34,337 nucleotides of DNA, taken from NCBI GenBank assembly GCA_002343425.1, contig DDSO01000131.1:21079-55415 (forward strand), given 5' to 3'. Below the pieces are notes generated by a model. That model saw nothing but the letters and a program-made list of their open reading frames with translations. It did not search any database and was not told where the DNA came from. The translations under genes were made by a program, and so were the position numbers. The stretch comes from Brevundimonas sp. UBA2388 (GTDB lineage: Bacteria > Pseudomonadota > Alphaproteobacteria > Caulobacterales > Caulobacteraceae). This document shows positions 1 through 34,337 of this stretch, piece after piece. Each line of letters opens with the position of its first letter. Positions within the stretch are counted from its first letter, which is position 1.

Positions 1-3
1 CCA

Positions 4-31
4 GCCACTAGCCACTGGCCACTAGCCACTC
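4..31. repeat. Tandem heptamer repeat, 4 units of gccactN
   Basis: Four back-to-back 7-base units, gccacta, gccactg, gccacta and gccactc, occupy positions 4-31. They lie upstream of the nitronate monooxygenase gene and probably continue or begin beyond the left edge of the window, which cuts through the intergenic region. The unit is the wrong size for a CRISPR repeat and has no spacers. It may be a slippage-generated minisatellite; no function can be read from it. Confidence 0.75.
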
Positions 32-96
32 GCTTCCATTTGCCTTCCCCCGCGACACCCCGCTATCCGTAGCCAAAGACAACTCGGGGAAACGTC

Positions 97-1023
97 ATGG
101 CCATTCCGGCATCGCTGCAAAAGGGTCTGAAGCTACCGGTCATCGCGGCGCCCATGTTCCTTGTCTCCGGACCGGATCTGGTGGTCGAGACCTGCAACGC
201 CGGCGTCATCGGCACCTTCCCGTCGCTGAACCAGCGCACCACCGAGGGCTACCGGGAGTGGCTGCACGACATCAAGGCGCGCCTGACCCCGGACGCTGCC
301 GCCTATGGCGTCAATCACATCGTCCATCCGACGAATCCGCGGCTGATGGCCGACATGATGGTGTCGGTCGAGGAGAAGGTCCCGCTGATCATCACCTCGC
401 TGGGCGCGGTGCGCGACGTGGTCGAGGCGGTGCATGGCTATGGCGGCGTGGTGTTCCACGACATCGCCAATGTCCGCCACGCCCGCAAGGCGGCCGAGGC
501 GGGCGTTGACGGCCTGATTCTGGTGGCCAACGGCGCCGGCGGCCATGCCGGGGTGGTCAATCCGTTCGCCCTGGTCGAGGAGGTGCGGTCCTTCTACGAC
601 GGCACCATCATCCTGTCCGGCTGCCTGTCGACCGGCGGCGATGTGGCGGCGGCGATCATGATGGGCGCCGACTTCGCCTATATGGGCACGCGCTTCATCT
701 CGACGACGGAGTCGATGGCCCAGGCCGAGTACAAGCAGATGATCGTCGAGGCCGGCGCCTCGGACATCACCTACACGCCCGCCGTCTCGGGCATTCCGGC
801 CAATTTCCTGACGCCCTCGCTGGTCGCCAACGGCATCGATCCGAAATCCCTGCCCGAGCACAAGCTGGACATGGCGGACGAAGCCAAGGCCTGGAAAACC
901 GTCTGGTCCGCCGGCCAGGGCTCGGCAGGCGTGCGTGATGTTCTGCCCACGGCCGATCTAATCCATCGGCTGACGGACGAATTTACGCAGGCTTGTGATA
1001 AATTCGACAAGAAGCGGCTCTAG
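97..1023 (+). CDS. Nitronate monooxygenase (2-nitropropane dioxygenase family)
   Basis: This 308-residue protein should be an FMN-dependent cytosolic enzyme that oxidises alkyl nitronates (for example propionate 3-nitronate) to carbonyl compounds and nitrite. The sequence shows a TIM-barrel flavoprotein pattern. The N-terminal LPVIAAPMFLVSGP segment is the usual FMN-binding start of the family. The NGAGGHAG motif carries the family's catalytic base, His150. GCLSTGGDVAAAIMMGADFAYMG is the phosphate-binding region near residues 174-196. Length is normal for the family. The ATG at 97 follows a gggga purine run about eight bases upstream. The downstream porin-like gene begins 31 bases after the stop, so the two could be co-transcribed, although no functional link is evident. 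The class is well supported; the physiological substrate is not. Confidence 0.9.
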   Translation: MAIPASLQKGLKLPVIAAPMFLVSGPDLVVETCNAGVIGTFPSLNQRTTEGYREWLHDIKARLTPDAAAYGVNHIVHPTNPRLMADMMVSVEEKVPLIITSLGAVRDVVEAVHGYGGVVFHDIANVRHARKAAEAGVDGLILVANGAGGHAGVVNPFALVEEVRSFYDGTIILSGCLSTGGDVAAAIMMGADFAYMGTRFISTTESMAQAEYKQMIVEAGASDITYTPAVSGIPANFLTPSLVANGIDPKSLPEHKLDMADEAKAWKTVWSAGQGSAGVRDVLPTADLIHRLTDEFTQACDKFDKKRL

Positions 1024-1027
1024 ATCC

Positions 1028-1047
1028 CGCCTCGTTCAATCGAGGCG
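1028..1047 (+). promoter_or_regulatory. Hairpin overlapping the ribosome-binding site of the porin-like gene
   Basis: A perfect 7-bp stem (cgcctcg 1028-1034, cgaggcg 1041-1047) closes a ttcaat loop. The 3' arm contains gaggcg (1042-1047), the only good Shine-Dalgarno match for the ATG at 1055, with a 7-base spacer. In the RNA this hairpin would sequester the ribosome-binding site. There is no T-tract, so it is not a standard terminator. Confidence 0.5.
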
Positions 1048-1054
1048 ACCACAC

Positions 1055-1753
1055 ATGCTCCGCACCCTGACGACTGCACTCACGGCGACTGCCTTCCTGG
1101 CTGTGGCCGTCCCGGCCGCCGCCCAGGACGCCCCGGCAGGCAGCTGGGCCTTTGCGGTCGGCGCCGCCACGGACAACCGCTCCAAGGGCGCGTCCAAGTC
1201 CGACGGCGACGCCTATGTCTGGGGCGAGGCCGAATGGGAGAGCGCCTCCGGCCTGCTGTACGGCGGCGCCGGACTCCAGACCATCAAGAGCTCCAGCGGG
1301 TCTGATCTTGAGGCGGAAGCAGGCTTCGGCGTGCGGCCCGAGCTCGCCGGCTTCGACCTTGACCTGAACGCCACCTACAAGTCGCAGATCGACGCCGCCT
1401 CCGGCTATGACGACGACGCCTGGGAACTGACCGCCGACATCAAACGCTCGATCGGCCCGGCCAGCGGACGCGTCCGCTTCCAGTATTCGCCCGACGGCAT
1501 GGGCGGAACGGAAGCCTGGACCTGGGTCGAGGCGCGTCTCGGCTGGGACTTCACCAACCGGCTGGAGGGCACGGCCGCGATCGGTCGGCGCGAGCAGGAC
1601 AACAGCCTCGACTACACGGCCTGGAACGCGGGCTTCACCTACGCCCTCACCAACAATATCGACGCCGACCTGCGCTATTACGCGACCGACGCCGACGTGC
1701 CGGGCGAACAATATGCCGACAGTCTGGTGGCCGGGATCAGCCTCGCCTTCTGA
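1055..1753 (+). CDS. TorF-like putative outer-membrane porin / conserved exported protein
   Basis: This 232-residue protein has a clear Sec signal peptide (MLRTLTTALTATAFLAVAVPAAAQ, cleavage after about residue 24). The rest alternates short amphipathic strands, such as WAFAVGAATDNRSKG, LYGGAGLQTI, RYYATDADVPGE and a final SLVAGISLAF ending in an aromatic residue. This is typical of outer-membrane beta-barrels of the TorF putative porin type. The upstream in-frame ATG at 995 lies inside the previous gene and would destroy the signal peptide, so 1055 is chosen. It also follows a gaggcg ribosome-binding site that sits in a hairpin. Substrate and function are unknown. The family assignment rests on pattern recognition rather than on a diagnostic motif. 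Confidence 0.75.
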   Translation: MLRTLTTALTATAFLAVAVPAAAQDAPAGSWAFAVGAATDNRSKGASKSDGDAYVWGEAEWESASGLLYGGAGLQTIKSSSGSDLEAEAGFGVRPELAGFDLDLNATYKSQIDAASGYDDDAWELTADIKRSIGPASGRVRFQYSPDGMGGTEAWTWVEARLGWDFTNRLEGTAAIGRREQDNSLDYTAWNAGFTYALTNNIDADLRYYATDADVPGEQYADSLVAGISLAF

Positions 1754-1762
1754 TCCTTCGAC

Positions 1763-1793
1763 AGGGACCCTCGCAATTCGCGCCCGGGTCCCT
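1763..1793 (+). terminator. Terminator-like hairpin after the porin-like gene
   Basis: An 8-bp perfect inverted repeat, agggaccc (1763-1770) and gggtccct (1786-1793), lies nine bases after the porin stop codon. No T-run follows (atctagg), so it could be a Rho-assisted end, an RNA-stabilising structure, or part of the leader of the small gene at 1805. Confidence 0.4.
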
Positions 1794-1804
1794 ATCTAGG
1801 ACAA

Positions 1805-2017
1805 ATGAGCAGCCATCGACCGACGACTCTTGAACGCGCCTATGAACTGGCGCGCGGCGGAGGCTGCCGCACCGTCAGCGAGATCAAACAGGCCCTTCAG
1901 TCCGAAGGGTTCGAGCGGATCCAGGATTCCCTGTACGGGCCGACCCTGACGGCCGCCCTGAGGAAGCTCTGCCAGGAACACTATGTCGCTGCTCCAGAGG
2001 GTGATGCGGCCGAATAG
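1805..2017 (+). CDS. Small conserved-looking protein of unknown function (70 aa)
   Basis: I do not recognise this 70-residue protein. It has no signal peptide or membrane segment. The sequence reads like a small helical domain: TLERAYELARGGGCRTVSEIKQALQSEGF, then LTAALRKLCQEHY. The 'TVSEIKQALQSEGF' stretch is reminiscent of a helix-turn-helix-like or bundle fold but matches no family I can name. Codon usage is like the neighbours, and the opposite-strand frames here look like shadows. There is no strong ribosome-binding site (taggacaaATG), so the start is tentative. It is probably a real short gene in the same orientation as its neighbours. Confidence 0.6.
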   Translation: MSSHRPTTLERAYELARGGGCRTVSEIKQALQSEGFERIQDSLYGPTLTAALRKLCQEHYVAAPEGDAAE

Positions 2018-2070
2018 CCAGGCCGGAGGCCTGCCTTGATTTTGGCGCGCCGCCGGTCCAAAAGCGTTTT

Positions 2071-2189
2071 GTCGAGCTCTCTGCGAAACGCCACCCTCTG
2101 CTTTCGCACTGAGGTCTAGCCGCTCCTTTCAGACCCGACAGACCGCAGGGGCTTTTCCCTGTGGCCAACTGCTAGCGGAGGTCCTGAAA
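2071..2189 (+). promoter_or_regulatory. Structured 5' leader of the first cold-shock gene
   Basis: This leader shares blocks in the same order with the leader of the second cold-shock gene (3305-3432): gtcgagctctctgcgaaacg at 2071-2090 (18 of 20 identical to 3305-3324), a gcaccgaggtc-like block, ttcagacccgacag (2128-2141), and the ribosome-binding block taacggaggtc-like (2173-2182). A hairpin, ccgcaggg/ccctgtgg (2143-2150 and 2157-2164, one G-U pair, 6-base loop), precedes the ribosome-binding site. Long leaders that control cold-shock mRNA translation and stability are known for cspA-type genes. Here that role is inferred from conservation between the paralogues. Confidence 0.6.
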
Positions 2190-2402
2190 ATGGCTACCGG
2201 CACTGTTAAATGGTTCAACTCCACCAAGGGCTACGGCTTCATCCAGCCTGACGACGGCGGCAAGGACGTTTTCGTCCACATCTCGGCCGTCGAACAAGCG
2301 GGCCTGCGCGGCCTGGATGAAAACCAGAAGGTTTCCTACGAAATCGAGCGCGACAAGCGTTCGGGCAAGGAATCGGCTGGTCAGCTGAAGACCGAAGGCT
2401 GA
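2190..2402 (+). CDS. Cold-shock protein, CspA family (copy 1)
   Basis: This 70-residue protein is a single cold-shock domain, an OB-fold that binds single-stranded nucleic acid. The RNP1-like KGYGFIQP (residues 13-20) and RNP2-like VFVHISAV motifs are intact, as is the N-terminal GTVKWFN. It probably acts as an RNA chaperone in the cytosol during cold or growth transitions. The ATG at 2190 follows a strong ggagg ribosome-binding site. It is a close paralogue of the gene at 3433, 1,243 bases downstream, with near-identical first codons and a matching leader. A strong hairpin terminator follows at 2438-2473, so it is likely monocistronic. Regulation is likely post-transcriptional through the shared leader. 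Confidence 0.96.
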
Positions 2403-2437
2403 GTTCACGCGTCGGGCCTTACCGACGCATGATTTCG

Positions 2438-2473
2438 ACGGCGGCGAGGGCGAAGGCCTTCGCCGCCGTTTTT
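2438..2473 (+). terminator. Rho-independent terminator after cold-shock gene 1
   Basis: A 10-bp perfect stem, acggcggcga (2438-2447) with tcgccgccgt (2460-2469), is followed by a run of five T (2469-2473). An inner palindrome, ggcgaaggccttcgcc, offers an alternative fold. A second perfect hairpin, gcgtcgg/ccgacgc (2409-2415, 2422-2428), lies directly after the stop codon. Confidence 0.85.
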
Positions 2474-2610
2474 CTGTCCGGTCGCCCGCGCAACGCGAAA
2501 CCTGCGTCCCGGATGCAGGCCGTGGCCAGAGGCCGCAGGGCCGCATCCACGAACCGGCCACCGTCGTCCTTCCGTCCGAGCCGTAACGACGGCCGCTCAG
2601 GAGAGACCAT

Positions 2611-3213
2611 ATGACCATGACCCCCACCCGCGCCGCCCTTCTCGCCGCCATCGCCGGCAGCGCCCTGCTGACCGCCGCCTGTTCTTCCATGGGCAGCATG
2701 GATTCCATGGACGCCGGCGCTGACGGCCAGGCCGCTGTGATGGTCGGCGGCGCCGCCATGTATCCGGGCCGCACGATCGTCGAGAACGCCGTCAACTCGC
2801 GCGACCATACCACCCTGGTCGCGGCAGTCACCGCCGCCGGACTGGTCGAGACGCTGTCGGGCCCCGGCCCCTTCACCGTCTTCGCGCCCACCAACGCGGC
2901 CTTCGCCAAACTGCCGGCCGGCACGGTCGATACGCTCGTCCAGCCGGCCAACAAGGCGACCCTGACCAGGATCCTGACCTATCACGTGGTGCCGGGCCGG
3001 GTCAGCGCCGCCGACCTGATGGCGCAGATCCGCGCAGGTGGCGGACAGGCGCGCCTCACCACCGTTGAGGGTGGCGTCCTGACGGCGACGATGCGCGGCT
3101 CCGCCGTGATCCTGACCGATGAAATGGGCGGCGTCGCCAATGTGACCCAGGCTGATGTGTTCCAGTCGAACGGCGTCATCCACGTCACCGACACCGTCTC
3201 CATGCCCAACTGA
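2611..3213 (+). CDS. Fasciclin (FAS1) domain lipoprotein
   Basis: This 200-residue protein starts with a lipoprotein signal. After a hydrophobic stretch, LLTAAC gives a lipobox with the modified Cys near residue 24, followed by a flexible Ser/Met/Asp-rich linker. From about residue 55 onward there is one FAS1 domain. The H1 region is FTVFAPTNAAFAKLP, followed by the YHVVPG motif and the H2 region GVIHVTDTVSMP. FAS1 domains mediate adhesion or protein-protein contacts at the cell surface. Here the protein should be tethered to the envelope. The ATG at 2611 has an aggaga ribosome-binding site; a second in-frame ATG at 2617 is an alternative. It lies between two cold-shock genes, with a terminator on each side, so it is probably its own transcription unit. 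Confidence 0.93.
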   Translation: MTMTPTRAALLAAIAGSALLTAACSSMGSMDSMDAGADGQAAVMVGGAAMYPGRTIVENAVNSRDHTTLVAAVTAAGLVETLSGPGPFTVFAPTNAAFAKLPAGTVDTLVQPANKATLTRILTYHVVPGRVSAADLMAQIRAGGGQARLTTVEGGVLTATMRGSAVILTDEMGGVANVTQADVFQSNGVIHVTDTVSMPN

Positions 3214-3222
3214 TGATCGGCC

Positions 3223-3249
3223 GGCGGGACGCCTGAAGGGCGTTCCGCC
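3223..3249 (+). terminator. Terminator-like hairpin after the fasciclin gene
   Basis: An 11-bp stem, ggcgggacgcc (3223-3233) with ggcgttccgcc (3239-3249, one G-U pair), closes a five-base loop ten bases after the stop codon. The following gttacgg is only weakly T-rich, so termination may be inefficient or Rho-assisted. Confidence 0.55.
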
Positions 3250-3304
3250 GTTACGGCTACGGCACAGCTTGCTATTGGTCGGCAAAGCGCCCATCTGAGG
3301 CTTC

Positions 3305-3432
3305 GTCGATCTCACTGCGAAACGCTGCTGCCCCTTTGCATCGCGCACCGAGGTCCAAAGCCGATCCCATTCAGACCCGACAGGCCGACCCGGAACCTCT
3401 TCCGGCGGTCAACGCCTAACGGAGGTCTCAAA
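3305..3432 (+). promoter_or_regulatory. Structured 5' leader of the second cold-shock gene
   Basis: This is the counterpart of the leader at 2071-2189. It contains gtcgatctcactgcgaaacg (3305-3324), gcaccgaggtcc (3345-3356), ttcagacccgacag (3370-3383) and taacggaggtc (3417-3427). A hairpin lies in the same place before the ribosome-binding site: gacccgg (3387-3393) pairs with ccg (3402-3404) and ggtc (3407-3410) with a two-base bulge. The hairpin position is kept although its sequence differs from copy 1, which suggests that structure is selected. Confidence 0.6.
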
Positions 3433-3645
3433 ATGGCTACCGGCACTGTAAAATGGTACAACTCCACCAAGGGTTACGGCTTCATCGCCCCCGATGACGG
3501 CGGCAAGGACGTGTTCGTCCACGCCTCGGCCGTTGAAACGTCCGACCTGGGCACGCTGAACGAAAACCAGAAGATTTCCTACGAAGTCGAACGCGACTCG
3601 CGTTCGGGCAAGGAATCGGCCGGTCGCCTCAAGGCCGCCGAATAG
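3433..3645 (+). CDS. Cold-shock protein, CspA family (copy 2)
   Basis: This 70-residue single cold-shock domain protein closely matches the copy at 2190. The N-terminal GTVKWYN, the RNP1 motif KGYGFIAP and the RNP2 motif VFVHASAV are intact, and the basic C-terminal half ([17 protein letters not shown]) is kept. It differs mainly in the middle (VETSDLGTLNENQKISYEVE), so the copies may differ in RNA preference or timing. A ggaggtc ribosome-binding site precedes the ATG. The role is an RNA chaperone, as for copy 1. A strong terminator follows at 3690-3726. Confidence 0.96.
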   Translation: MATGTVKWYNSTKGYGFIAPDDGGKDVFVHASAVETSDLGTLNENQKISYEVERDSRSGKESAGRLKAAE

Positions 3646-3689
3646 TTTCCGACATGCGACCCTGCTGGACCTAGCGCCAGCTGACGGAA

Positions 3690-3726
3690 GGGCCGGCCGC
3701 CGAACAGGCGCCGGCCCGACTGTTTT
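3690..3726 (+). terminator. Rho-independent terminator after cold-shock gene 2
   Basis: Gggccggc (3690-3697) pairs with gccggccc (3710-3717), extended by an inner gcc/ggc stem with one bulged base and a gaaca loop. A TGTTTTT tail follows at 3721-3727. It lies only about 13 bases before the ribosome-binding site of the next gene, so that gene depends on read-through or on a promoter I cannot identify. Confidence 0.8.
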
Positions 3727-3745
3727 TCAACTCCAGGAGATGCCG

Positions 3746-4012
3746 ATGACCCCGCTGGCCGAAAAGCTCCCGACCATGACCGATCCCGACCTGAAGGCCC
3801 TGCGCCTCAATGCGGTCCGTCTGTCCGAGAGCGGCTCTCCCACCAAGATGGCCACCGCCGCCGAACTGGTGCCCCTGATCGACGAAGAAATGGCCCGCCG
3901 CGCCGCCGACAAGACGACCACCGCCGTCAAGAAGCCCCGCGCGCCTGCCAAGAAGAAGGTCGTCCCGGCGACCGGCCACCAGACCGCCCTGCCGGACAGC
4001 AAGGCCGCCTAG
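3746..4012 (+). CDS. Small protein with Lys/Ala/Pro-rich C-terminal tail (unknown function)
   Basis: This 88-residue protein has an acidic, leucine-rich N-terminal half (MTDPDLKALRLNAVRLSES, then AAELVPLIDEEMARRAAD) that looks alpha-helical. The tail is basic and low-complexity (AVKKPRAPAKKKV), resembling histone-H1-like or nucleoid-associated tails. I do not recognise a family. An ATG six bases upstream, at 3740, abuts the aggag ribosome-binding site (3735-3739) directly. The ATG at 3746 has correct six-base spacing and is therefore preferred. Nucleic-acid binding is a guess from tail composition only. Confidence 0.65.
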   Translation: MTPLAEKLPTMTDPDLKALRLNAVRLSESGSPTKMATAAELVPLIDEEMARRAADKTTTAVKKPRAPAKKKVVPATGHQTALPDSKAA

Positions 4013-4115
4013 TTCTGCCCCGCGCAAGCGGGCGCTGCCCGCGATTGGACTCTGGCCCCCTTCACTGACAACCTCCCCGCTTCGGCGGATCGCATCCGCC
4101 TGAACAGGGGGTTCC

Positions 4116-6053
4116 ATGCGCATCCGTCCGCTCGCCATCATCCTCGCCTGCGCCCTGGCGCCGACCGCCGCCTTCGCCCAGGCCTCAGATGTCGTTGAAA
4201 GGCCCGCAGCCCTGATCGCTGACGGCCTTCCGGCCATTCCGGCGGCCATGGCGGCGGAGACCCGCTCCTATATGGAGTTCCGCACCGCCGGCTTCGCGGG
4301 CTGGAATGCGGCCGACCGGTCGATGCTGATTTCGACCCGCTTCGGCAATACCGCCCAGATTCACCGCGTCGCCACGCCGATGGGCGCCCGCGAGCAGCTC
4401 AGTTTCGAGGTGGAACCCGTCGGCGGCCGCTGGTCCCCCGCCGGCGACGCCCTGGTCGTCAGCAAGGACAGGGGCGGTGACGAGTTCTTCCAGCTGTACG
4501 CCCTGGCGGATGGCCGCCTGACCCTGCTGACCGACGGGGGTCGCAGCCGCAACGGCTTCGGCGCCTGGAGTCAGGACGGGCGCCTGATCGGCTATTCCTC
4601 AACGCGCCGCAACGGCCGGGACAGCGATCTCTACGTCATGGACCCGCGCGATCCCTCAACCGCCCGCATGGTGGCCGAGGTCAGCGGCGGCGGATGGACC
4701 ATCGCAGACTTCTCGCCCGATGGCCGCACCGCCCTGGTCGTCCAGTATATCCAGGTCACCAAGTCCAACCTCCACGCCCTGGACCTCGCCAGCGGCCGCA
4801 TGACGCCGATCGGCGATCACAGCCTGCCGATCGCTTATGGCGGCGCCCAGTTCGCGCCTGACGGGACGCTGTGGGTCACCTCGGACCAGGACAGCGACTT
4901 CCAGCGGCTTGGCCGCATCGACTTGTCCACCGGCGTCTTCTCGCCCGTTTCGATGGAACCGCGCTGGGATGTCGCGGATTTCGACATCGCCAGGGACGGC
5001 GCCTTCATCGCCTATACGATCAATGAGGCCGGCAGCACCCGCCTGCGCCTGCTTGACCCGGCGTCTGGCCAGGTTCGCACGGTCGACGGCCTGCCCGCCG
5101 GCATCGCCGGCGGCCTGGAGATCGCGCCCTGGGGCGAGATTGGCCTGACCTTCTCCTCGGCCCGCAGCGCCTCCGACGCCTTTTCCGTCGATCCCCGGTC
5201 CCTGGCCGTCACCCGCTGGACCCGCAGCGAAACCGGAGGTCTGGACGTCACCCGCAACGTCGAGCCTGAGCTGATCGAGGTCGCCAGCTTTGATGGCGAG
5301 CCGGTCTCGGGCTTCCTCTACCGCCCCGATCCGGCCCGCTTCCCGGGCCCCCGCCCCCTGATCGTCAACATCCACGGTGGGCCCGAGGGCCAGAGTCGGC
5401 CCGGCTTCATGGGCCGCAATAACTACCTGATCAACGAACTGGGCATCGCCATCTTCTTCCCCAACGTCCGCGGCTCCACCGGCTACGGCAAGCGGTTCGT
5501 CAGCCTGGATAACGGGCCCGATCTGCGCGAGAATTCGGTGCGCGACCTCGGCGCCTTCCTCGACCGGCTCGGCGCCGATCCGGCCATCGATCCGGAGCGG
5601 GTCGCCGTCACCGGCGGCTCCTACGGCGGCTACATGTGCTACGCCGGGGCCATTCACTACGGCGACCGCCTCCGCGGCGCGAACTGCGTGGTCGCCATCT
5701 CCAACTTCGTGACCTTCCTCGAGAATACAGAGGCTTACCGCCGCGACCTGCGGCGGGTGGAATACGGCGACGAGCGCGACCCGGCCCAGCGCGCCCGCCT
5801 GCTCGAGATTTCCCCCATGACCCGCGTCGACGAGATCAACATCCCCCTGATGGTGGTCACCGGCGGCAACGACCCTCGCGTGCCGGCGTCAGAGGCCGAC
5901 CAGATGATCGCCGCCGTTCGCGCCAACGGTCGCACCGCCTGGCACCTGCTGGGCCAGGACGAGGGCCACGGCTTCGCCAAGAAGGTCAACCAGGACTACC
6001 AGTTCTGGGCCAGTCTGATGTTCTGGCGCGAGACCCTGCTGAGCGAGGACTGA
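4116..6053 (+). CDS. S9 family serine peptidase (prolyl oligopeptidase/acylaminoacyl-peptidase-like), exported
   Basis: This 645-residue protein carries a Sec signal peptide (MRIRPLAIILACALAPTAAFAQ). A seven-bladed-propeller-type N-terminal domain follows, with repeated 'FSPDGRTALV', 'FAPDGTLWVT' and 'DGAFIAYT' segments (residues about 40-380). The C-terminal alpha/beta-hydrolase domain has the nucleophile motif GGSYGGYM (Ser502). Asp586 lies in GGNDPRVP and His618 in DEGHGF, so the full catalytic triad is present. The oxyanion-hole region NIHGGPEGQ and NVRGSTGYGK are also typical. It should cleave short peptides in the periplasm. The ATG at 4116 follows aggggg. A 7-bp perfect hairpin (ggcggat/atccgcc, 4084-4100) sits just upstream of the ribosome-binding site. 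It appears monocistronic and converges on the transsulfuration gene at 6073. Confidence 0.94.
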   Translation: MRIRPLAIILACALAPTAAFAQASDVVERPAALIADGLPAIPAAMAAETRSYMEFRTAGFAGWNAADRSMLISTRFGNTAQIHRVATPMGAREQLSFEVEPVGGRWSPAGDALVVSKDRGGDEFFQLYALADGRLTLLTDGGRSRNGFGAWSQDGRLIGYSSTRRNGRDSDLYVMDPRDPSTARMVAEVSGGGWTIADFSPDGRTALVVQYIQVTKSNLHALDLASGRMTPIGDHSLPIAYGGAQFAPDGTLWVTSDQDSDFQRLGRIDLSTGVFSPVSMEPRWDVADFDIARDGAFIAYTINEAGSTRLRLLDPASGQVRTVDGLPAGIAGGLEIAPWGEIGLTFSSARSASDAFSVDPRSLAVTRWTRSETGGLDVTRNVEPELIEVASFDGEPVSGFLYRPDPARFPGPRPLIVNIHGGPEGQSRPGFMGRNNYLINELGIAIFFPNVRGSTGYGKRFVSLDNGPDLRENSVRDLGAFLDRLGADPAIDPERVAVTGGSYGGYMCYAGAIHYGDRLRGANCVVAISNFVTFLENTEAYRRDLRRVEYGDERDPAQRARLLEISPMTRVDEINIPLMVVTGGNDPRVPASEADQMIAAVRANGRTAWHLLGQDEGHGFAKKVNQDYQFWASLMFWRETLLSED

Positions 6054-6072
6054 TCGCCGGTTCCTGCTGGCC

Positions 6073-7239
6073 CTAGACCGCCAGCGCCTGATCCAGATCC
6101 GCGATCAGGTCGTCGACGTCCTCGACCCCGACCGACAGCCGGATCAGGTTCTCCGTCACCCCGCCCGCCTCGCGCACTTCTTTCGGCACCGAGGCGTGGG
6201 TCATGATGGCCGGGTGGTTGACCAGGCTTTCGACCCCGCCCAGCGACTCCGCAAGGGTGAAGACCTGCACCCGCTCCAGCACCCGCTTGGTCCGCTCCAG
6301 ATCGCCGTCGATCAGGGCCGTGACCATGCCGCCGTAGCGACCGTTCATCTGGCGTGAGGCCAACTCGTGCTGCGGGTGACTGATCAGGCCGGGGTAGATC
6401 ACCTTCGCAATCCCCTTCCGGTCCTCCAGCCAGCGCGCCACCGCCAGGGCGTTCTCATTGTGCGCCTTCATGCGCAGGCCCAGCGTCTTCAGGCCCCGGT
6501 TTGCGAGAAAGGCGTCGAACGGCCCCATGACGCCGCCGACCGAGTTCTGCAGAAACTTGATCTCCTTCGCCAGCTCGGGGTCCGCCGTCACCAGCGCCCC
6601 GCCGATGATGTCGGAGTGGCCGTTCAGATATTTGGTCGCCGAATGCATGACCACATCGGCCCCCAGCTTGAGCGGCTGCTGGCTCCAGGGCGTGGCGAAG
6701 GTGTTGTCGACGATCAGCAGCAGGCCGTGCGCCTTGGCGATTTTCGACAGGCCGGCGATGTCCGCCAGCTTCATCAGCGGATTGGTCGGGGTCTCGGCCC
6801 AGATCAGCCTGGTCTTCGGCGTGATCGCGGCCTCGACGGCGCCGAGGTTCGCCATGTCGACATAGCTGAAGTCCAGCCCCATCGACCGCCGCCGCACCCG
6901 CTCGAACAGCCGCCATGAGCCGCCGTAAAGGTCGTCCCCGGTGATGATGTGCGAACCGGCGTCCAGCAGCTCCAATGCGGTCGAGGTCGCCGCCATGCCG
7001 CTGGCGAAGCCGAAGCCGTGCGTTCCGCCTTCCAGATCAGCCAGACAGGCCTCAAATGCCTCGCGCGTCGGGTTCTTGCCGCGGGCGTATTCATAGCCCT
7101 TGTTCACGCCCGGGCTTTCCTGGGCGTAGGTCGAAGTGGCGTAGATCGGGGTCATGACCGCGCCCGTGGTCGGGTCCGGGCGCTGGCCCGCGTGAATCGC
7201 GCGGGTCGAAAAGCCCTGACTGTTCTTGAGCAATGCCAT
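6073..7239 (-). CDS. Cystathionine gamma-lyase / gamma-synthase (PLP-dependent transsulfuration enzyme)
   Basis: This 388-residue fold-type I PLP enzyme is in the Cys/Met metabolism family. The Schiff-base lysine is about Lys203 in HSATKYLNGHSD. Other family signatures are YEYARGKNPT near the N-terminus, FASGMAATST, the DDLYGG motif, WAETPTNP, and LAESLGGVESLVNHP near the C-terminus. A longer reading frame upstream (to 7317) lacks family similarity and overlaps the hydrolase gene. The ATG at 7239 (MALLKNSQGFSTRAIHAGQ) is therefore chosen. Sequence alone does not cleanly separate lyase (cystathionine to cysteine) from synthase (O-acyl-homoserine plus cysteine to cystathionine). A cystathionine beta-synthase gene on the same strand favours lyase in reverse transsulfuration. 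It begins 14 bases after the hydrolase gene at 7254. Confidence 0.93.
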   Translation of the reverse strand: MALLKNSQGFSTRAIHAGQRPDPTTGAVMTPIYATSTYAQESPGVNKGYEYARGKNPTREAFEACLADLEGGTHGFGFASGMAATSTALELLDAGSHIITGDDLYGGSWRLFERVRRRSMGLDFSYVDMANLGAVEAAITPKTRLIWAETPTNPLMKLADIAGLSKIAKAHGLLLIVDNTFATPWSQQPLKLGADVVMHSATKYLNGHSDIIGGALVTADPELAKEIKFLQNSVGGVMGPFDAFLANRGLKTLGLRMKAHNENALAVARWLEDRKGIAKVIYPGLISHPQHELASRQMNGRYGGMVTALIDGDLERTKRVLERVQVFTLAESLGGVESLVNHPAIMTHASVPKEVREAGGVTENLIRLSVGVEDVDDLIADLDQALAV

Positions 7240-7253
7240 GGAATATCCAGTTA

Positions 7254-8009
7254 CTATGAGGGGCGGCCGATGTTGCCGTTGAAGAAGTCCAGCGCATAGG
7301 CATAGACCTGTTCCCACTGCCGCCGGTTCATAATGTGGCCGGCGCCGCGCACGGTGCGCGCCCGGACCGGCACCTCGTTCTCAATCAGGAAATGGCGCCA
7401 GTGGGCCGTGCTGACCGGGCGGACATGGGTGTCCCTTTGGGCCGAGATCAGTAGCACCGGAATACGCCGCAGCGGACGGCGCGGCGTATAGACATCCCAG
7501 CCCCCCGCCACAGAGATCGCCGCCGCCGCACGGCTTTCGCCCAAGGCCCCGTCCACGGCGATGTGGGAGCCCAGCGAATAGCCCATGATTCCGGTACGAC
7601 TGCTGTCGATGCCCTGCCCGATCAGCCATTCGATGGCGTCGGAGCCGCAGTCGCGCCAGGCGTTCATCACGGGTTCGGGCCGGACCACATCATCCTCGGC
7701 CGCGTCCAGATAAGTCGGAACGACGGCGACATAGCCATCAGCGGCGAACAACTCGCCCAGCACCACCTGCTCCGGCCCGATGCCGCCCGAACCGTGCATC
7801 AGCACCACGCCGGAGCCGCGCGCATTCGCGGTCGGCCGGAACACCGCCGCGCGGATCGCCTTGCCGTTGCTGGGATAGGTCGTCAGTTCGGTGGTGAAGG
7901 CCGCCGCTTCCGTCGCCTGCCGGGCGGCGGTCGGCGAAGCAACAGCCAGGGCCCCGGCCGCAACCAGCACGGCGCGGCGGTCGTACCCGTCCTTCATCGT
8001 TCGGCTCAT
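7254..8009 (-). CDS. Exported alpha/beta-hydrolase, dienelactone hydrolase-like (third of tandem trio)
   Basis: This 251-residue protein opens with a twin-arginine-like signal (YDRRAVLVAAGALAVA), so it may use the Tat route. The alpha/beta-hydrolase core is complete. It has the oxyanion region MHGSGGIGPE, the nucleophile motif GYSLGS (Ser145), Asp193 in SAQRDTHV and His225 in GAGHIM. The start at 8009 is fixed by ATGA overlap with the upstream gene's stop (8006-8008) and a ggagg-type ribosome-binding site, implying translational coupling. It is homologous to the two genes upstream, but more distantly than they are to each other. It lacks their N-terminal GC-DDV motif. The substrate is unknown; a carboxylic ester or lactone is plausible. 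The transsulfuration gene follows closely. Confidence 0.85.
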   Translation of the reverse strand: MSRTMKDGYDRRAVLVAAGALAVASPTAARQATEAAAFTTELTTYPSNGKAIRAAVFRPTANARGSGVVLMHGSGGIGPEQVVLGELFAADGYVAVVPTYLDAAEDDVVRPEPVMNAWRDCGSDAIEWLIGQGIDSSRTGIMGYSLGSHIAVDGALGESRAAAAISVAGGWDVYTPRRPLRRIPVLLISAQRDTHVRPVSTAHWRHFLIENEVPVRARTVRGAGHIMNRRQWEQVYAYALDFFNGNIGRPS

Positions 8010-8797
8010 GACGCGCCTCCCGAGGGTCCGCCTTCCAGAAAGGCGCGCGTCCGGCCCATGACCGCGCACCAGGTCGGAAGATCATACTGGTGCCCGTCGA
8101 AATCGAGCCCCTGAACCTCGGCCGCGGCTCCAGCCTGACGAAGGTCAGCCGCGAGTTCCAGCGTCGCGCGGACAGGCACGGCCTCATCCCGCCGGGCGTG
8201 CATCAGCAGGAATGACAGGTTCCGGCCCACGAGACTTCCGTCGACCTCGCCGCCGCCGGCCACCAGGACCGCCGAGCGGACCGGGCTTTCAGCCACGGTT
8301 GCGGCGTTCAGGGCGACGCCGGCGCCGCGGGAATAGCCCCACAGCGCCACACGGCCCGGCGACACGCCCGGCTGGCCGGCCAGTTGGTCTGCGGCGTCCA
8401 GCGCCGCCTGACGCCAGGCCCGCGCATTCACCAGCCGTCGCCCCTGGGCGGGCGCATCGGCGTCGAAATAGGCAGGGAGAATGACCCAGTAGCCCCGCGA
8501 GGCCAGCTGGATGGCGTGGGCGTCGAACAGGATCGAGTTCATCTCGAAGCCGGTCCCGCCGTGCAGCATGACCAGACCCGCACCGTTCGGCTCACCGCGC
8601 GGCGCATAGAGATAGGCGCGGACCGGACGTCCACGGCTTTCGAACGACATCAGCGTCCGCGACGCCAGGACTGCCACATCGTCAGCGCAGCCGGGAATGC
8701 CGACGCGCGACGGTGTCGCATCGGTCTGGGCGACCGACGTCGATGCGCTCGCGAGCGCCGCGAGGAGGCTCGCCAGGGCGATGAGGCGCCGGCGCAC
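8006..8797 (-). CDS. Exported alpha/beta-hydrolase, dienelactone hydrolase-like (second of tandem trio)
   Basis: This 263-residue protein has a signal peptide (RRRLIALASLLAALASASTSVAQ), then a GCADDV segment and a full hydrolase core. The core has MLHGGTGFE (oxyanion hole), GYSRGAG (Ser156), ARRDEAVP (Asp204) and FDGHQYD (His236). A start at 8884 is possible on paper. It would add 29 non-homologous residues overlapping the previous gene and bury the signal peptide. The GTG at 8797, ten bases before which lies the previous stop (8805-8807), is preferred, although its ribosome-binding site is weak. It overlaps the next gene by ATGA, so the trio reads as an operon. It should be periplasmic; the substrate is unknown. 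Confidence 0.82.
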   Translation of the reverse strand: MRRRLIALASLLAALASASTSVAQTDATPSRVGIPGCADDVAVLASRTLMSFESRGRPVRAYLYAPRGEPNGAGLVMLHGGTGFEMNSILFDAHAIQLASRGYWVILPAYFDADAPAQGRRLVNARAWRQAALDAADQLAGQPGVSPGRVALWGYSRGAGVALNAATVAESPVRSAVLVAGGGEVDGSLVGRNLSFLLMHARRDEAVPVRATLELAADLRQAGAAAEVQGLDFDGHQYDLPTWCAVMGRTRAFLEGGPSGGAS

Positions 8798-8804
8798 CCG
8801 CGCC

Positions 8805-9611
8805 TTACCCGGCAGGGGCTTCTGGGGCGGCGGCGGGCAGGAGGTTTGCGTCGAGGAAGCGCCGCGTGTGCTGGAACACCTCACACCAGACCTGGCCAGT
8901 CATGGACCGTTCCGGCGAGGCCAGCATCTGGACCTCGACCGTCGCGCCCCGGCGCCGCAGGTTGGCGGCCAACTCGCGCATTGTGGCGGCCGAGATGATG
9001 GGGAAGGTCGAATAGCCCTCGATCAGCATCATCGGCAGTTCCCTACGGCCGCGGCTGGCCTCGAAGATGTCCTGGCCCGTCCCGACCCCGACGGCCACGC
9101 GCGCCGTCGAATCCGGATGAGCCGATCCGTCGGTGGCGACGAACCCGCCCAGGGAGAAGCCCCAGATGCCGACCCGCGCCGGATCGACGCCCTCGAGCGT
9201 GCCCATATAGGCGACGGCGGCATGCCCCGCTTCTGCCCACAGCCGGACATCACGTCCGTTCCAGGGAACCTGGCGCGCCCTCGCCTCGAAATAGTTCGGC
9301 ACCAGCACATGATAGCCGCGGGCCGCCAGCTGGATGGCGTGCGGGTCGAACGAGTGGGCGTCTACGGACAGGCCTTCAGAGCTGTGCAGCAGGACCACGG
9401 CGGCGCCATTGGCAGGGCCGGTCGGCTTGTAGAGCAGGCCGCGAACCGTCTGCGAATTGCTGACGAACTCGGTGTTCCCGCGCGTGGCGCGCTGAGGCAC
9501 GTCGTCAGAGCATCCCGCCGGGGCGGCGGCCTGCGCCGAGGCATTCGAAGCCATGCCGAAGAGCGCGGCGGCGGCGATGGCGGCGATAGCCGAGGTCGGA
9601 AAACGTTTCAT
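8805..9611 (-). CDS. Exported alpha/beta-hydrolase homologue lacking catalytic Asp and His (first of tandem trio)
   Basis: This 268-residue protein has a clear signal peptide (MKRFPTSAIAAIAAAALF to SAQ). It aligns along its length with the hydrolase encoded next to it: both share GC-DDV, a DPHAIQLAARGY/DAHAIQLASRGY segment and a VWC/TWC motif. The nucleophile motif GFSLGG (Ser153) is kept. The loop that carries the catalytic Asp in the neighbour (ARRDEAVP) reads EGYSTFPI here (residues 198-205). The catalytic-His loop (FDGHQYD) reads SPERSMT, with Arg235 in place of His. The frame is intact through both regions, so these are substitutions, not a frameshift. It may be a pseudoenzyme, a binding protein, or an enzyme with an altered mechanism. 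A 126-base region upstream probably holds the operon promoter. Confidence 0.83.
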   Translation of the reverse strand: MKRFPTSAIAAIAAAALFGMASNASAQAAAPAGCSDDVPQRATRGNTEFVSNSQTVRGLLYKPTGPANGAAVVLLHSSEGLSVDAHSFDPHAIQLAARGYHVLVPNYFEARARQVPWNGRDVRLWAEAGHAAVAYMGTLEGVDPARVGIWGFSLGGFVATDGSAHPDSTARVAVGVGTGQDIFEASRGRRELPMMLIEGYSTFPIISAATMRELAANLRRRGATVEVQMLASPERSMTGQVWCEVFQHTRRFLDANLLPAAAPEAPAG

Positions 9612-9644
9612 GGAAGGGCCTCAACAGCATTTCATGGGTATGGT

Positions 9645-9681
9645 GTCCAGTCAGGACCACATTTTCGCCGCCGTCCAGTCA
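9645..9681. repeat. Direct repeat GTCCAGTCA, two copies 28 bases apart
   Basis: Gtccagtca occurs at 9645-9653 and 9673-9681. Both copies are in the 126-base gap between the cystathionine beta-synthase stop and the start of the hydrolase trio (both genes on the minus strand). Read on the minus strand, the upstream copy overlaps a TTGACT hexamer (9677-9682) that could be a -35 element. It may be an operator pair or chance. Confidence 0.35.
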
Positions 9682-9737
9682 ACTCGCCTCATTTCCACCG
9701 CTGGTTCGCCACAAAGCCCACCGCCCGAGATCGCAGC

Positions 9738-11141
9738 CTAGCGGTTCAGGCTCAGGTGGTTGATCAGGTCCGTGCGCGTAATCAGGCCCACAAACTGCTC
9801 TCCGTCCAGCACGATCGCCACCCGATCGCGGTCAAACAGGGGGATCAGGGCGTCCAGACTCTCGCCGACCTGCACCGTATCGAGGTCGCGGGTCATGGCC
9901 GAGGCGACCGGACGGGCGAACCTTTCCTTGCGGGTGATCTCGTCGGTGTTCATCACATGAACCAGATCGCTCTCGTCCAGAATGCCGACCAGCCGGCCAT
10001 CCTGGATGATCGGCAGTTGGGACACATCGGCGCCGCGCATGCGCTTGAAGGCCGTATCCAGCGTGTCTTCCGGGCCGGCGACGACCACGTCGCCGTTCTG
10101 GTATTTGCGGCTGATCAGGTCCGACAGATCGCCGTGCATCGGCTGACCGCCCAGTCCCTGGTCGGCCAGCCATGCGTCATTGTAGACCTTGGACAGGTAT
10201 TTCGCGCCCGTATCGCAGACGAAGGTGACGACCCGCTTTGGCTCCGTCTGCTCGCGGCACCAGCGCAGGGCGCTGGCGATCAGGGTTCCGGATGACGATC
10301 CCGCGAGCACGCCTTCCTTCAGCAGCAGCTCCCGGACGGTGGCGATGGCCTCGGCGTCGGGGATGGAATAGGCCTTGTCGATCAGATTCATGTCCGCCGT
10401 GTCGGGCACGAAATTCTGGCCGATGCCCTCGACCGTATAGCTGCCCTCCGGCCCCGGCACGCCCTCGTTGACGATCCCGGCCAGGGTCGAGCCCACCGGA
10501 TCAGCGAGGATGATCTTCGCGTCCGACCCGACGCTCTTCAGATAGCGGGCGATGCCGGTGATGGTGCCGCCCGACCCGATGCCGGCGACGAAGGCGTCGA
10601 TGTCGCCGTCCATCTGTTCCCAGATCTCCGGCCCCGTGGTCTTGAAATGGGCCAAGGAGTTGGCGTCGTTGGCGAACTGGTTGACGTAGAATCCGCCGGG
10701 GATCTGCTGCGCCAGCCGTTCGGCCATGTCGGTGTAGTATTCGGGATGCCCATGCGGCACGTCCGAACGGGTCAGGCGAACATCGGCGCCCATCGCCCTC
10801 AAATGCTGGATTTTTTCCTTGGACATCTTGTCAGGGATGACCAGAAGCACCTTATATCCCTTGGCTTGGCCCACCAGCGTCAGCGCCAGACCCGTATTGC
10901 CGGCCGTCGCCTCGACGATGGTCCCGCCGGGCTTCAGAAACCCCTCCGCCTCGGCCGCCGCGATCATCGACAGGGCGATCCGGTCCTTGATCGACCCGCC
11001 CGGGTTCTGCGCCTCCAGCTTCAGGAACAGACGGCACGGGCCGGTGTCGATCTTCGTCACCTCAACCATCGGCGTCTGGCCGATCAGGTCCAGCAACGAG
11101 CCGGTCGGACCGGACAGGACAGGCTTGGCGGCCAACGACAT
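9738..11141 (-). CDS. cbs: Cystathionine beta-synthase (PLP domain plus C-terminal CBS-domain pair)
   Basis: This 467-residue protein has a fold-type II PLP domain (about residues 10-320). The Schiff-base lysine is Lys52 in NPGGSIKDRIA. A PLP-phosphate loop follows (GSSSGT), and EATAGNTGLAL is the substrate-binding TSGNT-like loop. The last 130 residues form two CBS motifs (VSQLPIIQDGRLVGILDESDL and RVAIVLDGEQFVGLITRTDL). Known enzymes of this architecture condense serine (or O-acetylserine) with homocysteine to cystathionine. CBS domains often bind adenosyl ligands. The start at 11141 has a ggag ribosome-binding site eight bases upstream. It is divergent from the RNase R gene. With the gamma-lyase-like gene downstream it suggests reverse transsulfuration (methionine to cysteine). 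A cysteine synthase role with O-acetylserine cannot be ruled out. Confidence 0.9.
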   Translation of the reverse strand: MSLAAKPVLSGPTGSLLDLIGQTPMVEVTKIDTGPCRLFLKLEAQNPGGSIKDRIALSMIAAAEAEGFLKPGGTIVEATAGNTGLALTLVGQAKGYKVLLVIPDKMSKEKIQHLRAMGADVRLTRSDVPHGHPEYYTDMAERLAQQIPGGFYVNQFANDANSLAHFKTTGPEIWEQMDGDIDAFVAGIGSGGTITGIARYLKSVGSDAKIILADPVGSTLAGIVNEGVPGPEGSYTVEGIGQNFVPDTADMNLIDKAYSIPDAEAIATVRELLLKEGVLAGSSSGTLIASALRWCREQTEPKRVVTFVCDTGAKYLSKVYNDAWLADQGLGGQPMHGDLSDLISRKYQNGDVVVAGPEDTLDTAFKRMRGADVSQLPIIQDGRLVGILDESDLVHVMNTDEITRKERFARPVASAMTRDLDTVQVGESLDALIPLFDRDRVAIVLDGEQFVGLITRTDLINHLSLNR

Positions 11142-11253
11142 TCAATCACTCCAGAGGTTCAGCGCCGGAAGCTAGGCGCGCGCCCTCCTCATCACAAGCC
11201 GCGCAAGATTTCGCCTCTCGAAGAGCGCCGAAGCACGGTATCAAGGATTCCAA

Positions 11254-13578
11254 ATGACAAAATCATCCAGCCGGCCGCCCGCCGGCCTCCCCGACGAAGC
11301 CACGCTGATCGCCTTCCTCCGCGAAGCCGGATCAGCCGAGAAAACCGATATCGCCCGCCATTTCGGCCTCAAGGGCGGCGAGCGTCGCGCCCTGCGCGAA
11401 ATGATCCGCGCCCTCGAAGAGGCCGGCAAACTGGGCAAGCGCGGCCGCAAGGGCTTCTCCGAAGTCGGCGCCCTGCCCCCGGTCGGCGTGGCCGATGTGG
11501 TCGAGCGCGATCTCGACGGCGAACTCTATGTCCGTCTTGTCGAGGCCTCGGCCGACGCCCCGCGCGCCCTGCTGATTCCCGACAACGGCGGCAAGACCGG
11601 CCCCGCCCCCGGCATGGGCGACCGCGTCCTGGTCAAATTTGCCCGCACCGAAGACGGCTGGGAAGCCCGGCTGATCAAGAAGCTGGACGCCGGCGCCAAC
11701 AAGGTGCTGGGCGTCATCCGCAGGTCCAACAAGGAGGTCAGGGTCGAGCCCGTCGACCGCAAGTCGAAGGACGTCCTGCTGGTCCCCCACGCCCAGGCCG
11801 AGGGCCTGCGCGACGGCGACCTCGTGCTGGCCGCCATCGAAAGGGGCGACCAGCGCTATGGGCCCAAACGCGGCAAGATCCTCGAGAAGATCGGCCACGA
11901 GGGCGACGCCCGCGCCGCCTCCCTGATCGCCATCGCCGCCCACAACGTCCCGATGGGCTTCTCCGAACTCGTCGAAAAAGAAGCGGAAGATCAGGAACTG
12001 CCATCGCTGAAGGGCCGCGAGGACCTGCGCGACCTGCCTTTGATCACGATCGACCCCGCCGACGCCCGCGACCACGACGACGCCGTCTATGCGATGCGCG
12101 ACGAGGACCCGAAGAACGCGGACGGCTGGATCGTCTGGGTCGCCATCGCCGACGTCGCCGCCTACGTCCGCCCCAACACCAATCTGGACCGCGAGGCGCG
12201 CGACAAGGGCAATTCCACCTACTTCCCCGACCGCGTCGAGCCGATGCTGCCCGAGCGCCTGTCCAACGGCCTGTGCAGCCTCAAGGAAGGCGAGAACCGC
12301 GCCTGCATGGCCGTGCGCATGGTCTTCGACAAGGACGGCCGGAAAACAGGCCACAAATTCATGCGTGGCCTGATGCGTTCGCACGCCAAGCTCAGCTACG
12401 ATCAGGCCCAGTCGGCCATCGACGGCCAGACGGATGATGCGACCGGCCCGATCATGGCGGCCATCCTCGAGCCGCTGTGGGCCGCCTACCGGACCATGCT
12501 GAAAGGCCGGCTGAAGCGCAGTCCTCTGGCGATCGAAAGCCCCGAACGGCGCATCCGCATGAACGATCAGGGCCAGATCATCTCGATCGAGCCGCGCGTC
12601 AGCCTTGAGGCACACCGGCTGATCGAGGAGATGATGATCCAGGCCAACGTCTGCGCCGCCGAGACGCTGGAGCAGAAGAAGACGCCCCTGCTCTACCGCG
12701 TCCACGACGCCCCCAGTCAGGAGAAGCTGTTCAACCTGGGCGACTTCCTGCAGACCATCGGCAAGCCGTGGACCAAGGGCGAACCGGCCACGACCAAACG
12801 GTTCAACAAACTGCTGGACGAGACCCGCGGCGGCGACCACGCCGAGGTCGTCAACGAGGTTGTCCTGCGCAGCCAGATGCAGGCCATCTATTCGGCCGAG
12901 AACGTCGGCCATTTCGGCCTCAACCTCGACCGCTACGCCCACTTCACCTCGCCGATCCGGCGCTATTCCGACCTGATCGTCCACCGCGGACTGATCCGGG
13001 CGCTGGGCCTCGGCAAGGACGGGCTGACCGACCGCGAGATCGCTGAACTGCCGGCCATCGCCGAACAGGTGACCATGACCGAGCGCCGCTCCATGGCCGC
13101 CGAACGCGCCGCCATGGACCGCTACATGGCCGCCTTCCTGCAGGAGCGGGTCGGCGCGACCTTCCCCGGCCGCATCACCGGCGTCACCCGCTTCGGCCTG
13201 TTCATCCGGCTGGACGAAACGGGGGCCGACGGCCTGGTGCCGGTCTCGACCCTCGGGACCGAGTATTTCGCCCACGACGACAAGTCCCACGCCCTCGTCG
13301 GCGAGCGCACCGGCGCGCGCTGGACGCTGGGCCGGAACGTCGAGGTACGGCTGAAGGAGGCCACGCCGATCACCGGTGGTCTGGTCTTCGAGATGCTCTC
13401 CGACCCCGCCCCGCGCGATCCCAACGCCCCCGCGCCCCGGCTGGGCCACCGTGGCCGCGGCCCCGGCGGCGACGGCTTCCCCAAGCGTGGCGGCAGCCGT
13501 CCCGGCGGACCCAAGCCGCCCAAGGGTGGGCGACCTTCGGGGGGACTGAAGGGCGTCCGCAAGGGCAAGCGGCGCTGA
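11254..13578 (+). CDS. rnr: Ribonuclease R
   Basis: This 774-residue processive 3'-5' exoribonuclease belongs to the RNase II/R family and degrades structured RNA in the cytosol. The order is an N-terminal winged-helix region (ATLIAFLREAGSAEKTDIARHFGL, residues 13-60) and cold-shock-type OB domains (about 70-230). The RNB catalytic domain follows, with TIDPADARDHDDA. Asp267, Asp273, Asp275 and Asp276 correspond to the metal-binding aspartates known from RNase II. An S1 domain comes next (RVGATFPGRITGVTRFGLFIRL, about 630-710). A highly basic Gly/Pro/Lys/Arg tail ends in KGVRKGKRR. The start at 11254 has an aagga ribosome-binding site. It is divergent from the beta-synthase gene with a 112-base intergenic region. 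The large antisense frame beneath it is a shadow. Confidence 0.97.
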   Translation: MTKSSSRPPAGLPDEATLIAFLREAGSAEKTDIARHFGLKGGERRALREMIRALEEAGKLGKRGRKGFSEVGALPPVGVADVVERDLDGELYVRLVEASADAPRALLIPDNGGKTGPAPGMGDRVLVKFARTEDGWEARLIKKLDAGANKVLGVIRRSNKEVRVEPVDRKSKDVLLVPHAQAEGLRDGDLVLAAIERGDQRYGPKRGKILEKIGHEGDARAASLIAIAAHNVPMGFSELVEKEAEDQELPSLKGREDLRDLPLITIDPADARDHDDAVYAMRDEDPKNADGWIVWVAIADVAAYVRPNTNLDREARDKGNSTYFPDRVEPMLPERLSNGLCSLKEGENRACMAVRMVFDKDGRKTGHKFMRGLMRSHAKLSYDQAQSAIDGQTDDATGPIMAAILEPLWAAYRTMLKGRLKRSPLAIESPERRIRMNDQGQIISIEPRVSLEAHRLIEEMMIQANVCAAETLEQKKTPLLYRVHDAPSQEKLFNLGDFLQTIGKPWTKGEPATTKRFNKLLDETRGGDHAEVVNEVVLRSQMQAIYSAENVGHFGLNLDRYAHFTSPIRRYSDLIVHRGLIRALGLGKDGLTDREIAELPAIAEQVTMTERRSMAAERAAMDRYMAAFLQERVGATFPGRITGVTRFGLFIRLDETGADGLVPVSTLGTEYFAHDDKSHALVGERTGARWTLGRNVEVRLKEATPITGGLVFEMLSDPAPRDPNAPAPRLGHRGRGPGGDGFPKRGGSRPGGPKPPKGGRPSGGLKGVRKGKRR

Positions 13579-13639
13579 CGACAGAAATCGTCACGACTTC
13601 GCCGCAAGCATTCCGGTAGTCTCGCCACGGGAGGACCAG

Positions 13640-14635
13640 ATGATCAGATTGAACCGGGGCATCGCCGCCTTACTGGCCGCCATCCTGCTCGCCGCGCCGG
13701 CGGCGGCCAACGACAGCGTCGCCTCGATGGGCGCGGGCGGCCTCGTTCTGGAGCGCACCGACGGCATCGAGATGCGGTCCGAGGATCTCTATGTCTCGGC
13801 GGCCGAAATCCGTGTCGCCTACCGGTTCTTCAACCGCACCGACCGCGACATCTCGACGATCGTCGCCTTCCCCATGCCCGATCTGCAGGGCGGCATCGAG
13901 AGCGATGTCGCAATAGAGGACCCGCTCAGGATGCCCTTCACCACGACGGTGAACGGCCGCCGCGTCGCGACCAATGTCGAGCAGAAGGCCATGCTGAACG
14001 GGGTCGATCACTCCGATCTGATGCGTGGCCTCGGCGTGCCGCTCACGCCCCGGGGCGAGGCGACGATGCGGGCCCTGGCGGCCTTGCCCCAGCCGCAAAT
14101 CGACATGCTGATCGAGATGGGTCTGGTCGAGGACCGCTCCTGGATGGACCGGGGCGTCCGCATCCTCGAGCTGACGCCCCTGTGGACGCTCAAGACGACA
14201 CACTACTGGACCCAGGTCTTCCCGACCGGACGCGAGCTCGACGTTCGCCATCGGTACGCCCCCGCCGTCGGCGGCTCGGCCGGAAGCATTTTCGGCGATC
14301 CGGACATGGGGGACGGCGAATACGCCCGGGAGGACATTGAACGTTACTGCGTCGACGACGCCTTCCAGGCCGGCGCTCGCCGGATGCGGGCGCGCGGGCT
14401 TTATCTGTCCGAAACCTGGGTCGACTACATCCTGACCACCGGCGCCAACTGGGCCGAGCCGATCGGTGAGTTCCGGCTGGTCGTGGACAAGGGTTCGTCG
14501 CGCAATCTGGTCAGCTTCTGCGGCGAAGGCGTGCGCAAGATCAGCCCGACCCGGTTCGAGATCCGGCGGCGCAACTACACGCCGACCAGCGACCTGTCTG
14601 TCCTGATACTGACCGGAACGCGGATCGAGGACTGA
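13640..14635 (+). CDS. Exported DUF4424-type protein
   Basis: This 331-residue protein begins with a Sec signal (LNRGIAALLAAILLAAPAAA, cut near residue 24) followed by NDSVASMGAGGLVLERTDGIEM. That sequence, with 'EDLYVSAAEIRVAYRFFNRTDRD' and 'VAFPMPDL', is characteristic of DUF4424 proteins, whose function is unknown. The body looks beta-rich, and two Cys residues (in ERYCVDDAF and VSFCGEG) could form a periplasmic disulphide. The ATG at 13640 has a gggagg ribosome-binding site. It lies 61 bases after rnr, so co-transcription is possible. The family name is from recognition; I cannot assign a role. Confidence 0.82.
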   Translation: MIRLNRGIAALLAAILLAAPAAANDSVASMGAGGLVLERTDGIEMRSEDLYVSAAEIRVAYRFFNRTDRDISTIVAFPMPDLQGGIESDVAIEDPLRMPFTTTVNGRRVATNVEQKAMLNGVDHSDLMRGLGVPLTPRGEATMRALAALPQPQIDMLIEMGLVEDRSWMDRGVRILELTPLWTLKTTHYWTQVFPTGRELDVRHRYAPAVGGSAGSIFGDPDMGDGEYAREDIERYCVDDAFQAGARRMRARGLYLSETWVDYILTTGANWAEPIGEFRLVVDKGSSRNLVSFCGEGVRKISPTRFEIRRRNYTPTSDLSVLILTGTRIED

Positions 14636-14683
14636 TCTTTTGGCCAGTCGTCCGCCGGCCGGCGAGCGTGCTATGGCCCCGCG

Positions 14684-15391
14684 ATGACCACGCCCTTCGA
14701 CTCAACCCGAGACCTGACCGATGCCCCGCGCGTCGGCGGCCGCCAGACGCCGAAGGACGCCGCCACCCTGATCCTGACCCGCGTCCGCAAGGGCCAGGCT
14801 GAGGTGTTGATGGGCCGCCGCGCGCCCGGCCACGTCTTCATGGCCGCCAAATGGGTGTTCCCCGGCGGACGGATCGAGCGCTCGGATTTCAACGCCGCCT
14901 CGGCCAATGACCTGCCTGCGGCGGACACCGCCCGCCTGACCCGGGAGGTTCCGGCCCGCCGCGCCCGGGCCATGGCCCTCGCCGCCGTGCGTGAGACCTT
15001 CGAGGAGACAGGGCTGTTGCTTGCGGAGCCCGCGCCCGCCGCCTGCGTCGCGGGTTCGTGGCGGGAGTTCCGGGCCGTCGGCGCCCTGCCCGACCTCGCC
15101 GCCCTGTCCTATGTCGCCCGCGCCATCACCCCGCCGGGACGGACTCGCCGGTTCGACGCCCGCTTCTTCATGGCCGACGCCCGCGCCCTGCTGCATCCCG
15201 AGCCGACCGCCGGCTCGGGCGAGCTGGACGAGATCGCCTGGCTATCGCTGGCCGACACCCGATCGCTGGACCTGCCGGCCATCACCCGGTTCGTCCTCGG
15301 CGAGGTCGGCGAGCGCCTCGCTCATCCGGACCGGCCCCTGCCCTACGTCAGGATGGTGCGCGGCCGGCACGTGATCGAGCATCAGGACTGA
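14684..15391 (+). CDS. NUDIX hydrolase with a split Nudix box (NUDT19/CoA-pyrophosphatase-like)
   Basis: This 235-residue hydrolase should cleave nucleoside-diphosphate-X compounds. The first half of the Nudix box is WVFPGGRIERSD (about residues 58-69). The catalytic half, AVRETFEETGLLL, comes about 40 residues later (about 103-115). Between them lies an Ala/Arg-rich insertion instead of the usual seven residues. Such an insertion is known from the NUDT19 branch, whose characterised members hydrolyse CoA and acyl-CoA. No signal peptide is seen. The gene has no strong ribosome-binding site. It lies 48 bases upstream of the KAS III-like biosynthetic gene in the same orientation, so a shared transcript is possible. 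CoA or acyl-CoA as substrate is inferred from the family. Confidence 0.88.
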   Translation: MTTPFDSTRDLTDAPRVGGRQTPKDAATLILTRVRKGQAEVLMGRRAPGHVFMAAKWVFPGGRIERSDFNAASANDLPAADTARLTREVPARRARAMALAAVRETFEETGLLLAEPAPAACVAGSWREFRAVGALPDLAALSYVARAITPPGRTRRFDARFFMADARALLHPEPTAGSGELDEIAWLSLADTRSLDLPAITRFVLGEVGERLAHPDRPLPYVRMVRGRHVIEHQD

Positions 15392-15439
15392 GGTCGCAGC
15401 CGCATGGACGGCGTCCAGCGGCAGGGCTAACCTGATGCC

Positions 15440-16435
15440 ATGACGCCAATGATCCTGGCCGGCCTTGGGGCGTATGCCCCGCGTGAAACCCGGTCGTCGC
15501 AGGCGCTGGACGCCGTCTTCGCCCAACCGCCGGGCTGGACCGAAGCCCGGTTCGGCATCGTCTCCCGCGGTGTGGCGGCCCCGGACGAAACCACTTCGAT
15601 GATGGGGGCAGAGGCCGCAAGACGCGCCCTGGCGATGGCGGGCTGGGAGCCGGGCGACCTTGATGTGCTGATCGGCGCCTGCGGGGTCATGGAACAACCG
15701 ATTCCGGGCACGTCGGTGCTGATCCAGGATGCTTTGGGCCTCGGCCAGTCGGGCATCTGGGCCTTTGACGTCAACCAGACCTGCCTGTCCTTCGTCGCGG
15801 CGCTGGACGTCGCGGCCATGGGCTTCGCCACGGGACGGTTCCGCCGCGCCCTGATCGTGTCCAGCGATATCGCCTCGTGCGGACTGGACTGGGACACGCC
15901 CGCCTCCACCGCCATCTTCGGCGACGGCGCGGCGGCCGTGTGTGTCAAGGCCGGCGACGACCCCGACGGCCCCGGCCTGCTGGCCCGCAGTTTCGAAACC
16001 TATGGCGCGGGCAAGGACCTGGCCTCGATCCGCTCTGGCGGAACGCGCGTTCGACTGGACGACGGACTCGCAGCCTTCTCTGACGGCGCCCGCTTCCGGA
16101 TGGATCCGTTCGGCATCTTCAAGGCCGCGTCGAAAACCCTGCCCGCCCTGATCGACCGCGTGCTGGGCGAGGCCGGCCTGACCCGCGAGAGCGTCGATGT
16201 CATCGTCGGCCACCAGGCCAGCCGGCCCGCCATCGAACACGCCCGCCGGCTCATGGGCGGCGATCCGGACCGGGTCATCGACATCTTCGGCACGCGGGGA
16301 AACCAGATCGCCGCCTCCCTGCCCACGGTGCTGGTCGAGGCGCACGCGACGGGGCGGCTGGGCCCCGGCAAGACCGTATTGCTTCTGGGCACGGCGGCGG
16401 GCATCAGCCTCGCGGCCATGGTGCTGCGCACGTGA
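15440..16435 (+). CDS. 3-oxoacyl-ACP synthase III (KAS III/FabH-OleA-like) condensing enzyme
   Basis: This 331-residue thiolase-fold protein has the complete KAS III triad: Cys115 in DVNQTCLSF, His258 in VGHQASRPAIEH and Asn288 in GTRGNQIAASLP. GDGAAAV (161-167) is the usual structural loop. It should perform a decarboxylative or head-to-head Claisen condensation of acyl thioesters. The setting is not fatty-acid synthesis: no plsX, acpP or fab gene is adjacent. It leads a five-gene coupled operon with an SDR, an MBL hydrolase, an adenylating enzyme and an ATP-grasp ligase. This resembles the role of OleA in beta-ketoacid formation, but the sequence does not prove it. The start could be 15440 or the in-frame ATG at 15449; no clear ribosome-binding site separates them. 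The stop overlaps the next gene (GTGA). Confidence 0.88.
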   Translation: MTPMILAGLGAYAPRETRSSQALDAVFAQPPGWTEARFGIVSRGVAAPDETTSMMGAEAARRALAMAGWEPGDLDVLIGACGVMEQPIPGTSVLIQDALGLGQSGIWAFDVNQTCLSFVAALDVAAMGFATGRFRRALIVSSDIASCGLDWDTPASTAIFGDGAAAVCVKAGDDPDGPGLLARSFETYGAGKDLASIRSGGTRVRLDDGLAAFSDGARFRMDPFGIFKAASKTLPALIDRVLGEAGLTRESVDVIVGHQASRPAIEHARRLMGGDPDRVIDIFGTRGNQIAASLPTVLVEAHATGRLGPGKTVLLLGTAAGISLAAMVLRT

Positions 16436-17421
16436 GCCGGCGCGCGCTCGTTACCGGCGCGACCGGGGGCCTCGGCCTGACCCTGACGCAGGCCTTGCTG
16501 GACGACGGCTACACGGTGCGTGCCGCCGGACGCAGTCCGGTCGCCATCAAACGCCTCCGCGACATGGGCGCCGAAGCCATTGCGGGCGACCTGTTCGAAC
16601 TCGGCCCGGACGCCCTGTGCAGGGGCATCGACGTCGTCTTCCACGCCGCCGCCCTGTCCAGCCCCTGGGGGCCCGATGCCGACTTCCAGCGCGCCAACGT
16701 CGATCTGACCCGCGACCTGCTGGACGCTGCTGAGCGCTCCGGCGTCGGGTCGTTCGTCTTCGTCTCCTCCCCCTCGGTCTACGCCCGCTGGGCCGATCAA
16801 TCCGGTCTGACCGAAGACACGTCGTGGCCCGACCGCCCCCTGAACGCCTATTCCCGCACCAAGGGCGAGGCCGAGCGGCTGGTCCTCGCCGCCGATGCGC
16901 CGGGGTTCCGCACCGTCGCCATCCGCCCCCGCGCCATCATCGGACCCGACGACGCGGTCCTGCTGCCGCGCATCCTGCGGCTGGTGAAACGCGGGCGGTT
17001 CCCCCTGTTCCGCGACGGACGGGCCCTGGTCGAGATGACCGATGTGCGGGACGCGGCGCGCGCGATCCGGCTGGCCGACCTCCACCGAGAGGCGGCCGGC
17101 GGGCAGGCGATCAACATCACCGGCGGGCAGGCCCTGCCCGTCCGCGATCTCATCGATCGGCTCGCGCGGGCGCTCGATGTCGAGGTTCGCATCATCCCTG
17201 TGCCGCTCGCCCTCGGACAGGTGCTGTCGGTGGGGGCAGACGCCCTGTGCCGTATCCTCCCGGGACAACCCGAGCCGGTGCTGACGCCCTACACCCTGTC
17301 CACCCTGGCATGGTCGCAGACGTTCGACCTCGGCAAGGCCCGCCGCCTGCTGAGCTACGAACCCGCCCACGACGCGGTCGAGACGGCGCTGGCGGTCGCG
17401 CCGCGGCTGGCGGCGTCATGA
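16432..17421 (+). CDS. NAD(P)-dependent epimerase/dehydratase (extended SDR, 3-beta-HSD/OleD-like)
   Basis: This 329-residue Rossmann protein has the dinucleotide motif VTGATGGLG (residues 7-15), GDLFE for adenine contact, and FHAAALSSPWG. The catalytic residues are Ser112/113 in VFVSSPSVYA and Tyr140-x3-Lys144 in YSRTKGE. The pattern (IRPRAIIGPDD, VEMTDVRDAARAI, NITGG) matches the 3-beta-hydroxysteroid-dehydrogenase-like branch, which includes OleD, the 2-alkyl-3-ketoacid reductase. A plausible job is reducing the ketone made by the preceding condensing enzyme. The start is GTG at 16432, overlapping the upstream TGA as GTGA. The gene in turn ends within the next start as ATGA. Cofactor preference cannot be decided here. 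Confidence 0.87.
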   Translation: MSRRALVTGATGGLGLTLTQALLDDGYTVRAAGRSPVAIKRLRDMGAEAIAGDLFELGPDALCRGIDVVFHAAALSSPWGPDADFQRANVDLTRDLLDAAERSGVGSFVFVSSPSVYARWADQSGLTEDTSWPDRPLNAYSRTKGEAERLVLAADAPGFRTVAIRPRAIIGPDDAVLLPRILRLVKRGRFPLFRDGRALVEMTDVRDAARAIRLADLHREAAGGQAINITGGQALPVRDLIDRLARALDVEVRIIPVPLALGQVLSVGADALCRILPGQPEPVLTPYTLSTLAWSQTFDLGKARRLLSYEPAHDAVETALAVAPRLAAS

Positions 17422-18260
17422 AGCGCTGCCGCGTCCACATCCTGCGCGCCGGCGGCTGTTCGCATCCCGCCGTGATGACCCGCCGCGACGCGGGCCTGAC
17501 GCCGGCCGTCTTCCCCGCGCTCGCGGCCCTGATCGTCCATCCGGACGAAGGACCGATCCTGTTCGACACCGGCTACGACCCCGCCTTCTTCGCCGCCACC
17601 GAGCCCTTTCCGGAACGCCTCTACCGCTGGACAACGCCGGTCAGCCTTGAACCGGGACAGGCCGTCGCCGACCAGTTGCCGGCCTTCGGCCATTCGCCCG
17701 ACGAAATCCACGCCGTCGTCGTCTCCCACTTCCACGGCGACCACATCGCCGGCCTGACCCGCTTCTCCAAGGCCCGCATCTTCTGCGCCCGTGCCGGGCT
17801 GGCTGAGGTCAGACGCGCAGGCCGCGTCTCCCGCGTCCGCCGCGGGGTCCTGGCCGCCCTCGCCCCCGCCGACATCGACGCCCGCGCGGCCTTCTTCGAG
17901 GATCGGCCGCAGGTCGCGCTCGGCCCGGACATGGCCCCGTTCGAGACCGGCGCCGACCTGCTCGGCGACGGCTCCCTGCTGGCGGTGCAACTGCCCGGCC
18001 ACTGCCCCGGCCACTGGGGCCTTCTCGTCCGGCAGACCGACGATCGGACCCGCTTTCTGATCGCGGACGCAGCCTGGTCCAGCGGCGCCGTCCGCGACGA
18101 CGTCCCGCCGCCCCGCCTGACCACCGCCCTGCTCGGCCAGACCGTACCCTACCGCGAGACCCTCAACGCCCTGCACCGGCTGTGGACCCGCAACGCCGAG
18201 CTCGTTGTCACGCCGTCCCACTGCGGCGAGGTTGAGATCGAGACCGGCCGTGCAGACTGA
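17418..18260 (+). CDS. MBL-fold metallohydrolase (AHL-lactonase-like)
   Basis: This 280-residue metallo-beta-lactamase-fold protein has a full two-metal site: SHFHGDHIAGL supplies His104, His106, Asp108 and His109. PGHCPGHWGLL supplies His195 (and His199). FLIADAAW supplies Asp217, and TPSHCGE supplies His268. The order, spacing and the FDTGYDP and LPGHCPGH contexts resemble N-acyl-homoserine lactonases (AiiA type). A lactone or thioester is therefore a reasonable substrate class, though not demonstrated. No signal peptide is seen, so it is cytosolic. The ATG at 17418 overlaps the upstream stop (ATGA). The 3' end overlaps the next gene by 11 bases. Within the operon it could hydrolyse a lactone intermediate, release a thioester, or protect the host. 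Confidence 0.88.
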   Translation: MKRCRVHILRAGGCSHPAVMTRRDAGLTPAVFPALAALIVHPDEGPILFDTGYDPAFFAATEPFPERLYRWTTPVSLEPGQAVADQLPAFGHSPDEIHAVVVSHFHGDHIAGLTRFSKARIFCARAGLAEVRRAGRVSRVRRGVLAALAPADIDARAAFFEDRPQVALGPDMAPFETGADLLGDGSLLAVQLPGHCPGHWGLLVRQTDDRTRFLIADAAWSSGAVRDDVPPPRLTTALLGQTVPYRETLNALHRLWTRNAELVVTPSHCGEVEIETGRAD

Positions 18261-19500
18261 CCGGCTCGCGGTCCTGCGGGCCTGGCTCGGGGCCCGATGG
18301 AGCGGCTCGAGCTTGCGCACTGCGGCCGATGTCGCGCGGCGGCAGGGCCGGCTGTGGAGGGCCATGGGCCCCGTGGTCGCCTGCACGCCCGCGGTGAGCG
18401 CCCTCGCGGGTCGCCCGCTGGCGGACTACCCCGTCGTACGGCCCGAGGCCCTGCGCGACGGCTTCGATGACTGGAACACGCTCGGCCTGACACGATCTGA
18501 GACCGAGGCCGCCGCTCTGGCCGGAGAGACCGGCGGATCAGGCGAGGTCCGACCGGGGATCGTCGCCGGCTTTTCTTCAGGCTCATCGGGACGGCCCGGG
18601 CTGTTCGTGACCAGCGCCGCCGAGCGCGCCGGCTGGGTCGGCCATATCCTCGCCCGCCTGCTGCCCGCCGACACCCTGCTGCGCCCCACGCGGATCGCCC
18701 TGTGCCTGCGCGCCGACAACCGGCTGTATGGTGATGTGGAGAGGGCGGGCCCGATCCGGTTCCTGTTTGTCGGACTCGATGTTCCGGCGCCCGAGCGGTT
18801 CGAGCGGTTGCGCGCCTTCGCCCCCGATGTGCTGATCGCCCCGACCCAGGTGCTGGCCGACCTCGCCCGCCGCACCGACAAGCCATGGCCCCTGCACCGC
18901 CTCTTCTACGGCGCCGAGCCGATGGGCGAGGCCGAGAGGGGCTGGATCACGACGGCCCTCGGCGCCCGCCCCGACCCCATCTATCAGGCCACCGAAGGTT
19001 TCCTCGGCGCCGCCTGCCCCCTCGGAGCCCTGCACCTCAACGAGGACGTCCTGATCATCGAGCGCGAACCCGTGCCGGGGACCAATCGCTTCCTGCCGAT
19101 CGTCACCGACCTGCGCCGCACCACCCAGCCGATGATCCGCATCCGCCTGCCCGACCTGCTGGAGCCGCTGGCGGCGCCCTGCCCCTGTGGCTCGCCGCTG
19201 ACGGCCGTCCATTCCGTTGAGGGCCGGCTGGACGATCTGTGGCGCTGGCCCGGCGCCGTGATCTGCCCGCGGGAGGTCGAGGCTGCCGCCAGCGCCGCCC
19301 TCGGCCCGGAGCAGGACTGGCGTGCGGTCGCCACGCCGGGCGGGGTCACGGTCGAGGCCGATCCGGATCGGGTCGAAGTCGCCCGATCGGCCGTGGCGAC
19401 CCTGCTGGCGGCGCACGGCGTGGAGGCGCCGGCCACCGCTGGCGGCCAGCCGAAGCAGGACGACATCAAACGGCGGCGGGTGCGCTGGTCCGATGGCTGA
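18250..19500 (+). CDS. Adenylate-forming enzyme, F390/CoF synthetase-related
   Basis: This 416-residue protein belongs to the ANL-type adenylate-forming enzymes close to 'F390 synthetase-related' proteins. The ATP-binding loop is FSSGSSGRPG (about residues 108-117). YQATEGFLG (245-253) is the A5-like motif, and TDLRR (286-290) contains the ribose-binding Asp. A CPCG pair (311-314) could bind metal or be structural. A Lys/Arg-rich end (DIKRRRVRW) may carry the C-terminal lysine. It should activate a carboxylate as acyl-AMP. No acyl-carrier protein gene is nearby. A start at 18205 would overlap the upstream gene by 56 bases. The GTG at 18250 gives a modest 11-base overlap and is preferred. Confidence 0.83.
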   Translation: MQTDRLAVLRAWLGARWSGSSLRTAADVARRQGRLWRAMGPVVACTPAVSALAGRPLADYPVVRPEALRDGFDDWNTLGLTRSETEAAALAGETGGSGEVRPGIVAGFSSGSSGRPGLFVTSAAERAGWVGHILARLLPADTLLRPTRIALCLRADNRLYGDVERAGPIRFLFVGLDVPAPERFERLRAFAPDVLIAPTQVLADLARRTDKPWPLHRLFYGAEPMGEAERGWITTALGARPDPIYQATEGFLGAACPLGALHLNEDVLIIEREPVPGTNRFLPIVTDLRRTTQPMIRIRLPDLLEPLAAPCPCGSPLTAVHSVEGRLDDLWRWPGAVICPREVEAAASAALGPEQDWRAVATPGGVTVEADPDRVEVARSAVATLLAAHGVEAPATAGGQPKQDDIKRRRVRWSDG

Positions 19501-20653
19501 GCGGGTCCTGATCACCGGCGCCCGGTCCGTGGCGGCGCTGGACATCGCCCGCAGCCTGCGCGCCGCCGGCTATGAGCCGCATCTGGCCGACTGCAGCCCG
19601 GCCTGGGTAGCCCGCCTGTCCTGTACAGCCGGTCCGGTGCATCGCCATGCCTCGCCGGTGGCGCAGCCTGCCGATTTCGCCAGCGACATCCGCGGCCTGA
19701 TCGACCGGCTCGATCCCGTGCGCATCATCCCCACCTGCGAAGAGGTGTTCCACCTCGCCGCCCTGGCGGAGGCTGACGGCTTTTCCGACCGGGTGTTCGC
19801 CCCACCGCCGGACCGGCTGGCGAACCTGCATGCCAAGGACCGGTTCGCCGCACTGGGCCGCAGCCTCTCCCTGCCGGTCCCCGACACCACAATGGTCACC
19901 GATCGGGCGGCGCTGGAGGCCTTCCCGGGCGAGGCGGCGGACCATGTGTTCAAACCGGTCTGGTCGCGCTTCGGCGCCCGTACCCTGATCGCACCCGACC
20001 CTTCGGAACTCGCCGCCCTCGCGCCGTCGCCCGATGCGCCCTGGGTGGCCCAGCGCCGGATCGTGGGCGAGGAGGTCAGCTTCTACGCCGTCTGCCATGA
20101 GGGTCGTGTCGCCGCCTTCTGCGCCTACGGTTCCGACTGGCGACTGCCCGGCGGGGCCAGCTACGTGTTCCGCCCCCTGTCAGCGGACCAGACGGCGCGG
20201 CTGCGGCCCATGGCCGACGCCCTGGCCGCCTTTGCCGGGACCGGCCAGATCGCCTGTGACGCCATCATCGACGCTGACAGACAGCCCTGGCTGATCGAGT
20301 GCAATCCGCGGGCGACCAGCGGCGTCCATCTGTTCGGGCGCAGCGCCACCTTCGGTCAGGCTCTCATGGCCCGGGGTCAGGCCGGACCGGCCGCCGGTGC
20401 CCGCCAACTTTCCACGGCCCTCTGGCTACACGGCCTGCCCATCGCCCTGCGGGACGGACGGCTTGCAGCCTGGCGCGCGCATCGACAGCAAGGGTCAGAC
20501 GCCGTGGGCGCTCCCGGCGACCGTCTGCCGGTATTCGGCGCGCTCGCCGACGCCGCCGCCTTCGGCCTGCGCGCGCTCAGATCAGGCCTCCCCCTCACCG
20601 AGGCCATGACCGTGGACATCGAGTGGAACGGCCGGCCGTTCGATCGCGACTAG
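19493..20653 (+). CDS. ATP-grasp domain protein (putative carboxylate-amine ligase)
   Basis: This 386-residue protein has the ATP-grasp order. An N-terminal pre-ATP-grasp Rossmann-like domain (VLITGARSVAALDIARSLRAAGYEP) comes first. Lys115 and Asp116 in HAKDRFA and Lys154 in VFKPVWSRFG are candidate ATP contacts. The metal-binding segment is IACDAIID followed by WLIECNPRATSG, with Asp256, Glu269 and Asn271. Known relatives ligate a carboxylate to an amine through acyl-phosphate. The ATG at 19493 overlaps the upstream gene by 8 bases, making it the last gene of the coupled operon. It converges on the GST gene with an 8-base gap. The substrate is unknown; the context suggests coupling an amino compound to the pathway's acid product. 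Confidence 0.84.
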   Translation: MAERVLITGARSVAALDIARSLRAAGYEPHLADCSPAWVARLSCTAGPVHRHASPVAQPADFASDIRGLIDRLDPVRIIPTCEEVFHLAALAEADGFSDRVFAPPPDRLANLHAKDRFAALGRSLSLPVPDTTMVTDRAALEAFPGEAADHVFKPVWSRFGARTLIAPDPSELAALAPSPDAPWVAQRRIVGEEVSFYAVCHEGRVAAFCAYGSDWRLPGGASYVFRPLSADQTARLRPMADALAAFAGTGQIACDAIIDADRQPWLIECNPRATSGVHLFGRSATFGQALMARGQAGPAAGARQLSTALWLHGLPIALRDGRLAAWRAHRQQGSDAVGAPGDRLPVFGALADAAAFGLRALRSGLPLTEAMTVDIEWNGRPFDRD

Positions 20654-20661
20654 ACCGACCC

Positions 20662-21282
20662 CTATGCGCCCGCGGCCGCCGCCGGACGCGCCCGGCAGTC
20701 CGCCAGCCACCGCGCCAGATGGGTCAGCTCTTCCGGCGGCCGGTATTTGATCAGCCGCGCGAAATCCAGACCGACCACGCCGACGATGTCGGCGATGGTG
20801 AAGCGATCGGCGGCGAGGAATTCATGGTCCGCCAGCCGGCGGTCCAAGGTCTTCATGAATTTCTCGGCGGCGACGCGATTGTACTCGGCCAGCTGCGGAA
20901 CCTGCACTGCCTCCAGCGCGGCCAGCGCCGGGTGAGAGTGGCGCACGCTCAGCATGATCGGATTGGCCAGGTAGAATTCACACCGGCGGGTCCACATCTC
21001 GATCACCGCCTGTTCGCGCGCATCGCGTCCGAACAGGTTGGGCTCGGGATACAGCGCCTCCAGATAGCGGCAGATGGCGACCGATTCCGAGATCGTGGTC
21101 CCGTCGTCGAGCTCCAGCGCCGGCACGTGCGGCACGCCCACACGGGTGCGGTATTCGGGGGTCTTGTGCTCGCCGGTCAGGATATCGACCTCGATCACCT
21201 CGACGTCCTCGATGCCCTTCTCGGCCATGACCCAGCGGACCCGGCGCGGATTGGGCGCGCGGTGGGAGGTATAGAGCTTCAT
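20662..21282 (-). CDS. Glutathione S-transferase family protein
   Basis: This 206-residue cytosolic GST has a thioredoxin-fold N-terminal domain: MKLYTSHRAPNPRRVRWVMAEKG, VPHVPALELDDG with the cis-Pro, and SESVAICRYLEALYP for the gamma-glutamyl site. The C-terminal helical domain includes FTIADIVGVVGLDF, the N-capping/hydrophobic-staple motif. It should conjugate or bind glutathione; the substrate is unknown. The ATG at 21282 replaces an upstream in-frame start (21333) that lies inside the transporter gene. It follows the transporter stop by 16 bases, suggesting a two-gene operon. Confidence 0.9.
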   Translation of the reverse strand: MKLYTSHRAPNPRRVRWVMAEKGIEDVEVIEVDILTGEHKTPEYRTRVGVPHVPALELDDGTTISESVAICRYLEALYPEPNLFGRDAREQAVIEMWTRRCEFYLANPIMLSVRHSHPALAALEAVQVPQLAEYNRVAAEKFMKTLDRRLADHEFLAADRFTIADIVGVVGLDFARLIKYRPPEELTHLARWLADCRARPAAAAGA

Positions 21283-21298
21283 CAGTCGGTCTCCGGCA

Positions 21299-22570
21299 TC
21301 AGCGGAACATAGCGGCGGGCATGGCGCCCACAATGGCGGCCGCCATCAGCGTGGCAAGGAAGCCGGCGAACAGGGCCTTCCAGACCATGCCCAGCACCTC
21401 CTCCCGGCGTTCGGGCATCAGGACGCTGAGGCCCGTCACGGTAATGCCGACCGAGCCGATATTGGCGAAGCCGCACAGGGCGTAGGTCATCAGCATCCGC
21501 GTCCGCTCGCTCATCTCGCCCCCCGGGACATTGCCCAGCTCGATGAAGGCCCTGAACTCGGTCTGGGTCAGCTTGACCCCCAGCAGCCAGCCGGCCTTGC
21601 CCGCCTCGGCCCATTCGACCCCGGACAGCCAGGCGACCGGCATGAAGACCCAGCCCAGCAGGCGCTCGATCGTCACCGGGCCGTCGAACAGCCAGAAGCC
21701 GCCCAGCATGACGTTGATCAGGGCCATCAGGGCGACGAAGACGATCAATACCGCCGAGATGTTCAGCACCACCATCAGGCCGTCGGCCGTTCCCTTGACG
21801 ATGGCGTCGATGGCGCTGTCGTACTTCAGCGCCGAACCGTAGTCCGCGGCGGCTCCGCCCTCGCCGGCGGTCTCCGGGATCATGATGCGGGCCAGCAGCA
21901 CGCCGGCCGGGGCCGAGACAATCGAGGCGACCAGCACATGGCCGGCGGCATTGGTCATCACCGGGGCCAGGATGGCGGCATAGGCCACCATGGTCGAGCC
22001 GGCGACCGTGGCCAGTCCGACCACCATCATCAGGAACAGTTCCGACCGGGTCAGCCTGTCCAGATAGGCGCGGATGACGATCGGGCTCTCGACCATGCCG
22101 AGAAAGATATTGGCCGCCACCGCCAGGGCCGAGGCGCCGCCCAGGCCCATGGTCCGCTGGAACAGGATGCCGAAGCCGTGGGTGATCCACTTCAGGATCT
22201 TCCAGTGCCAGAGCAGGGCCGACAGGGCCGAGATCACCAGGATCATCGGCAGGACGTTGAAGGCGAAGGTGAACAGGGCGGGCGGGTTCTCGACCGAATA
22301 GGGCTGATCGCCGCCGGCCAGATAGCCGAACACGAACTGGGCGCCCACCGCCGAGGCGCGGGTCAGGCCGTCCACCGCGCCCGTAATGGCGGTCAGGACG
22401 ACCTCGGATCCCGGAATGCCGAACAGCAACGCCACCAGACCGGCCTGGACCGCGACCGCCCCCAGCGTGAGCCGCCAGGGAAAGGCCCTGCGGTTCTCGG
22501 ACAGGCCCCAGCAGGCCGCCACGATCACGGTCAGCCCGAGCAGGCTCTGAAGGTTCAGCAGACTGAACAT
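21299..22570 (-). CDS. Concentrative nucleoside transporter (CNT/NupC family)
   Basis: This 423-residue inner-membrane protein has many hydrophobic segments. Family signatures include FAFNVLPMILVISALSALLWH, GMVESPIVIRAYLDRLTRSE (the selectivity region), TVAGSTMVAYA and CGFANIGSVGI. It should carry nucleosides into the cell with H+ or Na+. The start at 22570 (MFSLLNLQSLLGL) fits the family; the longer frame upstream has no membrane pattern and is rejected. The mRNA has a GC-rich hairpin (gccggc repeats near 22586-22603) just before a gggga ribosome-binding site. It is divergent from the DUF4349-type gene with 160 bases between. Confidence 0.93.
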   Translation of the reverse strand: MFSLLNLQSLLGLTVIVAACWGLSENRRAFPWRLTLGAVAVQAGLVALLFGIPGSEVVLTAITGAVDGLTRASAVGAQFVFGYLAGGDQPYSVENPPALFTFAFNVLPMILVISALSALLWHWKILKWITHGFGILFQRTMGLGGASALAVAANIFLGMVESPIVIRAYLDRLTRSELFLMMVVGLATVAGSTMVAYAAILAPVMTNAAGHVLVASIVSAPAGVLLARIMIPETAGEGGAAADYGSALKYDSAIDAIVKGTADGLMVVLNISAVLIVFVALMALINVMLGGFWLFDGPVTIERLLGWVFMPVAWLSGVEWAEAGKAGWLLGVKLTQTEFRAFIELGNVPGGEMSERTRMLMTYALCGFANIGSVGITVTGLSVLMPERREEVLGMVWKALFAGFLATLMAAAIVGAMPAAMFR

Positions 22571-22730
22571 GGACGTCGTTCCCCGCCGGCTCCCCCGCCG
22601 GCCCCGTCCCGTTGAACGCCACGCGCGGACGTCTGGCAAGACGCCGTTTGGCTGTGTTGTGGTCAAGGTTCCGCCGCGAAGGGCGCGCCCACTCACGCAA
22701 CCGTGATCGGCACGGAGCGGGAGACCCGAA

Positions 22731-23711
22731 ATGCGCACGACGCGGATGACTATCGCCGGCCTGGCTCTGACCGCAGCGGTCGCGGGCTGCAGTCCGGCGC
22801 GCGAAGACGTCACCTACAGCGACGACTCCGTCAACATGGAGCTTATCGCACCGGGCGAGGCCGCTGCCGCGGCTGATGCGGCGGCTCCGGCGGTCATGCG
22901 CGCCGCGCCGCCCGCCGCATCGACGACCGCGCCGTCAGGGGCGCCGCCGCCGCCAGCGGCCGTTCAGGCGGCCAGCATCGCCTATGTCTACCGCTACGGG
23001 CTGGAGTTGCCCGTTGATCGCGCGCCCGCGCTGATGGGCCGGCACGAGCAGGCCTGTGTCGCCGCCGGTCCCGCCACCTGTCAGGTCATCGGTTCCGAAT
23101 CCAGCCGCTACGGACGCGACGAGCTCACGGCGCAGCTGGAAATCCGGGCCACTCCGGCCTTCCTGACGGCCTTCCGGGCGCGTCTGGCCGGGGACGCCGA
23201 GGCGGCGGGCGGCCGCGTGGCCATGGCCGCGACGGACAGCGAAGACCTGACCCGCGCCCTCGTCGACACCGAGGCCCGGCTCCGCGCGCTGACAACGCTG
23301 CGCGACCGGCTGCAACAGCTTCTTGCAACCCGCAGCGGTCCGCTGGAGCAACTGCTGGCGACCGAACGCGAACTGGCGCGGGTGCAGGGCGAACTGGACG
23401 CGAGCCGCTCGACGCTTGAGGTCATGCGCACCCGCGTAGCGACCTCACGCCTGATCATCACCTACACCGCCCAGGGCCAGCTGGCGCCCGACAGCGCCTT
23501 CAGGCCGGTGACCGACGCCCTCGACAACGCCCTGGCTGTCTTCATGGGCGTGGTCGGAGCCCTGATTCTGTTCCTGGCCGGTGTCTTGCCGCTGCTGATC
23601 GTGGTGGTGCCTTTGGCCTGGCTGGGCCTTCGCTGGAGGCGGCGAATCCGCGCCGAGCGGCTGGCGGCGAAACGGGCGCGAGAGGCCGAAGCGGGCGGCG
23701 GCGAAGTCTAG
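22731..23711 (+). CDS. DUF4349-type membrane lipoprotein
   Basis: This 326-residue protein begins with a lipoprotein signal (AAVAGC, Cys about residue 20). A Pro/Ala-rich spacer (about 45-85) follows, then a beta-rich part (YVYRYGLELPVDRAPALM). A coiled-coil region comes next (VDTEARLRALTTLRDRLQQLL to ELARVQGELDASRSTLEVM, about 180-240). Near the C-terminus there is a membrane helix (ALAVFMGVVGALILFLAGVLPLLIVVVPLAWL) with a basic cytosolic end. This is the layout of DUF4349 proteins, function unknown. The ATG has a cgggag ribosome-binding site. Its stop codon lies in a CTAG shared with the convergent ilvE stop. Confidence 0.82.
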   Translation: MRTTRMTIAGLALTAAVAGCSPAREDVTYSDDSVNMELIAPGEAAAAADAAAPAVMRAAPPAASTTAPSGAPPPPAAVQAASIAYVYRYGLELPVDRAPALMGRHEQACVAAGPATCQVIGSESSRYGRDELTAQLEIRATPAFLTAFRARLAGDAEAAGGRVAMAATDSEDLTRALVDTEARLRALTTLRDRLQQLLATRSGPLEQLLATERELARVQGELDASRSTLEVMRTRVATSRLIITYTAQGQLAPDSAFRPVTDALDNALAVFMGVVGALILFLAGVLPLLIVVVPLAWLGLRWRRRIRAERLAAKRAREAEAGGGEV

Positions 23712-24586
23712 CCGCCGCGCACCAGCCGGCTGTAGTCGTCCATCAGGCTGAGGCTGAGGTCGCCCGGAGTGAAGCGATCGTCGCCGATCTCGCTCACCGG
23801 GGTGATCTCGGCCGCCGTGCCGCACAGGAAGCATTCGCTGAACCCGGCCAGCTCTTCGGGCAGGATGTGTCGCACCTCGACCTCAAGGCCGCGCGCCGCC
23901 AGCATCTCCAGCACGGTCTGGCGGGTGATTCCATTCAGGATCGCCCCGTCGGCGGGCGGGGTGATCACCCGGCCATCCTGCACGAAGAAGACATTGGCGC
24001 CGGTCGCCTCTGCGACATAGCCCCGCCAGTCCAGCAGCATGGCGTCGGCATAGCCGCGCGCGTCGGCGTAGTGACGATTGATGGTGCCGATCATGTACAG
24101 GCCCGCCGCCTTGGCCTCGGTCGGCGCGGTTTCCGGCGAGGGCCGCTTGTAGGGCGCCCAGCAAAGGCGGATGCCCTTGCGCTTGGTTTCCGGGTCGAAA
24201 TAGCTCGGCCAATCCCAGGCGGCGATGGCCACATGCACGGTCGTGTTCTGGGCCGGGACGCTGACCTGTTCCGAGCCGCGCCAGGCGAGAGGGCGGACAT
24301 AGGCCTCGGTCAGGCCGTTTCTGGCGCAGGTTTCCTTGCAGGCGTCGTTGATCTGCGCCACCGTGAACGGAATCTGGAAGTCGAGCACCTCGGCCGAACG
24401 GAACAAGCGGTTCGTATGCTCCGTCAATTTGAAGATCTGGCCATTGTACATTCGCTCGCCTTCAAAAACCGAAGACGCGTAGTGGAGGGCGTGGGTCAAA
24501 ACGTGCACGCGGGCTTCCCGCCAAGGCACAAAATCGCCGTCCATCCAGATCCAACCGTCACGATCGTCGATAGGAACGAAGGCCAT
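23708..24586 (-). CDS. ilvE: Branched-chain amino acid aminotransferase
   Basis: This 292-residue fold-type IV PLP enzyme should transfer amino groups between glutamate and the 2-ketoacids of valine, leucine and isoleucine. The catalytic Lys159 lies in PTEAKAAGLYM. ARGYADAMLLDWRGYVAEATGANVFFV carries Glu193, and GITRQTVLEM supplies phosphate binding. ECFLCGTAAEITPV is typical of the IlvE branch rather than D-amino acid transaminase or aminodeoxychorismate lyase. Length is normal. A promoter with a good Caulobacter-type match lies upstream at 24616-24644. It is divergent from the response regulator. Confidence 0.94.
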   Translation of the reverse strand: MAFVPIDDRDGWIWMDGDFVPWREARVHVLTHALHYASSVFEGERMYNGQIFKLTEHTNRLFRSAEVLDFQIPFTVAQINDACKETCARNGLTEAYVRPLAWRGSEQVSVPAQNTTVHVAIAAWDWPSYFDPETKRKGIRLCWAPYKRPSPETAPTEAKAAGLYMIGTINRHYADARGYADAMLLDWRGYVAEATGANVFFVQDGRVITPPADGAILNGITRQTVLEMLAARGLEVEVRHILPEELAGFSECFLCGTAAEITPVSEIGDDRFTPGDLSLSLMDDYSRLVRGG

Positions 24587-24615
24587 TGAATAACGTCTCC
24601 CGCGCTGATCACCGG

Positions 24616-24644
24616 GTTAGAGCCGCCGGAATCGCTCAGGTCAA
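24616..24644 (-). promoter_or_regulatory. Candidate housekeeping-sigma promoter of ilvE
   Basis: On the minus strand, TTGACCT (24644-24638) is followed by a 14-base spacer and GCTCTAAC (24623-24616). The Caulobacter housekeeping consensus is TTGACGS-N10-14-GCTANAWC, so the -10 matches 7 of 8 and the -35 at least 5 of 7. A start near 24609 would give a leader of roughly 25 bases. Position and match are direct; activity is inferred. Confidence 0.6.
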
Positions 24645-24674
24645 CGCCTGGACGCACGGTCGGGTCGCTTACGC

Positions 24675-25406
24675 ATGAGCGACGTCCGCTCCCACGGCCG
24701 TTCGGGCCCCGTCGCCGGCGCGGGCGCCGGCCGGCATCTGCTGGTGGTGGATGACGACGACCGCATCCGCGAACTGCTGAAGGAATTCCTCGCCCGCGAA
24801 GGCTATCGCGTCACCGGCGCCGCCCACGCCGCCGCCGCCAAGCGGTTGATGGAGCTGATTGAATTCGATCTGGTGGTGCTGGACGTCATGATGCCGGGCG
24901 AGAGCGGTTTCGACCTGACCACCTGGGTCCGGTCCAAGGCCGAGACGTCAAAGACCCCCGTCCTGCTGCTGACCGCGCGCGGCGATCCTGACGACCGGAT
25001 CGAAGGCCTGTCGCGCGGCGCCGACGACTATATGTCCAAGCCGTTCGACCCGCGCGAACTGGCCCTGCGCGTCGACGCCATCCTGCGCCGCACCGGCGGC
25101 AAGCCCCTGACCCCCCGCGAGATCAAACTGGGTCCGGCGATGTTCGACATGGAGCGGCTGGAACTCACACGCGACGGCAAGATGCAGCGCCTGACCGAGG
25201 CCGAGGCGCAGTTGCTCAAGACCCTGGCCATTCACGCCCATTCGGCCGTCGAGCGAATGAGCCTGTCGCCCGACACCGCCGACATCACCGGCCGGGCCGT
25301 GGACGTGCAGGTCACCCGCCTGCGCCGCAAGCTGGAGGCGGATCCCAAGAATCCGCGCTACCTCCAGACCGTGCGCGGCGTCGGCTATATGCTGGCCCCG
25401 GACTGA
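24675..25406 (+). CDS. OmpR/PhoB-family response regulator
   Basis: This 243-residue protein has an N-terminal receiver domain (about residues 20-135). The acidic pocket is VVDDDDR (Asp26-29). Phosphoacceptor Asp70 lies in VVLDVMMPG, with Thr100 in LLTAR and Lys122 in SKPFD. The C-terminal winged helix (about 150-243) has the recognition helix in [18 protein letters not shown] and the wing [12 protein letters not shown]. It should bind DNA on phosphorylation by the kinase encoded seven bases downstream. The first 20 residues are a Gly/Ala-rich extension, and the ATG has no clear ribosome-binding site, so the true start could be later. It may be the petR-type regulator of alphaproteobacteria, but I do not claim the name. 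Confidence 0.93.
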
Positions 25407-25413
25407 TGACGCG

Positions 25414-26757
25414 ATGAGGCTGCTTCCCGCCAGCCTCTGGCCGCGGTTCCTGAAGCGGCGGATGCCGACCTCGCTGTGGGGGCGGTCGCTGCTGATCATC
25501 GTCCTGCCGGTGCTGGTGATGCAGGTCGCGGTCACCTGGGCCTTTTTCGACATGCACTGGCAGACGGTGACCGCCCGTCTGTCCGACGGTCTGGCCGGCG
25601 ATATCGCCTGGGCCGCCGAGAGCTGGCGCGACGACCCGACGCCGGAAAACCTCGCCGTCCTCGCCGACCGGGCCGAACGATCCATGTCGCTCTCGGTCGA
25701 CCTGCGCGAGGGCGACGTCCTGCCCGCAGAGCAGGACCGCGGCCCCATCGGCGTTGTCGATCGCACACTCGAGAAGGCGCTCACCACCCGGCTCGATCAG
25801 CCGTTCTGGTTCTCGACCACCCGGTATCCCGCCTATGTCGACATCCGGGTGCAGCAGCCCGAAGGCGTGCTGCGCATCATCGCCCCGCGCGAGCGCGCCG
25901 TGGCCACCCAGGCCCACATTTTTGTCCTGTGGCTGACCATCGCCACCGTCCTGCTGATGAGCGTCGCCATCCTGTTCATCCGCAATCAGGTCCGCGCAAT
26001 AGAGCGGCTGGCCGACGCCGCCGAGGCCTTCGGCCGGGGTGAGACCGACGAACGGTTCAAGCCGCACGGCGCGCGCGAGGTTCGCGCCGCCGCCAACGCC
26101 TTCCTGGCCATGCGCGAGCGGATCCAGCGTCACATCGACCAGCGCACCGCCCTGCTGGCCTCGGTCAGCCACGACCTGCGCACGCCCCTGACACGGCTGC
26201 GGCTCGAACTGGCGCTGGCGCCGCCGTTCAAACGCTCCAAGGCGATGCAGGGCGACCTCGACGAGATGGAGCATATGATCGACGAATACCTCGCCTTCGC
26301 CCGGGGTGAGGCCGGAGAGGCGGCGCAGGCGGTGTCGATCGCCGACTTGCTCTCGGCCACGGCCGAGGATGTCCGCCGGGCTGGAGCCGAGGTCGAGGTG
26401 GACGCCCCCACTGACCTGACCGCAACCTTGCGCCCGCTCGCCTTCAAACGCGCCCTGACCAATCTGGCCGGCAACGCCGCGGCCCATGGCGAGCACGTCC
26501 GGCTCAGCGCCCGTCCCCTGCCCTCCGGCGGGCTTGAGGTGTCGATCGAGGACGACGGCCCCGGCATTCCCGAGGACATGCACGAAGAGGCCTTCCGGCC
26601 CTTCTCCCGCCTCGACGCCTCACGCAATCAGAACCGCAAGGGCGTGGGCCTCGGCCTCGCCATCGCGCGTGATGTCGCCCGCGGACACGGGGGGGACATC
26701 ACGCTCGGGCGCAGCGACATGGGCGGGTTGCGAGCCCTGATCCGGCTGCCTGGCTGA
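25414..26757 (+). CDS. Sensor histidine kinase (EnvZ-like)
   Basis: This 447-residue kinase has one membrane helix at about residues 22-46 and a periplasmic sensor loop of about 120 residues. A second helix ([21 protein letters not shown], about 168-190) and a HAMP linker follow. The dimerisation/phosphoacceptor motif is [15 protein letters not shown], with His253. The ATPase domain has N-box [11 protein letters not shown]1 [10 protein letters not shown]-box FRPFSRLD and G2 GVGLGLAIA. It should phosphorylate the response regulator encoded just upstream. An earlier ATG at 25406 is followed within three codons by a stop, so 25414 is the start. The signal sensed is unknown. An exported protein gene follows 80 bases later. 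Confidence 0.94.
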
Positions 26758-26772
26758 TCAAATTATGTACCG

Positions 26773-26800
26773 GCCCTCTGGCGAAGCGTCGCCGCAGGGC
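26773..26800 (+). terminator. Hairpin between the kinase gene and the exported protein gene
   Basis: A nested stem, gccct (26773-26777) with agggc (26796-26800), encloses ggcga (26780-26784) with tcgcc (26789-26793) and an agcg loop. No T-run follows, so it could be a weak terminator or an RNA element in the leader of the gene at 26838. Confidence 0.35.
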
Positions 26801-26837
26801 ACACCTTCGAATCCGACAGGGCCATTTGGAGGACATC

Positions 26838-27332
26838 ATGCGTAAACTCGCCGCCTTCGCACCACTCGCCGCCGTCCTGGCCTTCAGCGCCGCGCCGGCC
26901 ATGGCCGAACCCGCCTTGATCAGCGTCAGCCTCGGTCCCGACCTGCAGGACAAGGCTGCGGATCTGGGTCCGCGCGAGGTTCAGGAACAGGCCGACCGGC
27001 TGGCCGATCTGGTCGGACGCGCTCTCGCCCGTGATGGCGATCTCGACGGCGCCCGGATCGAACTCGTCCTGACCGACCTGCGTCCCAACCGACCCACCTT
27101 CCAGCAACTGGCCGACCGTCCCGGACTGGACGGGCACCGCAGCATCTCAACCGGCGGCGCGACCATCGAGGACCAGATCACCACGGCCGACGGCCGCACC
27201 CTGCCGGTCCAGTACGACTGGTATTCCAGCAGCCTGGCGGATGTGCGCGGCATCAACACCTGGGCGGACGCGGACCGGGCCTATCGCCGGCTGGCCGTGA
27301 ACATCGCCGACGGCCGTTACGTCACGCGCTAG
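26838..27332 (+). CDS. Exported protein of unknown function
   Basis: This 164-residue protein has a clear signal peptide (MRKLAAFAPLAAVLAFSAAPAMA). I do not recognise the mature part. It has a helical stretch (LGPREVQEQADRLADLVGRALARDG), a beta-like 'ARIELVLTDLRPNRPTFQQL' segment and a conserved-looking end 'WADADRAYRRLAVNIADGRYV'. A periplasmic location is likely. A TTG four codons earlier is in frame, but ggagg at 26828-26832 is correctly spaced for the ATG at 26838. It lies downstream of the two-component pair and could be a target or partner. Its stop falls in a CTAG shared with proC. Confidence 0.72.
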   Translation: MRKLAAFAPLAAVLAFSAAPAMAEPALISVSLGPDLQDKAADLGPREVQEQADRLADLVGRALARDGDLDGARIELVLTDLRPNRPTFQQLADRPGLDGHRSISTGGATIEDQITTADGRTLPVQYDWYSSSLADVRGINTWADADRAYRRLAVNIADGRYVTR

Positions 27333-28129
27333 AAGCTTCGCGCCCGCTGCACGGCGGCCCTGACCGCGGCGCTCGCCGCCCGGTCGAGGTCGCCGCTTGC
27401 CGCCATGGCGTCCAGCCCCGCCCGCGTCGTGCCTCCGGGCGAGGCGATGCGGGCGATCAGGGCCTCCAGAGCTTCGCCGGTCCCGACGCCAGCTCCCGCC
27501 GATCGCAGGGCTCCGCGCGCCAGCCGCGTCGCGGCGTCGGCTGACAAACCCTCGGCTTCCCCTGCCTGCGCCAGCGCCTGAACGAAGGCGTAGATGAAGG
27601 CCGGCGCCGAACCGGCCGTGGCGGTGGCGACATCGATGTGGGCTTCGTCGGTCAGGTCCACGACCTCGGCCATAGCCTCGAATAGCCCTCGCGCCGTCTC
27701 GCGGGCGGCAGGGTCATCCGACCAGAGAGCCGCGACACCGCGACCCTGCGCCACCGCCGTGGTCGGCATGACCCGCGCCACCGGGCGGCCGGACAGGGCG
27801 CCGATATCCGCTGCCGCCACGCCTGCCATCACCGACACGATCACGGCCTCGGGGTTCAGAGCCTCGACCAGCGGGCTCAAGGCCTCACGCCATTTCGCCG
27901 GCTTGACCGCCAGCACCAGCGTCCGGGCCTCGCTCAAGACGGCCACCGGCGGATTGACCCGCGCGCCCTGCGCCCGCGCCGCCTCGGCGGCAGGCTTGTC
28001 CGACGGGCTCAGGATGATCAGGTCGTGCGCCGCGACGGCCCCGGTCTTCAGCCAGCCTTCAAGGCTGGCCGAACCCAGCCGTCCGCATCCCACCAGGGCG
28101 ACGGTACCGGCTGTCGAAGGAGCATTCAT
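27329..28129 (-). CDS. proC: Pyrroline-5-carboxylate reductase
   Basis: This 266-residue enzyme reduces 1-pyrroline-5-carboxylate to proline with NAD(P)H. The N-terminal Rossmann domain has VALVGCGRLG. VLAVKPAKW is the conserved VKP segment, and VMPTTAVAQGRGV corresponds to the MPNTPA region. The C-terminal substrate/dimer domain has DEAHIDVATATAGSAPAFIYAFVQALA and SPGGTTRAGLDAM, the family signature. Length is normal. The start at 28129 lies four bases after the ybjN-like gene's stop, so the two are co-transcribed on the minus strand. Confidence 0.93.
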   Translation of the reverse strand: MNAPSTAGTVALVGCGRLGSASLEGWLKTGAVAAHDLIILSPSDKPAAEAARAQGARVNPPVAVLSEARTLVLAVKPAKWREALSPLVEALNPEAVIVSVMAGVAAADIGALSGRPVARVMPTTAVAQGRGVAALWSDDPAARETARGLFEAMAEVVDLTDEAHIDVATATAGSAPAFIYAFVQALAQAGEAEGLSADAATRLARGALRSAGAGVGTGEALEALIARIASPGGTTRAGLDAMAASGDLDRAASAAVRAAVQRARSF

Positions 28130-28133
28130 GGCC

Positions 28134-28637
28134 TCAGGCCGTGCCGACGGTCTCGAACAGGCAGGAGTCGATCGCCTCCTGCGGCTTCTTGTTGCCGCGG
28201 ATCATGAAGTCGAAGGCGGGGTAGTAGCGGTCCGCCGCCTCGACCGCCGCGTCGATCATCGAGGCCGCCTGGGCCAGCGTCGGGCGCTCGCCCATCGGCA
28301 AGGCCAGCGAATGGCGGAAGACGATCTCGCCGTCGTCGGCCCAGACCTCGAAATGGCCCATCCAGGTACGCTGGTTGATCAGGCCGACCAGTTCATAGGC
28401 GGCGGCCCGGCGGGCCTTGGACGCCTGCAGGTCCAGCGCACAGCACAGTTGCAGACAGTCGCCCTCGGGCCGCCAGGCGAACCACAACTCGTAGTCCTTC
28501 CAGTCGCCTGCCAGCGCAAAGGCCAGATCGCCCTCGTCGGTGCGGTCGAACGGCAGGTTTTCGGCCACCAGGACGTGCTCCACGACATCCAGAGGATCGT
28601 AGGGAACATCGACTTCTTCGGGCCGTACAATGTCCAT
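28134..28637 (-). CDS. YbjN domain-containing protein
   Basis: This 167-residue cytosolic protein has the YbjN-family pattern: PLDVVEHVLVAENLPFDRTDEGDLAFALAGDWKDYELWFAW, with alternating acidic and aromatic residues, then VGLINQRTWMGHFEVWADDGEIVFRHSLALP. The fold resembles type III secretion chaperones. In E. coli YbjN is linked to stress and motility, but the molecular role is not settled. It sits directly upstream of proC with four bases between. The first codon is ATG at 28637 with no strong ribosome-binding site beyond gagagtgc. Confidence 0.85.
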   Translation of the reverse strand: MDIVRPEEVDVPYDPLDVVEHVLVAENLPFDRTDEGDLAFALAGDWKDYELWFAWRPEGDCLQLCCALDLQASKARRAAAYELVGLINQRTWMGHFEVWADDGEIVFRHSLALPMGERPTLAQAASMIDAAVEAADRYYPAFDFMIRGNKKPQEAIDSCLFETVGTA

Positions 28638-28701
28638 CAGGCACTCTCCGGGCGCGACTCACGCCCTGTCATCGGACGGTAGGCGGGTTCGCAGATTCGG
28701 C

Positions 28702-29001
28702 TCAACCGGCTGCGTCCTGAGGGGGAGAACCCGCTGTGGACGTTCCCGTGGCAGGCTTCTTTGCCGTCTTTGCAGGCGACTTCTCCGGCGACTTCAGCGC
28801 CGCGACCTCGGCCCTCAGGGCGGCGATTTCGGCCTTCAGGGCGTCGAATTCGTCGCGGCGGACCAGATCGAGGTCGGCGGCCATGCGATCAGTGCCGGCA
28901 CGGAAGGCCGTCTTCGCCTCCTCGCCCGCTGCCTGGGCCAGGCCCATGGCCCCCGTCGTCAGCTTGGCGAACTCGTCGAGAAGGGGGTTGCGGGTCTGCA
29001 T
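28702..29001 (-). CDS. ubiK: UbiK-type accessory factor (BMFP domain)
   Basis: This 99-residue protein has the BMFP/UbiK layout. An amphipathic N-terminal helix (NPLLDEFAKLTTGAMGLAQAAGEEAKTAF) is followed by a charged segment (RMAADLDLVRRDEFDALKAE) and a coiled coil (IAALRAEVAALK). The tail is low-complexity and Lys/Ala/Pro/Thr-rich. In proteobacteria UbiK forms trimers that bind membrane lipids and assist late ubiquinone biosynthesis with UbiJ. The ATG at 29001 has a ggagag ribosome-binding site. It is divergent from lgt with 187 bases between, holding a perfect palindrome and an lgt promoter candidate. Confidence 0.85.
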   Translation of the reverse strand: MQTRNPLLDEFAKLTTGAMGLAQAAGEEAKTAFRAGTDRMAADLDLVRRDEFDALKAEIAALRAEVAALKSPEKSPAKTAKKPATGTSTAGSPPQDAAG

Positions 29002-29041
29002 GGAACTCTCCGGCCCGCACAGGCGAGCGTCGTTAAGGAAG

Positions 29042-29061
29042 GTTCACCCGATATGGTGAAC
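29042..29061. promoter_or_regulatory. Perfect dyad GTTCACC-N6-GGTGAAC, candidate operator
   Basis: Gttcacc (29042-29048) and ggtgaac (29055-29061) are exact inverted repeats with a six-base spacer, about 40 bases upstream of the ubiK start, in the divergent ubiK/lgt region. The length and symmetry fit a dimeric repressor site. No protein can be named from it. Confidence 0.45.
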
Positions 29062-29129
29062 GAAACCTTGCTGTCGATGCGACCGATGGCGTGATTGGGG
29101 CGGCGCGCGCCTGTGTTGCGGAAATTTCA

Positions 29130-29158
29130 GGGACGCGACCGGCCGCGCTTGCTAAACC
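29130..29158 (+). promoter_or_regulatory. Candidate housekeeping-sigma promoter of lgt
   Basis: Gggacgc (29130-29136), then a 14-base spacer, then gctaaacc (29151-29158) fit the Caulobacter consensus TTGACGS-N10-14-GCTANAWC at 5 of 7 and 7 of 8 positions. The resulting leader to the GTG at 29189 would be about 25 bases. Confidence 0.5.
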
Positions 29159-29188
29159 GCAGACGAAGACCCTTCCGCAGGAGCGCCC

Positions 29189-30091
29189 GTGCAATTTCCC
29201 GAGTTCGACCCGGTCCTGTTCAGCATCGGCCCGCTGGATATTCGCTGGTACGCCCTGGCCTATGTCGCGGGCATCGTCGTCGGCTGGTGGTACGCTGCCC
29301 GTCTGGCCAAGGACAACGCGCTCTGGCAGCCCGGCAAGGCGCCGGTCACCACCATCCAGCTCGACGACCTGATCCTGTGGATCACCCTCGGCATCATCCT
29401 CGGCGGCCGTCTCGGCTACGCCCTGTTCTACCAGCCGCAGCTCTACGCCCAGATATTCACGGGCGACGGTCTGGGCGAACGCCTTGCCGTGCTGCGCCTC
29501 TGGGACGGCGGCATGTCCTTCCACGGCGGTCTGATCGGCGTCTCGCTGGCGATCATCCTGTTCGCCTCAAGGAACAAGATCCGCCTGCTCAGCCTCGGCG
29601 ACCTGATCGCCCCCGCGGCGCCGATCGGCCTGTTCTTCGGTCGCATGGCAAATTTCATCAACGGCGAACTGTGGGGCCGCGAGACGACCGCGCCCTGGGG
29701 CGTCAACTTCTGTAGCGACCGTATCCGCGAAATGTATGGTCAGACGTGCCAGTACATGGCCGGCGACGGCTCCATCGTCGGACCCGGAGACATCGTTCGC
29801 CACCCCAGCCAGCTCTATGAGGCCGGCCTCGAGGGCCTCGCCCTGTTCGGCATCCTCTGGCTCGCGGTCTACAAATGGCGGCTGCTGGCCAAGCCCGGCT
29901 ACATCACCGGTATCTTCCTGTTCGGCTACGGACTGGCGCGGGCCACGCTCGAGAATTTCCGCCAGCCGGATGCCGGCCTCGAGAGCCTGCCGCTCGGTCT
30001 GACGATGGGCATGATCCTGTCGATTCCGATGATGATCATCGGGGCCTGGCTGATCTGGCGCGCCTGGAGCCGGCCGCCGGTCGCCGCCTGA
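29189..30091 (+). CDS. lgt: Prolipoprotein diacylglyceryl transferase
   Basis: This 300-residue multi-pass inner-membrane enzyme moves diacylglycerol from phosphatidylglycerol to the lipobox Cys of prelipoproteins. Conserved motifs are GGRLGYALFY, the H-G-G-L-I-G motif in SFHGGLIG (His112), and the Lgt signature GRMANFINGELWGR (residues 151-164). HPSQLYEAGLEG is the late conserved block. The start is GTG at 29189 with caggag as ribosome-binding site. It leads a tight operon with the methyltransferase (4-base gap) and pgeF (2-base gap). Lipoprotein genes in this window (fasciclin, DUF4349-type) are potential substrates. Confidence 0.96.
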   Translation: MQFPEFDPVLFSIGPLDIRWYALAYVAGIVVGWWYAARLAKDNALWQPGKAPVTTIQLDDLILWITLGIILGGRLGYALFYQPQLYAQIFTGDGLGERLAVLRLWDGGMSFHGGLIGVSLAIILFASRNKIRLLSLGDLIAPAAPIGLFFGRMANFINGELWGRETTAPWGVNFCSDRIREMYGQTCQYMAGDGSIVGPGDIVRHPSQLYEAGLEGLALFGILWLAVYKWRLLAKPGYITGIFLFGYGLARATLENFRQPDAGLESLPLGLTMGMILSIPMMIIGAWLIWRAWSRPPVAA

Positions 30092-30095
30092 CGCC

Positions 30096-31169
30096 ATGTC
30101 GCTGAAGGAGCGTCTGGCGCGCGAGATCGTCCTGACCGGGCCGATGACGGTGGCCGACTATGTCACGCGGTGCCTGCATGACCCGGAGGGCGGCTATTAC
30201 GCCACCCGCCCGGCCATCGGCGCCGCCGGGGACTTCATCACCGCCCCGATGATCAGCCAGATGTTCGGCGAGTTGATCGGCCTGTGGGCGGTCGAGCTGT
30301 GGCGGCGGCTGGGCGCGCCCGAACGGGTGCGGCTGGTCGAGGTCGGGCCCGGCGACGGGACGCTGATGGCCGACGCCCTGCGCGCCGCCCGGCTGGACCC
30401 CGAATTCCTGCGCGCAGTGGACCTGATCCTGATCGAACCCAGCCCGCCGTTGCGCGAGGCCCAGGCCCGGATGCTGGCCGACAGCGACATCCACCCCCGC
30501 TGGGTCGCATCGCTGGACCGGATCGAGACCGACGCCCCGGTGATCCTGATCGCCAATGAGGTGCTGGACTGCCTGCCCGCCCGCCAGTTCGTGAAGACCG
30601 AAGACGGCTGGGCCGAGCGGCGCGTGGGCGTGACTGACGACGGCGAACTGACCTTCGGTCTGGTCAAGATCACCGGAGGCTTCAAGCGGCCGGAGTTCCC
30701 GGTCGAGCCCGGCCAGACGGTCGAGATCTCGGACCAGCAGGCCGCCTTTGGCCGCGACGTCGGAGCCCTGATCCACGAAGCGGGCGGTGCCGCCCTGCTG
30801 ATCGACTACGGTCGCGCCCGTCGGGAGGCTGGCGACACCCTCCAGGGCCTGCGCCGCCATCAGAAGGTCGATCCGCTGGAGAGCCCCGGCGAGGTGGACC
30901 TGACCCAGTGGGCGGACTTCCCCTCGGTGCTCGAGGCGGCGATCCACGCCGGGGCCGACGTCACCGGGACTCTCGGTCAGGGCGAGTTCCTGAACCTGCT
31001 GGGCATCGAGGCCCGGGCAGATCGCTTGAAGGCCGGCCGCCCGGACGCCGCCCCGATCATCGACCGCCAGCTGGCCCGGCTGACCGCCGCCGACCAGATG
31101 GGAACCCTGTTCAAGGCCTGCGCGATCTTCTCGCCGCGCTCACTGGTGGTTCCGGGTTTCGAGGACTGA
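30096..31169 (+). CDS. SAM-dependent methyltransferase, NDUFAF7/MidA family
   Basis: This 357-residue class I methyltransferase-like protein has PEGGYYATRPAIGAAGDFITAPMISQMFGELIG near the N-terminus and the SAM motif VEVGPGDGTL (about residues 83-92). NEVLDCLPARQFVK and LLIDYGRARREAGDTLQGLRRH follow. This is the DUF185/NDUFAF7 pattern. The mitochondrial homologue symmetrically dimethylates an arginine on NDUFS2 during complex I assembly. A corresponding role on the bacterial NADH dehydrogenase subunit is inferred. It is co-transcribed with lgt and pgeF by spacing. Confidence 0.92.
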   Translation: MSLKERLAREIVLTGPMTVADYVTRCLHDPEGGYYATRPAIGAAGDFITAPMISQMFGELIGLWAVELWRRLGAPERVRLVEVGPGDGTLMADALRAARLDPEFLRAVDLILIEPSPPLREAQARMLADSDIHPRWVASLDRIETDAPVILIANEVLDCLPARQFVKTEDGWAERRVGVTDDGELTFGLVKITGGFKRPEFPVEPGQTVEISDQQAAFGRDVGALIHEAGGAALLIDYGRARREAGDTLQGLRRHQKVDPLESPGEVDLTQWADFPSVLEAAIHAGADVTGTLGQGEFLNLLGIEARADRLKAGRPDAAPIIDRQLARLTAADQMGTLFKACAIFSPRSLVVPGFED

Positions 31170-31171
31170 CC

Positions 31172-31942
31172 ATGCCCCTCCAGCCCATTACCCACCCCCT
31201 GCTCGACCGCGCCGGCGTCCGTCATGGTTTCTTCACGCGCGAAGGCGGCGTCTCGACCGGCATCTATGAAGGCCTGAACACCGGCGTCGGCTCCAGGGAC
31301 GACCCCGCCGCCATCGCCGAGAACCGCCGCCGGATCGCCCACCATCTGGGCGGTGACTCAGACGATCTGGCCGCCTGCTTCCAGATCCACTCCGCCGTCG
31401 CCCATGTCGCCGAAGAGGGCTGGAAGGGCGCGCGGCCCGAGGGCGACGCCACGGTCACCGCCATCCCCGGCGTCATCTGCGCCGTCCTGACCGCCGACTG
31501 CGCCCCCATCCTGCTGGCCGACACCGAGGCCGGCGTCGTCGGCGCCGCCCATGCGGGCTGGAAGGGCGCGCTGGACGGGATTGTCCACGCCACCGTCGCC
31601 GCCATGCAGGCCCTCGGCGCCGAACCCCGCCGCATGGTCGCCGTCGTCGGTCCCTGTATCGCCCAGCCGTCCTATGAGGTCGGCGCCGACTTTCAGGACC
31701 GGTTCGAGCATCATGATCCGGGCAGCGCCCGCTTCTTCGCGCCCGGCGAAAGCGCCGACAAACGGCTGTTCGACCTGCCCGCCTTCGTCCTGTGGCGGCT
31801 GGAGCAGGCCGGTGTCGCCGACGCCGCCTGGACGGGCGACGACACGCGGGTCGATGCGGCGCGGTTCTATTCGAACCGGCGGGCGTATCTGAGTGGAGAG
31901 GCCGACTTTGGCCGGCTGATGAGCGCGATCAGCCTGGGCTGA
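31172..31942 (+). CDS. pgeF: Peptidoglycan editing factor PgeF (YfiH, multicopper-oxidase-like fold)
   Basis: This 256-residue protein of the old 'laccase domain' DUF152 family has the three metal-site residues: His73 in FQIHSAVAH, Cys110 in TADCAPILL and His127 in AHAGWKG. The N-terminal HGFFTREGGVSTGIYEGLNTG and the late FYSNRRA are also conserved. E. coli YfiH is reported to keep wrong amino acids out of the first position of the peptidoglycan stem. Relatives show purine nucleoside activities. The ATG at 31172 follows the methyltransferase stop by two bases. It is convergent with lpxC. Confidence 0.93.
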   Translation: MPLQPITHPLLDRAGVRHGFFTREGGVSTGIYEGLNTGVGSRDDPAAIAENRRRIAHHLGGDSDDLAACFQIHSAVAHVAEEGWKGARPEGDATVTAIPGVICAVLTADCAPILLADTEAGVVGAAHAGWKGALDGIVHATVAAMQALGAEPRRMVAVVGPCIAQPSYEVGADFQDRFEHHDPGSARFFAPGESADKRLFDLPAFVLWRLEQAGVADAAWTGDDTRVDAARFYSNRRAYLSGEADFGRLMSAISLG

Positions 31943-31955
31943 TCCACCGGGATTT

Positions 31956-32867
31956 TCAGCCCGCCATCGCCATTTCAGGCACCCGCGTCGTTTCACGCCA
32001 CGACTGCGGATTGGCCAGCAGTTCGCGGACCAGCAGGTTGTTGATGGCGTGGCCCGCTTTCACGCCCTCATAGCGGCCCAGCAGGGGCGCGCCGAGCACA
32101 TAGAGGTCGCCGATAGCGTCCAGCGCCTTGTGCTTGACGAACTCGCGCTCCATCCGCAGCCCGCCGGGGTTCAGGATCTGGTCGCCGTCGATGACCACGG
32201 CGTTCTCCAGCGAACCGCCGCGGGCCAGACCGGCGCGGCGCAGGGCCTCGACCTCATGGGCGAAGCCGAAGGTGCGGGCCGCCATGATCTCGTTGCGGAA
32301 GGTTTCTTCGTCGACGACGAAGTCCACCACCTGATTGCCGATCACCGGGGTGTCGAAGTCGATCTCGAACCGCATCTCATAGCGGTCGCAGGGCAGCAGG
32401 GCGGCGCTCTTGTCGCCTTCCTGGACCCGGATCGGCTCGAGGATCTCGATATAGCGGACCGGGGCCTCCTGACGGCGGAAGCCGGCGCGGTCCAGCAGCT
32501 GGACGAATTGCAGCGCCGAACCGTCAAGGATCGGCAGTTCGGGGCCGTCCACCTCGACCACGGCGTTCGACACGCCCAGGGCGGCGAAGGCCGCCATCAG
32601 GTGTTCGATGGTCGACAGCCGAACGCCGGCGGCGTTCTCGATCATGGTGTTCAGACGGGCGTCGATCACGGCCTCGCCGGATACCGGAATCCGGTTGTCG
32701 CGGTCCTTGATGTCGGTGCGCACGAAGACGATGCCCGTGCCGGCCGGGGCCGGACGCACGGCCAGACGCACCCGGTCGCCCGTGTGCACGCCTACGCCCG
32801 CAATGATGGCAGGAGCGACGGTGGTCTTCTGGCGATGGTCGATTCTGACCGACAAACTCAAACTCAC
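31956..32867 (-). CDS. lpxC: UDP-3-O-acyl-N-acetylglucosamine deacetylase
   Basis: This 303-residue zinc enzyme catalyses the committed step of lipid A synthesis. Zinc ligands are His89 in STIEHLMAAF, and His246 and Asp250 in EFVKHKALDAIGD. His273 in AGHAINN is the catalytic acid, and Glu88 the base. Spacing matches E. coli LpxC (79, 238, 242, 265). The first codon is GTG (32867) with no good ribosome-binding site, so initiation may be weak or the start slightly different. It follows ftsZ in the same orientation, as in Caulobacter, but a strong terminator separates the two. Confidence 0.96.
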   Translation of the reverse strand: MSLSLSVRIDHRQKTTVAPAIIAGVGVHTGDRVRLAVRPAPAGTGIVFVRTDIKDRDNRIPVSGEAVIDARLNTMIENAAGVRLSTIEHLMAAFAALGVSNAVVEVDGPELPILDGSALQFVQLLDRAGFRRQEAPVRYIEILEPIRVQEGDKSAALLPCDRYEMRFEIDFDTPVIGNQVVDFVVDEETFRNEIMAARTFGFAHEVEALRRAGLARGGSLENAVVIDGDQILNPGGLRMEREFVKHKALDAIGDLYVLGAPLLGRYEGVKAGHAINNLLVRELLANPQSWRETTRVPEMAMAG

Positions 32868-32993
32868 TGCAGTTCTTGCGTCCCGCCTCTGTGTGCGGAG
32901 TTCGCCCCACGAACCGTCTACCGGCCCTGCCGCAAGCGCGAAATGAAAGTCGGGTTTCGAATTGTTTCGGTTTGATGAACCATACCCGGACGC

Positions 32994-33027
32994 AAAACCG
33001 CCCCGGAGCGGGGGCTCCGGGGCGGTT
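32994..33027 (-). terminator. Rho-independent terminator of ftsZ
   Basis: A perfect 13-bp inverted repeat, aaccgccccggag (32996-33008) and ctccggggcggtt (33015-33027), has a six-base loop. On the minus strand it is followed by a run of four T (32997-32994). It begins 19 bases after the ftsZ stop and shields lpxC from read-through. Confidence 0.88.
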
Positions 33028-33046
33028 CGTCAGGCTTGCGGCCGGA

Positions 33047-34337
33047 TCAGTTGGCCAGTCGTCTCAGGAACGACGGGATCTCCAGATCGTCCTCGGCCTC
33101 CCCGAGCTCGGGCGCCGGCTGTGTCTGGCTGGTGGCGCGCATTTCGGTCGTGCGCGACGCGGACGGATAGGTCGGCTGGGCCGGCTGGCGCTTGCCGCGG
33201 CCGAACAGGCTCCATCCGGACTTGCGGTGGTCCCGGTCGTCATAGTCTTCGTGGGCCGGCTCTTCGTGACGGGTCTCCGTCTGCGAAGCGGCGGTGCGGT
33301 CCATATACAGGTCGCCCTGCGCGACCGGCGCATCGGCCGCCGCGACGGTGCGGCTGCGCGGCGCGGATTCATACTCCTCGACCCACGGATCGACGATCGG
33401 CTCGAGGCTGCGTTCCTCGGCAACGTGGATCACCGGCTCCGGGCGGGGCTCGAAACGGGGTTCCGGGGCGCGGGCCGCGGTTCCGTAGGTGGGCTGGCTG
33501 GCCTGAAAGGTGGGGACGATCGGCGCGGCTTCGGCCTGACGCGGCGCCTCGGCGCGGACCGGCTCGCGGCCCAAATCCCGGGCGGCGTCATGACGCACAG
33601 GCTCGGCGCGCGAGGCGGCGTGGGCCGGGGTCGGCCGGCGGGTGTCGAACACCGAGGTCGTGGCGTTCGGCGTGGTCTTGACCGCGGCCAGGTCTTCCAT
33701 GCCGGTGGCCACGACCGAGACGCGGATCTTGCCGTCCAGGGCCGGGTCGAAGGCGGCCCCGAAGATGATGTTGGCGTCGGCGTCCACCTCGCCGGCGATG
33801 GCGTTGGCGGCCTCGTCGACTTCCAGCAGGGTCATGTCCATACCGCCGGTGATGTTCACCAGCACGGCCTTGGCGCCCTTCAGCGAGGTCTCGTCCAGCA
33901 GCGGATTGGCGATGGCGTTCTGGGCGGCCTGCAGGGCGCGGTCCTCGCCCGAGGCCTCGCCCGTGCCCATCATCGCCTTGCCCATTTCGGACATGACGGC
34001 GCGGACGTCGGCGAAATCGAGGTTGATCAGGCCCGGCAGGATCATCAGGTCGGTGATCGACCGCACGCCCGAGTGCAGCACCTGGTCGGCCATGCCGAAG
34101 GCGTCGGCGAAGGTGGTGCGCTCATTGGCGACGCGGAACAGGTTCTGGTTCGGAATGACGATCAGGGTGTCGACATAGCGCTGCAGCTCGGCGATGCCGG
34201 CATCGGCCAGACGCATGCGGTGACGGCCTTCGAAGGTGAAGGGCTTGGTCACGACGCCGACCGTCAGAATGCCGCGGTCGCGCGCACATTTGGCGATGAC
34301 GGGGGCGGCGCCGGTGCCGGTGCCGCCACCCATGCCG
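33047..34337 (-). CDS. ftsZ: Cell division protein FtsZ (C-terminal part, 5' end outside the window)
   Basis: The gene runs off the right edge. About 430 residues are visible, starting at the tubulin signature [12 protein letters not shown], so roughly the first 100 residues are missing. Visible parts are the rest of the GTPase domain ([11 protein letters not shown]7-loop region [26 protein letters not shown]) and the C-terminal domain to about visible residue 215 ([15 protein letters not shown]). A disordered linker of about 195 residues, rich in Pro, Glu, Arg and Ala, follows. The conserved C-terminal peptide is [14 protein letters not shown]. That peptide binds FtsA, ZapA-type and other partners in other bacteria. 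FtsZ polymerises into the division ring. The linker is long, as in Caulobacter-type FtsZ. Confidence 0.97.

Follow-up and report, generated by a model that had tools for sequence, protein, structure and literature searches.

Overlapping biosynthetic genes and the question of their product

A run of five tightly packed genes in Brevundimonas sp. UBA2388 raises the question of whether the genes form a fixed biosynthetic unit and what that unit makes. The genes occupy positions 15440-20653, on the + strand, of the window (the whole stretch of DNA that was analysed, 34,337 nucleotides). With the spacer that follows them, they are:

15440..16435, + strand: KS, KAS III-like ketosynthase (331 aa; Cys115-His258-Asn288; PF08541 and PF08545)
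16432..17421, + strand: SDR, OleD-like reductase (329 aa; Ser112, Tyr140, Lys144; PF01370 and PF01073)
17418..18260, + strand: MBL, metallo-beta-lactamase-fold hydrolase, lactonase-like (280 aa; PF00753)
18250..19500, + strand: AMP, stand-alone PaaK-type adenylating enzyme (416 aa; TIGR02304 below cut-off, predicted fold)
19493..20653, + strand: ATP-grasp ligase (386 aa; PRK06849 below cut-off, predicted fold)
20654..20661, no strand: short spacer before a convergent GST gene, the site of a Rieske oxygenase gene in sister Brevundimonas loci

The initial annotation described a fully overlapping five-gene operon, and recomputing the junctions bore this out. All five genes are intact with open frames, and they overlap in order by 4, 4, 11 and 8 bases (GTGA and then ATGA at the first two junctions). 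The overlap of 11 bases holds with the GTG at 18250 as the start of AMP, the frame of which is open up to a TTG at 18205. We computed junctions in 12 related loci. The overlaps were identical in the four five-gene Brevundimonas loci among them (L072 and L077-L079), were 4, 4, 14 and 8 bases in L075 and L081, and varied in the remaining six (two junctions of L059 left out). In L063 the junctions were gaps of 2, 43 and 346 bases, values that depend on start calling. Overlap suggests coupled translation, as had been proposed; it gives no basis for the accompanying claim of stoichiometric amounts.

The five genes are under purifying selection. Across them, dN/dS was 0.11-0.31 for the window versus L070-L072 and L077-L079, and reached 0.44 versus the more distant L068, L075 and L081. 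A search for promoters and terminators found no sigma-70-like site and one terminator-like site, a number no higher than in shuffles. We rejected a phage or defence origin because KS, AMP and the ligase (the three proteins tried) had no match in PHROGs, and none of the five proteins had a match in PADLOC.

A conserved four-gene core

KS, SDR, MBL and AMP constitute a conserved core, and the unit is better regarded as this core with one or another of several add-ons than as an invariant set of five. All four core genes were present at 75 of the 80 AMP loci from named genomes (loci kept by one scan), and they are adjacent in the window at 15440-19500. In three of the five incomplete loci, all in Asticcacaulis, the missing SDR-MBL pair was located elsewhere in the genome. 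KS, SDR and MBL were also beside AMP in every one of 19 other Caulobacterales genomes with a TIGR02304 match at E<=1e-50. Pairwise identities of the four core proteins were correlated (r of 0.84-0.93 over 72 loci plus the window; best of 200 permutations, 0.14), a correlation that partly reflects shared host descent.

The core is widespread and patchily distributed. It was seen in eight phyla, including Akkermansia-like bacteria and Fusobacterium; of the 5,426 complete E. coli genomes, 672 (12%) carried it. It was present in 17 of 130 other Brevundimonas genomes (E<=1e-60), and a class-wide draw gave 1 of 288 other genomes (E<=1e-45), a KS match (L178) with KS and MBL only. Plasmid copies of the cluster occur. 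The neighbourhood search suggested in the initial annotation thus supports co-occurrence of the families across bacteria and, through the linkage of the core, a real, conserved biosynthetic operon. Of the five-gene set itself, the core stands and a fixed fifth gene does not, since an ATP-grasp gene was near only 48 of the 80 cores.

Some loci departed from this arrangement. MBL was not detected in L118. Plasmids L143 and L144 carried AMP and the ligase without KS or SDR, and the two weaker TIGR02304 matches examined (L025 and L026, out of nine weaker ones among 29 matches in all) were without KS or MBL. The ligase was found without the core, within the stretch fetched, at two of six strong PRK06849 matches in a phylum draw (L045 and L048), and Deinococcus L148 had ATP-grasp and GNAT genes alone.

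The add-on genes vary from locus to locus: ATP-grasp, GNAT, Rieske oxygenase, glycosyltransferase, or PAP2 with a fatty-acid hydroxylase and a desaturase. In the clade of the window, the ligase is present and the Rieske gene absent. Among 11 Brevundimonas loci with a readable downstream side, a Rieske gene lay 3' of the ligase in six and was absent, as in the window, from five. The window genome had four Rieske matches elsewhere, the two longest showing partial similarity, with about 31-32% in stretches of 101 and 174 residues, and the genome is 87.6% complete, so that the absence is not proof. An apparent Rieske match was the ligase region aligned to extra leader residues of the query and was discarded. 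In L072 and L079, the stretch between the ligase and GST at first resembled extra cluster genes, but it seems unrelated, as its translations read as MoxR-like and membrane proteins.

To look for a carrier protein or another recurrent partner, we matched 3,952 frames from the surroundings of up to 93 loci against one another. A crude motif pattern, which is a weak test, found no carrier-like frame among them. Most, though not all, of the families that recurred among the neighbours came from flank synteny or from antisense shadows. With labels taken from translations, a PAP2-like gene recurred in six loci and another glycosyltransferase-like gene in five (L096, L099, L115, L116 and L133). A TetR-like gene was likewise present in six loci and an ABC-transporter ATPase in 11, indicating that regulators and transporters can adjoin the cluster elsewhere. 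The five genes of the window include no carrier protein, regulator or transporter, as had been noted.

The ketosynthase is neither FabH nor OleA

KS scored 318.4 bits against PRK07204 (cut-off 402), and its nearest solved chains were MxnB (4v2p) and CorB (4yuc). All 102 cluster KS rows (redundant rows included) kept the triad Cys115-His258-Asn288.

KS is not the housekeeping FabH. It scored 173.7 bits against TIGR00747 (FabH), below the cut-off of 292.1, and the host carries another gene for FabH, the product of which exceeds this cut-off with 399.3 bits. The locus of that gene reads as plsX-fabH-ihfA, where we take the plsX and ihfA labels from translations. The initial annotation would have failed with a KS inside the FabH clade of a genome with no other fabH; neither is the case here. 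In an 80-row tree, the FabH clade was apart from KS (support 99/98), and MxnB grouped with the cluster KS (98/97 against FabH) and apart from OleA; this tree had many cluster KS, few FabH and a single MxnB-type row, and its MxnB and OleA rows were long branches. PMC4578411 places MxnB and CorB within the FabH clade, unlike our tree with its many cluster KS and few FabH rows.

KS also differs from OleA. Ile88 is at the position of the Glu in an OleA-family control (L164), and this position was Ile, Leu, Val or Met in all 102 cluster rows. Against PRK09258 (NF006720), our proxy for the OleA family, KS scored 96.8 bits, below the cut-off of 285.

The other four proteins

The best-scoring NCBIfam family for SDR was OleD (NF042422; 173.5 bits, below the cut-off of 580), and the Pfam class of SDR was epimerase/3beta-HSD-type. 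Ser112, Tyr140 and Lys144, which we take to be the SDR triad, were invariant in 15 of 15 aligned sequences. In MBL, His104, His106, Asp108, His109, His195 and Asp217 were invariant (19/19), and the best solved relatives were N-acylhomoserine lactonases.

AMP and the ATP-grasp protein had no match in a Pfam search at 1e-3, and for AMP this includes PF00501, the OleC-type family. AMP scored 194.7 bits against TIGR02304, below the cut-off of 251.9 (an E. coli member scored 755.5 bits). Predicted models had pLDDT of 93.3 (AMP) and 94.7 (ligase). The top Foldseek matches of the AMP model were PaaK-family ligases (6six/6tm4 NatL2, AjiA1 and PaaK1; E down to 7.4e-21), and the ATEG motif and Lys407 were invariant in 42 of 42 sequences. 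Judged by predicted fold and adenylation motifs, AMP is a PaaK-family ligase; it may have acyl-CoA ligase activity. The ligase matched PRK06849 below cut-off, and its model matched ATP-grasp enzymes with a carboxylate-amine-ligase-type fold. This predicted fold and a conserved acidic ECNPR motif, presumably for Mg binding, place it in the ATP-grasp carboxylate-amine ligase class.

A proposed pathway and its alternatives

We believe, with a probability of about 0.5, that the operon belongs to a widespread biosynthetic family that seems to be uncharacterised, that its gene order follows the chemistry, and that its product is a beta-hydroxy-acyl conjugate, a lipid-like amide or ester. Each substrate, the sequence of reactions and the product itself are inferred, as follows. 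KS would load an acyl chain on Cys115 and join it to a second acyl thioester, giving a beta-keto product, with a carrier protein that would be the cell's own. The OleD-like SDR would reduce the keto group to a hydroxyl, and MBL would free the acid by cleaving a thioester or lactone. AMP would re-activate the acid as an acyl-adenylate for transfer to an alcohol, amine or CoA, and the ATP-grasp ligase would form one more bond, probably an amide to an amino acid or amine. The same core would feed different finishing sets in other lineages. In favour of this explanation are the core linkage, the correlated identities, the conserved overlaps and catalytic residues, the purifying selection, and the predicted folds of AMP and the ligase. 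The E. coli cluster, with PAP2, FA_hydroxylase and FA_desaturase genes in its tail, suggests a lipid-like substrate. Against the explanation count the many activities of the MBL and SDR families, a possible acyl-CoA ligase activity of AMP, and the loci described above that have the ligase without the core or an incomplete core. Gene order as chemistry is not general, because the order is SDR-MBL-AMP-KS in Streptococcus, Jonesia, Fusobacterium and L099, and the ligase is in second place in Paenibacillus and several others.

An Ole-type pathway seems unlikely. Glu117 of OleA, called essential in PMC7064751, is replaced by Ile88 in KS, every Ole score is far below its cut-off, AMP is PaaK-like, and ATP-grasp and GNAT add-ons are ill-suited to a hydrocarbon. 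We therefore rejected membership in OleABCD, even though OleD is the best NCBIfam match of SDR, a ketosynthase, a reductase and an adenylating enzyme co-occur, MBL resembles lactonases, and OleACD clusters that include genes for a glycosyltransferase and an oxygenase are described in PMC7064751. The initial annotation saw these steps as mirroring OleA, OleD and OleC, which survives as logic and not as membership. Nothing was found to show its other suggestion, that MBL takes the place of OleB; the third protein is PF00753 and not an alpha/beta-hydrolase.

It is also doubtful that KS fuses a pair of beta-ketoacyl thioesters to give the precursor of a pyrone or similar ring, which SDR would reduce and MBL open before adenylation. 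MxnB catalyses such a fusion without a glutamate, according to PMC5724707, and the structural matches, the tree and the missing OleA glutamate all link it to the cluster KS; however, the two proteins are only 35% identical, MxnB is a long branch, and a reductase, a hydrolase and an adenylating enzyme would be superfluous for a finished pyrone. We give less credence still to an auxiliary pathway for fatty acids or membrane lipids (acyl activation with additional FabH-like initiation) that changes bulk lipids and makes no discrete specialised metabolite. The patchy presence in Brevundimonas, the class and E. coli, the host's own fabH, and exchanged add-ons and plasmid copies typical of accessory functions all argue against it, whereas it fits that none of the five genes is for transport, regulation or resistance and that the E. 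coli tail resembles lipid modification.

Somewhat more tentatively, we propose that the core of MxnB-type KS, OleD-like SDR, lactonase-like MBL and PaaK-type AMP is an undescribed pan-bacterial assembly line lacking its own carrier protein, that its products are acyl lipids or signals of a new class, and that at least five interchangeable finishing modules decorate these in different lineages. Searches of the open-licence PMC literature found no account of the cluster or its product, and passages from such papers name F390 synthetase in passing only. Current annotations of the core genes say no more than 'F390 synthetase-related', 'MBL fold' or 'hypothetical'. Should the core perform a single conserved chemistry, one product identified in a tractable host would account for loci across eight phyla, among them those of gut-associated bacteria and of 12% of complete E. 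coli genomes, and the exchange of ligase, acyltransferase, oxygenase, glycosyltransferase and lipid-modifying set would be a natural comparison of the roles of finishing enzymes.

Comparison with known systems

The OleABCD long-chain olefin and OleACD beta-lactone pathways, like the window, cluster a ketosynthase, an OleD-like reductase and an adenylating enzyme. In contrast to these, the window has a KS without the OleA glutamate, a PaaK-type AMP, an added ATP-grasp ligase, and MBL where those pathways have OleB or nothing.

The stand-alone PaaK-family ligases NatL2, AjiA1 and ClxA have a fold like that of AMP over the entire protein, with about 15-22% identity (TM-score about 0.66-0.69 for NatL2 and AjiA1). 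They act on aromatic acids in benzoxazole-type pathways, and ligands are given in the titles of their structures.

MxnB and CorB, of myxopyronin and corallopyronin, share with KS the Gln-x-aliphatic-Pro surroundings and the lack of a catalytic glutamate. MxnB is part of a PKS assembly line (PMC5724707), whereas the window cluster has four other enzymes and no carrier protein.

The TIGR02304 'F390 synthetase-related' cluster, present in E. coli and other bacteria, has in E. coli a lipid-modifying tail and no ATP-grasp gene; its four core genes there are in the same order as in the window, and the E. coli KS is 38% identical to that of the window.

The operon and its conservation in Brevundimonas

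The overlapping five-gene operon proposed in the initial annotation was borne out. It occupies 15440-20653 on the + strand, with successive overlaps of 4, 4, 11 and 8 bases, and encodes a KAS III-like ketosynthase (KS), an OleD-like reductase (SDR), a lactonase-like hydrolase of the metallo-beta-lactamase fold (MBL), an adenylating enzyme (AMP) and an ATP-grasp ligase. The window is G000:C5:21079-55415, from an assembly of 163 contigs with 87.6% completeness. Genes for RNase R, DUF4424 and Nudix proteins lie 5' of the operon, and convergent GST and nucleoside-transporter genes lie 3' of it. Two Brevundimonas loci have ~6-7 kb of other genes between ligase and GST (L072:12480-19341 and L079:5151-11180), which encode MoxR-like and membrane proteins as read from the translations.

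The gene arrangement and the protein sequences are conserved in Brevundimonas, the named source of near relatives of the window's proteins and loci. Among 12 related loci with computed junctions, all four five-gene Brevundimonas loci had overlaps identical to the window's, L075 (B. lenta) and L081 had overlaps of 4, 4, 14 and 8, and the remainder varied. Against a nearer set of loci (L070, from B. denitrificans, L071, L072 and L077-L079), dN/dS was 0.11-0.18 for KS, 0.13-0.19 for SDR, 0.11-0.15 for MBL, 0.21-0.29 for AMP and 0.18-0.31 for the ligase; against a second set (L068, L075 and L081) it was up to 0.44. Of the 11 Brevundimonas loci whose downstream side could be read, 6 have a Rieske gene after the ligase; the other five, like the window, have none there. 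The simplest reading is a single loss in one clade, with the five other genes still under selection.

Linkage of the four core genes

KS, SDR, MBL and AMP form a core that recurs across genomes. In a Caulobacterales draw, TIGR02304 ('F390 synthetase-related'), our profile for AMP, matched 29 of 200 genomes at E<=1e-3 and 20 of those, the window's included, at E<=1e-50. KS, SDR and MBL were present in the fetched stretch of all 19 others at the stricter threshold; two of the nine weaker matches were checked, and neither had KS or MBL. In a phylum draw the profile matched 39 of 299 genomes, and all 6 others above 150 bits had the core. In one of these six, the SDR similarity (L049:4853-5991) is split between two frames that overlap, as would be expected from a frameshift in the gene or an error in the sequence. 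The window's KS was matched at E<=1e-60 in 18 of 131 Brevundimonas genomes (its own included); SDR, MBL and AMP were found in 14 of 14 fetched loci and the ligase in 12, the remaining two stopping at a contig edge.

A scan of named genomes matched 352 stretches, 343 of which encode relatives, and the best 80 were retained. Within 9 kb of AMP, these 80 loci had KS (79), SDR (77) and MBL (76), with the whole core in 75, and as add-ons the ligase (48), a Rieske gene (34), GNAT-like X (30) and a glycosyltransferase (12), counts that do not estimate natural frequency since the loci were picked by AMP similarity. Three Asticcacaulis loci (L086, L089 and L091) were without SDR and MBL; an adjoining SDR-MBL pair sits on another stretch of each of these genomes, which argues that the four core genes serve one function.

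The complete core was seen in Pseudomonadota, Verrucomicrobiota, Campylobacterota, Elusimicrobiota, Melainabacteria, Bacillota, Actinomycetota and Fusobacteriota, group names being those printed in the records. Individual placements may be mistaken, as several come from metagenome bins or from a record labelled as a plasmid. Most core loci have the order KS-SDR-MBL-AMP. The ligase is in second place in Paenibacillus, Pontibacillus, Clostridium, Elusimicrobiales and others, and the order is SDR-MBL-AMP-KS in Streptococcus, Jonesia, Fusobacterium and locus L099.

Add-on genes

In E. coli, genes for PAP2, FA_hydroxylase and FA_desaturase accompany the core, between narGHJI and the tRNA-Tyr/purU region:

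L149:3001-9882, E. coli UPEC 26-1 chromosome: core KS-SDR-MBL-AMP, then PAP2, fatty-acid hydroxylase and desaturase

This E. coli form is present in 672 of 5,426 complete genomes, and in 671 of them the match covers at least 80% of the query. L051 and L121 have a core with the same tail behind it. Six other loci (L018, L019, L021, L028, L029 and L030) have the core without ATP-grasp, together with a glycosyltransferase gene immediately 3' of AMP. GNAT-like X, a name taken from NCBI, was not found in the window or the compared Brevundimonas loci; PF13480 was reached in two of four plasmid members tested, and four Caulobacterales members had no Pfam match. On a Deinococcus plasmid (L148:7995-10243), an ATP-grasp and GNAT pair stands with no core nearby, and the pair may therefore be a separate module.

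The encoded proteins and a possible pathway

The window's KS has an intact C-H-N triad, and its closest solved relatives are MxnB and CorB; identity is 35% to MxnB and 29% to the FabH of the same genome. In an 80-row tree, the cluster KS proteins and MxnB (98/97) were apart from FabH (99/98), with MxnB a long branch next to L099 and L118. The KS of L059 (one of the Halomonas/Vreelandella loci, L059-L062) paired with that of L063 from Erythrobacter (100/89), a grouping that suggests movement of the cluster between classes.

OleD was the top NCBIfam family for the SDR, with a score far below the cut-off. AMP is related to TIGR02304 and had no Pfam match; the folds nearest to its model (pLDDT 93.3) are stand-alone PaaK-type ligases. 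NCBI and UniRef give some close homologues of AMP (18250-19500) the name 'cell division protein FtsA', apparently in error. The ligase had no Pfam match and no PDB match by sequence profile, and its model (pLDDT 94.7) has an ATP-grasp fold resembling L-amino acid ligase, PurD, PurK and PylC.

Gene order in the window's lineage fits condensation, reduction, release, adenylation and ligation. Our evidence covers catalytic equipment and linkage, whereas the substrates and the order of steps are inferred. Colinearity is not general, given the different arrangements in other lineages. The individual parts have names in curated libraries, which assign no function to the set, and targeted searches of open-licence PMC turned up no account of a KS-SDR-MBL-AMP cluster; subscription papers, MIBiG or antiSMASH may contain an earlier description.

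The relation of KS to MxnB, which fuses two beta-ketoacyl chains according to PMC5724707, raises the alternative that the cluster enzyme does likewise rather than condensing with malonyl-ACP. At the site of the OleA glutamate, MxnB has Val, FabH has Phe (8 of 8) and one OleA-family control has Glu; all 102 cluster KS rows (rows not thinned) have I, L, V or M. The glutamate is needed for the OleA route, as described in PMC7064751. The window's KS differs from OleA in being without this essential residue, and has Ile at the position of the OleA and PpyS glutamate.
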